Assembly (NCBI GenBank): GCA_951802425.1
Contig: OX637800.1
Coordinates: 3,348,001 to 3,412,000 of the forward strand
Source of the DNA: Clavaria fumosa
Taxonomy: Eukaryota > Basidiomycota > Agaricomycetes > Agaricales > Clavariaceae
Direction of reading: 5' to 3'
DNA: 64,000 bases
Program-made: the position numbers and the translations under genes
Shown here: positions 1-64,000 of the stretch, piece after piece
Layout: every line of letters starts with the position of its first letter
How positions within the stretch are numbered: position 1 is the first letter of the stretch
Notes under the pieces: generated by a model
Seen by the model: only the letters and a program-made list of their open reading frames with translations
What the model was told of the DNA's origin: nothing
Database searches by the model: none

Positions 1-2615
1 AATTTCTGTCAAACCACCCCCACACCGCTCCTTCTTGGCCAAGACATCAGCATCTCGCTCATTACCTTCAGGCCTGATCCTCTCCCACCATTCAGCAACC
101 TCTATGCCAATTGAGGGATAGTCAATATCCTCATCATTCTTTGCCAACCGAGTATGGCTCCACTGGATGAGGGAAGGAGGAACAGGGACTCCACGGTTTT
201 CCAGTGCCAATGGTGGTCCTCCAGCTGTCATCAAGGCAGACTTGGCTTCAATCCAAGCTTCACATAAGGCTTTCCAATTTGCTCCCAGGTTTTCTGAGAC
301 TTCAAATCCCAAACCAACCTCATGTGATAATCTCTGCATTGCACTTGGCAAGAGACTCGTCATGTAAGTCTTAATGGACACTGGTTTAGCTGGCTTGGGT
401 TTGCAATAGTGCCTTAATATAATTGAAATGTGAGCATGGTGAAAGAGATTGATATGAAAGGCTCACCTCTTAATTACTGCTGCCAAATGATCTGCTGTCA
501 CAGTCAAGACATCCCATGCAGCAAGGTCAATATCCTGAGAGTATGACGGAAGCTTTCCAGAGAGTTCTTCGGGTTCCGTAAAGAGTACAAAGTGCACATC
601 TCTTAGTGCTAAACCAAGTATGAGTAAAAGTTCCTTGATGTGGGCATGTAACTTCGGTGGATTTTTAGACTCAAAGAAGCCTTTTAATGAATGGGCAAAT
701 TGATACAGGTTGTCAGGGTGTTCACTCTTGGCATAAAATGTCTCGGGGAGCACTGGCTTGTTGAATGTCCAATGGCACCAGGAAGCTGTGATTACATAAT
801 CCATGGAAATGCGTGGCTATGAGAGTGTGGATAAGGGCTTGATTCATGAATAGAATGGGGGACATACTACATAGTCCAACAGTTTGACAGCACAAGTATA
901 TCCTTCATGTGTGGAGAGCTTCGACAAGTATGCAAGTCGGTCTTCAGCAGCAGCAGGTGAGCCTTCAGCAGGAGCAGGAGAACCTTCAGCAGGAGTGGCA
1001 GGAGCAGGAGAGCCTTCAGTGGGAGATAGCGAATGCATCCTCTCACTCATTTGCTTTCCTTTCCCTTTATTTTTCTCTCTGTTCAGCACTGCACTTTCTA
1101 CCGTGCTCTCCTCCCTGTGGCTCTCATCATCATCATCATCAAACCCATTTGGTGTCACCCATCCAATTTGAGGATTCCTTGAAGCCTTGTTCACATGCCA
1201 GCCATGCTTTATGAATCGAAGTGGAATTTCTCCATGATTCTGGCAATCCAGCCAGTAGTCATAGACACCTTCAGCATCCAACCTTGTCATATAGGATGGA
1301 TCTTTAAGTATGCCAGCAGCAGAAATTCCCTGCTCAATAAATTCGTGTGGGTTTGCCACCAATTTGGCCCATGGAACAGATGACGTGTGGCAATCAAGCC
1401 CTTCAAAGTAATGTAAGTCAAATAATATTACTGGCAGAACAAGTGTTCATACTGTGAACAGCCTTTGCAAATTCACGAATCAACTGCTTGAGGTCAGGCA
1501 GTGAGGCATCCTGGGGCCTTTCAGGTAATACGGGGTAGTCATCCTCAAATGTAAGTGTTGCCCAAGCCTTCTTCTCATCATCATCTCCATCATTTTCTAT
1601 TTCCAAGAGTGAGAGCATGATCTAAAGGATGCCCCATACTGACACCAGTTCTCCCATATATTGCCTTTCTTCCAATCTTTGTACTCAGATGTAAATCAGC
1701 AATCATTCTCCTTTGTTTCAAACCTGGGAAATCCAAGTTAGTAAAGACATATCGTGCACCACAATTTTGCTTTCTTACTTTGAGCAAACAGCTTCATCTT
1801 CCTCATTCAGGTATGACATGAACATGACAAGCTGGATGCCCATTTTGCGATGCATGTCATTTATGAAGAAATTCACAACTCCATATAAGTCTTTTTCTGC
1901 TTTTCTACTGTATGTTAGTATGAAGATATGTTTGTGATATTGGCTGAACATACTCGATCTGCAATTCCCTTGGCCATGAGCCAGCATTCCATTTATTGGC
2001 TTGTTCAGCACAACTTTCTTGGTCAGCCTCACTAAGACCTTCCAAAACTTTCGTAAGTGCAGGCTGGTAGGCTGCAAAGGGGGTGAGGCCCTCCCCAATA
2101 AGCCGCTCCTGTTCCTGCTGTACCCGGTCTTTGTGCAACTGTCCAACAATGGTTCTTTTGTTCCATTTCTTCCCCCACATAGACTTCCCTGCATCAGTCT
2201 CATTCTCTCCTTGATCAACCCCTCCATCCGCTTGGTCCAATCCCTTGGCATCTCGAGGATCTGATCGCTGTTTGACAGGGTTTCCCTTGGACTGAGTATT
2301 CTTGAACCAGTTGAGGACAGCCTATGGATTGCAGTAAGTATAGTCAAACTCTGATAAGATGGGATATACTTTATTGAGGTCTGCTGGCAATGGTGAGATT
2401 GCCTTGCCTTTCACAACAAGTTTGTTGTGTGCTTGTTGGAGATGCCTTGCAGTTTTATCTACTCTTCCCAGCCTCTCCTTTCCTTTCACCTCAAGCCACT
2501 TCTCATACCCATGGGTCAAAATAGGTTGATAGCTGTCTAATACCCAGACCATTTCTTTTGAGCAGCTCTTGCTGAGGAAGGTGCAGCTCTTGTTGAGGAA
2601 GGGCAAGTTGAACAA
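1..2615 (-). CDS. Uncharacterised multi-exon gene, 3' end off the window
   Basis: Open reading segments on the minus strand chain together with short introns: about 2322-2615, 1775-2347, 1590-1787, 1418-1618, 844-1362, 463-804, and a last exon from about 395 running off base 1. The first part has a tryptophan motif (NWFKN) followed by a KKWNKRT segment and a QANKWN segment. I associate this pattern with a large, unnamed Agaricomycete protein family often found near transposons, but I cannot give it a function. The middle carries an acidic stretch (DDDDD), a KGKGK patch and a Ser/Pro/Ala repeat. No catalytic motif, signal peptide or membrane segment was seen. Exon borders are estimated by eye and the start at 2615 is only the first ATG of its frame. 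The whole could be two adjacent genes. Confidence 0.5.
940..1030 (-). repeat. In-gene tandem repeat coding for EGSPAPA-type units
   Basis: Three to four imperfect copies of a 21-36 bp GC-rich unit lie inside the exon at 844-1362. On the minus strand they encode repeated EGSPAPA/EGSPAAA heptads, a flexible Pro/Ser/Ala linker. Length variation between strains is likely. Confidence 0.6.
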
Positions 2616-3109
2616 TCACATGGTTAAGATTTTTACGTGACGCATCACATGAAGTCATGTGATTATGGGTTTATTTGTTGCTCACTTGTGCTGCAAGTTT
2701 ATTTTGTTGTTCTGGACAATGTCCAAGCAACTGCTTTCACATTTATTTACACAATCCTGCTTTTATTTTAAATATTTATGCTCTCAATATGCATTTGTAT
2801 GAGTTTGGCATGCTGTGCCAAAGATTATGTAAGCCCTCCTTCCAAACTAAGCATAGACCTGACACGTCAGGTCATGTGATCGTGAGCATGGGAATCTATG
2901 TTGAAGTTCAAAAACGTGTGATCGTCTTTTTTCTCGCGCCACTTTTCTTTCCCCTCTACTATCATGACTGTCCTCTTTCTCTTTGTGCTCCTGTCCCTGC
3001 GAAAAGGGGCTGAAGGAGAGAAAGGGCTGGATGAATACAGCCTTTTCCCTCCTCCAGCCCCCTAGTAGCTCAATGCCCTGATACTGCGGCACATCAGGGT
3101 GTGTGGCCC
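2616..3109. other. Non-coding spacer
   Basis: About 500 bases without a convincing gene. Short frames on both strands lack codon structure and splice logic. The first half is AT-rich and may hold the promoter of the minus-strand gene to the left; no clear TATA box was found. Confidence 0.4.
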
Positions 3110-3480
3110 TCAGTGGCCTTTTCGACGCAACACCTTGACTCTGCGGTGAGTCTGGTGTGTGGCTCTTGGTGGCCTTTCTCATTGATGCTACAGTGTGACG
3201 CTGCAGTGCGTTAAGCAACACGGCCCTCGGTGGCCTTTCTCTCATTAACACTATGGTGCATTAAGTGACATGGCCCTCGGTGGCCTTTCTTTCATCAGTG
3301 CTGCATTGCATTGGGCTCAGTGGCCTTTCTTGTTGATGCTACAGTGCATTGGGCAACATGGCCCTTGGTGGCCTTTCTTGTTGATGCTATGGTGCATTAA
3401 GTGACATGGCCCTTGGTGGCCTTTCTCTCATCAGTGCTGCAGTGCGTTGGGCGACATGGCCCTCAGTAGCCTTCCTCGCC
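3110..3480. repeat. Minisatellite, unit about 54-60 bp
   Basis: About seven degenerate tandem copies of a unit containing the core GGCCTTTCT, then a TCATCAGTGCT or TTGTTGATGCT segment, then GCATTGGGCAACATGGCCCT. The copies differ by substitutions and small indels. Short frames crossing it (for example 2847-3251 minus) change with each indel, so it is not coding. Confidence 0.8.
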
Positions 3481-4012
3481 AGCTTGGTTGGTTCCTACTA
3501 CCCTTGGGTAGTAATACCCACAAGGTATGCACGCCTCAGCTTCATCTCACTTGCTAATTTTTGGACTAGCCCTGTTCTACACATACTGCCCATGTGATCG
3601 GCCATTGAGATGGAGAAGGTAAGTGTATTACTTCAACATCCTCTTTTTACTTAAGCAGTTTCAGGTGATTTTGTGATGTGTGACCCAAAACTCAACATAC
3701 TCAACCACTGGTATTGGTATCAGCTGTGATTCTGTGTTTTCTCTTCTTTTGTAGTTGTAGATGTCATGTAAGGTTCATGTGGTGGGGAACTCCCAATGAG
3801 AGCCTGCATTGGGGGTTCCACACCACTGAGCTGTGTAGTTAGGATTATTTGTCAAGTGAAAAAAAAGGTTAATGAACCAGACTTCATCTTTAAACTGACA
3901 TCCACACCGTGTGTGGTTACTGCATGCCACATGATTTTTAAGTCACATGATGTGTTCGGCACTTTGAGATAACGTTTCCGCTGCCTTGTCTGCCTTGTCT
4001 GCTCACACAACC
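3481..4012. other. Non-coding region upstream of the H3-tail-like gene
   Basis: No gene seen. There is a CT-rich stretch, and the segment 3955-4012 just before the ATG would be the 5' leader. No confident TATA or CAAT element could be assigned. Confidence 0.35.
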
Positions 4013-4960
4013 ATGGCTAGGACTAAGCAATCTGCTAAGAGGTCATCTGGTGCTCCTGCTATGAGAGCCACCCTGCCTAAGGACTATCCCAAGTCTGCTG
4101 ATCCTGCTCTTGTTCTGGTAAGCACTGGTGTGTCTGTCCATTCTGATCGTGTTGATCAGGAGATCAGCCTACAGTTCATCTCGCAGACCCAGAGGCAAAT
4201 GATGAGGTGAGTGGACCCCCTTTGGATTTGCCATTGGATCCGACCTGACTGCCCCATAGTGGTGTTCTGGGTGTGGGAATGGCGGGCTGTCTCTAAATTG
4301 CAATTACTGTCCATGAACAATGTGTGACAGGTGCTTGAGTATCCCAGGGGGGCAGCACCTGGTTGCCCAGGCAAACACAAAGTTCATGTGTGTGAGTTGC
4401 CATATCAGGTCTGACACTCAGAACGAGCCCTATCATGTATGGTGTTATTTTCATACCTTGCATGGTAGGAACTGAAATTTTGAGCTCTTAGCCCCTTCAC
4501 CATGATGATCAACCCATCCCACAACTGTTTGGGTTAGTCAAGCCTGCCACACTCCAAGGACACTATGCATGCCAAAACACCGACTCAATCGCCCTTGTCA
4601 ATATTCGCCTCAGCTCTATCACTGAAAGGGGCGATCCTTTCAAGTCTGTGGCAAACACGCTGAGTGGGTGGTACACCCCAGAATCAGAGGGAAGGGAATT
4701 CCTCGAATTAGAAGTCAAGCTGGATGTTATTCCATTGGACATCAAGTTGTTGCAGAAGCACCAGTCGATCTTGGTGAAATTTGTAAAACATATTCAACAG
4801 TAAGTCTTATTTTTTATTTATAAGTCAATTTCTGATGTTTATTACTATTCTCTTATTCAGAAAGAGAGTTATGCATCTCCTTGTCTTTTTATACATGCAT
4901 ACTGACCCAGACAGTGGTGATCCTGTTAGGGTGTCAAGTACTTACCTTACTATGTTTAGC
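4013..4960 (+). CDS. Multi-exon gene with histone-H3-tail-like N-terminus, 3' end lost
   Basis: The ATG at 4013 sits in a good context (ACCATGG). The product begins MARTKQSAKRSSGAPA, which copies the start of histone H3 (ARTKQTARKSTGG), with Arg2 and Lys4 conserved. No histone fold follows. Coding-like sequence resumes at about 4485-4802, an open frame containing TLSGWYTPESEGREF, which ends in a GTAAGT donor; a further exon begins after the CAG at about 4860. Candidate introns start at 4119 (GTAAGC) and near 4208 (GTGAGT). The frame is lost before the transposon that starts at 5199. It is observed that the N-terminus matches H3; that it mimics a chromatin substrate is inference. The exons after 4485 could belong to another gene. 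Confidence 0.45.
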
Positions 4961-5198
4961 CTTTCTCCTTGCCTTGAAGCACCCCAAATATGTGTCTCAT
5001 TAGCCTAACAAGCCTATGGCCTTATCTACATATGCCTATGTCCCAATATCCATGAAAACAACTAATTTTGGTTAGCCATCCAAAGTAAAAACTGCAATAA
5101 TTCTATACTCAAAGAAAGATGGCGCTCTAGAGCAAGAACAAAGAATCGCACAAAGATGCGGTTAATACCGTTCGATTCCTACGCCTTGACAACCCTTA

Positions 5199-5359
5199 TT
5201 GTCCTTTTCAGGAAAGCTTATAAATTATAAAACACGTGACTAGTTCGAGATTCTGATTCTGAAATATCGGCAATGCGATTTCTCGACAATGACTGGGTCA
5301 ATTAGCATGAAATTAAGCGCAAAATGATCGCGCAGACCAGCGCTACCCTGCAAAATTAG
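5199..5359 (+). repeat. Left terminal inverted repeat of the IS630/Tc1 element
   Basis: 161 bp ending in GCAAAATTAG. It pairs with 8834-8994 at about 97 percent identity; three of the four differences are C/T transitions. It contains CACGTG and a GCGCAAAATGATCG segment that may serve as transposase-binding sites (inference). Confidence 0.92.
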
Positions 5360-5461
5360 ACCGATACTACAATAAGGGTTTTTTTTGGGCAATTTCAACA
5401 GTCATGTCGCATCACGCACATCACGTGCATCACAGTTTGACTCTCGCTCAACCACCACACC

Positions 5462-6657
5462 ATGGTTGCAGGAAGCTCGTTGTCCCCAGACATCTGCCGG
5501 ATAGTCATTCGGTTGTCAGCACTCCTTACTCGGGAACAAATTTCGACCTACACAGGGATCTCCATCGCTGCCGTTCACAATGTTCTCAACTATTTCGAGA
5601 AGTTCAAGACGGTCAAATCGGACGAGGGTGGGGAGGAGGAAGGCAGGGAGAGGCCGCGAGGACAGCTGAGAGATGTTGATATACAAGTATGTTATTACAT
5701 TGATCATTCTATTTCTACACTAATTGGAGTACTAGTATCTCATGGAACGTGTTAACCGTTCCCCTGATTTGTACCTCGACGAGCTTCAAGAACTATTGGC
5801 CCGGGACTGTGGGGTCACAACCTCTCAAGCAACTATTTGGAGGAAGCTCAAACGGGCTGGTCTTACCAAAAAGAAAGTAGGTAGTCCATTCCTAAACTCG
5901 TTTTGTCTTTCTAATGCGCTGTTGTAATAATAGCTCTCCCGTGTTGCAGCGGAACGGTCTGAAGAAAAGCGGCTTAGCTACCTGGCCAGAATTGGCGAAT
6001 ATGATCCGGAGCAACTCGTTTTTGTAGATGAGAGTTCTGTCGACCGTCGGACATCCTATCGTGCACGCGCATGGGCTCCACGGGGAACTAAAGCAAAGCA
6101 CAAGGCGTTTTTTGTCCGTGGAAAGCGGTAGGTTGTTGTATTTTAACAATATTATCGGCTGATAAAATTTTATTTGAAGTTTCTCAGTCCTCCCAGCACT
6201 CTCGTTGACCGGAGTTATTTACTGCGACATCATCGAAGGCTCCTTCCGCACCACCACATTTCACAAGTTCATTGATGGCTTGCTGGACTTCATGCAGCCA
6301 TTCCCAGCCCCCAACTCTGTGATAGTCATGGATAATTGTCGTATCCATAAGCACCCGGAGATCCAGAGGCTAATCCAACAACGGTAGGTCATTTTTTGCA
6401 TTCTTTGCCTGTGGTTGCTAATAGTCTATCCTAGGGGAATGCGTTGCATCTTTTTACCGCCCTATTTGCCTGACCTGAACCCCATCGAACTCACCTTTTC
6501 CTTCATGAAGTACCACCTCCGCCGCAACGGCCACTACGTACGAATGGCAATGACAGAGATGGATGACATTGAGACGCACAGGGTGATCCTCGAGGCGCTT
6601 CATGCGGCCACCCCTGATCATGCGTTCAATTGGTACAGGTACTGTGGGTATGTGTAG
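5462..6657 (+). CDS. IS630/Tc1-like DD34E transposase
   Basis: Cuts and rejoins DNA at the element ends. Exons by eye: 5462 to about 5690, then from about 5734, from 5932, from 6187 and from 6435 to the stop at 6657. The introns are about 50 nt, GT-AG. An N-terminal helix-turn-helix region (TREQISTYTGISIAAVHNVLNYF) precedes the catalytic domain. The three acidic residues are visible: Asp in FVDESSVD, Asp in VMDNCRIH, and Glu in PPYLPDLNPIE, with 34 residues between the second and third, as in Tc1-like enzymes. There is no internal stop after splicing. The ATG at 5462 is the first in this frame; an alternative upstream ATG at 5404 is in another frame. The neighbouring cargo gene is on the same strand but has its own spacer. 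Confidence 0.88.
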
Positions 6658-6778
6658 CCTCATTTTTTTTCTTCTGCCTCATTACTTGTGCGTGTCATTG
6701 TACTTTGTGTAATATAAAGTCGCCCGCTTTTCGCCCGCCCTCCCCCCACATTTTTCTTGCTCTGACCTGCCATCCACC

Positions 6779-8741
6779 ATGGCGAAACAGGGCAAAAAGC
6801 TGCCCATAGAAACTCCAGGACCATGTAAACGATGCAGGCGGCGCAAAAAGAAGTGTATTTACTCTCCTGGCTCGTCGATTTGCAAGGATTGCAAGTCCAG
6901 CAAGCCAGAACATGCCTGCATCCCGGCTGACATGAGCAAGCGCCAACCATCACCTGCGCTTCCCACAGCACCTCACTCCAAATCCACGCTCTGCCCGCCT
7001 GCCCCTCACGCTCACACTGAATCCAGCACTGCCCGAAAGCCTGGTCGTCCATCAAAAAAGAACAAACGTGCTTCTCAAGCCAAGCTTTCTATAATTCCTG
7101 AGGTTAGCTCTGACGATTCAGGCGGCACTCCAGGTGATTGACATTGTGGATATATTACACAATCCTAATTTATTCTGCAGATATCATTGATGTCGAGACT
7201 GGAAGTGAAAGGGAGACTTTCGATATAAATGTTGGGGAGGACGAAGAGGAGGAGGAGGTTGAGGAAGAAGAGCTTGAAGAGGACAACGATGACGATGAGG
7301 ACGACGACGACGATGACGAAGACGACGACGACGACGATGAGGATGATGAAGACGAGAGGGAGGGTGTGGGGGTGAGCAACAACAGCCCTGTTGCACCCCC
7401 TCCCTTGCAGAAGATCATCATCCCTCCTACTTCGAGACGACGGACTAAATCTAGGACCAGGGAACACGCCCCAGAGCCAGAGCCTGCATACGACCCCTCT
7501 GCCTGTGGTAAGTTGCTATAGTACTCTACATTTTACACTGACTGACTCTCTTCAGCCTTCTCGGTCAACGCAGTGGTCTTACTCAAAGATGGTGTCAAGT
7601 CCCCCTTTGTCTTCTACTCATCAACAGCGTTTGAAGGACTTCGGAACAAAATTGCGGAGAAGCTGGACTGTTACTCCGTCAAACTGCAATACCGCCTGGA
7701 GAACGACAAGCCAAAGGAAGGATCGACGCTGATTCAGTCTGAGGAAGACTTCATCTACTTCATGGATCGTATGCGGTCGCTCTCGGTTCCTCAAAAGACA
7801 GCGAATGGAAAGCCTTCCTCACAAGCAATCAAGCCATTTCGTGTTATATTTGAAAATGCTAACAAGGCAGCAGATCAACCCAGCGACGGCAACAGCAAAA
7901 GAACTGGAAAGCAGGTAAGCGATATTCGACACTACAGACTCGTATCTAATCATTTTGTAGGCCAGTTCTACCCCGCCGCATTCAGCAGTGAACAACGAGC
8001 CATCAGACAAACTTCAACTGAAAAAGGATGCTGTTATTGCGCAGCTCCTAGAGCGTTACCATTGCGAGCAGCATTCCACTGGGACCGTCACATACTATTG
8101 CTATTGCCCAAGCGGCACACTGTGCTACAGGCTTACTATGTCGGACATAAATTTCTGGGCCCTAGACGTGGTATGTTATCGTATTTCTACTGCTTATTAT
8201 TTGAAATCACGCAGCCCAGCTTTCTAGGGAAACAAATACAACAATAATGGAGAAACTGGAGAAGCTGTTTCTTACCGTAGTCTGTGACACGAAACACCCC
8301 AAGTTGCCGCCGAGTATGCTTCCTTATGTGATAATCCCTGCTACCCATTATCCTTCAGGTCATCTGCCGCCTCCTACCCCTGCAATTATGCCTCCTACTC
8401 CCGCCGTTATGCCTCCTACTCCTGCCGTTACACCTCCTGCCACTCCGAGTCCCTCCTCGCAAACACCATCTCCCTCGGTTTCATACCCTGAGATCATGCC
8501 ATGGCTATCGAGCCTGAACACGCATGCACACCGAAGCAGCCCTCATATCAACTTTTCACTACTCAGCGAACCGCTGCACAGGAACGGCTTCTTTCGTATA
8601 AATCAGCTGGCAAGTGACTTTATTTCGGTTGATAGATTGATGGAATTGCTTCAAGTAAACTACGGTACAGTGATTTTGCTTCTCCAATACACTAAAGAGG
8701 ATGTAGATACATGCCGGATGCAATCCAACATGCTCATGTAG
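6779..8741 (+). CDS. Transposon-borne Zn2Cys6-type zinc-cluster protein
   Basis: A second gene inside the IS630/Tc1 element. Starting at ATG 6779 the product has CKRC-RRRKKK-C, then eight residues, CKDC, eight residues and C: the CX2CX6CX8CX2CX8C spacing of fungal Zn(2)Cys(6) DNA-binding clusters. Next come a basic GRPSKKNKR patch (possible AT-hook or nuclear signal) and a roughly 45-residue run of Asp/Glu. A globular region follows, beginning VVLLKDGVKSPFVFY, whose ubiquitin-fold look suggests a PB1-like domain (weak). The C-terminus has a repeated PPTPAVM proline linker. Introns: 7133-7180, about 7507-7555, 7915-7960, and about 8172-8222 ending CAG before CTTTCT. A role in regulating or targeting the element is possible; a captured host transcription factor is the alternative. 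Confidence 0.7.
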
Positions 8742-8833
8742 GAGTAGGCTGTAGTATGCATGCAGAATCATACCAAATACATTGTGATCATGCCCGACAG
8801 CGAAACCACAAAAAATTAACATTAAAAACTTGA

Positions 8834-8994
8834 CTAATTTTGCGGGGTAGCGCTGGTCTGCACGATCATTTTGCGCTTAATTTCATGCTAATTGACCAAG
8901 TCGTTGTCGAGAAATCGCATTGCCGATATTTCAGAATCAGAATCTCGAACTAGTCACGTGTTTTATAATTTATAAGCTTTCCTGAAAAGGACAA
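8834..8994 (-). repeat. Right terminal inverted repeat of the IS630/Tc1 element
   Basis: 161 bp, the inverse of 5199-5359. The outer end, GGACAA, is followed by the TA target duplication at 8995-8996. Confidence 0.92.
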
Positions 8995-9200
8995 TAATTC
9001 CAAGTTTGCAAAAGGAAATAACAGTTATTGGTTCCTTAAAGTAAATAACATTGATCTAGAAGCTTCTTCTACATAAAGGACAAACAGCGTTGGGATGGCT
9101 AAGAAATCAAAAGATCTGAACAGACAGAAGTGTGGAAGTGGTCAACAGGCTCTTATGTGCAAGTTTGCGAGAGGGCTGGAGCATTTGCGGCTAAGATACA

Positions 9201-9208
9201 CTGCTGAG
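9201..9208 (+). repeat. hAT target-site duplication, left
   Basis: CTGCTGAG, identical to 16418-16425. Eight base pairs is the target duplication length of hAT elements. Confidence 0.93.
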
Positions 9209-9562
9209 TAGTGTTCCCACGGTTCGACTAAAAGTGGTTTAACCGATGAACCAAACTGTACTTTAGCCGAACCAAACCGACTATTTGGTTCCCAGTTAGT
9301 GCCGGTTTGCTAACCGACCTTTGCCGGTTTAAGCCGGTCTCAAGTGGCTTGAACCACAGTTAATTTCCAAATAAGGGTGATGCACATTGCGCTTCGGGAA
9401 CTCCCGAAGCATGCGGCATAGGCACACATCAGAATCTATTTGTTACTGTTTTTCTTCTCTTTGCTTTCCACCATAATGTACCTGTACCAGTAGTCGTCCT
9501 ACAGTAGAAACGTAAGAAACTGTGTCACCGTGCGGCTCGGCACTGGATGCTATTCAATTCAG

Positions 9563-9687
9563 CACCACTCGCCCCCAAAGTCGCAGGCGAACTCGTGGTG
9601 GGTGACATGCTGATGTCAGTAGAGAAAAAAACGGTAAAAATGCATCTCACTCAGTGTGTCGTCGTTCGACTCTGCTGACGTTTTGAA
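9563..9687 (+). repeat. Promoter-like block, first copy
   Basis: About 125 bp from CCACTCGCCCCCAAAGTCGC to GACGTTTTGAA, repeated at about 80-85 percent identity at 12181-12305. Both copies lie 25-250 bp upstream of a plus-strand gene. A GGCAGGCACATAAATTATTG segment also accompanies each copy, in a different order. This suggests an internal duplication of regulatory DNA. Confidence 0.75.
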
Positions 9688-9810
9688 GCAGTGAAGCGGC
9701 ACGGCAGGCACATAAATTATTGCGGGTTCGTACTATTACAGCCATACGAACGCAGTCGCCATATGACATAGATATAACTGGGACAAGGTAAAAATTAAAT
9801 ACATGGTAAA

Positions 9811-10614
9811 GTGCCAGACAGTCTGCAGTTGGAAAACGGCACCCTCATGTCGTGTCCCCTATATTATGCAGGATGTCACTCACGGATGTTCAAAGGACAC
9901 GGAAGCTACGCACATGATTCTGGATATCGTCGACGCTCGCGTTCCCCGACAGAACGTGATGCCGGACATGCCCGACGTCCACACTCGACCGAACGTGATG
10001 CTGGACATGCCCAACGTCCACACTCGACAGAACGTGATGCCGGACATGCCCGACGTCCACACTCGAGAGATCGTGAGCCTGGTTATCATCGATACTCACG
10101 AGATCGTGATCCTGGTACTCATCGATACTTCGGAGATTGTGAGCCTGGTTATCGTCGATATTCACGAGATCGTGACGGCAGACATCATCGCTCCAGAGAA
10201 CACGATCATCATCGAACGCATTCGTATTCGCCATCAAGGGGAGACCGCCGTCATTCACGAGATCGACACCATTCCCCACAGCGATTGAGACGTCGACGCG
10301 GGCATGGACACCCCAGCGACTATTCCTCATCAGGCAGTCGAAGCAGAAGACACAGCCCGGATCGACACTCCCATCACCCTCCCCAGATCGTCGTTACTCC
10401 TGGGTCTGCTCCGCATCCATCAGCTATCCCCTTTCCCACCGGTCTAACGCCGTCGCACACGGGAACGCCCCACACTCATGTAGTCACAGTTCCTCCCGCC
10501 AGCACACACCCATACCCATCCTCGCCTTCTGCAGCACCTGCATTCATAACGCCAACGCCTCATCCAGGTAGAGAAACCTTTTACTATTTGTGTTCACAAC
10601 TAATACTTGTTTAG
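9811..10614 (+). CDS. Arg/Ser/His/Asp-rich protein inside the hAT element
   Basis: The frame encodes up to 267 residues. The first third repeats a 13-residue unit (HSTERDAGHARRP) three times; then come RDRDPG/EPGYRRYS repeats and RSRSP/SRSRR stretches like the RS domains of splicing factors; the last third is Pro/Thr/His-rich. The start is uncertain: the frame opens at 9811 and the first clear ATG is about 9847. GTAGAG near 10568 may be a splice donor, so the last residues may be intronic. No RNA-recognition motif is visible, so the splicing link is only compositional. The overlapping frame at 9803-10288 has the same repeat but lacks a protein-like composition. Confidence 0.5.
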   Translation: MPDSLQLENGTLMSCPLYYAGCHSRMFKGHGSYAHDSGYRRRSRSPTERDAGHARRPHSTERDAGHAQRPHSTERDAGHARRPHSRDREPGYHRYSRDRDPGTHRYFGDCEPGYRRYSRDRDGRHHRSREHDHHRTHSYSPSRGDRRHSRDRHHSPQRLRRRRGHGHPSDYSSSGSRSRRHSPDRHSHHPPQIVVTPGSAPHPSAIPFPTGLTPSHTGTPHTHVVTVPPASTHPYPSSPSAAPAFITPTPHPGRETFYYLCSQLILV

Positions 10615-10665
10615 GTGCCATTTCTTGGCCGTTGCTCCTCATGTAATGGCCACATGTTGGGTGAC

Positions 10666-11900
10666 TCATATAAGCGTGCTCACATGCCGATGAGCTTGAA
10701 GAAGGTCGCGTTTCACCTCGAGCAGTCGCCTTCGATAGCTGAGGACCATGCGAAGTGCGAAACGGTGTTGTAACTCAATGGAACGTGCAGTTGCGTGAAG
10801 GAATTGGCACAATCTGTATGCATTATCTATTTCTTTATGTGCTTCCAGGGCCTCATGAAACGTTAAGTATGCCTCTAGCATTTGCTCGACTCGCTCACAG
10901 CATTTGGGAGGCTTTGATGTGCCTCGGCTAACTTGCGCACGTTGGGCATATCGTCGTGGAGCGAATGGGACGTGTTGTCAATTGTAGTACAGGGGAGTTG
11001 GAGCATTGTCAATGGTAGAGATGGAGAATACTTTTTGGTGAGTATTAGGCAGTTGTCCAGAGTCTGTTTTGTGGTTTCTGCATTGTTGTCTCTCACTTTT
11101 TCGCTTTCTCACTTTTTTGCTTTCTCACTTTTTTGCTTTCTAACTTTGTTGCTTCCCTTTCAGGGTCATTATGTCGTTGCTTTGGCCTCGTTACTCAGGT
11201 ACGCCTTATTGAGTAACAGTATCGTAATCATCAATCATGAAAATGACTCCCTGAATGTCAATGTCAATCGCCAGATCCGATTACTTGGCTCGGCCCCCAA
11301 ATGTTGTCGACATTTTACGTTGCCCTTCGCGAGTTTGAAGCTTTACATATTTTGAAAATCCTAGGCCTTCAAGGTTTGTTGCTTGAGCATTTTTGGACTT
11401 TTGTATCACTCAGAAGTGATTGAAAGCAGATGATTCAACAAGTCAGAACCAGTAGATTTCCTGAGAGTGATGGATTCTTATTGTCCTGGGCTGTTCTTGT
11501 CAAACAACGAGCCTGTCATCGTGCATCGGCTAACTTAATCGCATTGCACGTCTCGTCGTGGGGCGAGTGAGACATGTCGTCAGGGGAGTTGGGGCTTTGG
11601 CATGGGTAAAGACGGAGAACAATTTTCGGTGAGTATTAGGCGGTTGTCCAGAGTCTGCTTTGTGGTTTCTGCATTGTTGTCTCTCACTTTGTCGCTTTCT
11701 CACTTTTTTGCTTTCTAACTTTGTTACTTCCCTTTCAGGGTTATGTTGTTGCGTCGGCCTCGTTACCCAGGTGCGCTTTGTTGAATGACGGTATCGTACA
11801 TCATCGATCACGAAAACGACTCCCTGAATGACAATTTCAATCACTAGATCTGATTACCTGGCCCGGCACCCGGAGCCTCGTGGAAATGTGTACTGTAAAT
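10666..11900 (-). pseudogene. Duplicated minus-strand gene pieces inside the hAT
   Basis: A minus frame at 10666-10881 (extendable to about 10900) encodes an amphipathic, probably helical protein end (AHKEIDNAYRLCQFLHATAR). Its upstream exon at about 10915-11110 is repeated at about 11517-11710 with roughly 80 percent identity: both copies encode SHS-HD-...-KLA-A-type peptides and share the CT-rich intron-like segment with repeated CTTTCTCACTTTTTTG. The second copy lacks the downstream exon. This is a gene with a tandemly duplicated 5' half, or two broken copies. No family recognised. Confidence 0.4.
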
Positions 11901-12180
11901 TTTACTACTTGATCACAGATGTTAAGGTTTTGACCCTCATCTAGTTCTCAAGTTTCTTTACGATATAAGTTGTCAAGGACGGATGCTGGCACTATTCAAC
12001 AAGGGTCAGTGATTTCGACTGGTGGGTGGGCTGCTCTGGCCGGGTTCTCAGTAGTCGATGAGCGAAACAAAAGGCCTCGACGGTATTCTTTTTAGTTTAA
12101 TTTTTTAAAACACCATATCAACTATGAATGTTCTTGCCGTACTGTAACATCGATGGCAGGCACATAAATTATTGTTCAAT

Positions 12181-12305
12181 GCCACTCGCCCCCGAAGTCG
12201 CATGCGAACTCATGGTGGGTGACGCACTGATGTCAGTAGGGAAAAAAATGGTACTGTAAAGATGCATCTCAGTGTGTCATCATTCGACCATGCTGACATT
12301 TTGAA
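12181..12305 (+). repeat. Promoter-like block, second copy
   Basis: Second copy of the 9563-9687 block; it lies immediately upstream of the short gene that begins near 12331. Confidence 0.75.
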
Positions 12306-12330
12306 ACTATATCCTCATTATTCACAGAAC

Positions 12331-12640
12331 ATGGTTGCACACTCCGGATCAAGCTCTCACCCCGTGCATACTGCGTGTACGTGCACGATGTTGACGTTGG
12401 TCCGCTGACCCTGCAGACGTTTTACGACACACTCCCATGCCCATTTCCTGAACCTGTGCTGGATGCGGCCCGTTCCGTGGCGGAGGCGAATGCGCTGTTG
12501 CAGCGAGCGCGCAGCGGTAAGGTCGCCGTGTGCTACGTGTGGACAAGAGACCCCACACTCGGTCGTGAGTTCCCCTTTGTCCTATCTCTCCTTCGTTTCT
12601 TTACCCTGTCCTTTGTCCCCTAGTACATGGCTGTCTGATG
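12331..12640 (+). CDS. Short uncharacterised gene piece inside the hAT
   Basis: An open segment at about 12357-12563 encodes YVHDVDVGPLTLQTFYDTLP and ends with a possible donor (CGGTCGTGAG) near 12563. The ATG at 12331 is in a different frame and reads only to a stop at about 12408, so the true start is unresolved. It is not related in any way I can see to the transposase that follows. It may be a captured exon. Confidence 0.3.
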
Positions 12641-12815
12641 CGGCGTTGTGAAAAGGGAGGCTATCAAGAAGATGACATTCAATGTGTTTTGATTGTTTTT
12701 TCATGTTGAGAGCCGTGATCTAAGGTGCGCAAGCATTCCACATTTTCCATCCTCGTGTTTCACTCATTCTCCTCACTTTCCATATAAATTGCAGTCCAAA
12801 GTCTTCAATCCCACA

Positions 12816-15800
12816 ATGCCTCCTCGCCGCTCACCTCGAAAGAAAGCAGGAAAAAAAGCAACGGTGTACCCCAATGGCGCCATTGAAACATCATTCCAAC
12901 TCCAGCGTACGTTATTCTTTGGTTATTGATAGTTTTGTAATAATAATACTGCATTAGCCCCACGAAATCTGGCTGCACGCAGTACGAGGAGAGGTCGTCG
13001 GCAGGAGCTGCAGGAACAACTGCCGCCACCCGGTCCATCCCAGGGCCCAGGGCCTCCACCTTTACCAGCCCCTGCCAATGTTGTATCAGCTCGACCCAAC
13101 CCCAGTCTCGCTATTCCACCCGTAGAGAACCAGGCTGAGCAAGCCCACCCCCCGCTCCCTCCTAATGCTTTGGGTCTTAGCCTGGATGGCCAGCCCAATG
13201 CCCTCTTCCCCACCGATCCTGGCCAACCCAATGTTCCCCTCCCTGAACCATTTGCGCTCCATCAAGCTGTCTGGAATGCCCAGACAAGATCCCCTACACC
13301 TCAATTTTCATTCCAATACTCAGCAACGTCTGGTGTCAGTCCTCCCCTTGACCAACTGCCACAATTTCAAGGACAGTCACCTGAAAATTTTAACGATGCG
13401 ATTGATTTAGTCTCCGATACCGATTCTGACCAGCCCGGGCCGAATCCCATCCTGGATGCGGCCCCTCAAGCTCTGCAGGCGACTCGCGCTATCCCTCAAA
13501 ACCCTCTACAAAGTAATCAGCCAGCTGGAAATGTCAAGCCTCGCAGCATTGCTGATCTAAGGAATCGGCCGGCTGGAAACGTCAATCTTCGCAATGCCGC
13601 AGATGTGTGGACATTCTATGAGAAGGTCGATAATAATTTGAAGGCAGTCTGCAAATTCTGCATGTGTGTCGCTTCATTCTATCATTTTCACTACCCCCTT
13701 ACCTCCGAGTCCAGGAACCTTGCTAAGACTCAGCATCACCTTGTCCCAGCAAGTTTCTTGTCAACCTCGTCTACATCAACACTCCGGAACCACCTTGTGC
13801 TAAAGCATGAGTTCAAGCATGCGACCAACTGAAGATACCAATCAAATCGCAAGCAGGGCTAGCAGCGGCGGCAAAGGTTCGGGGCGCCCGTCCAGAAGAA
13901 CAAGCTCGCGTCAAGTTTATTCCAAACCAAGCATTCTCAAAGTCTTCGTTTGTTGATGCGATTGTAGATTTCATCGTCAAGGAAGATTTGGCACGTATCA
14001 TGAACATCTTATGTCATGCTTTGCTCATATATCTAATATACATAGCCAATTAATATTATTGGGTCATCGCAACTCATCGTAATCTTCAAGATGCTTAAGT
14101 CAGACCTCAAGGACTCTGATATCCCTGGCCGTACAATGTTGTGCACACGTATTGATGAGCTATTGAGGATTTACTTAGATTATCTCATTGTCGAGTTTCA
14201 GGTGCATTGCATTCTTTCTTTACCTGCTTACTCATGGCTCGCAAGCAGGGTGTGCAGGGGAAGATATCGTTTACCACTGATATGTGGTCAGATCCCAATA
14301 GAGAACCTTTTATGGCCGTCACAGTGCATTGGATTGTAACGAAAGCTGAGCAAACTCCAGCAGGTGTTCAGTATTCTCTTTGTCTTCAAGCTGCACTGAT
14401 AGGGTTCATCCATGTTCCTGGCCACCATACGGGAGAGCACCTCGCTCACACATTCATCAGTGTTTTGGATCGCATTGGAATCGCAGAAAAGGTATGAAAA
14501 TGTTGAATAACAGCATTTTTACTTATCAATATGTTTACAGATAGGCTGGATCACGACTGACAATGCCACGAACAATGATCTGCTCATGGAGACGCTTGCC
14601 GATGAATTCAATAGGCGAAAAATAAAATTTAACAGGTACACGCAACATATTCGGTAAGCAGCTTCCCTTCTGTTTAGTAATGACTCAATTCTTTTCAGAT
14701 GTTTCCCACATGTTGTCAATTTGGCTGTCAAGGCAGTTTTAGCAGCTATGACCAAGTTAGAACATGGCAAGGAAGACTCCAGCGACTATGATCCTCTGTC
14801 TCGACCAGCAACATACTTACCACTTATATTGGAGCGTGATCCCATTTCAATTATTCAAACCTTCATTGCGACTGTGAGTAGCTCTGCCTCACAATTGGAT
14901 TTGCTCAATTTTTGTAGGTGCGACGATCATCAATACTTCTAAATGAATTTTCCATTATCCAACAACGACTCAATGCTACGAAGTACCAGCTTATTCGCGA
15001 TGTCAAGACAAGATGGTCATCAGTATTGCTGATGCTAGAGCATGTTTTGTTGCTTAAGGATGTATGTATAACAGTTTATCCATGTTATTTAGACTAATAC
15101 ATACAATAGCCAATTAGAAAGCTGCTCGCAAGCCACGAAGGCGCTTCATTGCAGTGGTATAAGCTGAGTAATGAAGAGTGGACAATTTTGGCGGATTTTC
15201 ATGACATTCTTATGGTATAACTTCATTAAATTTCGTACGTTCAACTAAATTTGAATCGTTTTAGGTTCCTCATGCATTTCAACAAATCTTATCACACGAA
15301 AAGACACCAACCCTACACAACGCACTCCCAGCATATGCAGGCATCATCACACGATGGGAGGAATACATCGACGTGCACCCTGAGTACAGTAATGTCATCA
15401 ATCTTGGCCTTGATAAATTGGAGAGTTATGAAGAACGCACTACTCTCTGCCCAGCTTATGAACTTGCGATGAGTATGTTTTCTTGAGTAAGCAGTGTTTT
15501 GTTCTGATGTCTTTTGCAGTTCTTGATCCATCAATCAAGCTTGCTTAGCTCATCAGAAACCAGCCGCAGCGTGTACCGATTGCAAAGCAGGAACTTATGC
15601 TCCAGGTAAGTCTATTCTTGCTCATGGTTATGTGTACTAACAATTCAGCAGCTTCGGCCAATCTTCAATCGACTTAATGAGCAGGTTACTACAGGCCAAG
15701 ACCGATGTGCGCCACCTGCGACCGCTCTCAATGCCCAATCAAAAGCGCACCAACTCCTTGGTCTACATCAAGAAAGCCTGCTCGAATCACAAGATTTAAT

Positions 15801-16244
15801 AGTTGAGGTTGAGTGTTACTTGAATGACCGAAGTGCCAGCACCAGCTCACTCTGCTTCTGGCAGGTAAGCAATTGAAATGACTATTTATGCGTTAGCTGA
15901 CACACAAGAAGGAAAATCAGTTATGCTATCTAACCCTCTTCATGCTCAGTCTGGACATTTTACCTATACAAGCATCATCTGTCCCTTGTGAGCGAATTTT
16001 TTCATCAGCAAAGGCGACCATGGCACCGCGGCGAAGTTGAATTAAACCAGACCTCATGGAGGCGTTACAACTTTTGAAATTTTCAATCCAGGATGGGAAG
16101 GAACTGGACTTCAGTCGGGGTGGATCAGCTGAGCATGAGTTGAGAGAGCTAGAGGAGTTGATGGAGGATAGTTTACATGTTCCAGAGGATGTCAATGCCT
16201 TCATAGTGGGGCTCACGGCTGACTTCAGGGAGCTGCAGATGTGA
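12816..16244 (+). pseudogene. hAT transposase with BED zinc finger, decayed
   Basis: A TATA-like CATATAAA lies at 12780, with ATG at 12816. The basic N-terminus (MPPRRSPRKKAGKK) is probably a nuclear signal. Then come a Pro-rich low-complexity region, a BED-type finger (VWTFYEKVDNN...CKFC, intron, ...LRNHLVLKHEFKH) and the hAT catalytic core: TTDMWSDPN (first Asp), WITTDNATNND (second Asp), CFPHVVNLAVKAV (CxxH-like block), DVKTRWSS, and the C-terminal dimerisation segment SSVPCERIFSSAKATM. About nine short introns. Disruptions: a likely frameshift near 13830, TAG near 15547 and TGA near 16039 where Arg is expected. A normal hAT transposase would be 650-900 residues; the domains are all represented. 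Confidence 0.85.
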
Positions 16245-16417
16245 CATTCCCACGCCTTCCTTTTTTGGTAGTTTAACTGTGACTTGAGTCACTTGTAACC
16301 ATTTCAATGCACTTGTCACACTATCTTGATCGGTTCCACTCTGCTCAGCTTTCTATATTTGGAAAAAACCAACATAAACTGGACCAAACTGGACCAAACT
16401 GGACTGTGGCAACACTA

Positions 16418-16425
16418 CTGCTGAG
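16418..16425 (+). repeat. hAT target-site duplication, right
   Basis: CTGCTGAG, identical to 9201-9208. Confidence 0.93.
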
Positions 16426-16799
16426 ACTCACAGGTGCAAATTTGTGGGGTATAGTGACATAATAGGCAGTCCTGATCATGATCGGACCTTGATTGAGCGA
16501 TCGAGGACCGACAGTTCGGTCCAATTCCCACAGTGGTAGGGGCAGCGGTTGGCCGGTGCTGCCACGCTGCCAAATATGGACCACTCATCCATATCAAGGG
16601 AATCTACACTCACAAACCTTTGAGTGCAATCCCTCAGCCCTCCCTCCTTCTTCCCTTACATTAGAATCTTGCTAGTACATATATAGCATAGTTTAGTGGT
16701 GAAACACATGCTGAATAAGTCTAAATGCAGTTAATTAAGACTAGTATGGGGAAGATAAGAGGAAGCAAAAGAGGAATAGATGAAAGGACGATGCGATCG

Positions 16800-17400
16800 A
16801 GGCCGGGAATGCCGCGGAATGTCGCAGAAGCGATCGGGGAGGGTTGTGGGGTCCTTCCCCACAATTCCCGACGTTTGGGCCCCTAGGAGTTAGTCAATAT
16901 GACTCAGTATGAATATTTTTAGAATATCTGGAATCTTCGAGATAGAATATCTCAATAAAGAAGCATGGTAAAAATATAGTCTAACCTGGTATAGAAACCC
17001 ATTGAATTTTCCTTAATTTAGAGTCCTTAAACAGTATTTCAGGATTACTAGTTATGGAGTTATGTTGATTCTTTCTCAATGTAGTAGATACATAATTTTT
17101 GGTATAAATAGCTGACGGAACGTTGCGTTCCAGGCATCTTTACGTACCCACATATCTGTCAAACCATCCTGCAAAAGGACTAAGTGTTAGTCTAGCCCCC
17201 CAGGGAGCTAAGGACTCTTTTAGTTAAACTAAGGACTGACTCTAGTTTAGCTAGATACGGTAATCGCTGACTAAGGACTTAGTCTGGTCTAGTGCAGATG
17301 GTACCCAAAGGTACCTATGCCTCAGGACTGCCGCCCTGTGCCAGCTCCCCTCGGCGCGGTAAGTATTGAACGAGATATGAATATTTTGGTATAGGGTACA
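16800..17400 (+). repeat. Probable LTR remnant
   Basis: Contains a hairpin TTGTGGGG...CCCCACAA at about 16845, a TATA box (GGTATAAATAG) near 17103 and a short 5'-leader-like region with repeated CTAAGGACT. The same order (hairpin, AT-rich stretch, TATAAATAG) is found at 45515-46100. This matches the layout of an LTR promoter. No TSD or partner LTR was found. The rest of 16426-17940 has no gene. Confidence 0.4.
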
Positions 17401-17939
17401 AGGTACTCTACTGTACAATGTACCAATGCATTCATCAGAGTAAGTAGTGAATAACTAGCCAAGTATTGAGAATTGAGGGAAGGTTTATAGAGCTAGAATG
17501 GTCTACAAAGCCAGGAAAATCTCATGAACTCTTTAGCTTAATTCTCCCTTCACTGGTTAGCTAGTTATTCACCATTCGATTTTTGACCTATCTATGTTGA
17601 TTTGGCTTAAGAGTACAATACCCATGGAGTGGTCAGTCATTGAGCCATAGTATCAGCCTGTGGAGTGATACCAGGTTGAGGCAGACTATGGGGGATCAAT
17701 GGCCAAGCCCATGGGATGTTGTGACTTAGGTTACTAATAATAATAATATCTGCCCAAAGCAATGCCTTGCTAGCAGTGTTGGTTCCAATACTGTTAGCAG
17801 GAAGGTATGGAACTGGAGGATCTACTAGTCCTGTGGACCATCTGCATAAGGAATTGAGGACCTGTCTGAGTCATCCTGACTCTCAGTGACTCAGTTCTGA
17901 CTGCACCCCGTACCAGATCCATAACAGATCCCCACTGCA
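17401..17939. other. Non-coding region
   Basis: AT-rich sequence without convincing frames; it may be the remainder of the LTR-derived element to the left. The minus frame 17794-18030 is antisense to better coding evidence. Confidence 0.35.
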
Positions 17940-18704
17940 CCCCAGGCACAGCCCTTGAAATTGGAGTGGTAAGTCTTTCTTCACATGACCTTGATATTAG
18001 TCTTGATATTAGTGTTCTGGATACATTCATTTTTAGTTTCTAGAAGAGATTCTTGGGCCAGATCTCACATTGTTTGCCAAGGGTACACACTCGATGCTCA
18101 TTATGGAGGTATGTGGGAGTATGTGGGAGACGGATGCATCCCTCTTTGCAATGCAAAAGTTTGCGAAGTCGTAAGTGGCTTATTTTGAGTTTCTGCCTAC
18201 TTTCTCACAACCAGCAGTCAGCATTTCAACCACATCATCGGGTTTGGTCAACCGAACTTTTATCTGCACTTGGCAACCTCATTTTTGCTGAAACTTGTCA
18301 TCAAGAATTTTGTCGAGTGTTTTTCCATCATTCGCATTCTTCCCAAGCTTTTGAAAGAGGAAGAGGGCCTCGGTGCCCATACATCAGTCAAGGTATTTTC
18401 ACCATTCATCAGCCTCAAGTATGTCTGGTGGCACAAGAATCTCTGTCCACTCAGGGACCTGATTTCACCACAGTGCCCAGTCTGTCATGCTGTTTGTACA
18501 CTGACAGTTGGCACTGACATGGCAAAGCCCGGTTTTTATTCTGTCTCTTGTTCATGTGGCTGGAAAGGGCAGAAAGCAGGGAAGAGTGGCTTGGAGATTA
18601 CGAGTGGAGGAATTGCAGGCTGGGGGAAGCGCCTCCTGTACGGGACTCCTGCCAGCTTCTTGACCATCTGGAAGGCCTCCCAAGATTTTTACTACATGTT
18701 TTAG
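17940..18704 (+). CDS. Uncharacterised protein with Cys-rich C-terminal region
   Basis: At least three exons: a short one ending near 17969, one from about 18038 (FLEEILGPDLTLFAKGTHSM) to the GTAAGT at 18171, and one from about 18217 to the stop near 18702. The last exon contains a hydrophobic segment (FYLHLATSFLLKLVIKNF) and a CPVCHAVC...CSCGW pattern that resembles a zinc ribbon. I do not recognise the family. A possible 20-bp in-frame splice variation near 18390 was not needed to keep the frame open. Confidence 0.45.
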
Positions 18705-18833
18705 GAATTTCTTGCCTTGTACAAATAATTTCTACATTGTGAAATCATACTTCTGCTTCATGAATCATTTTTTCTGTCATGTGAACTTGTGTAGTTCAAT
18801 CATGCATTCGACAGCAGTGACCAGGTTTTTCAC

Positions 18834-19073
18834 ATGTTATGTATGACACGAGCATGGAGCCAGGTGAAGCAGATGGAGTCAAGAGTCCAGCAGGCAGTAC
18901 AAGATTACAAGCAGGCTAAGTCTGCTTTATGCAGATTGGGTGTTACAGAGCCAACATTCAATGACATCACCAAGGAAGACTTGAAGATGTCCCATTCAAA
19001 ATTCCATGACCTGTATATGACCTGGTGGCATATGCTTTTGGTACTTGTGTATGTCCCTTTCCCAATTCCCTGA
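18834..19073 (+). CDS. Short coiled-coil ORF, perhaps the end of a larger protein
   Basis: Encodes 79 residues starting at TTG or at the internal ATG (MTRAWSQVKQMESRV). The first half is a likely coiled coil (QQAVQDYKQAKSALCRLG), followed by an acidic DITKEDLKM segment. The composition recalls the C-terminal tails of fungal KDZ transposases, but no catalytic part is present and the link is weak. It may be the last exon of the gene at 17940-18704. Confidence 0.3.
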   Translation: MLCMTRAWSQVKQMESRVQQAVQDYKQAKSALCRLGVTEPTFNDITKEDLKMSHSKFHDLYMTWWHMLLVLVYVPFPIP

Positions 19074-19632
19074 TGCCACTAAGGCTATTATTGGGTTGGA
19101 GGTATCTTGACATTCACTGCCATTGCATGGTAAGGGCAATTAATATTGGAGCACTGTAAGGGTCAACCCTAGGGGTGAAGGGGTTTCCTTGTATACTTAG
19201 CTAACCAGCCACATCTGTCCCACTACTGTCACTATGACTGCATGACTACTGCTATAAACAGGGTTCTAATGCACTTGTGACTCAGGGATCTCTGGTCTCA
19301 ACAAACCAATCTTACATGCACAGAGGCCATAAGGCCATAGATGAAATAAGCCAAGTGAATAGCATGGGTCTATGTTAATCACAAGACTCCCAGACAGAAG
19401 AACAAGACAAGCAGCATAGAGTGGATAGCACATGGCAAGGAAGGGGAGGAGGCAGAACTGCATTGTGCTGGACTACCTGGGGAAGGGGAAAAAGAACAGG
19501 GTCCGGAGGTGGGTTGCTATGAGCAGCATGGACATAGCCTAGGCACTGTATGGCACACATAAGCAATGACTGATGAACATGAGCAGCCCACTCACCTCAT
19601 TGGTGCTACACCACATGGCTTGCCTCACTTGT
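19074..19632. other. Non-coding spacer up to the LINE 3' junction
   Basis: No gene seen. Minus frames such as 19266-19463 are Cys/Leu-rich without support. Confidence 0.35.
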
Positions 19633-19644
19633 GCTACATGCCTT

Positions 19645-22600
19645 CTTTTTTTTTTTTTTTTTTTTTTTTCTTCCTCATTTATTCTCTGTTGGGGCATAGC
19701 CCTATGGTCGAGATATGTACAATGTAGTCCTGCCTGTGTCACTTCTCCCCTGCCTTCCTCTGCCATGTGCTAGGGCAAGCTGTGCTCTGCCTTCGCAGGT
19801 TTCTGCGTAATAGGTGCTGTAGTGTAAGTAGGTGGTTACTCGATGTGCTGTCCCCTGGTCGGTTGTTCAGTCTCTAGTTTTCTTCCTCCACTATCTCCAT
19901 GTCCTTGGCTCGGCGGGGCGTAAAAAAACCCTGCCGACATGGTGGGGAAAAAACGGCCCCCGCCTACGACTGGGCCAGACCCCTCTCCGCTGTTTCATCG
20001 TGTCGGTCGCTGCTGCACCCGGGCTCGCCGCTTCTGTGTTTCGGGCCTTCCCTGAGCCTTCCGGTGCGTCGGATGTATCGTAGGAGGAGTTTGACTCCCT
20101 TAGGTGTAGAGAGTAGGGCCGCGATGTCGTTATGAGGTCGTGGTAGTTCCGCGTTGATCTCCATTCGGTGTGACGCATATGCGGGGCAGTCCTTAACGAA
20201 ATGGAAGACTGTCTCATCGCATTCTCTGCATGCTGGGCATATCGGTGTTGGCGCTTTCTTGATTCGGTGGAGGTGTTTGTTTAGCGGCACATGTCCAGTG
20301 CGCAGCTGTAGGATTAGGCTGGCCTGCGCTTTTGTCATCTCTTGCATCAGTTCCATGAATTTGTTAGAGGGGAGTGACTGGTCTATTCTGTTTATCTGTG
20401 TGTACCGTGGTGACTTCTCCCAGAATTGTCGGGCCCTCCTCTTGAGCTTTGCCATGTAGGCCTGTCGGAGTGCCGCTTTGCTATAGGGCAGGGTATTCCG
20501 TAGTTCGGCTGGCAGTTGTTTCCTGGGTGACGAGTCGCCCTCAGCTGCCTCTTTTGCTAGCTTGTCCGCTTCCTCATTGCCAGCGATTTCCGCATGTCCT
20601 GGGATCCAGTGTATCCCGCATTCAAATGGGCCCCTTACCTGCTGTGCTTTGGCTAGTTTCTTGCGGAAGAGGTCCATGATGTGGTGTCCAGGCCCAGGTT
20701 TAGGATTCCTGGTCCCTAGGATCGCTGCCTGGTTGTCAGTGCCGAAGATTACTGTGTCAAAGTGAGTCATCTCTGTGCGGAGTAGTTCTGCACCGAGTAG
20801 TAGGGCAGTAACCTCCCCACCGTGTACGGTTTGCCTTGTTAGTTGCCCCAGGTGGTATTTGAGGGTTTGTGTCCTGCCGTCTCGCCTGCATAGAACCGCT
20901 GCTGCACCTGTCCCCCTTCTGTAGCCGGAGCCATCTGTGAATATTTTGATGTCTGGTTGGCAGGCCTCGAAGTTTTCTTTGGCACTTTGCTTGTCCGCTT
21001 CTATGGTTGTCTTGATTTTGGACCTCCACTTCGGGCTATACCTGGTTGCCTTGATTTTTTCTATTAGGCGCGGTTTGATCTCCCTGTAGGTCGTCAGTAG
21101 TTTGTGTAATGGAGAGCGGTGTCTTTTAGTGTGAATACGTATCGCTTTCGTGAGGTGTTGATGCAGTGGGTGCGTCTCTGGGAGTGTTGCCATTCGGAGG
21201 AGTGCTTGGTATCGCAACTTATCAAGGAGTAGGTGGAAGGGTAGGAGGTTGGCATGTGCTTCGAGCGCATCTGTGGCCGATGTCTTCATGCCGCCTAGCA
21301 TCAGCAATGCTTGTCTTTGGGTCGTCGCTAGTTTCCCAATGCTTCCTCCGATCCTTTTTCTCCTTTCCGCACTGTTTTCGAGTGGCCCTGGGGCCCCCCA
21401 GACATCCACGGCATATAGCATCCTTGGGACACCGACAGTTAGGTAGAGTCTTCGTGCATACTTCGCCGCAATTCCGCTAGTGGTCTTAGCTATCCGTTTG
21501 CACTGCATGGCCCACGCTGTCCCCTTGGCCATTGCCGCTGCGACCTGCTCTGCCCAGCCGAGGTTTTGCTGGATCCTTACTCCCAGATACTTTGTTGAGG
21601 GGGTTGGTTTGATTGTGTGGCCACCTACCATGATGCTGAACCTCGGTGCAGGTCGTCGTTTTCTGGGCTCGAATGGCCTCGGCACCAGTCTCCTAGTGAA
21701 CCCCATCAGGGCAAACTTGTCAATCTCAAACTCACAGTTGGCCCGTCCTGCCCATTGTAGCGCATCCTCTGCCAGCGCTTCCAGCTTTCTATTTGCCTCC
21801 TGGAGGCTCTCGGCCTTGACTAGGAGGGCAACGTCGTCGATGAAGCCAGTTGCGGTGTTCTCCCTGGGTGTGTTAGCGATGTCCAGAAGTGGTGAGTTGT
21901 AGATGTTATAGAGTACAACTGATAGGGGGCAGCCCTGGTCCAGGCCTGCGAGTATTTGAAGAGGTTGGGAGCAGTGGTCGTCGAAGTTGATTGTTGTCCT
22001 TCGGCCATCTAGTTTTACCTTCAGCCAGTTCGAATATTCTTTGGGTATTCCCCGCCTTTCCATCTCCTGCGTGAGGGTATGGATGTCCACACTCGGGAAA
22101 GCACCTTTGACGTCTAGGAACAGCGCCGATACCTCCTTGCCTGCTCTCCATGCATCGTGTATCCACTTGGTTAGGTAGTGGATCGCATCAGTTGTGGTTC
22201 TACCTGGCCTCCCTCCAAAGTGGTTCCTGGCGGTGAGCTGGTATTTCTCGACAATGAAGGATAGGTCCTCTGCGACGGCCATGGAGAGGGGCTTTGCGAT
22301 AGTCTTCAGTAGCACGATTGGCCGGTAGGCTTTAACCTGTGTGTAGTCAGCGCGGCCCGCTTTTCTGAGTACTACTGTGTCATAGGTTTTCCATGTAGAT
22401 GGGTAAGCTCCCAGCTCGAAGGTTGCTCAGTAGATAGGGCCTAGGTGGGGTGTTAGTAAGTCCTTAGCTTGCTTTAGTACGGCGTTAGCTATGTCATTCG
22501 CCATGACGGCTTTGAAGGGCTTGAGCTTGTCGATTGCCCTGCTAATTTGCAGGTCAGTGATCGGGCGATAGCTGCCGGTGGCTGCCTGTCCTGTTGCTCC

Positions 22601-25600
22601 CTCCGGGGGTTCCTCCGTCGTCTCGTCCCTGTTTGTTGCTGGCGGCGGCGGGAAGAAGCTCCGGTGGAAGGCTCTGACCTTCTCATCATTAGTTGTCAGT
22701 TCTTTTACCCTACCATTAGTTTTTTCTTTCAGGTCTGGAATTCGGGTTCCTCCACCATCTGTGGAGGGCCGGTTGGTCAGTTTATGGATATCCCATAGCA
22801 TGTCGTCAGCGGCGCTTTCCAGCCATTGCTTCCAGTGTTCCTCCTTAGTTTTCTTGATGAGTTCCGAGTAGTCGTTTCTTGTCCGGCGGCAGGCTTCGTG
22901 GGTTGGGTGTTCAGGGTTGAGGCGCCGTCTGTAGGACTGGTGTGTTAGCCTTTGGAACCGCTTACGCATGTCACTGAGCCCGTTGGTCCACCATCGTTTT
23001 GTGTGTGGGGCAGGCCTAGCTAGTGGGATCGTGTCCTCCACTGTCTTTCTGATGCAGTCTTCGAGTGCCTGTGTGCTGGTTTCCAGCTCCAAGGTGGTGG
23101 TGGGGCTCCTTGGTTCTCCTAGTTCTGTCAAGTTCTCTGTCAGTTTCTCACGGAATGCTTTCCAGTCAGCGGCTCTCCAGTTTCGCCTCGGTGTTACCAT
23201 GGTCTTCCTGAGTCCTACCTGTATGATGCTGATTATGGGCAGGTGGTCGGCTTTAGGGGGTCGCCGTGCTGGGTCAGTTTCGCATCTGATAAACGCCTCT
23301 GCGAGGGCTGCCGATGCGAATACGTTGTCGGGTCTTGTCCAGTTGCCTGTGCGCGACTGTTCGAGTGTTGGTAGGCCTTTGGGTAGCATCATCTGCATTC
23401 CATGTGCTGTTGCCAGTTCTATGAGTGGTTGGGCTTGTCGGAGCGCGGCTGCAGTGAATAGCTGGTTGTTCCGTTCTTCCTCCCAGAGTGGGTGGTGCCT
23501 GTTGAAGTCCCCGAGCCATATTGCCCATGTTGTGTTGCGCATGCGGTCGTCTCTGCTGTTAGTAGTTAGTGTTCGGTCCCTATACCAGTTTCTTACTGTT
23601 TCTATGCTCTGGGAGTGGAGGCAGTCATTGTAGATGTTGAGGATTGTTATGGTTCCGTATTCGCCTCGCAGTTGTATACCTACTACGTCAGGGGACGCAA
23701 TGCGGAGGTCGCTCCAGTCTGCTGTGCTCAGCCGTGGGCTGACTAGTGTTACTGCGCGTGTTTGGGGGCCGTTTTCAGCATACCGGGTGGGGGGGTAGAC
23801 CACTCTCCATCCTGTCGGGGCACGTGTGTTCTTGAGGAAGTCGATGTAGGGTTCCTGGATTAAGCAGAGGTCAAAATGGTCAGGGTTGAGGCTGTTTATT
23901 ACGTGTTGTTGGTTCGTGGCCGATTTGCGGCAGTTCTGCTGCCAGATTTTGAGCTGTCGGGTTGTTGAGGCTGTTTCTGGTTGTTCAGGCATTATTGGGT
24001 CGGTGGCCGCTTCCTGGCGTTGCCTGTGAGGCTGGTTGGTAGAAGGCGTCGAGTGTTGACTGGGTTGGCGGTACGGCTGCGTTGGGCCTTGTGCGCCCGG
24101 TCTCGCTGGGCTTGAGGATAGCTGATACTGCTGCGGCTCGGGTTCCTTGTGCGGGGGCAGGTGTAGGCCCAGGCGCAAGTGCGTGGGGGTGGGCTTGCAT
24201 TCGGGTGGCGGCGGGTGTCGGCGTGGGTGGGGGCGGGGCGCGTGAGGGGGGGGCGTGAGTGCGGTGGGTGTGGGCGTGGTTTGGTTCTGATTTTGGAGGT
24301 GGGAGGGGCCTGCTGTGGCGTTAGGTCTATCTAGGTGTCCTTGCGCACCTCCGTTAGGTCCCCGCAGGGCTTCCCGGGCCGTGATGAACCCCCTTGTGGG
24401 CCAGCCGTTGTCCCTTTGTGGTGGGTAGCCCCTCCCTGTTCGCGGGGTTTTACCTGTGTTCCATGGTCCCCCTATGTTCCATGGTTGTTGGATGCTGGCC
24501 CTGTGCTTGCTTGCCTTTGGTCGGCCTACTGTGTGCCATTCGCCGCTCGACGTTGGTGTCTCTGTCACTTCCTCAAGTTGGGAGAGCAGCTCCCAGGTTG
24601 CAGGGTCCTCTGCGACTGGGAAGAAGCGGTATTTGTTCTCTGGGAAGTTTGTTAGTATTCTCTCACATTCCTTTTTGAATGTGGGGCATCTCCTGTCGCT
24701 TGCTGTGTGTCCATCCTCCTTGCAGTTGGCGCAGTGTTGAAAGTCCGGGTTGGCTGTGCATTCTGAGGTGCGGTGGAGGGCCCCGCATTTCGCGCATGTG
24801 TCGTGTATCTGCTTGCATTGTGCCGCAAAGTGGTTCCCCTGGTATCCTTGGCATTTGAGACAGCGTCTCGCCTCCTGGATGTTCTTTCGTCCGAAGACCC
24901 TCTTGCCTTCGATTATGATCCCCTCCTGTATGATTTTGTTAGCTGTAATGGCTGTCCTGAGTGTGAGCATGGCAAAGGCAGTTAGTTGTCCTGGTCGTCG
25001 CTGGTTCGCTTTCTTTAGGTATCTAGCTGCCAGGATCTCCCTTGTCGGTAGCTGGTTCTCTTCCTCCACCGCTCGGAGTGTGGTCAGAGATTCCGGGTTG
25101 AAATCTATGGGGATGTACTCAACCACCACATCATGTCCCCTCTCTGCGATGCGCATTGTGCCGCCGTAGTGCCGGGCGAAGGATTCCTTGGTCTTTTGTC
25201 TCTTCATCCAAGCTGCTGCTTCTGCCGTCTTCATGAGGTAGAGTATACCGCCCCGCTGTAGCTTTTGAGCCCCCATGAAGATGTGTCCCTGTTCTGGTTT
25301 GTCAGTAGTGTCTTCTCCCATCAATTCAACCGCCATGTTTGCCTTTGCGACGAGTTGCCGCTCTGTCAGTTTTTGTAGTTCTTCTGTGCTTACCCCCGGT
25401 TCACTCTCGATCAACACTTGTTTCTCTTTCCCCTGTGATCTGGCCATGACCACGCTATGTTGGGGTGCAACGTGTATCTGGGTGATGGTAGCGTATGTTG
25501 TCTTTCGGTTCGGTGTGGCTCCATTATCCCCGCCATCCTGTGGTTCCTGTGCTGGTTCTTGTGAGTTGGGTCTCGAGCTCACCTGTTCCCTTAAGTCTGT

Positions 25601-26176
25601 CGCTGCCGCTTTCACTTCCTCTGAGCTGCCTACGATCCTGTCGATGGTGGCGGAGAGGGCATCCAGGATTTTGTTTGCCATGTTCTCAACTAGCTTGTTG
25701 GTCTGGATTTGCTCGAGTAGGATGGCAACAGCTCGGATGTTGTCCGTTGTGGCCTTTGGGAGCTTTCCTGAGCATAGCGCTATCTGCTTGAGGATGGTTG
25801 CAAGCGTGTTGGTATCAGCTTCATCGTCCTCCGCCATGTATCCGCTTTTCTCTAGATGCGTTCTTGCAAGCTCTGGGGTGAGGTTAGTCTGGCTACCTCT
25901 GATGTTGGCCATGGCCTTCTCGGCCTGCCTGGCGCTGGGTCTGGAGGTCCGGGTTGTGCCGTCCCCCTGCCTGTCGTTCGTTTGCCCCTCCTCGGGCATG
26001 TTACCTTGTTCTTTTTTTTTTTTTTTTTGGGGAGATTTCAGTAGTATGTACGTAGGGCGTGGTTATTTGTGCAAGGTATAGCTAGCAACTGCGCAGGCGG
26101 TCCGACTAGGTGTTGTGGGTTGGGTTTTTTTGAGTCCTGGTTGTGGTGCCACGTGGTTGTTGCCAAAAGACCCTCC
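19645..26176 (-). mobile_element. Near full-length LINE (Tad1-like) on minus strand
   Basis: The poly(A) tail is the T24 run at 19646-19669. The coding frame covers 19964-25999, leaving a roughly 180-nt 5' leader. An imperfect 12-bp repeat, GCTACATGCCTT at 19633-19644 and GCTACCTGCCTT at 26177-26188, brackets the element and is a candidate target duplication (11 of 12). The presence of the leader plus the TSD suggests little or no 5' truncation. Confidence 0.8.
19964..25999 (-). pseudogene. LINE gag-pol: zinc knuckles, endonuclease, RT, RNase H
   Basis: One continuous frame of about 2,011 codons interrupted by a single TGA at about codon 1191 (22427-22429). Order: a coiled N-terminal gag region; three CCHC-type knuckles at about residues 376-440 (CLKCQGY..., CAKCGALHRTSEC, CANCKEDGHT...); a Pro-rich linker; an APE-type endonuclease from about 683 (WQQNCRKS, IQEPY, WLGDFNRHHPLW, ADHLPI); a reverse transcriptase from about 1141 with FIDDVALL as the active site near 1385; RNase H near 1685 (IFTDGSGYRRGTG, FGTDNQAA, WIPGHAEIAGNEEAD); and a C-terminal zinc-finger-like CPAC...H...C. 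It encodes the enzymes for target-primed reverse transcription. Related elements normally split gag and pol into two frames, so the fusion is notable. The TGA fits a lost CGA. Confidence 0.88.
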
Positions 26177-26188
26177 GCTACCTGCCTT

Positions 26189-26587
26189 ACTCACCTTGCC
26201 TGTGCCACCCACTCACTCCACTCACACTGTCCACCCTCCATCCTACTTACACCACCTCTTAGCATGCCAAACCTAGGTCTTACATACCTACCAAGATCCA
26301 ATGTGATGCAGGCTGGGACATCATACAGATACAGGTAAGCCATGCCAGGAGGACCAGGACACCCACATCTCTCATAATGTACAAAGTAAGTTGACTCAAT
26401 GTGTACCTCAAGGTGGGTGTCCAGGACTGCCATGCCCACATGACACACAAAGTTGACTAGATGTGAATGTCAAAGTTGGTGTCCTGGATGCCCCATCTCA
26501 CAGAGTCAATTAAGTTATGAGTTGAGTTTGTGTCAAAGCTTGAAAGCATGTGTATCAAAGTGTGTGGCCCACAGCTATCAACACATG
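26189..26587. other. Non-coding, contains GGTGTCC-type short repeats
   Basis: Imperfect repeats of a TCAAAGTTGGTGTCCTGGATGCC-like phrase occur at about 26345-26510. No gene. Confidence 0.35.
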
Positions 26588-26712
26588 GGGGAGACACAAT
26601 TGCTGAATGAAGAGAATGGGGAAGAGACAGGAGAGCAGACAATCATACAAGGGCAATGGTATGCTGGTACATGGGTGACTATCTGATGGTGCTACAGGGG
26701 CAACAGGGAGCA
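26588..26712 (+). repeat. Dispersed repeat, empty-site copy
   Basis: About 125 bp (GGGAGACACAATTGCTGAATGA to CAGGGAGCAC), repeated at 30361-30487. In the second copy an LTR starts right after AGCAC, so this copy shows the uninterrupted target. Confidence 0.7.
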
Positions 26713-26950
26713 CCTCAGATGGATGACAGATGGATGAGGGCTTGAATGGATGCTAGATGGAATGGAAGAAGAAGGCCCTTAATTGGTAGTGGAGACAGGA
26801 AGGCATAACAATGTCATCCATGTGGACAAGAAATACTGGTGAAATGTGGAAAGAAAATTGCATTTCTTAAGGTGGGTTGCAGATTCATGTGAATATACAA
26901 TATGGGTGAAGGATGATCAGCCAGGGGATGCACAAGGGTCGATGATCTGA

Positions 26951-27263
26951 GGTGTTGTTGAAGCGTTTTTTATTGTTTTTTAATGATTTTTGTAATTTTT
27001 TAGTTTAGTTTAATGGTTTTTAATAGTTTTAATGATTTTAGAGTGCATACACAAGGTTCGGGAGGTGTTTTTGAAAGGTTTTTTATTGTTTTTTAATGTT
27101 TTTTGTAATTTTTTAGTTTTGTTTAATGGTTTTTAATAGTTTTTAATGATTTTAGAGTGCATACACAAGGTTTGGGAGGTGTTGTTGAAGGGTTTTTTAT
27201 TGTTTTTTATTGTTTTTTAGTTTTGTTTAATGGTTTTTAATAGTTTTTAATGATTTTAGAGTG
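26951..27263 (+). repeat. AT-rich tandem repeat, about 112-bp unit, three copies
   Basis: Three copies of a unit with TTTTTTATTGTTTTTTAATG, then TTTAATGGTTTTTAATAG, then TTTTAGAGTGCATACACAAG. The third copy is shortened by an internal deletion. Non-coding. Confidence 0.8.
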
Positions 27264-27580
27264 CTAACAGCATAGTCCTTGTGCAGATGGAGCATCTGCT
27301 CTTTCTTTCACTGCAAGCTAACCACTCAAGCTAGTCTTTTGAAATTTGTGTGCCTATATCTCTAATCCTCAATTTCCATGGTTTACATTTTCCCAAAACT
27401 CATTTCCCAATGCATGCCAAAGCTGCTGACCAAACCAGTCAAAATTCTCCTGTTTATCAAAACCAACCATAGGATTCCAAAACAAATGGAATTCTATACT
27501 GGGCCATCCCATACCTATCATATTCCATCCCTCTCTCTCCCCTCCCATCACCCACAAAGCAACAATTCCAGCATACAGTC
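27264..27580. other. Non-coding spacer
   Basis: No supported gene; the overlapping frames on both strands near 27369-27557 lack protein-like character. Confidence 0.35.
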
Positions 27581-28005
27581 AGAATCCAGTTCTCACAGTC
27601 CTCACACAAGTTTGTACTTGTGGTGGCACCTAATCAAATGGGATCACATTGAAAGATTGAGTATAGTGCATGAATAATACACCCTGACTTTGTTTCAATT
27701 ACTCTGCCACAGACAGGACTACAAGTTGCCTTCCTACAAACCTAAACAGCACAAGTACCCATACAAGTTTGCAGGCCTCACAGCACAAGATCTAACTGTG
27801 AAAATCTACAAGGACCCCATGTGAAATTTTCCCAAACAAAAAAGTCCCCCCTTTTAGTCCTCATTATGTCTTTGATGATCTTTACTCTCATTTGGTGCTT
27901 TCCCTCAAAACTTTTTTTCACCCCAAAAATTCATTTAGGGTTCCTGGGGGTCTTCCAGCAAAATTTGAAATATGGGAGCTGTGAAGTAGTTATTAATGCT
28001 GTTTA
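27581..28005 (+). repeat. Dispersed repeat shared with 62860-63110
   Basis: Two blocks, 27580-27620 (CAGTCCTCACA...AAGTTTGTACT) and 27835-28005 (CCCCTTTTAGTCCTCATTATG to TTATTAATGCTGTT), recur in the same order and strand at 62860-62905 and 62940-63110. Probably the same element family; type unknown. Confidence 0.65.
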
Positions 28006-28179
28006 GAAGAACATATGCAGCTGACTGATGGCTGCATATATGAATGTTGATGTTGTCACATCATGAGGTGGGTCACATGGTGATGCTTGTGACCATGAGT
28101 AATGCCAGTGATGTGAATAAGACTAATGTATCCATGTGCCAGATGAAGGGATTGTGCCATGGCATATCATACATAGTAT

Positions 28180-28365
28180 TGGAGGCTGCTGGTGTGCCAT
28201 CATTGTTGTTAGCTGCTGGTGCATCATCATTGTCAGCTGCTGCTGTTGTCATCAGTCATTGTTGTTGGCTGCTGGTGCATTGTTGTTGTCATTGTTGTTG
28301 GCTTCTGGTGTGTCATTGTCATTGGTCATCATCATCATCAGCCACTGCTGCCATCATTGGTCATC
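28180..28365 (+). repeat. Low-complexity GTT/GCTG repeats
   Basis: Irregular GTTGTTG and GCTGCTGGTG repeats, followed by (CATCAT)n. It produces spurious frames in several phases. Confidence 0.65.
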
Positions 28366-28370
28366 ATTGG

Positions 28371-29702
28371 TGTTAAGGCTTGTCCTGTCTCATAAATAAC
28401 ACTGAAGGTTGATTTGATGGTGACCAGTCCTGTAAACTCACTAAGACCAATCAACCGTTGAGTATGATGAAGAATACTCAGTCCCAGAAGGTTGCAAAAA
28501 CATTTGACAACATGTAGGAAGGGAAAAAGATGAGTTGAGAAGAGAGAGATGTTGCTGAGAAGGTTGTGAGTAGTCATGACAATGATAAGGAGTATGTCAG
28601 TGAAGGCAATGACTTTGCCAACTGAGAGGAGAACCTGCAGGATTCCAGAAAGTCAGTAGCAAGATGATAGAAAGAGAGTACTTAAGTGCATGAGTTTGTA
28701 CAAGTGTGGGGGATGAGTTAGCAGAAAGCAGGGTGTGTCTTGGAATTCTTGAGGTCACCAAGTGAGACAAGACCTATCAATTGTGGTAGTTCCAAGCTCA
28801 AAGGGTGTACTAGCCTCAAGCTTAAACCAAAAGTGCATCAATATCAAGTCTACAGTACTGTAAGTACATGCAAGACTTATATATGTGCATTGTACATGTG
28901 TAGCTACTTTGGCAAAGTACAAAGGTCTCCTACCAACAGAACTATAGTAGTATGAGGTATGTTTAGTTGTAAAGTGACTAGGCATATGTTCTACTAAGGT
29001 TGTGAGGGGAAGCATTAGAGCTTTGAAGTCCAGTTCAGTCCAGTTCTTTTACCCTCCTGTCAGTAGACCATAACCATAACTGATAGGCCAGTCCAATATA
29101 ATGAGAAAAACTGGACTGGACTGTAGAGAACCAGTTGAAGTTGGTTCACTTGAAGTTCATCGACTGGTCCTAACCGGTCCCAATCTGGACCAGTTCTTGA
29201 CCAGTTGGGATCAGTTATGCAACAGTCAGGACTGGTTTTATGTTAACAAGCTACAGTAACTAAGTGCACTAATTAAAGCTAAACTCATCAGCCTGCTGTT
29301 CTGCCTCAAGCATCTTGCAATACTCATCCAAATCCACTTCATCATCTTGCCCTGAGTTCCAAGCTGGAAGGACTGCAAGTTCAGTCTTTGACTGGTCAGA
29401 ACCAGTTTATTTGCAGTTCAAGTCCTTTTTGAAATGATGAAAACCAGGAACTGACAAGTTTCAAAAGGGTGTGGACCAAGACTGAAGGTCCAGTCTCTTG
29501 CAGTCATGGTTCAGTTTGGTCCTCGGTTATTTTTCAGTTCATGTGACTGGACCCTCAAGCACTGGGAAGCATAGATAAGGTCATGAAGATGACCAGTTAT
29601 GGGTTGCAACCTAGTAAATAATCATATACATAGCTATAACTATGGGGGGATCCTCAGATTATAGATAATGTAGCTATACACTACTGCAGGCAAAGAGGGG
29701 AG
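28371..29702 (-). repeat. Gypsy-type LTR, inverted copy, interrupted
   Basis: On the minus strand this matches the 1.5-kb LTR defined at 51382-52867. Its 3' end is the TGTTAAGGCTTGTCCTGTCTC at 28371. The LTR is continuous except for a hAT-type insertion at 29016-29564; after it the match continues (29573-29702), then stops. Confidence 0.75.
29016..29564. mobile_element. Non-autonomous hAT element (MITE), TSD GGAAGCAT
   Basis: 549 bp flanked by perfect 8-bp repeats GGAAGCAT (29008-29015 and 29565-29572). Ends: TAGAGCTTTGAAGTCCAG and the inverse of CAGTGCTTGAGGGTCCAG, an imperfect inverted repeat (14 of 18) with the YAGNG start common in hAT elements. Subterminal CCAGTT/AACTGG repeats. No coding capacity. 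It sits inside the LTR at 28371-29702. Confidence 0.85.
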
Positions 29703-29727
29703 TCACATGGTTGAGGGTAATGAGAAG

Positions 29728-30222
29728 TAGTGTTGCTACAGCTAAGCTAGTCATGAGCCAGCTAGGATAGGTGCAGCTCACAGCTGGTATAGCTGGTACT
29801 CATTTCACTTAGCTGTAATTGTAGTCACAGCTAGTGACTATAGCTGACTATGGCTGCAACTTAGCCATGGACCAGCTATAGCTGGCTAAAAGCCATGACT
29901 AGTTGACTATAGCCACTTAAATGTGCTATTCAAGAGGTATAGCTAGAGTGCAAGATCAGCAGTCACATCATCACCTCAAACTCAGAACCTGTCACTGCTG
30001 ATATCCATTGGCATGACCTTGCTCCCATTTCCCAACTGTTTCTGCAGCACAAATTTGGTTAGAAATTACATGACAAATCCTGTAATTTTCACAGCTCCCA
30101 CAGTTATCAGCTATAGAAATTTCCATAGCTGCAAACATAGCTGCCTACCAGCTGGGCTACAGCTACAATCAGCTATGGCTATGACTATTAGTCAGCTATT
30201 AGTCATAGCTGTGGCAACACTA
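29728..30222. mobile_element. Non-autonomous hAT element, AGCTATAGCTG-rich
   Basis: 495 bp starting TAGTGTTGCTACAGCTA and ending in the inverse of TAGTGTTGCCACAGCTA. These ends match those of the large hAT at 9209-16417. Flanks ATGAGAAG and AATGAGAG look like an 8-bp duplication with one later change. The interior is rich in AGCTATAGCTG/CAGCTATAG. Non-coding. Confidence 0.75.
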
Positions 30223-30360
30223 AATGAGAGTCATGCTGATAATGTTGGTGACAGTCATGTGTTGAGTCATGAGTTTGGGTTCACATGAGTAACACATTGG
30301 TGATGATCACATGTTGAGTTAAATGTAATTCAGGGGTATTGGTGCACTCACTTTGTGGAG

Positions 30361-30487
30361 ATGGAGGGAAACACAATTGCTGAATGACATCACTGCAGAA
30401 ACAGGAGAGTAGACAATGATACAAGGGCAATGGTATGCTGGTATATTGGTGACTATCTGATAGTGCCACAGGGGGAGCAGGGAGCAC
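30361..30487 (+). repeat. Dispersed repeat interrupted by LTR insertion
   Basis: Copy of 26588-26712. It ends at AGCAC, where the LTR begins (30488), so AGCAC is probably one half of that insertion's target duplication. Confidence 0.65.
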
Positions 30488-31690
30488 TGTCAGGACCCAC
30501 CCATTTTTCCTTACCCAAATCAACCCTACCAGCACCTACAGCCTCCTGACACCTCTCCATAACCTCACAAACCACCCTGTGCACTTCTGAAATTTGCTGC
30601 TCTCTTCCAGAAGCCTCCCTGGTTTCCCTCACCTTCACATAACACTTGTGACCACCACACTATACTCATGCAACCCCTCACAGGCTCACCATGCATGTAT
30701 CCCCTGCCTGAACCCTTCATATTGACATGTGACATGCAGCCATGCAATCTCTTTATTCAGCATGTGACTTGCTGCATGGCACCACCAACACTACCAGCAT
30801 CACCAGCACTATTGATACCACCAGCACTACCAGCACCACTGGTGCTATGACACTACCAGCACTACCAGTGTTACTCACATGACCCCCTGCCCAAGGTCAC
30901 TTACATCACTAGCACCACCCACATGACCCACCTCATGATACCACAACTGCACTCAAATGTGCCACCAACAGTCAGCTGCATATACTGTACCTTTCACATA
31001 TGTTCCCCTCTTTACCTACAGTAGTATATAACTACATTATCTATGATCCAAGGATCCCCCCATAGTTATAGCTATGTATATGATTATTTAACTAGGTCAC
31101 ATCCTGTGACTGGCCATCTTTGTGACCTTACCTATGATTCCCTAACCCATCATGACCTTAGTAGAACATTCACATGGTCACTTTATTACTAGTTACACCC
31201 CATACTACTATAGTCTCATCACCTGGTGAACTCTGTACTTTTCCTAAATAGTTACAAGCCCAGTACACACATATATAAGCCTCACATGTACATATGGTAC
31301 TGTAGACTTGATATTGATGCACTTTGGTTTAAGCTTGAGGCTATTATGCCCTTTGATCTTGGAACCACCATGATTGATAGGTCTTGTCTTGCTTGGTGAC
31401 CTTGACAACACCAAGACTACTCTGCTTCTTTCTAACTTGTCCTCTGTGCTCATTCAAACTTGCACACCTAAGTATCTTCCTTTATTTGTCTTGGTGCTGA
31501 TTTCTCAAACCCTGCAGGTTCCCCTGCTGGTTGGCAAAGTCATCACCTTCACCAACACATCTCTCAATGCTGTCATGACCACTTGCAACCTTCTCAACAG
31601 CATCTCTTCCTCCCAACTTGTCTTGTTCCCCTTCTATGCTTTGTCTACTGACTTTGCAACCTCCCTAGTGACATATTCCCTCAGTCAAGA
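30488..31690 (+). repeat. 5' part of a gypsy-type LTR
   Basis: Begins TGTCAGGACCCACCC, as does the full LTR at 51382, and follows it for about 1.2 kb. It includes the CATGTACATATGGTACTGTAG and TTGATATTGATGCAC segments. The match breaks near 31685, where coding sequence for an integrase end starts, so an internal deletion joined the LTR to pol. Confidence 0.75.
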
Positions 31691-32327
31691 CTCAAGCTCT
31701 GGGGGGGAGGTGTCTTCTAGTGTGTTAGACTTACAAGCCAGTGATATGGTATCTCACTTTGAGGCAGAGAGAAGTAGAGCCAGGGAAGCTTTACTTCTAG
31801 GACAGGTGTTCCAGAAGAGAGCTTATAATCAGGGATGGCTTGTCTATGAGTTTGAGGAGGGAGATCTGGTTCTGATCAATCCTCACTCACTTAAACTCTA
31901 CAGGACTGAAAAAGGAAAGGGTCAGAAATTGTTAATGAAGTATGAGGGACCCTTCGAGATTATTCAGAAGATCAGTCCTGTGACTTATAGGCTTAAGATG
32001 CCTGCTTCCTTTGGGATACATCCTGTCATTAACATAGCTCATTTAGAGAGGTAAAATCTCTCCCCTAAGGAGTTAGGTACTAGGCCTACCAAACCTCTCA
32101 GTAGGGAGGACTTTCAAGACCTACCTGAGTATGAAGTTGAGAAGATAGTAGATGAGAAACTCAGGAAGAGAGGGAATACTGTACCATTTCGACCATAGGT
32201 TCGTCACATGTCCAGCATCCAATGATTTGAACCTATTTTGCTGTGACAGTCACACCTTTTTGTGAAGTTCGAAGCTATGAGGGTGACTGACTGGTCATCA
32301 AGTGTTATTTAATGTATGGTATGCATA

Positions 32328-32549
32328 TTAATGCTTCCAGAGTTTGTTGTACTGCCTATTAGAAATGTGATGCCTTTTCCCCCAGCCATATTCTCTTACC
32401 TCAGCCTCCATGTCTGCCTCCACCTCATCAACTGTCCCCCACTTGTACTCCTCTGACTTATTTACAGCTATGAGACCATTATTATCATTCAATGCAAAGC
32501 TGTCATTGACCCCCCCTTCAGAGGCAATGTGATTAAGAACTATCATCAA
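32328..32549 (-). other. Unidentified short ORF in the TA-flanked element
   Basis: 73 codons on minus with protein-like composition (WGTVDEVEADMEAEVREYGWG). Not recognised; it may be a captured exon or a relic of the parental transposase. Confidence 0.3.
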
Positions 32550-32600
32550 TCCACCATAATGCCAACTTCACATGAGGTGAGCAATCTGATGCATTATTTA

Positions 32601-34967
32601 GGCTAATTACCGTTAGTCGGTTATGCATGGAAGACAGTAAGTTGCCGTGCCACTGCATTGCATCACCCTCGCCTCCCCAGCTCCCTTCGCATTGCATCAT
32701 CCCCATCTCCTCAATGCATCATCCCTGCCTCCCAGCACATTGCATCATCCCACTCGCTGACGCCTGCCGCCTGCCCTGCCGCCGCCACCTGCCGCCCGCC
32801 CTGCTGCCGCCACCCGCCTCTGCCCTTCTGCCGCCACCCGCCGCCCACCCTTCTGCCGCCGCCCGCTCCCCACCCCGCTGCTCCCGCCTTGCTGCCACTG
32901 CCATTCCCCACACTACTGCTATGCCCTGCTCCTGCTGCTCCTGCTCCCTGCCTTGCTGCCACCGGCCACCTGCCCTCCTGCCACCACCTGCCACCTGCTC
33001 CCCACCCCGCTGCTCCTGCCCTGCCGTTGCTGCCACTCCCTGCCCAGCCACTACCAATGGCCCCAGTCCCCACCATTGGTCTGTGACCACGGTTGGGGGC
33101 TTGGGCCATTGCTACAGGGAGGGAGGGCGCACCTGGCAGGCAGCCTATCGTGGCTGCCGTCGTCGCACCCTTCGCCCCTGTTGCCCCCGTCAGCCCCGTC
33201 GTTGTTGTCGTTGTTGTTGCCCCTCCTGCCGCCATCGTCGTTGCGCCGTTGCTGAAGAGAGGGAGAGAGGGAGGCGAGAGAGAGAGGGGGGAGGGTGAAA
33301 GAAAGAGAAAAAAGGAAAGAAGAAAAAAAGAGGGAGGAACACGCACCAGCCGTCGTCGTCATCGCCGTCGTCACCTGGGGGAAAAGCCCTAGCCGCCGCT
33401 GTCATCGTCATCGTCATCGTTGTCCAGCTGTTGTCATCATCGCTGGCCATGCAGCCGTCGCTGTCATTGCTGGCCCCTGCAGCTGTCGTTGTCATTGTCC
33501 CTGGCTGTTGTTGCTGGCGGCCACAGCTGCCATCATCATCATCGTTGTTGCTGGCGGCTGCAGCCGCTGCCGCCATGGTCATCATCGGTTGCTGCTGCTG
33601 TGGTCGCCATTGCACCATCTGCTGTCGTAGTCGCCGCCGTCTGTGGCAGCCATCATCGCCGTCGTTGTCTGCTGCAGCTGTCGTCGATGTCGTCGTCAGC
33701 TGCTGCTGCTGTCATTGTCACCAATTAGCACAAAAATGATGGATTAAAGAGAGAAGAAGGGGAATGGGGATGGTGACGCACTGTTGCTGGCACGAGCATG
33801 GTGTGGCTGGTCAAGGCAGTTGTCTAGTCACACATGTAACTGTAAAGCAAGAAACTGATTCAATCATCATCACACTTTTTAGACAGCATTCTACATTGTA
33901 AATTTAACATAGGATTGTTGAGCATGTGGACTCAATCCTTCCCAATTATTTTCAGAATTTATTATACTCATACTAAGATGCAGGGACAGTTTTTCTGTCA
34001 GTAGGACAGATACTGTGGCTGTGACTTATGGGTCTCAATGAGGTGCAGGCAACGACAATGACCACTGGCACATGTTCCTCCCTCTTTTTTTTCTTTCCTT
34101 TTTTCTCTTTCTTTCACCCTCCCCCCTCCCTCTCTCCCTCTCTTCAGCAGTGGTGCAATGACGACGGCAGCAGGAGGGGCAACAACAACAACAACAACAA
34201 TGGGGCTGACGGGGGCAACAGGGGCAACAGGTGCGACGACGGTGGTTACGATAGGCTGCCTGCCAGGTGCGCCCTCCCTCCCTGTAGCAATGGCCCAAGC
34301 CCCCAACCGTGGTCACAGACCAATGGTGGGGACTGGGGCCATTGGTAGTGGCTGGGCAGGGAGTGGCAGCAACGGCAGGGCAGGAGCAGCGGGGTGGGGA
34401 GTGGGTGGCAGGTGGTGGCAGGAGGGCAGGCAGCCGGTGGCAGCAGGGCAGGGAGCAGGAGCAGCAGGAGCAGGGCATAGTAGTAGTGTGGGGAATGGCA
34501 GTGGCAGCAAGGCAGGAGCAGCGGGGTGGGGAGCGGGCGGCGGCAGAAGGGCGGGCGGCGGGTGGCGGCAGCAGGGCGGGCAGCGGGTGGCAGCAGCAGG
34601 GCGGGCGGCAGGTGGCAGCAGCAGGGTGGGCGGCGGGTGGCGGCAGCAGGGCGGGCAGCGGGTGGCAGCAGCAGGGCAGAGGCAGGTGGCGGCAGCAGGG
34701 CAGGTGGCACATAGCAGCAGAAGGGCGGGCGGCGGGTCACCGTGGCAGCAGCAGGGCAGGCGGCACGTAGCAGCAGAAGGGCAGGCGGTGGGTGGCAGCA
34801 GCAGGGCGGGCAGCAGGCATCAGCGAGTGGGATGCATGACGGCAAGAGTGATGCATGATGTGTGGTGGCATCATGCATCATCTCCCTCTGGGTGATGATG
34901 CATCCTCACCACTTGCAAACTTACTGTCATCTATGCATCACACACTTACTGTAATTACCATAGATTA
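32601..34967. mobile_element. GC-rich fold-back element nested in the TA element
   Basis: Flanked by a 12-bp direct repeat ATGCATTATTTA (32589-32600 and 34968-34979). The ends are imperfect inverted repeats sharing TAATTAC, GACAGTAAGTT and ATGCATCATCACCC-like blocks. The long inner arms, about 32760-33385 and 34040-34870, are inverted copies (for example TGGCCCAAGCCCCCAACCGTGG), so the strand could form a hairpin of over 600 bp. The spacer carries GTCGTC/CATCAT triplet runs. The long frames here are low-complexity Pro/Ala/Gly/Cys products and are not taken as genes. A MULE-like class is possible from the TSD length. Confidence 0.65.
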
Positions 34968-35279
34968 ATGCATTATTTAATTTACTTGAATCGCCTGCCA
35001 ACTTGGCCTTGAAGGTGAAGCTGAGTAATAGAAGGTCACGCGTCATGCGTCACGCAAGCTATTGAAGGCCCGAAGCTATGTGTGACTCTGGTCACACTGA
35101 AAATGGGTGAACCTATGGTCGAAATGGTACAGTAAATGAATTAAACTCTACAAGACAAGGTTCACAGGCTATGGGCCAGAAGCAGATGAGTGGCTGACAG
35201 GCAGGCAGCTCAAGAATGCACCTGAAGTAGTCAGGCAGTGGAAAGTTAGCAGGAGCATATTTAATCGAAATGGACTTCC

Positions 35280-36104
35280 ATGTAATTGAATATTATATTA
35301 TATTGTCTGCACACTATATAAGAAGTCCTGGAGATGCCATGGAGCCCCTGCCTTCGGTCTATCGATCTACTATGGCTGCCCAAACCCCTTCCACCTACCT
35401 ATCCCCTCTTGCCTCGACTTATGAAGTCATTCTTACTGCCAGATTGCTCCATACTCTATTCCTTTGTAGTCTAGACTCATCATTCCTTCACTATATCGTC
35501 TCCGATCTCGATTTCTTCCCGGTTTCTGGCACCAACAACCTTGTCAGCATCAAGCAGTGCCTTGCCCATGGCCATTGGTATACCCTACAGTGCCTGGCTC
35601 ACATCATCCTTTGTGCAGCCCATGGATACGTACCTGGGTCCTCTCCTGGACCTCTACCTACCTATATACCCGCCGGATCGCTCCAGGAGCTTGGGATGGC
35701 GTTTCCCACTGTTATATTCGCTGAGGCGCACCCAGACCACAATCCCCTTACCTGCATCCATTCTGTAACCCACCAGAAGTTTATCATCTCGACTCTCCAG
35801 TTTATTGGTATCCAGAGTGTCGAATGAATCACCCAGGCGATGGAGAGAACGGTAGAGAAGGGGAGTGAGAGTCCTCGGCAGTGGGGAGGGTTTATTGAGC
35901 TGCGAGATGCTCGTCCTAGCGATTTTGGGCTTTTCTCTAAGCAGGTTGCTGAGGAAGTGGAAGGGATCAAGATGAGGACCCTAATGGAGGAGTTGTTCGA
36001 GGAAGACGAGGGAGAGAAGGCCCCTGGGCATCGTAGCCCATCCCACCTCGAGTCCAGTGCGATCCACAGCCTTCGGTGCTTCCTTACTAGCACTACCAGT
36101 ATTT
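35280..36104 (+). other. Unidentified ORFs downstream of the gypsy chromodomain
   Basis: A frame at 35270-35827 encodes a 185-residue product with hydrophobic stretches (HTLFLCSLDSSFLHYIV), and 35840-36100 encodes an acidic segment (RTLMEELFEEDEGEKAPG). They lie between pol and the 3' LTR portion. They may be one split ORF of the retroelement; function unknown. Confidence 0.3.
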
Positions 36105-36700
36105 TTTCCCATATTGATGCACTTTGGTTTAAGCTTGAGGCTATTATGCCCTTTGATCTTAGAACCACCATGATTGATAGGTCTTGTCTTGCTTGGTGAC
36201 CTTGATAACACCAAGACACACTCTGCTTCATTCTAACTTGTTCTCCGCACTCGTACAACTCGCGCACCTTAAGTATTTCCTTTCCTTTCCTTTGTCTTGG
36301 TACTGATTCCTCGAACCCTGTAGGTTCTCTCATCAGTTGGCAAAGTCATTGCCTTCACCGATACATCTCTCGACATCATCGCGACTACCCACGACTCTCT
36401 CAACATCGTCTATTTCTTCCTTTACACTTCGTCAGTCGACTTCGCAACCTTCTCAGCGTTACCTATTTCTCTCAACTCATCCTTTTCTTCATCTACTGAC
36501 TTCGCAACCTTCTCAGCGACGTCTCCCTCCTCTCTACTTGTCTCTCTTCATTCTCACATCTTCTTAGACATCCTCACGACCTTCTGGGACCGAGCATTAT
36601 TGACTGTGCTCAACAGTTGATTGGTCTTAGCGAGTTTCCAGAATTGGTCACCAACAAGTTGACCTTCGGTATTACTTACAAGACAGGACAGGCCCTAACA
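36105..36700 (+). repeat. 3' part of the gypsy-type LTR
   Basis: Matches the 3' 600 bp of the LTR family (TATTGATGCACTTTGGTTTAA to the end CAGGCCCTAACA). The following 5 bp are CACAC, which differs from AGCAC at 30483-30487, so the two partial LTRs were not proven to belong to one insertion. Confidence 0.7.
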
Positions 36701-36839
36701 CACACGCTACTCGGCAAGTGACAGCCAACTTTGGCAAGCCACTGGCCACAAGTGACCTTGTCACAAATGTGACAATTTCAGTTTGTTGGTGGTTTTGTGC
36801 TTGGTGTGGGTGATTTTCTGTAACATTGTGTGTTTGGAA

Positions 36840-39819
36840 AGGTGGTGAGGGGTGGATGGGGTGTCTAGTCATTACAGCCCAGGTAGCCATGTACATAGAA
36901 TGTTTGAGTTCACAGATGGTGCAGATGTGCACCTGTGCTGGTGGCCACTACTGCCACTCACTCCGCTGTCATCAAGACTTCCGATGGCCAATCGAGCACC
37001 ATCAACTACTGCACAGTCATCGCAAGCTGGAGTCCGAGTTGTCTGCACATGTCGGGCATCTGGATGTGACCTGAATAGCTTCATCAATGAGCATGGTCAT
37101 TGGCAGCCTGGCCGTCTTGTTGCTCCATCAACTCACTCTAAGCATCGCAGAAAGGAGAAGAGCTTGATTCCCAGTGCTTCATCATTGCCAGTATGTCAAA
37201 TCTAGCTTGTGTAGGTTCCATCTAGAAGTGAGCATAAGGCAGCAAGTCACTAACCTATGAATACACTTGTTAGATCTGACATACTGGTAATGATTGAGGA
37301 TGCAATGACATCTCCTCAGTGACCCCAGGTGATAGGTCATCTGTCAGTTCCATCTAGAAGTGAGCAAGCCAATGTGTGGTCATTAGCAATCATTATCCCA
37401 TGAATACACAAGCTTACAAAGTAAACCTTGTGGGGCAACTCTTTGGACCACTCGGTCAACCCAGAAAGGTCCATGTCTTGTGCCCCAACGTCTATACAGC
37501 ACACAAGACTTTGAGTCTTGGCTTCAATTCTTCCTATCTTGTCCTGGCATTGAAGAACTCATTGACAAATCATATGCTCACTGTCCATCATCTGATGTTA
37601 TGGATTCCATCTGGGACAGCCCTGCATGGCACAGTCTTGGTGCATTCACAACAACTCATGGCAATCTGACATTTAGCTTTTACATTGACTGGTTCAATCC
37701 TTTGACAAACAAGATTGCTGGGAAATCTGTTTCATGTGGAGCAATTATGCTCTTCTGTCTCAATTTGCCATATGAACTTCAGCACCTCCCTGAAAATACA
37801 TTCTTTGCTGGCATCACACCTGGACCTAAGGAGCCAACTGTTACCACAATCAATGCCACAACTGATCCAATTGTCAGCCAGCTTGATTCAATGTGGCATG
37901 GAAAAATTATCCCAACACATTGTTGTCCAGAGGGAAGAATGATTTGGATTGGTGTGCTTCCAGCTATTGGTGATCTGTTAGCTCTCCGCAAGGTTCTTGG
38001 CTTTGCTGGAGTGGCATCACACAATTTCTGCTCCTTCTGCAAACTTCAGCATGCAGATATAGATAATCTTGACATTGGTTCATGGAAGGCACGCTCAGGA
38101 GTTGGGGTCCGAGCAGCTGCTGAACAGTGGAGGAAAGCAAATACAAAAACAAAACACAATGAACTATTTTCTGAGCATAGAGTACTTTGGTCAGCACTTC
38201 ATTGACTGCTCTATCATGATCCTGTCTGCCACACTGTTCTAGGTGTGATGCACAATTGGATTGAAGGAATCCTTCAACATCATTCATGTAACAAATGGGG
38301 AATTGGAATACCATCAACAGATGACTCAAAGACTCAGAGAAAAGATTTTGTTATCCCAGATTCCTGCTTTGACATGGATATGGATGTTGATATGCTTGAT
38401 GATGAGCTCAATCATCTATATGCTGAAAGTCAGCAATACAAGGACACACCTCAACATTTGAAACACCTTCATTCTGAGGCATCTTTCTCAGTACTGGAAG
38501 TGGCAGACACAGTGGATTGTGATAATGATGATAGCCTTGATGAAAACTTTCAGCCTGATTCAGATTAAGATGATGACAGTGAGAAAGGCACAGAAGAAGG
38601 CACCAAGCAATCAAAGTGTATCTTCGATGCTGATGCCATGTCAAAGATCCATGCATGCCTTTCTGATGTGGTAGTACCAAGCTGGATAGAGCGACCACCA
38701 ACAAATCTGGGTGAGAAGTCACATGGAAAGTTAAAAGCTGATCACGGGCTAAAGCTGTTCACCATCTTCCTACCTCTGGTTCTGCCTGAAATATGGCTTT
38801 CATCAACCAATGAACACCACACAGCACTGTTGGATAACTTCTATGACCTTGTGATCTGCACAAACATCAACTACTCATATACTGCATCAAATGCATCAGC
38901 AGATAAATATCTTAACCACTACATAAAGTATCGCATGTCCTCAAAACTCCTTTTTCCAAATGTGAACAGTTGACCAAATCACCACTATGCCATGCACAAT
39001 GCTGATCTGACAAAATTCTGGGGTCCTCTGATCAAGATCAGTGAATTTGCATATGAGCAACATAATGGTGCTTTGCAAAAGATCAAAACCAATGGACATA
39101 TCTGGGAGCTAGACTTCACAATGCTGCGTCAAATCTGCCACTGTGGCCGTTTGACTGCTCTCATTCAAGATATGGAAAACCCACTGAGCAAAGTCTTACA
39201 AGTGCTTTCCCAGAAGAGTTGCACTCAGGCTGATGAAACACCAGCAACAATGTCCTCTCTTGCTGAAGCACAATACAACAGTGAAGGCAAAACTCTTTCC
39301 ATTGGGATCTATGACTTGATTCTGGCACACTTGAACATGCACACACCATCTCCTCTTCGCCATTTCAAGGATGTACCCCATCCAATGGATGCATATATCT
39401 TACCTCAAATGGCAGTTCCTCTGCACAACTTGAGGCACAAGGGACATGAATACTCAACATTCTCTGTGCACCCTGGCAACAGTTCCATCAGCTATAAGTC
39501 AAAAGATGGTGTCATTAATGCAGGATTTATTGTGTCAATGTGGAGCCAGGTGCTGATGGGAAAATCACACAAATTTATCATTGTGTCTCCCCATAAACAC
39601 CTCTCAGTGGATGACAGTCAGAAGAGCCCTTATTCTTCCAGGCCAGATTTCCTGTGTACTCTTGTTTACAGCCAGCAGTTAGAGTCCTGCAAGCAAGTTA
39701 TTGTAGAGCCAGAGCAGATAGTAGCTCATGTTGCCTACTATATTCGCTCACCTGGTACATTTGGCATTAAAGAAGGAACAATGATTTTAATAGACAGTCT
39801 GCACCATAACCGATGGTGA
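36840..39819 (+). pseudogene. CACTA transposase (Tnp2 family), broken
   Basis: The N-terminal part has a Cys/His segment (CTCRASGCDLNSF...QPGRLV...STHSKHRR). The core has YIDWFNPLTN, SCGAIMLFCLNLPYELQ and GITPGPKEPT, the classic Tnp2 signature, then a zinc-knuckle-like CSFCKLQH and HTVLGVMHNWIEGIL. The C-terminal part includes WIERPPTNLGEKSHGKLKAD and NHHYAMHNADL. Stops: TGA near 38203, TAA near 38566 and TGA near 38970. Introns between about 37195 and 37440 are likely. It would catalyse cut-and-paste movement of the CACTA element. Confidence 0.82.
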
Positions 39820-41982
39820 CATATTCAGTATATACATATCTGTACCCAGTTTACATGACCTAAGACAAATGTGTGACAAGCTCCTGCCGCTTTTCAGTCA
39901 TGTCCTCATCAAACCAGTCATCATCATCATAAGCACCCAGTCCTTCCTCGTTGTCTGTGATCATCCAGTCATCTTCATTGGAGCCATTGAGCTCACCCTC
40001 ATTGACAAGATGGTACTTGACCAAAATGGATTCCTGATATTTATCCATAAACTTCGCATCACTGATTCTCTCATCTGGATGGCCACTGAAAGAGCAAGAT
40101 ACATCAGGCAAGAGAGCGACTTTCCCTGTGGTGAGGGAATGTCGGAGACATGGTTGCAAACTGTTGAAAAAGGAAGGGTCAAAATAATCAACAGGCATTC
40201 CTGTTGGAAGGACGAGGAACTCTGAGTTCTTCTGGTCATCAGGAACTATTCGCAAACGTTCGCACCACCTTCTGGAAGGGTCTCGGCAAGCATCTTCCTC
40301 CCTCTTCTTGTCCAGCAGCCGAATCCAAGTCTCAAACTCTGCTGAACACTCTTGCCACTTCTTGATGTGATACTCCTTTGGACCTTTCACCACAACACCT
40401 GAAGGAGCTAGTTCATCATCTGAAGTTGCTTTTGCATCAATAAGATCCCGGTATCACTGCAGATGGTTGTTTTCTTTGTGAAAGGTGAGACGAGCTGAAG
40501 CAAGCTGACAATCTACAGGTTAATCATTGTATGGAAATATGCAAAAAGGGACAGACCCACGCATGTCCACGGTACTGGGGACTTGCTTTATCCGCAGCAG
40601 TGACACATCCAGGGTTCCAGCTGTCCCTCCTGTACCGCAAATACATGTAGTGGTGAACGATGTGGTCATAGAAACGAATGAGCAATTCCATCTCCTGTGC
40701 ATAGGTTGTGTTCGGTTTCAGATGAGCATACATATGAGAAACAAGTGCTTGCTTAAAGGTATCAAGTGCTATGACTCAGCATGCCGCATTGTATAACGCA
40801 TAGCGAGTCTGGCGAAGGTCTGGGCACCATGATATCAGTCCGAACCTTGCGAGACAGGCTTGCATATACTCTAACATATGCTCTTCAACCTGTAGAATTT
40901 GAGTCGCAATCTGTCTGCAATCTGTAATAGACACTGAGGATCCAATTTGAACAAGAGTTGGAGTGATACGCATCGGCCCTTCCTGACACTCATAAAGGGC
41001 CGCTTCTGTCGAGAAACAACTTGCAAAGGTCTTGAGGATTTGATCCGAAGGGTCCTGAGGCACTTGCTTTGGGTCAACAAGGCCCCAAAGGATGCGGAGA
41101 TGGAGGGTCATCGCTTTCTATTGGTATATGTTAGCAAGTCCTTTTGACAATGATAAAGCGGGTAAAAATGTACCTGGAGACCTCCCGTATCATCTGGTAA
41201 CTCTGAAGGCAAGAGGCGATGGATATCAGTGGCGGGTTTTGTAGTTGGCTTATCCTTCTTTGAGTTCTTCTTGACAGCGGTACAGTTTATCTGTGGGGGA
41301 TTGGAAGGTAAAATTGCTAGGGCTGTAGATTCGCCGGCAGCAGTGGCGGGGTTGCACTTTGATGAATGAAGATTCCATGAGGGGGCAGAATCAGGTACGT
41401 GTGTAGGCCGTTGATGAGGAGGTTGGCATGGAGGCTCAGAAAGACGAGACTCCGCAGGCTTGGAGGGACTTGGAGACAAAGAATGAGTTTGTTGGGGGTG
41501 AGAAGGGTGAGTATCTGTTGACTTGGAGTGACGAGAAGGGATGGCTGTCGAATTCCCATCATTCCTAGTGCTAGATGAAATTCTGCTTGGCATGACAGTG
41601 AACAACAAAACTCACCCTGTTTGCATCTTCACTGCAATGAGTTCACTCGCTAACTCCTGCAGCTGAGCCTGCAAAGCAGCCTCTCACACCTGCCTCTCTT
41701 GTTCGTGTCTCTGTAAAGCCTTGTTGCGAGCCTGTATCTCTAGACGATAGGTTCGCTCCGTCTCATCCATCTTCGCCCGCATCAGGAAACCTCAAAATGT
41801 CTTGACCCAGCTTGATCTGTCTTGACCTTAGTGGTCAAGACAGATCAAGAACTTTTTTGGTCAAGAACTCCGTCTTGAAAACGCAAAACGAACCTACTTA
41901 TACAAGTTAAAGTTCTTGATTCAAGAACAATCAAGTGTACAAAGTAATCAAGTGTACAAGATGTGATAAGGGGTCAAGACAA

Positions 41983-42990
41983 TGGTTCCGCTGCTGCCGC
42001 CGCCATCGTGCGCTGCTACCGCTGCCATCGTGTGCTGATGCCGCAGCCGCCGCCGCCATTGTGCGCTGCTGCCGCCGCCATCGTGCGCTGCTGCCGTCGT
42101 GCACTGCTGCCGCCGCTGCGGTCATGCGCTGCTGCCGCCGCTGCGGTTGTGTGCTGCTGCTGCCGCTGCGGTCGTGCGCTGCTGCCGCTGTTGTGCGCTG
42201 CTGCCGCCGCTGCTGGTGCCATCGCCGCTGCTGCTGGTGCCATCACCGCTGCTGTTGGTGCCACCGCTGCCGCCGCCGCCGCCACCGCCGTCGCTGCTAG
42301 TGCTGCCGCTACCGTCGTCATCGCTGTGCTGCCGCTGCCGCCGTCACTGCTGGTACCACCGCCGCCGCCGCCGCCGCTACCATCATCATCACTGCGCCGC
42401 TGCCGCTGTTGCTGGTGCTGGTGCTGCCGCTGCCGCCATCACTGCTGGTACTGCCGCCACCGCCGCTGCTGCTGGTGCCACCGCCGCCGCCGCTACCGTC
42501 ATTGTCACTGCGCCGCCGCCGCCGCTGCTGGTGCCACCGCTGCCGCCGCTGGTGCCGCCGCCACCGCCATCGCTGCTGGTGCCGTCGCCGCTGCTGCTGG
42601 TGCTGCCGCCACTGCCGCCACCCCCGTCGCTGCTAGTGCCACCGCTACCGTCGTCATCGCTGCACCGCCGCCACTGCTGCTGGTGCCGTCGCCGCTGCTG
42701 CTGGTGCCGCTGCTGTCGCCGTCACTGCTGGTACTGCCGCCGCCGCCATCGCAGCCGGTGCCGCTGCCGCCGCCTTCACTGCTGGTGCTGCCTCCGCCGC
42801 TGCCTCCGCTGTCGCTGCTGGTGCCGCCGCCACCGCCACCACCATCGCTGCTGGTGCTGCTGCTACTGTCGTTGTCGCTGCTAGTGCCGCCGCTACCATT
42901 GTCGCTGCTTTGCTGCTGCCGCCGCCGCCGTCCATTGCCGCTGCCGATGTCGACCGCTTCTGCTGCCACCGTCGTCGTTGCCGCCTGCCG
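41983..42990. repeat. Triplet-rich tract (CTG/CCG/GTG)
   Basis: About 1 kb of irregular CCGCTGCTGGTGCC-type phrases. All frames stay open on both strands and encode monotonous Leu/Pro/Ala/Cys or Ala/Gly/Ser products. Not considered coding. Confidence 0.85.
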
Positions 42991-43030
42991 TTTCTGCATT
43001 TGGGGTCATGAGAAAGGGAGAAAAAGAGAG

Positions 43031-43071
43031 GGGGCGGCATCACCTGAGTTGTCGTCCATGGTTCCTGCTGT
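43031..43071 (+). repeat. 40-bp direct repeat flanking the captured gene, left
   Basis: GGGGCGGCATCACCTGAGTT and the following 20 bp recur with one mismatch at 43942-43982, just outside the other end of the mL44 fragment. Confidence 0.85.
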
Positions 43072-43088
43072 CGACGTCGGGATGCGTA

Positions 43089-43935
43089 GGAGGTGTGCAG
43101 GCGTGCGCGTCAGGTAGAGTCAGTGCAATGCATCTTCTGCAGCCTAGACGGGTTCAGAGGAAAGTTGAGTTTGCGGCAGCGCAGCCAGGTCAGAGGGAGG
43201 GAAGGCGCCATACGCGGTACTCTGCCATTTTGAGCGAGCTCCCAAACCCCTCGCCGAGCTGGTCGGCGCTGGAATAGATCCCGATGACAAATATGGGAGA
43301 GTTGGAGAAGCGGCCGGTCTCTTTGAGCAGACTTTTGGCATGGATACAGGCGCCAGGAACAGATGAGCTCTGGAAACAACGCAGAGACCTGGTGCTCACC
43401 GAGATTTTGGACATTTGCACTTGAACTTGGCGACTGTCTCGAGAAGAGCGCGTTTGGGGTCTCGGAATTTGAGCATGTTTCGGAGGTCGATTTCACAGGA
43501 AAAGAAGGCGTTGGTGAACTTGCGGGCCGAGAGCAGACAACGGTGTTTATATACCAGGGCCACGATCTCTCATGGTATAGACGCGAGTGCGTCTGCGTGA
43601 AGTACGCCCACTGTCGTCGGAGTATTGGCCTCTTTGTGAGAGGCAATGTGGTGAGAAACGGCATTGAGAAATAGGAAAGGACGCACGGTACGATGCCACC
43701 GCAAGAGCTGGGTCGCGCCCATCTCATGCGCGATGCTGGCGCATGTTACTGGGCCGACGTGTGCGCTTACTGCAGCCTTGAGGACGCGGGTGGGGAGGTG
43801 GGGGTAGCTCGCGTGGACGTATTCGGTGGTGAAGAGGCCGAGGATGGGATTTCCAAGAGATGAGAGCTGATCGTTGGACGGGGGCGGAGCAGCGTTGGGA
43901 TGGTGTTGCTGGTAGAACGGGAGGAAGGAGGGGTG
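43089..43935 (-). pseudogene. Captured fragment of the mitochondrial ribosomal protein mL44 gene
   Basis: Minus strand. Exon A, about 43935-43401, encodes NPILGLFTTEYVHASYPHLP, then KFTNAFFSCEIDLRNMLKFR. The intron starts GTGAGC at 43400 and ends AG at 43332. Exon B, 43331-43214, encodes LLKETGRFSNSPIFVIGIYS and GEGFGSSLKMAEYR. The second intron starts GTATGG at 43213 and ends AG at 43144. Exon C encodes AAEDALH, a TGA, then LYLTRTP. This is the RNase-III-like plus dsRBD region of mL44 (yeast MRPL3), a large-subunit mitoribosome protein. Introns are kept, so capture was at DNA level. Two TGA codons (43570-43572, 43120-43122) replace expected Arg. Assignment is from memory of the family. Confidence 0.75.
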
Positions 43936-43941
43936 ACTGCA

Positions 43942-43982
43942 GGGGCGGCATCACCTGAGTTGTCGTCCATTGTTCCTGCTGC
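43942..43982 (+). repeat. 40-bp direct repeat flanking the captured gene, right
   Basis: Partner of 43031-43071. The two copies bracket the mL44 segment within the larger element. Confidence 0.85.
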
Positions 43983-44029
43983 TGCTGTCCACTGCCGCTG
44001 CCGCCGCCGTCCACGTCACCCGCTGCTGC

Positions 44030-44155
44030 CGCCGCTGTCAACGCCATCTGCTGCTGCCGCCGCTGTCAACGCCATCTGCTGCTGCCGCCGCTGTCAACGC
44101 CATCTGCTGCTGCCGCCGCTGTCAATGCCATCTGCTGCTGCCGCCGCTCGTCGTC
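44030..44155 (+). repeat. 28-bp tandem array
   Basis: About four and a half copies of a 28-bp unit, CTGCTGCTGCCGCCGCTGTC plus AACGCCAT. The period is not a multiple of three, so it would shift frame at every unit. Confidence 0.8.
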
Positions 44156-45023
44156 CGTTGCTGCTGCTGCCGCCGTCATCACTGTCCATTGCCGCTGCTG
44201 CTGCTGCCACCGTCATCGTCAACAACCGCTGCTGTCGTTACCCCTGCCATTTCCTTACCTGGGGTCAGCAGAGGGAAAGACAGAGGAGGTCACCTGGGGT
44301 CGTTGCCGCCATTTTCGTTGTCACACAAAGAGAGAGAGAGAGAGAGGGAGAGGAAGAGGAGCAGGGGGGTGGTGAGAGTAGTGTGGGCACGACTGACAAG
44401 CGGGGTCGGACTTTGAACAAAGTTCACCATAGATCATGTGACCTTATGTCGAAATTTCTTTTGAAGTCCAATTCAGGTTTTGCTGATGTTGATGTCTTTT
44501 GTAGCTACTATGTAAATAAGTTCATTGATCACCATGCTTTTGAGATAGCTTCTTGACATCTTTTTTACTGATTGTTTTCTAATTAGTCTTGATCATCTTA
44601 TTGGCTCTTGACTACAATTGTTTCTTATTGGTCTTGACCAACTTATTGGCTCTTGATTTCTTAGCATATCCTTGACTACAATACTCTCCAAGATAAAATA
44701 CATGTGTTGATTTTCTTATTAGTCTTGACCATCTTATTAGTTCTTGACTACAATTATTGCTTGTTTTCTTATTGGTCTTGACCATCTTATTAGCTCTTGA
44801 CTACTTAGCATATCCTTGACTACAACACTCTCCAAGATAAAATACATGTCTTGACTTTCTTGACTGTCTTGACCAATTTGTCAAGACAGTCAAGGTGGGT
44901 CAAGACAATTCGAGGTTTGCTGATGTGCACGACATCCTCAAGAGTTGCTAGAAGCTGGGGGTCCATGGTTTTAAGAGCTTCATTCAGAGAAGGTGGATGG
45001 GTGTGTTTATCACCAGCACTCAT

Positions 45024-45514
45024 GGTCATAGAAGGGAGTCAAGGGACAGTAGCAAGTTAGCGAGTTGACGAGTTGAGGACCAGCCATGCACCAGCCATGC
45101 ACATCCAGCGTGGCATGTCACATATGTACAGGACTAAATCTCAGTTTTGGCAGTGTGCCATGTGACAGGGCTGTCACGGTGAATGGACAGGTGAATGGAC
45201 ATGACACTTCACCATGTATATGGACAGTTGTTTGCACGTCGTGTCCTGTATACCACTTTTGGGTCTCTCTGGTCCTCTGCTGCTCCTCCCCCTAGTCCAC
45301 TTCCAAATATTAAAGATGTAGGAAATTATCCAAACCAGAAGGTATTATAATAAATAAATATCATTATACTAGACCCAAATAGGCCTAGAATTGACACCTT
45401 CATGAAACCTTATCTTTAATATTTGATCTACAATTAAATGAATAAATAAATTGCTTTGGGGAAGCAATTTAGCCAAGGAGGTGGTTTGGGGTGCCAAAAA
45501 TGGTTAGAGGAATG
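45024..45514. other. Non-coding region
   Basis: No gene. Contains TGTCCTGTA/TGACAGGGCTGTCAC-type short inverted motifs and a repeated GTGAATGGACA. The right end of the CACTA element may lie here. Confidence 0.35.
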
Positions 45515-46100
45515 TTGTGGGCGTCGTCCCCACATATGCTGATGGTCCTGCAGTGTTGATGACTCACAGAGACTCGTCATTTTGCTATTAAATGGAATTA
45601 TATCATAAATGAGTGAATCATTTATTATATGGGATACTATTAACTATATAAATATAAAGTACACATTGGGGAGTAGCTATTACTCGATTCTATAGAATGA
45701 ATATATTTTTCCTTCCATTTATGCATTACTCCATAACCCATCTGAGAATTACTGTAAATAGTAGTTACCTTTGAAACAATATAAATAGGTGGCTGAAGAA
45801 CATGCTCAGCATGCCCCCTTGACCCAATATATTGTGTTACAGCTGAGGCTTAGAAGCCAGCACCGCTCCTTGAGAGCTATTAGCTAATTAGTCTAGACTG
45901 AGATCCTGTGACTAGTCTAGATTAATACACTGTTATCTCGGCAATGCCAGTTGCTGCCAAAGTAACAAGGTGACCTATTGATAGCCTGGACATCAGGCTA
46001 TCAAATGACTATAAGCTCCTGCTGGGCACTTACTTACTGACTGATTAATGAATATTTTCGTCCATAGGTACTTTACTGAAACTGAAGATTAGATAAGTAT
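45515..46100 (+). repeat. Probable LTR remnant related to 16800-17400
   Basis: Begins near TGTTGTGGGCGTCGTCCCCACA, has an AT-rich body, a TATAAATAG box near 45782 and a CTAGTCTAGATTAATAC segment. No partner or TSD was found. The region up to 46630 is AT-rich with no gene. Confidence 0.4.
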
Positions 46101-46629
46101 AGTATAGTTGTAGTTGGTACTATACATTGTTCAAGCTATATCTCATGGAGTATTGAGGTTAAAGAGAAGCTTTAGGGAAGCGAAATGAAGTAATAGATGA
46201 GAAGAGTAGATGGGACTTTATTCTGAAGCAGTTGGACCACTATTTTAGGAGATATGAATATTACCATGAGTGTGATGTTCATATGGACAAACTTAGATGT
46301 TGAATATCTCAGTGTTCATTGGGAGTTAAGAAGAGATGTTGGAGGGTAGAATACTCTAGGCAAATAGGAGTATCCTTTATGTTGATTCTCTAATCTGAGA
46401 TATTTATGTCTGAGTTTGTATTAGTATATTTCGCTTTTCTGCCCACTTCAGCATTACCCTGTAAATAGTATTAGGTTATACTAGTATCTATTTATAGGAA
46501 GGTGTGCAACCAGGGCCAAATTGGGACATTTGGCCTCCCTTATAATAATATTTGGAATTCTGTTTAGGATTTCCTCATCTGTTAATATTCTTATTAAGGA
46601 AGTGATACTGGTTCCATAACAAGTACTTA
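46101..46629. other. AT-rich, no gene seen
   Basis: Only frames of 60 codons or fewer. It may be the internal remainder of the retroelement to its left. Confidence 0.35.
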
Positions 46630-46822
46630 TAGCGAATGCTTCGGCACTTGCTGGCATTCCCATGCTCAGACCCTCAGATCATGTGATGTGCCCAGGCCTC
46701 AGATCATGTGATCTTACAATTATGTAATCCCACCCCAGCCACAGGTCATGTGACCTTCCAACAACCCTCCCCAGTTTCTCCACAACTCCTCTTTGGGATG
46801 GCTTATGTAAGCAATCCTAACA
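46630..46822 (-). repeat. Partial LTR copy of the gypsy at 47.3-50.0 kb
   Basis: About 190 bp matching 47400-47598 in the same orientation with many C/T and G/A differences. On minus it begins TGTTAGGATTGCTTACATAAG, versus TGTCAGGACTGCTCACATAAG in the other LTR. Confidence 0.7.
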
Positions 46823-46829
46823 GAATGAC

Positions 46830-47293
46830 CTGGGCATAACATTTACACACAATGGGCACATATCATTGATCAACAATATGTGCACTTTGTGCATAGATGA
46901 CCTGGGCATATCACCTACTCACAATGCATGCATATCATTGATCAATGATGTGTGCACATTATGAATACATGATATTCTCATAAGTCAATTGTATGGTCAT
47001 ATCATTTACACACAATGTGCACATGTCATTGATCAACAATATGCATATTGTGCATAAATGTTATGCCAGGTCCTCTATGCACACATTGTGTGTAAATGTT
47101 ATGCCCAGGTCATCTACCCACAATATGCGCATATTGTTGATCAACAATATGTGAATATTGTGGGTAAGTGATAGGTCAGGTTATCTATGCACAAAGTGTG
47201 CATATCACTTATCAACATTATGCACACTTTGTCAGTGAATGACCTGGGCATAACATTTACACACAATGTGTGCATATTGTTGATCAACAATAT
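46830..47293. repeat. Palindrome-containing tandem repeat
   Basis: Degenerate repeats of about 70-100 bp built around TTGATCAACAATATG, a near-palindrome, plus CACACAATGTGCACAT and ATGACCTGGGCATAAC. Units occur in both orientations. Non-coding satellite-like DNA between two LTR copies. Confidence 0.75.
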
Positions 47294-47598
47294 TGTCAGA
47301 CTTAGTCTCATGCTCACACAACTCAATGTAAGGTCAATGATGACGATACTAACATAAGGGGAAAAGGGTACAAGTGTGAAAAAGATGTAGTATATATAGT
47401 GGGAGCCCCGGGAGTTGCCGGTGTTCCCACGCTCGGACCCTGTGAGTCACGTGATGCGCCCAGGCCCAGGTCATGTGACTTTTTGCATTACGTAATCCGC
47501 CACCTGTCCGGGTCACATGACTTTCCTGCAATCTTCCTGCATCTCTTTCGCAACCCCTCCCTCTTGCTTCTCAGGTGCTTATGTGAGCAGTCCTGACA
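47294..47598 (-). repeat. 3' LTR of the minus-strand gypsy
   Basis: 305 bp with TGTCAG...CTGACA ends. On minus it follows a purine tract (CTTAAGAGGGGGGTGA), the polypurine tract that primes plus-strand DNA synthesis. It contains CACGTGA and CATGTGAC motifs and TATATATAG. The matching 5' LTR is absent from the window. Confidence 0.7.
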
Positions 47599-47633
47599 TC
47601 ACCCCCCTCTTAAGGCTGGGCGTCTCGACCAGC

Positions 47634-49988
47634 CTATTTTGCTTTGTCGGGGTGTTGCTGGAAGAAGTCCCAGAGTAACAGTGTAACGTTAGTGAGGTTG
47701 CGATGAGGCTCCCAAGTGTTCTCCTCCACCAGGTATCCCAACCACTTCACCAAATACTTCACTCCCCATCCAACCTTCTTGATGTCAAGAATTGCCTCCA
47801 CATCATACTCCAAGTGGTCATCGTCAATCATGGGGGGTGGGGGTGGAGGCAAGTTCTGGGAAGGGAAAGAGGGGGCAACATATGGAGTGAGTAGCAGCTC
47901 ATTGAAAACTCAGTGAATGCGCCATGCTCGAGGGAGCTTGAGCCGGTACACAGCTGGTCCGACCTTTTCTTCAATGGCAAAGGGTCCAGCATGCTTGTTA
48001 TCAAGCTTCTTGGAGGGTCGATCCATTTTCAGGTTCCGAGTGTCCAGCCAGACTAAGTCCCCCTTTGAGTATGCATGACTCAGGCACTTTCCCTTATTAT
48101 AGCTGGCCTTCATCACATCTGCTGCTTTCCCCATCACTTCCCTGGCTGCTCTTCGAGACTCTGTGAGCTTGGCCATCCACTCATCTGCCGCAGGGTTCAC
48201 TTCCAAGGGTGGCCGAATTCCACCATTCCATGGGTGCTGACCATACTCTAGGTAGAAAGGTGTGAATCCAGTGGCCAAGTGCTCGCGGTTATTGAGTGCA
48301 AACTCAGCTGTGGATAGCCACTCTGCCCAATCGTCCTGCAGATGGTCAACATAGGCCTGGAGATACACTTCAACCTCCTGATTGACCCATTCTGTCTGTC
48401 CATCTGTTTGTGGGTGGAAGGCAGTGCTCGGGTTTGCCTTAACCCCAATCATCTCATAGAACTCCCTGATGAATCTGGACACAAATTGGGTTCCCCGGTC
48501 ACTCACAACTTTCTGCAGGACTCCATGGTCGCGGAAGACCCGGTCTCAAAGGATCTGAGCAGCACCAAGTCCCGTGAGGTCAAGGCCAATAGCTTCGATG
48601 AGAGTTTGTTTTGTAAACTTGTCAACAATGACAAGGATTGCATTGTGATTGCATTGTGGCCACGTGAGAGGGGGAAAGGCCCAACAATGTCCCAAGAGAT
48701 GACTGCCCAGGGGCTCTCAGGGACAGGGTGCGGATGGAGCGGAGCAGCACACCTGGTACGATCAAGCTTGATTCGTTGGCATGTCTCGCATCCACCTGCA
48801 TACCGATTGGAATCCTTCACCATGCCTACCCACCAGTAGGACCTCAACAGAGGCGCCCTCAGCTTCCGTGGACCAGGGTGCCCTGCGATGGGGAGGTCAT
48901 GCTCAAAGGTGAGCACTGCCTCATGTGCTTCTGGGGGCACCCATGTGATTTCTTCCTTCTGCCAGAGTCCCATCCGATCTCTTGTCCACTCATCATCAAG
49001 TTCCTCCCGCTTCTGCACATGTACTGCACTGTTTTTCTGGAGTAGCATCTCCATCTCCAATGTGAACAATGTCTGGGTCTCAGCCTCTGGGAAGACCTGT
49101 ACTGGTGCATTCTCCTCCACCATCTCTCCATAATCTGGCCTCCATGAGAGTGCATCAGCTTTCATGTTTGACTTCCCAGTATGGTACTTGATCTTGAAGT
49201 CAAAGCACTGGAGCTCTCCAACCCAACTGACCTGCCTCAGTTTCAACTTCTGGGGCTTCCGGAAGTACTGGAGGTTAGCATGGTCCATCCAGATTTTGAT
49301 AGTCTCTTCCACCCCAATCAGGTAAGCCCACCACTTGCATAGTGCCCAGATTACAGCCAGGAACTCCTTGTTGTACACATTGTAATTCTTCTCAGCTGTG
49401 GTGAGGGCTTTGGAGATATAGTCTACAACTCTCCAAGTCCCATCCACCTGCTGCTGCAAGAGAACTCCTCCAGTCGCCAAGTTGCTCACATCCGTTTTTA
49501 CCTTCCATCTCCCTTTGTCTTGTGGTAGAGCCAAGACCGGGGCTGACACTAGTGCCAGGCAGAGATCTCAGAAGGCTGCTTCCTCCTCCTCCTCCCATCT
49601 CCATGGGACCTTCCCTGTCAGCCAGAAGAGTGGCTTTGCCCAGGCCAAGAGGTTCGGGATGTGCCAGCGGAGGTAGTTCAGCATCCTGTTGAATCTTTGT
49701 ACCTCTTTCACATTCTTCGGTCTGGGCCAGTTATGGATCGCTGCGCCTTTAGCTGGGTCATGCTCCAGATGGTTGTGGGAGATCTTCATCCCCAGGAAGA
49801 AGACCTCACTCTTCTCGAACTTGCACTTGCTGAGTCTGAGACACAGCCCATTCTCCCCAAACTTCCTCAAGACCCAATCCATCCAATACTGGTGTGTAGC
49901 CAGATCCTCTGCAAACACTATAACATCATCAACATAGGCTCGGACATGCCCCCCTGCAATCTCTTCCCTCAACACATGGTTCATGTAT
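47634..49988 (-). pseudogene. Gypsy pol: RT end, RNase H, integrase, chromodomain
   Basis: Minus strand, in order: RT with AYVDDVIVFA (49984 down to about 49568); RNase H (VKTDVSNLATGGVLLQQ, IWMDHANLQYF); integrase with the HHCC remnant GCETCQRIKLDRTRC, WDIVGPFP, SDRGTQFVSRF and HPQTDGQTEWVNQ; then a chromodomain (YDVEAILDIKKVGWGVKYLV). Disruptions: an 11-bp tandem duplication (ACAATGCAATC twice, about 48635-48660) shifts the frame, TGA near 48545 and a TGA near 47912. The RT is cut off at about 49988, where mitochondrial-type DNA starts. Confidence 0.85.
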
Positions 49989-50838
49989 TAAAATTTGTAA
50001 AAGAGCAACGAGTAGATGGTAATTGATGGAATAAACCATTCCATCTAAGGTATACTCTAATGGGTTCTGAAAGGAACTATCTAATCAAAATCCCTTCTAA
50101 ATTATTAAACAAAAAAAATATTTCTACTTTTAAGCTTCAATCTAAAATGACTCATTGGTTCTGTACAGGATTGATAGATAGTGAAGGATCATTTATTACT
50201 ACAATTTATAAAAATAAGGAAATTAAAATAGGTTGACAAGTTCAATCAATATTTCAAATTGAATTACATATACAAGATTTAGCTTTATTATTACAATTAC
50301 AACAATTTTTTGGTGGTTGTGGTTCAATAATTAAAAGTAAAAATCGAAATACGGTAAGATTTTCAGTTTCTGATATTAAAAATTTGACAACTATTATAAT
50401 TCCTCATTTTTACAAATATCCTTTATTAACTAAAAAATCTGCAGATTTTATTTTGTTTCAACTAGTAGAACTTATGAGCAAAAAAGGTCATCTTTCTATG
50501 GATGGACTTCATCAAATTATTAATATAAAAGCATCAATGAATTGAGGTATTTCTGAAATTGTGAAAACTGAGTTTTTAATTATTACTCCTGTTGATAGAC
50601 CACTAATTGAAATTCAAAATATTCATAATCCTAATTGAGTAGCAGGTTTTGTCTCGGGAGATGGAAATTTTGATGTTAGGGTTCTTAATTCAAACAAAAA
50701 TAAAATAGGATATCAAGTATACTTAAGGTTTAGAATTTCTCAACATGAAAAAGATCTTAAATTAATGGAACTTTTTAAAAAAATATTTAGGTTCAGGAAC
50801 AATAGAAAAAAATTCAAAAGATCAAGTTGTTTCTTTAG
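49989..50838 (+). pseudogene. Mitochondrial DNA fragment with LAGLIDADG homing endonuclease
   Basis: An AT-rich island. Read from 49991 with TGA as Trp it stays open for about 260 codons. The four in-frame TGA codons (50024, 50234, 50543, 50636) fall at Trp-like positions (for example NWWNKPFHLR, NPNWVAGF), and no TAA or TAG occurs. Two LAGLIDADG motifs are present: CTGLIDSEGSF near 50158 and VAGFVSGDGNFDV near 50640. A frameshift in an A-run near 50780 leads into YLGSGTIEKN, which fits the family. Such enzymes are encoded in group I introns of fungal mitochondrial genes. Read with the nuclear code it is dead, so this is a nuclear mitochondrial insertion (NUMT). Confidence 0.85.
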
Positions 50839-51012
50839 AGTGCGTTTGGCGCAGATTTCGCATGCAATATTTGCCACATGTAATCTCTATTTGCCACATG
50901 TGAAATAGAGATGTAGTTTTGAAAAATGAGATTGAAGTGGGTGCAACCATATGCACATCTGTGAAAACAATATATTTTCTGCTACCCCAGCATCAAGGCC
51001 TCAACTCGGACG

Positions 51013-53745
51013 ATGAAGGACATCAACCGACAGATACTTGCAGTCTCTGCAATGGCTGGAATGACAGTACTTCTTGCATCAGCAGTTTCCTCAATGGCTT
51101 ATGCCTCATGCTTCAATAAAATCCCTCAGCACACGTCCAAGCTGACCGGGCAAGAATGGGTTGATGAGCTCTTGCATGGCCATCCACAAAGATTTCACAA
51201 TCAGTTCAGAATGCACAAACATGTCTTTCGGAATCTACTGAAGACACTCCGCTCCCTGACTGGATTTCAAGACACAAAGCATGTCTCGGCCGAAGAACAG
51301 CTTGCAATCTTCCTGCACTTTGTCCGAGGAGCAGAGTCCAACAGAGCCCTGCAGGAGCACTTCCAACGAAGCCCTGATACCTGTCAGGACCCATTCATTT
51401 TTCCTTGCCCAAGCCAACTTCACCCACATCCACGAGCTTCCCGACGACCCTCTACAACCTCGCGAGTCCCTCTACACACTTCCGGGACCCGCTGTCTCCT
51501 TCCGGAAGCCTCTCCAACCTCCCCCGCGCTCACATGACACTCGCGACCACCATGCTGTACTCGTGATGCTTCCTAATACTTCACCCTACGCGCATACTTC
51601 ACCCGGACCCACCAATCCTATGCGCGACACACCGATACACGTCTACTTCCACCAGCACGTGACTTGCTGCGTGGCACCCCCGGCGCTACCACTATCAGCG
51701 CCAATACGTTACCAGCGTTACTACTGTTACTTGCGTTATCAGCGTTACCCACGTGACTACTCGCCCGTAGGTCACCTGCGTCACTAGTGTCACCCACGTG
51801 ATCGCTCTTATGACCTTGCGACCTTAACACTCAAACGCGCCACCAACGGTCAGCTGTATGAACACTTCAAATATGCGTCCCTTCTTCTCCTCAGTCGTCT
51901 ATAATTACGTTACTTATGATCCGAGAATCCCTCCGTAGTTATAGTGACATATATACTTATTTAACTAGGTCACGACCCGTGACAGGTCATCTTCGTGACC
52001 TTACCTATGCATACCTAACCCCTCGCGACCTTAGTAGAACATGCGCCTAGTCACTTTACGACTAAACATACCCCGTACTACCATAGTCTTGTCGCCTGGC
52101 GACCTCTGTACTTTCCCTTTTTCGTTATACTCTCTGTACGCACGTATATAAGTCTCACATGTACTTCTCGTACTGTAGACTTGATATTGATGCACATTGG
52201 TTTAAGCTTGAGGCTAGTACGCCCTTTGAGCTTGGAACCATTGCGATTGATAGGTCTTGTCTCTCTTGGTGACCACAAGATCGCCAATACACACTCTACT
52301 CTGTTCTAACTCACCCTCTGCGCTCCTACAACTTGCACGATCTAAGTATTCTTTATTATTCATCTTGGTACTGATCTTGGAACCCTACAGGTTCACCCAT
52401 CGGTTGGCAAAGTCATCGCCTTCACCAACACATTTCTCAACACCGTTGCAACCACCGCGACCCTTCCAACATTGTCTATTTCTTTCACCTTGTCTTTTTC
52501 CTTCTCTACGCTTCGTCGGTCGACCTCGCGACCTTCTCAGCATTGTCACTTTCTCCCACCTCGTCTATTCCTTTCTTCACGCTTCGTCGGTCGACTTCGC
52601 GACCCTCTCAGCGTCACCCATTTCCCCCCTCCTCGTCAATTACCTCCTTTACGCTTAGTTTACCGACTTCGCGACCTTCCCAATGACGTCTTCCTCCTCT
52701 ATACTTGTCTTTCCTCGCTCTTACATCTTCTCAGATGTCTTCGCGACCTTCCGGGACTGAGCATTCTCGACTGTGCTCAACAGTTGATTGGTCTTAGTGA
52801 GTTTCCAGCATAGGTCACCAACAAGTCGATCCCTGACACTACTATCGAGACGGGACAGGCCCTAACAATACCATAAGCAGGTGAGCAAGTCCTCCATGAT
52901 TGTGTTCCTTCTCATTGTGTTATTTCAGAATTATTCACCAGGTGCTTGACTTTCTGACATGTCTGGCTGTCTATCATGCCTACGTGCAACTGCCTGAGAC
53001 CGGTGCTCCTGTTCCTGAAGAAATTCGAGCCTTGACAAAATTCTACCCCTATTTCAGGGACTGCCTTGGCGCTATTGACGGAACGCATATACTTGCCTAT
53101 GTCCCTGAGCTGGATTGCCCGGCATACCGGAATCGGAAGAATCAGATCTCCCAAAATGTGCTAGCCGCATCATCAATGGACTTGAGGTTCCTCTACATGT
53201 TACCTGGGTAGGAAGGCAGCGCATCTGATAGTCGTGTTTACGAAGATGCCCAAACAATTGATTTCAAGATCCCAGTGGGTCAATATTATCTTGCTGATGC
53301 AGGGTATGGAGGTTGCGATGCTCTGTTGGTGCCGTATCGTGGTGTCAGGTACCATCTCAAAGAATGGGGCAAGGTCAACATGTGTCCCAAGAATGCACAG
53401 GAATTGTTCAACCTGCGCCACGCCAGCCTCCGGAACGTCATCGAACGCATATTCGGCATGTTCAAGAAGTGTTATAAAGTCCTGGTTGTTGCTCAACAGT
53501 ATGAAATTGAGGTTCAGGCACAGCTTGTCTCTGCTCTTGCGGTCCTCCACAACTTCATTCGAATTCATGACCCAGATGACTTACTTGAAGATGACGGACA
53601 TAGCAACAATCAGGAGGTCATCAACAACGGCTATTTGCAGAGGAACATCACAGCAGATGAGCGGGCAAGGGCCGCAAACCGCAGAGATGCAATTGCACAG
53701 GCAATGTGGGCTGATTACACCCAGAGGCGCCAACGGGCTGTATGA
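51013..53745 (+). pseudogene. PIF/Harbinger transposase, split by a solo LTR
   Basis: 5' part 51013-51381 (GQEWVDELLHGHPQRFHNQF, HVSAEEQLAIFLHFVRG). The solo LTR follows, and the frame resumes at 52868 with TISR, a 5' GTGAGC intron and IIHQVLDFL. DDE residues: CLGAIDGTHI, YYLADAGYG and NVIERIFGMFKKCYKVL. The C-terminus is RAANRRDAIAQAMWADYTQ. A TAG at 53209-53211 replaces Trp in the conserved PGWEGSASDSRV. The start at 51013 is the first ATG of the frame; an upstream ATG at 50919 is in another frame. It would cut and paste with the Myb partner. Confidence 0.85.
51382..52867 (+). repeat. Complete solo LTR, 1,486 bp, TSD ATACC
   Basis: TGTCAGGACCC...GGCCCTAACA, flanked by ATACC at 51377-51381 and 52868-52872. 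Removing the LTR and one ATACC restores the Harbinger reading frame exactly. It defines the family seen at 28371-29702, 30488-31690 and 36105-36700. Created by recombination between two LTRs of a full element. Confidence 0.93.
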
Positions 53746-53826
53746 ATCATTCGCATATTGTAATTATACACTGTATTTTACATGGCATGACAAGTAGAAA
53801 CAAATAACCATGGCCTGGGCAAGGGA

Positions 53827-54838
53827 TTAACCAGAACACCGTTTGGCAAGTTGTCCAAGAAGGAAACGACTGCGGGAGGAAGCTTTGCTAATGGCCAAGT
53901 ACATGTTTGCGGCATTGGAGCTGGACATCATCAACTCAACAGCCTCATCAAACTCGCCCTCGGAGAGGCCTTCATCTTTTTCAATAGCGGCCACAGCTGC
54001 AGCCTTTCATGTAGGAGAGTTCATGTCACCAGTCACACTGGTGATAGAGCTGGCCAGCTTTGTCATGGCCGTTTCAATTGAATCTGCCACACTGACCAAG
54101 CCATCACCTGCCGAAATGCGTCGAGATTTGCGTCGGTCATTTCCCGTCTTGCCATGGCTTTTGGTGCGGTTGTGGGGGGAGTCGTTATCCTGAAAACAAC
54201 ATCAGTGATTGTGAAGCTAGAGAGGTATGACGAACACTACTCATTTCCACCTCAGACTCTGCATGCTCCTTCCGCTTCAGGAGTTTTGTTTGAATCTTTC
54301 CAGGTAGGCTTTCCTGGTCATTCAATCATGAATGGTTTGAAGAATGTTAAAAATGAAAGGGTACTTGCAGGGGCAGCGGTATCAGCTGCAGTAGTATCAT
54401 CGTCTGATACAAGAGCCACATCATTGAAAGAAATCAGAGAAGGATCCACATTTGCAGTCAAGGTCGAGGTTGAGGTTGTCAAAGAGCGAGCGCGTGAAGA
54501 TGGCCGAAAGGCTGAGTGACCAGTTGCTCGTGTCCCATCAACCAGCTCGGAAATGTCATCGTATAATGGGAAGGGCTTTTTGCGCCATGGTTTGGCCCTT
54601 GGGTGACTCTGGAAAAGCAAATATTGCAGTCCTGTGAGAGATGCGATGACACAAGACTCACTTCGAGGTACTTCTCCCAGACATCAGCTGAAGCAGTGAC
54701 AAGTTTGCGCTCATCATCCCACCCGAAACCAGATAGGCTGCGCAGATGCTTCACAATGTCAAACTCCTGCTTGAGCTGGCCAACCAAATGAGAGAGGGAT
54801 AGGAAAGGGCATGAGTACGCACTTGTTGCCAACGACTT
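53827..54838 (-). pseudogene. Myb/SANT-like partner protein of Harbinger
   Basis: On minus the gene enters from the lost right end: KSRWQQ, an intron from GTGCGT to CAG, then LKQEFDIVKHLRSLSGFGWD and ASADVWEKYLE, an intron, HPRAKPWRKKPFPLYDDISE, a Ser/Thr/Asp-rich linker, and a C-terminal helix region EGLSEGEFDEAVELMM ending at 53827. This is the Myb/SANT-like DNA-binding domain that brings Harbinger transposase to its ends. The N-terminus is cut at about 54838 and a TGA near 54010 replaces an expected Arg. Confidence 0.78.
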
Positions 54839-55503
54839 TTAAGTATAGCCCCTTCTACCTAAATTATGGATTCCACCCTCGCATGGGAGACATCAGCCTG
54901 CCCGATACACCACACACCCCAGAAGCCTCTGACTTCGCTGCAAAACTACAAAAAGCCAGAGAAAACATGAAGAAAGCCATGGAAAAAGCTGCACAATACA
55001 TGAAAACCGCCTATGACAAACACAAAAACAAAAAAACACTTGACTATAAAAAGGGGAGCCTGGTCTGGCTAGATGCTACAAACCTGAACACAGAAAGACC
55101 ATCTGAAAAACTCACAGACAGAAGAGTCGGCCCCTTTGTAGTGGTAGAAAAAGTAGGACCAGCTGCCTATCGACTCAACCTGCCGGCTACATGGAAAATT
55201 CACCCAGTCTTCAATGAAGCACTGCTTACACCATATATAGAAGGGAAGTTCCCTAACCAAACCCTGGACAGATGCCTGCCTCCCGAGCCGATCGACAATC
55301 ATCTACAATATGATGTGGAGGAAGTATTGAAGAGCTGGAAACATAGACGAAAGCTACAATACCTGGTAAAGTGGGTGGGTTATCCCCATGAAGATAACAC
55401 ATGGGAGCCAAAGGGGAACCTGAAAGATGCAGCCAAGGCCATCGCGGACTTCCACTGCAAACACCCACAGGCCGCATGCTCTCTCATGGTGTCTTTTGTT
55501 TAA
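54839..55503 (+). pseudogene. Gypsy integrase C-terminus and chromodomain
   Basis: From about 54840: KYSPFYLNYGFHPR, GSLVWLDATNLNTERPSEKL, GPFVVVEKVGPAAYRLNLPA, HPVFNEALLTPY, then a chromodomain (YDVEEVLKSWKHRRKLQYLV, WVGYPHEDNTWEP). Intact frame to 55503, but RT and most of the integrase are missing. The 5' junction lies inside the Harbinger partner gene. Confidence 0.82.
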
Positions 55504-55559
55504 ACAATCACACGCCCTACGACCCTGAAAGAAGAAAACACTTAAAGCCGCAAACAACA

Positions 55560-56103
55560 TCATTCATCGAATCCCCCTTCCTCTCCCTCCATAAACTGTC
55601 TCACCTGAACCCACTCCACCATGCCCCCCGACCGCACACCTCAGACCCCACACTGTGGAACCCCAGGACCGCCGTACTTCGCCTGCTGAGCTGCAGGATG
55701 GCCAAATCGTCTGCTGCGCCCGCTGCCTCCGGAGACTACATGCCAACAACCCGCACCCACCGCACTCAAGGGCCCGCCATCTTCCCCTGGCACCACCGCC
55801 CGCATGTGCCACATCCTGGATGCAGTCCACATTCCCCAAGCACACCGAACCCTAGGATTGGACCCTCCCCCACTTATGTCAGATGACCTGGCATGGATAC
55901 CACAATTCCGACAGAACAGGGAACTCCTTGAGCCTGAGGATGACGTGTGGCTTCGAAGGATGGCAGAGCAGCTCAGCGTTAGCTTTAGCCGCACCATGTG
56001 GACCGAGCTGCTAGGACTCCAATTCGAGCAGCAGCAACGCATCCTATGCGCCTCCCCCATCCTTGTGGAAGTATGGCTCAACTCCCAGAGCTCGCACATA
56101 TGA
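55560..56103 (+). other. Unidentified ORF downstream of the gypsy chromodomain
   Basis: One frame has a CCARCLRRLH motif near 55700; another, from 55804, encodes DDVWLRRMAEQLSVSFSRTM. A TGA near 55687 or a frameshift separates them. It may be an extra ORF of this retroelement family, or a gag-like piece. Function unknown. Confidence 0.3.
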
Positions 56104-56227
56104 TTCGAAATCCCACTGCCACCCGAACCAATCATACAAGAGGAATGGGCTGTGCACCATTGATGAGGAGGTCCCCCCTGGGTGATACTGGTCACCACAG
56201 ACATCATGACCCCGTTGTAATAGGCTG

Positions 56228-57115
56228 AATGGGTGTTGGCTGCAACTAGGTGTTCGCGGCCAGGTTCTTCAGGGGGTCTTGTTACACAACAGGGACACTA
56301 AACAGAACCTCTGAGGATATAGAGGTTGAGTGTAAGAAATTTAGAAAGTGAGAATATATGTTTGTCCGAAGTGTCCAGTGTGGGGTCCGATAGAATGCGA
56401 TGTCCGGATCGAAGGTTCGAGGGGCCGGCAACGACGAAGGCCAGCAAATCGAGAGATATGACAAAGGGTGAGTCTTTTTTAATGTCAAAGTAAGATGATG
56501 ACAGTCAGAAAAACTGCCTTTCCATAGAGTCCGGTACGTACTTATATACATTTTTCTGAGTACAGCAAATCCAGTTCTATGGAAATGTCCAGAGGCTACA
56601 GAAGGCAATGCAACATCGTGTATAAGGTCATATAGGGGTCTTAATTCATAAAGGAATCATGCGGTTCGGAGGAATGAAATGTCCGATAACTAGCAAATGT
56701 CCGGACCGCTCGTAAACTGAAGGAAAGTGTGGCTGGTACAGCAAAGGGGTACTAGGAACAATGGGCAAAGTACTGCAAAAGGGGTTGAAATGTTTAAATG
56801 ATTGAATGGTTGAAAGGGATCACAATATGAAATTTACAGCATGGTATATGAAATAAGGGAATGGGAATGGAATAGTGAGTATGTTGAGTGCTGACCATGC
56901 TGGAATGATGAAATAGAAAGGCGTGGGCGGTGTGTGTGACCTGCGGGCTGTGATCGTCATGGGGGATTTGAGACCGGAGAGTCCAATATCGGATATTTAT
57001 CGCATGTTCCGGATGTTGTCAGACAGTATCGGGTCATTATTGGATCGCGTTGGGCGTAATTATCTTGGATGCCAGAATATCTGGATAGTCGATACCTGTT
57101 AAGTTTCCTTGTTTA
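56228..57115. other. Unassigned segment with TCCGGA-type motifs
   Basis: About 890 bp between the downstream ORF and the retroelement polypurine tract. It contains scattered GTCCGATA/TCCGGAT/GTCCGG motifs. No gene and no clear terminal repeats; probably an inserted, decayed element. Confidence 0.3.
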
Positions 57116-57317
57116 AACAACATATCATCCTTACACCGTGGATCGTACCCACCCCCGGTTTCGAACACCCTTTTGTTGCATGGACATGCGACACAAGCAT
57201 CGACCCCCTGACCGAGACCGAGCCACCAGCAGCCGAACCGCAGACCCAACACGAACACAGAGAGAGCCTGGAAGCATGAGTGGTCCGTCGAGACGCCGGA
57301 CTACAAGGAGGGGACTA

Positions 57318-57646
57318 TGTTAGAATCACACCACGTAATCCCCTGTCACACTTCACACCCCCCTTTTTCCCCTTCACATCATGTGCACACCCTTCCCTTG
57401 TGTTCGTCACACACCTCATGCTATTACCCCTTCACCTTATCACGTATGACTCATGCTCTGCCTCGCTACCCATGCATGTTCATCGCCCCCTGTTGTGACT
57501 CACCGTAACTCATGCCTTTGTAGTATATAAGTAACCTACCCATGTAACAACTCTCCTTAGGTTGTTACTCCTAATCACATACTCCTCTTGCTCCCATTCA
57601 GCCGACTTTGTCTAAGTCCCTCGAATATCTGGGAGTCAACCCGACA
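57318..57646 (+). repeat. 3' LTR of the plus-strand gypsy
   Basis: 329 bp, TGTTAGAATCAC...AACCCGACA, preceded by the purine tract CAAGGAGGGGACTA. TATA-like TATATAAG near 57523. It ends against the minus-strand gypsy fragment; the next 5 bp, CTTGT, would be the target duplication. Confidence 0.65.
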
Positions 57647-57651
57647 CTTGT

Positions 57652-58920
57652 TGACAATAGGGTAGCAGTTTTTGAGGGTAATCTTGTCAAGACCTTGATA
57701 GTTGACACAGAGACAAAGGCCTCCATCTTTCTTCTTCATGAAGAGTACTGGTGCACCTGCAGGAGACTTTGACAGCCAAATGAAACCTTTTTCTAACATG
57801 TCATCCAAATGATCTTTCAACTCCACTTCTGACATGTTGTATAACTTCCCATGAGGAGGGGTCATGCCTTCCTCAAGTTCGATTCAGTGGTTGTAGTTGC
57901 ATTGCAGAGGTAATTCCCAAGCTAGTGTTTCAGAAAATATGTCCAGGTAGTTGTGGTACTCCTGTGGAACTGTTTCTTCTGGTTTTGGGGGAGTGGTCTG
58001 GGTAGTCGTGGAACTCGTGAGTATTGATTCATTGTTGTATGGATTGTTCACAGGGTGGAAATAAAGGAGACCTATAAATTCTCCTTGTTGTTCTAGGCAA
58101 CAAAGTGTGGTAGCCTTGACCAGTTGAACTTGCAGAGGTTTAGTAAGTTTTGGCATCGAGTTCATGAGGTTGGGAGGAGGTTTATTCAGGAGTTTCACAT
58201 CCAGAATGGTGAGAGGAATAGTTGCAGAGTGGGCTGTCTGTTCAAAACTAAAAGTGAGGTTGGTCCAGTCGATTCTAGGGTTCCAGGTTCACAACCAATC
58301 GAGTCCTAGAACCACAGGGGTGAGAGGATGAGTCTTGGTGATGAGGAACTTGATGGATTGGATGGTATCATTGGGGAATTTTGTATTAGCGAGGATGTAA
58401 TATTGGAGCTGGAGGAACTTTTATCAAAGTATTGGAGATGTAAGGGTTGTGGGAGTGGGATCAAGAGGTTTGGATGGGTGTTTGCAAGAGTAAAATCGAT
58501 AAAATTCATGGATGCACCACAATCCACAAGAGTATTTGCATCTTTATGAGGAAGGATTGAGAGGACTGGGAGGCAATAGGCATATTAGAGAAGTTGCGAG
58601 GAAACTGAGAAGAAGTGGAACTAGTCACAGCCCATGTGAGTATGGGGGTTGGTTCTTCATTGCGACTCAGAGTTCCCCCAGAAGCTCCTGAGTTGCTTCC
58701 TCATTTAACTCTTCATGCAGGTCATCCACATCTTCTTCAACTTCTTCCTCTACTTTGTACACTTCCTGCAAATCTTCCTCTCCTTCCTCCAGTGTAAATA
58801 CAGCTCATCTGGCTACTTGTCAATTGGGGCACACAGTGCTATAGTGTCCTGGTTTCCCACACCTCAAGCACAAATTTCCCTGATGGTGATGTTCTCATTC
58901 CTCATCACTGAGGGGGACAT
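57652..58920 (-). pseudogene. Gypsy gag-pol fragment, inverted relative to the next copy
   Basis: On minus, in order: a zinc knuckle (CLRCGKPGHYSTVC) near 58860, an acidic linker, retropepsin (VDCGASMNFID, near 58520), a region with GEFIGLLYFHPVNNP, and the RT start ([19 protein letters not shown]) cut off near 57650 by the LTR insertion. Stop codons split the frame. The same family as the plus-strand copy that begins about 58925. Confidence 0.78.
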
Positions 58921-58924
58921 ACAG

Positions 58925-61900
58925 CAGATTCAGATTTGGATTTGGCTGGCAAGGTGGATTAGTGGGTTGCAGTGTAGTTGCAGGGTTTCTAATACACCTA
59001 TTGCTTCCCAGTCCTCCCAATCTTTCCTCATAAAGACACAAATCCCAGATTTCGGCTCAATTCCATTAAATACTCTAGTGGACTGCTGTGCATCCATGAA
59101 TTTTATCGACTCTACACTTGCAAACTCCCGTCCAAACCTTCTAAACCCACTCCCACAACCCCTACCTCTCCAATACTTTGATGGAAGTTCCTCCAGTTCA
59201 AACATCACACATTATATCCTTGCTAATACAAAGTTCCCCAATGACACCATCCAATCCATTAAGTTCCTTGTCACTAAGACTCATCCCCTTACCCCTGTTG
59301 TTCTAGGGCTTGACTGGTTGTGAACCTGGAACCCTAGGATCGATTGGACCAATCTCTCCCTTAGTTTCGGACAGACAGCCCACTCCGTGACTATCCCTCT
59401 CACTATTCTGGATGCAAAACCCCCGAGTAAACCTCCTCCTGACCTCACGAACTTGACACCAAAACCCTCTAAACCCCCGTGAGTTCAATTGATCAAGGCC
59501 ACCACGCTTCGCCACTTGGAACAACAAGGAGAATTTATAGGACTCTTGTATTTCCAACCTGCGAGCAACCCTTATGATGATGATTCAATACTCACAAGTT
59601 CTGCGACCACCCAAACCACTCCCCCACAACCAGAAGAAATAGTTCCACAAGAGTACCACAACTACATGGACGTATTTTCCGAAGCCCTAGCCCGGGAACT
59701 ACCTCTGCACCGTGACTATGACCACCAAATCGAACTTGAGGAAGGTGTGACACCTCCTCATGGAAAACTATATAACATGTCAGAAATGGAGTTAAAAATG
59801 TTGAAGGATTATTTGGATGACATGTTGGAGAAAGGCTTCATTCAGCTGTCAAAGTCACCCACAGGCACACTGGTACTCTTCGCAAAAAAGAAAGATGGAA
59901 GCCTTTGTCTCTGTGTTGATTACCGGGGCCTCAACAAGATAACCCAAAAGAATCACTACCCAATCCCCCGAATCGAGACCCTCGTTGACCAATTACGATC
60001 GGGCAAAGTTGATTCAAAAATCGACCTTCGTGCTGGGTATAATAACGTGAGGATAGCTGAAGGAGACAAGTGGAAGACTGCCTTCTGCACCCGTTACAGT
60101 GCATTCGAGTATCTTGTTATGCCCTTTGGACTCATGAATGCACCCACAACCTTTCAGCATCTCATGAACGATATATTCCACGACCTAGTCGACATCAATG
60201 TAGTCGTCTACCTCGATGACATCTTGATCTACTTGGACAATCTCGAACAACACCGTGACCATGTCCAAGAAGTCCTATGACGACTACACAAGGCGAATTT
60301 ACATGCGCGACCCGAGAAGTGTGATTTCCACACCATGATGGTCAAATACCTCGGAGTTATAGTATCCCCTGATGGAATCACAATGGACCCTTCAAAAATT
60401 CAGACCATCCTCAGCTGGCCCCTACCCACAAAAATTCGCAACCTTCAGAGCTTTTTAGGTTTCGCTAATTTCTACCAGAGATTCATTGACAACTATTCAG
60501 GCATTGTCATTCCACTTATGCGACTCCTCCACAAGGATACGCCATGGAAGTGGGGCCCACGATGTCAACAAATCTTTAAGACTCTCAAGCAGGCCTTCAC
60601 CAAAGCTCCCATCCTCCAGCACTATGACCCCGACCACCCTATTACCCTCGAATGTGATGCTTCTGATTACGCCATAGCAGCCATTCTATCCCAGACCGAT
60701 CCTGCAACCAACGAACTATGCCCCATTGCCTTTCACACATGAATGATGATCGCTGCAGAGCTCAATTATGACATATATGACAAAGAGCTCCTTGTGATCC
60801 ACGAAGCTTTCAAGCAATGGCGAGTGTTCCTCAAAGGCACAAGATACCAAGTTTAGGTCTTCTCTGACCACAACAACCTGTGTTACTTTACCACCACAAA
60901 GCAGCTTAGCTGCCGACAAGCTCACTGGGCAGAGTATCTTTCTAGTTTTGACTATGTCATTCATTATCAAGCAGGAAAGCTATGCGCAAAGCCAGATGCC
61001 CTCACGCGATGACCCGACATCTACCCGAAGAAGTCTGACCAATCCGCAACCAATGTGCAAAACAATAAGGTCACAATACCACCAGAACTCCTTCGAGCAG
61101 CTGTCATCCTCAACGAAGAAGCCCTGATTTCGCAGATTCAACATGCTCCCCACAACTCCTACTTCGCCAAAAGATCACAGGGCACTTCACAAGGTTGCAA
61201 CAAGGTGTTCTCACTCTCACCCAACAGCTCACTATTACTTTGAAACAGTAAAATATATGTCCCTGACCACAACACTCTCCGATTCGACATCCTATGCTCC
61301 CACCATGATCACAAATTACAAGGACATCCAGGTATAAGAAAGACAACCCAACTAATAAACAGGTTGTTCTTCTGGCCAGGACTCTGAAAGGACATAACTG
61401 TCTACGTCCGTGGTTGTCACACCTGCGCAAGGGCAAAACCCGCCTGACACAAACCTTACAGACTCCTCAAGCCCTTGCCCAGAGGCGAGCGACCTTGGTC
61501 CTTGATTTCGATGGACCATATCGAAGCCCTCCCTCTCTCCGTGACCTTTGACTCGATCCTTGTTGTCATCTGCTGACTTACGAAACAAGCAATTTTCATC
61601 TCCACCAATACTACCAACACCGCGAAAGAATTAGCCCAGCATTTTGTCACCCATGTCTTCTTGAAACATGGGCTACCCACGGACATAGTGTCAGATAGAG
61701 GAAGATTATTTGTTTCTAAGTTTTGGTCTTCAGTATGTCAGGCTCTGGATATTACTTCCAATCTCTCCATAGCCTACCATCCCAAGACCAACAGACAAAC
61801 TGAACAGGTCAATCAAATACTCGAGCAATACATCTGAATCTATATGAACTACCAGCAGGATGATTGGACCTACCAACTCCAACTCGCCGAGTTCATATAC

Positions 61901-62575
61901 AACAATACCCCCCATAGCGCCACCAGTGTCTCCCCGTTCTTCGCGAACAAGGGATACTACCCAAGACTCACGATTTCTCTTGAGGACATACCTGTACATG
62001 AGGCCCACATGGTTGTGACTGATCTCAAGACACTCCACCAGCACCTACAAGATCAACTCAAGGTTGCAAACGAAGCCTACTCACGCTTCGTGGACAGGAA
62101 GAGAGAGATTATGCCAGATTGGAAGGAAGGGACAAAAGTGTGGTTAGATTTGCAAAATGTGAAGATGAAGAGGCCAATGAAGAAGCTGGATTCGAAACGA
62201 GCCGGACCTTTCCCTATACTCGCGAAAGTTTTGACTCACGCTTATTGCCTCCAGCTTCTGAAATCAATGCAAGGAATTCACAATGTCTTCCATGTTTCTT
62301 TACTCAAGAAGGTCTATGACGACACCTTCCCCAAGCAACAACAGCAACCCCCACCCCCTATCGAGATCGATGGTGAACAACACTATGAAGTTGCTGACAT
62401 ACTAGATTCTTGAAGGAGGGGTAGGAAAGTGCTTTACCTCATACGTTGGGAAAGTTACGGACCCGAGGACGATACCTGGGAACCCATCAAATCACTTTTT
62501 GGCTCAAAGGAACTCCTCGAGGACTTCCACGTGACCTACCTGGAAAAACCTCGTGCAACTTGCACAACTCAATGA
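58925..62575 (+). pseudogene. Gypsy protease, RT, RNase H, integrase, chromodomain, decayed
   Basis: Plus strand: retropepsin-like VDCCASMNFID (59080; the usual Gly is Cys), RT with LCVDYRGLNKIT and VVYLDDILIY (about 60210), RNase H ([24 protein letters not shown]), integrase (GCHTCARAKPA, SMDHIEALPL, VSDRGRLFVSKFW, HPKTNRQTEQVNQ), and a chromodomain from about 62380. At least eight TGA (60278, 60740, 61010, 61385, 61445, 61575, 61835, 62411) and one TAG (60853) interrupt an otherwise alignable frame; the TGAs lie where Arg is expected. No LTR was recognised next to it. Confidence 0.88.
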
Positions 62576-62713
62576 ATTCCTTCACACCCCTTTTTATTTT
62601 TCTTCACTTTCTCACTTCGGAATTCACAGAATATATGCACGATAATCAAAACAAAAACAAAATTCACTATCTAACTGATCTAAAACTTGGGATAAAGGAA
62701 TCATCCCAATGTC

Positions 62714-62797
62714 TCACCTTGTCTCACCTTGTCTCACCTTGTCCCACCTTCCTTATTGGGTGTCCCACCTTGTCCTGCCTTGTCCCACCTTCCTTAT
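62714..62797 (+). repeat. Decamer tandem repeat (TGTCTCACCT)
   Basis: About seven copies of TGTCYCACCT with variants. A TATATAGTAA follows. A hairpin GAGTGTGATTAGTGT...ACACTAAATCACACTC lies at 62815-62858. Confidence 0.75.
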
Positions 62798-62859
62798 ATA
62801 GTAATCCCCCTATGAGAGTGTGATTAGTGTCAACTTACACTAAACACTAAATCACACTC

Positions 62860-63110
62860 ATCAGAATGCAGTCCTCACAGTCCTCACAAGTTTGTACTCA
62901 CCCTGACAAGGACTCCACTTGCAATATTCTCAACAACAAAAAATTCCCCCTTTCAGTCCTCATCATGTCTTTGATAATGTTTACTCTCATGTGGTGCTTG
63001 CCCTCAAACAATTTTTTTTCTCCCCAAAAATTGATTTAGGGTTCCTGGGGACTTCCAGCCAACTTTGAAATGTGGTAGCTCTGAAGTTGTTATTAGTGCT
63101 GTTGATATTT
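62860..63110 (+). repeat. Dispersed repeat, second copy
   Basis: Same order and strand as 27581-28005; about 85 percent alike over 170 bp. Confidence 0.65.
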
Positions 63111-63120
63111 ATGAGGAATG

Positions 63121-63420
63121 TGTTGGATTTCTATTCTATTACTTAGTTCCCTTACCTATCTTCGTCGTTTTGGCTCATAGTATGCAGTGTAGATCATCTG
63201 ACATACTTTACATGTTTGGTTGCAGTGCAACCAAAGGTCTCTGACTGTATCTATGTATCAGTAGTGTAGGAGATCTGGTTGTAGAGCAACTAGACCCTTC
63301 TTACTGTAGTTATGATTCGCTTTTGTTACACCATAGGCACTGCTAGTAGTTACATGACTGTACTTAACCCATGGGGCAAAATCGGGGTGCAGCATCGGTT
63401 CTAGTGCTCACTCATTGCCC
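63121..63420 (+). repeat. Copia LTR, inverted partner (left arm of palindrome)
   Basis: 300 bp starting TGTTGGATTTCTATTCTATT. It is the near-exact inverse of 63494-63792 (three differences noticed). Followed by a T-rich spacer at 63430-63455. Confidence 0.85.
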
Positions 63421-63493
63421 CAATTTAATTTTTTTTTTCTTTTTTTTTTTTTTTTGATTGATCATGAGACCCGTAATGATTATGATAACTTGA

Positions 63494-63792
63494 GGCAATG
63501 AGTGAGCACTAGAACCGATGCTGCACCCAGATTTTGCCCCATGGGTTAAGTACAGTCATGTAACTACTAGCAGTGCCTATGGTGTAACAAAAGCGAATCA
63601 TAACTACAGTAAGAAGGGTCTAGTTGCTCTACAACCAGATCTCCTACACTACTGATACATAGATACAGTCAGAGACCTTTGGTTGCACTGCAACCAAACA
63701 TGTAAAGTATGTCAGATGATCTACACTGCATACTATGAGCCAAAACGATGAAGATAGGTAAGGAAACTAAGTAATAGAATAGAAATCCAACA
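63494..63792 (-). repeat. Copia 3' LTR, truncated (right arm of palindrome)
   Basis: On minus it starts TGTTGGATTTC right after the purine tract CTTGAGGGGGAGTG that ends the copia pol. It runs on past the arm into GATAACTT...GATCAATC and a poly-A stretch. Confidence 0.8.
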
Positions 63793-64000
63793 CTCCCCCT
63801 CAAGTGGCATGCAGTCCAAGCGAAGATACATGGCACTTGATCTTTGCAATGGGTAAAGCCTTGGTGAGGATATCGGCAGTCATATCATTAGAAGGACAAT
63901 AGACAAGGTGGATGGAACCATTTTCGAGCATGGAACGAATGAAATGGTAGCGAATGTCGATGTGCTTCGTCCTGGCATGGTAGTTGGCATTGGCAGCAAG
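63793..64000 (-). CDS. Copia pol C-terminus (RNase H end), partial
   Basis: On minus the frame encodes NYHARTKHIDIRYHFIRSML, then VYCPSNDMTADILTKALPI and GLHATGGGV, the well-known end of Ty1/copia polyproteins. No stop was seen within the visible part before the polypurine tract. The rest lies beyond the window edge. Confidence 0.85.

Follow-up and report, generated by a model that had tools for sequence, protein, structure and literature searches.

The textbook example of a transposon that works with one protein is the Tc1/mariner group: a Tc1-like element normally has one gene, and since no partner is required, several members of the group serve as genetic tools. Second, non-catalytic proteins of cut-and-paste transposons, several of them DNA-binding, are found in other superfamilies (the Myb-like protein of Harbinger, TnpA of En/Spm, MURB of MuDR and VANC of VANDAL), and none of these is known to be related to the second protein described here. 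Tc1-like elements are typically 1.3-2.5 kb in size (PMC8533490). Multi-gene Tc1 elements are already known from ciliates, where the Tc1/mariner elements TBE and Tec carry a DD34E transposase together with further ORFs inside the same terminal inverted repeats (TIRs), as does the element of this study; TBE also resembles it in encoding a zinc-finger protein, and Tec in its very long TIRs and in having one ORF on the other strand (PMC7325037). They differ in their ciliate hosts and in the extra ORF of Tec, which is a site-specific recombinase, and the excerpt of their description on which our comparison is based mentions no Zn2Cys6, PB1 or SAM domain (PMC7325037). Among fungi, Tc1-OP1 of the yeast Ogataea is a large Tc1 element (5,659 bp, 169-bp TIRs) with an extra unidentified protein part, but this part lies in one ORF with the transposase and not in a separate gene (PMC9977792). 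Fungal TET/JBP transposons (Dileera, Kyakuja, Zisupton, hAT, Harbinger, IS3EU, EnSpm, Plavaka and others) are similar in having a conserved accessory gene of presumed benefit to the element, yet that gene encodes a dioxygenase rather than a PB1/zinc-cluster protein, and the main text of the paper that describes them contains neither the word mariner nor the word Tc1 (PMC12730594).

In this study we looked at a window of 64,000 nucleotides from the genome of Clavaria fumosa, which contains a two-gene Tc1/IS630 element of 3,796 bp on the forward strand (5199..8994). The original prediction of near-perfect 161-bp inverted repeats with TA duplications holds exactly: the left TIR (5199..5359, forward) and the right TIR (8834..8994, reverse) are 97.5% identical over 161 bp and are flanked by TA at 5197..5198 and 8995..8996. 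The element is inserted in a repeat for which 40 matches were listed, the window's own among them, and all four unoccupied copies that were read are contiguous across the insertion point. Insertion exactly at TA is shown directly, because these unoccupied relatives of the site run straight through. TA is also present on both sides of eight of nine elements inspected (L010 has TG on one side), and family 3, one of the four families described below, has it at either end of two copies and at the single end read of a third. Such TIRs, inserted at TA with TA duplication, are those of the IS630/Tc1/mariner superfamily. The element departs from the small size and single gene of Tc1-like elements, being 3.8 kb long with two genes; a single gene is typical of these elements rather than defining. 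When the non-coding parts of the elements were scanned for repeated 8-mers and CGG triplets nothing striking was found; what came out was the TIR itself and, at each end, a duplicated GATTCTGA.

The first gene (5462..6657, forward strand; exons 5462-5686, 5736-5876, 5934-6127, 6180-6383 and 6435-6657) encodes, in the spliced model, a transposase of 328 amino acids and has four introns. It matches Pfam DDE_3 (E=1.5e-28) and NCBIfam IS630 (NF033545; 157.6 bits, cut-off 100), and 34 residues were counted in the translation between the last catalytic Asp and the Glu, which is the DD34E spacing of the superfamily. The transposase is indeed intact-looking, and both genes are free of nonsense codons in the present models; compared with 12 other transposase models, it carries a single missense change, located in the conserved motif that precedes the catalytic Glu. 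Intron positions are identical in all nine copies in which they were checked, and the L020 model has three introns only.

The second gene (6779..8741, forward strand) was correctly recognized as having five exons (6779-7133, 7181-7507, 7556-7914, 7961-8170 and 8220-8741), and the spliced model, for which homologues and the dN/dS values given below are further evidence, yields a protein of 590 amino acids. The stretch 8314-8358, a sixth candidate intron, keeps the reading frame and may remain in the transcript; the fifth intron of the L013 model lies in this optional region. The N-terminal part contains six cysteines with the spacing CX2CX6CX8CX2CX8C (6824..6919), so the Zn2Cys6 pattern stands as far as spacing is concerned, but the Pfam Zn_clus profile gives only 10.9 bits with the whole window protein and 15.9 bits with the N-terminus alone, below the cut-off of 21; in the family 2 homologue L022 it reaches 25.3 bits, above the cut-off. 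The predicted acidic tract is present as an Asp/Glu stretch with approximate limits 7236..7361. For the ubiquitin/PB1-like region (7558..7885) the evidence is also of two kinds: the predicted fold of the protein has PB1 domains as its best matches, and this structural model supports a PB1 fold, whereas the Pfam PB1 score of 13.5 remains below the cut-off of 23.6. To our knowledge PB1 domains are not a known theme in transposon-encoded proteins. A conserved C-x2-H...C...W motif (8055..8170), a possible zinc site, follows; its residues C155, H158, C167 and W186 are invariant across the six rows of the family alignment (A1). The C-terminal domain (8481..8738) is predicted to be helical and is possibly SAM-like or HhH-like, its SAM-like match being weak, with no Foldseek match at E<=0.001. 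Pfam returned nothing above cut-off for the second protein except Zn_clus in the N-terminus of L022, and NCBIfam was searched with the transposase only. The Fungal_trans (middle homology) domain of classical zinc-cluster regulators was not found at E<=1 with Pfam in the 590-aa protein; this domain is absent from some fungal Zn2Cys6 transcription factors.

The proposal that the second gene is spread by the element can now be answered from the rest of the genome. Both genes occur together at no fewer than 18 loci by our own count, in four families that reach down to 43% identity in the transposase and 22% in the second protein. In two families the genes are head-to-tail and the cysteine cluster is present (6/6 elements of families 1 and 2 that were scanned), and in the other two they are convergent and the cluster is missing (0/3 stretches of families 3 and 4), with a basic stretch seen by eye at the N-terminus. 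From these sequences, PB1, the C-H-C motif and the helical end appear to be the conserved core of the protein, because two families do without the zinc cluster, which is variable. Family 3 copies are 99.4-99.98% identical, and two-gene units have therefore moved recently. The elements of this family also carry fragments of host genes (RPB1 domains, E 1.1e-37 and 4.4e-30, and a TPR fragment). Copies that have no genes between the same ends have spread as well, some loci have one gene only, several of these being truncated or fossil, and a Tc1-like element of this genome that served as a control measures 1.64 kb. A homologue search with residues 226-590 of the window protein gave nothing at E<=0.001, and the six-row family alignment gave at least nine relatives at E<=0.01 (P0121-P0129) among 7,996 candidates scored, more having existed. 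Transposases from Amanita, Gymnopilus and Mycena group within this clade or close to it.

Between the subfamilies of family 1 the second gene is under constraint at the protein level, with dN/dS of 0.11-0.23 against 1.1-1.6 in wrong-frame controls; dS is saturated in most of these cross-subfamily pairs, and L012-L013 is a better pair (dS 0.97, dN/dS 0.23). Within near-identical pairs of family 1 dN/dS is unreliable, as the changes are too few and mostly at CpG. Clear constraint on the second gene was not seen within family 2 pairs, whose rough models contain frameshifts (~1.0 for L022-L023 and 0.49 for L022-L024; transposase 0.50 and 0.35). All six full-length family 1 models of the second gene are without stops or frameshifts, and two of these copies have stops in the transposase; the partial model of L020 has one stop in the second gene. 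A situation in which the other copies lack the gene and it shows no selection does not apply, with four families carrying it and constraint between subfamilies. Four introns of the second gene agree in position in all five copies checked; those of families 2 and 3 agree by eye in a crude alignment with frameshifts, the models of families 2 to 4 being rough. Separate trees of the transposase and the second protein have their main splits in common. The second gene therefore looks old in the element lineage, because the intron positions are the same in the copies checked, the branching is largely concordant and no clear host homologue was found outside repeats in our first-look searches of the C. 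fumosa genome, whose counts are lower bounds. Capture of a host regulator had been offered as one option, and the same evidence speaks against its being recent. What these searches did return was scattered fragments and a divergent group (L030/L031) present at four places, of which two were read. This group is part of a duplicated block of >13.7 kb in which ORFs of an LTR retrotransposon can be recognized by eye; it has no transposase among the matches listed and no zinc cluster upstream.

How, then, could the two proteins work together? The reading that we lean towards, as somewhat the more probable one, is an old two-gene IS630/Tc1 lineage whose second protein, encoded by the element as a partner of the transposase, coats or bridges element DNA. 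The transposase would cut and insert at TA, and we infer that the second protein would attach to element DNA by its N-terminus, through the zinc cluster in two families or the basic stretch in the remaining two, and that PB1 and the SAM-like end would mediate its self-association. The assembled protein may coat or bridge the long terminal repeats and raise transposition, transcription of the element, or both. As the cluster is missing in families 3 and 4, DNA binding by the cluster cannot be the shared function. A chance junction or a misassembly that placed an ordinary one-gene Tc1 beside an unrelated gene has in its favor the rarity of two-gene Tc1 elements and nothing further; it is refuted by recurrence, the gene pair being enclosed by ends of one kind in many independent insertions, and by the empty site read directly, so its probability is close to nil. 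A captured host gene carried as cargo, such as a PB1/SAM or zinc-cluster regulator spread passively or for the benefit of the host, would fit the host fragments of family 3, but four families share the second gene, its branching largely follows that of the transposase and it is constrained, and our first-look searches of the own genome gave no clear non-repeat homologue apart from the fragments and the L030/L031 group. We regard cargo as improbable, and as a main story it is weakened by these searches and by the largely concordant trees.

A transcription factor or silencing antagonist that serves its own family without a direct part in the transposition reaction deserves more weight, and on our analysis it still seems rather unlikely. 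Here the acidic tract would act as activator and the zinc cluster would provide the address, and a zinc cluster with an acidic tract is activator-like; plant VANC is an element-encoded analogue with an anti-silencing or regulatory role. Nearly all private changes that separate three near-identical copies are CpG transitions (19/21, 19/22 and 6/7), a pattern that fits methylated copies, so that a counter-measure would pay. Fungal DNA transposons of other superfamilies also carry TET genes that are thought to be anti-silencing (PMC12730594). Yet the second protein has no catalytic domain at Pfam cut-off, the zinc cluster is lacking in part of the clade, and the CpG decay is present in these copies all the same.

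Returning to the coating and bridging partner, a more far-reaching version can be put forward tentatively: a two-component Tc1 clade of mushroom-type fungi, in which the transposase would depend on, or be strongly boosted by, a PB1/SAM protein that co-evolves with it, polymerises on the long TIRs and protects or licenses the element, the DNA-binding N-termini (zinc cluster or basic) being interchangeable between families. With a second protein retained in four families, such a clade breaks the one-protein rule outside ciliates. It offers a testable case of a simple transposon gaining a helper, an anti-silencing factor or a self-assembling scaffold, for which the 1.6-kb Tc1-like elements in the same genome are a natural control.

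The window element occupies positions 5199 to 8994 (3,796 bp), is delimited by terminal inverted repeats (TIRs) of 161 bp with 97.5% identity, starts with TTGTCCTTTTCAGG at both ends and is flanked by TA on each side. Its left flank is itself a repeat, and in all four flank copies without the element that were read CCCTTAATTCC is uninterrupted; at the window site the order is CCCTTA, element, TAATTCC. The insertion is seen directly through these empty sites, and therefore both genes travelled together as a single unit. The repeats, the empty sites and the DDE_3 and IS630 matches of the transposase bear out the original prediction of an IS630/Tc1 element with inverted repeats and TA. The hosting repeat (window 4923-5198 and beyond 8997) is dispersed, and the genome holds about 20 copies of it at 92% or above; our searches of this genome covered 48.76 Mb in 17 contigs.

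The spliced model of the transposase is a 328 amino acid protein with four introns in its gene, which matches DDE_3 (1.5e-28) and the NCBIfam IS630 model (157.6 bits against a cut-off of 100). It is of the DD34E type, since 34 residues separate the last catalytic Asp and the Glu. One private missense change, absent from the other transposase models, lies inside the conserved motif preceding the catalytic Glu.

The second gene lies in the same orientation and begins 121 bp beyond the transposase gene; its spliced model has five exons encoding 590 amino acids. The N-terminal part contains a cysteine cluster (CX2CX6CX8CX2CX8C), followed by a basic stretch, an acidic tract, a PB1-like domain that is predicted to adopt the PB1 fold, a C-x2-H...C...W motif, a proline-rich linker and a helical C-terminus. 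The spacing of the cluster fits the suggested Zn2Cys6 identity, and the family 2 homologue L022 scores 25.3 bits with Zn_clus, but the protein of the window element stays under the cut-off of 21 (10.9 bits for the whole protein, 15.9 bits for the N-terminus alone). Pfam gave no other family at its cut-off on the second protein. An ORF at C3:221154-222209 (contig C3 of the same genome) also has a Zn2Cys6-like cysteine cluster; it adjoins retrotransposon genes and by eye is unrelated to the window protein.

A TIR search of the genome gave 38 matches. Two loci, L009 and L010, match the window element along its full length at 98.6% and 98.8% identity, with both genes open. L011, L012, L013 and L020, of the same family (family 1), have both genes in unchanged order, with identities of 71-78% for the transposases and 58-65% for the second proteins, that of L020 being modelled only from residue 232; L019 and L021 contain both genes interrupted by insertions. 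Family 2 (L022, L023, L024 and the insertion-split L032/L033) has TIRs of about 215 bp (99% in L022, 98% in L023, L024 being shortened at one end) and identities of 55-58% for the transposase and 32-34% for the second protein. Family 3 (C3, C5 and C6) is 6.72 kb long with TIRs of about 316 bp at 94%, its three copies are 99.4-99.98% identical across the compared stretches, and the second gene lies at the far end of the element on the strand opposite to the transposase (identities of 46% for the transposase and 25% for the second protein). In family 4 (C10 and C3) the inverted repeats are of about 200-280 bp at 90-93% and the genes are likewise convergent (43% for the transposase and 22% for the second protein). 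The two-gene unit that had been proposed is thus found within this genome at no fewer than 18 loci in four families (3 in the window group, 6 among its relatives, 4 in family 2, 3 in family 3 and 2 in family 4). All four transposase introns are identical in position and phase in the 9 copies checked from families 1-3, the L020 model having three introns, and the four introns of the second gene agree in 5 of 5 family 1 copies checked, with one extra in L013.

The second gene was undetected beside the transposase at L034, L037, L039, L050 and L028/L029 with a third copy on C4 (these last being one duplicated fossil), and at L038 only a weak match to it is seen about 4 kb from the transposase. 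A transposase was not found beside the second gene at L035, L036, C3:1807007, C3:1856730 and the four-place L030/L031 group. Several of the one-gene loci are truncated or have stops. The L030/L031 homologue is divergent (about 30%) and lies at C3:225741-226906 and on C7, C4 and C2. The block around it is duplicated, as judged from two copies, and contains LTR-retrotransposon genes and no match to a transposase of this clade. A fragment of a family 3-like transposase (83-84%) is present at seven closely similar places (C1:118080, C2:19664, C4:76419, C4:4477062, C5:66701, C11:2677415 and C12:69454), several of them near contig ends, and looks to have spread with subtelomeric duplications. Gene-less elements of about 420-440 bp share ends with the window element; C8:58382-64297 and C10:75371-82142 each hold a pair of them (430-440 bp, about 5-6 kb apart, with similar ends), possibly as a duplicated block. 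As a control, L061/L062 in this genome is a unit of 1.64 kb (99.5%) with a Tc1-like transposase frame.

Outside this genome, 386 transposase relatives were found at E<=0.001, with Amanita, Gymnopilus and Mycena named among the 120 matches listed. These names, like the introns, point to a fungal host. A 50-row tree (12 own sequences, 38 from listed proteins) has the outside transposases interleaved with the families of this genome and places one metagenomic transposase (P0001) within the window family. The second protein has at least nine relatives at E<=0.01, of which P0121 and P0122 are of the window type and P0123-P0128 resemble family 3 by eye. PMC7325037 describes ciliate TBE elements with a zinc-finger protein and a small ORF in addition to the transposase, and Tec elements with three ORFs; the window element is similar in having a further ORF besides a Tc1-type transposase. 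In yeast Tc1-OP1, as described in PMC9977792, an unidentified extra part is fused in the same ORF as the transposase, whereas the window element has a separate second gene. TET/JBP genes are carried by fungal transposons of many other superfamilies, in an account whose main text lacks the words mariner and Tc1 (PMC12730594). No published account of this two-gene family was met in our literature search, which is weak evidence of novelty because the search was small.

Separate trees were built for the transposase (8 rows) and the second protein (10 rows). Both place families 3 and 4 apart from families 1 and 2, and family 2 apart from the window family; the tree program gives a warning of long branches meeting there. 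Within the window family L012 and L013 are joined in the second-gene tree and the fork is open in the transposase tree. In each tree the rows that have the zinc cluster group together (6 of 8 rows at 100/99 and 7 of 10 at 95/94). By pattern scan the cysteine cluster is present in 6 of 6 family 1 and 2 elements scanned and absent from the family 3 stretch, two family 4 stretches and the L030 upstream stretch, so the shared core consists of the PB1 domain, the C-H-C motif and the helical end. Either one inversion or two acquisitions would account for the changed orientation; one inversion would fit the shared core and the concordant trees, which fall short of proof.

Constraint was estimated as dN/dS (NG86), with the same codons read in two wrong frames as a control (0.96-1.6 overall; second gene 1.1-1.6). 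Comparing the window group with L012/L013 gives 0.10-0.12 (transposase) and 0.11 (second gene), and the less saturated pair L012-L013 gives 0.15 and 0.23; near-identical family 1 pairs are uninformative. The comparison between family 1 subfamilies thus shows protein-level constraint on the second protein. In family 2, by contrast, rough models give 0.50 and about 1.0 (L022-L023) and 0.35 and 0.49 (L022-L024) for transposase and second gene. The second gene is without stop or frameshift in 6 of 6 full-length family 1 models, with one stop in the modelled part of L020; the transposase models of L011 and L012 contain two stops and one stop, respectively. The window element, L009 and L010 are young yet decaying at CpG, since their private substitutions are almost all CpG transitions (19/21 in the window element, 19/22 in L009, 6/7 in L010). 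Such decay resembles that of methylated DNA and suggests that repeats are CpG-methylated in this fungus.

What, then, does the second protein do in a unit that moves as one and a pair that recurs in four families? One option is that the second gene is cargo. The lineage is able to carry host fragments, as in the three near-identical 6.7-kb elements of family 3 (C3:1447450-1454170, L040+L025; C5:1383248-1389970, L026+L041; C6:1892434 onward, L027), where the C5 copy, the one read, holds fragments of the RNA polymerase II largest subunit, RPB1 (domain 4 at 4.4e-30, domain 6 at 1.1e-37), as well as a TPR piece; these lie between the two element genes, a capture of host genes that appears recent. 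For the second gene itself we consider cargo unlikely. The main rival is an anti-silencing factor or activator, favoured by the acidic tract and by the decay of the copies at CpG. The likeliest explanation is that the second protein serves as a helper or scaffold that assists transposition and expression of the element: its N-terminus would bind DNA and, together with two association domains, could let it coat or bridge the TIRs.
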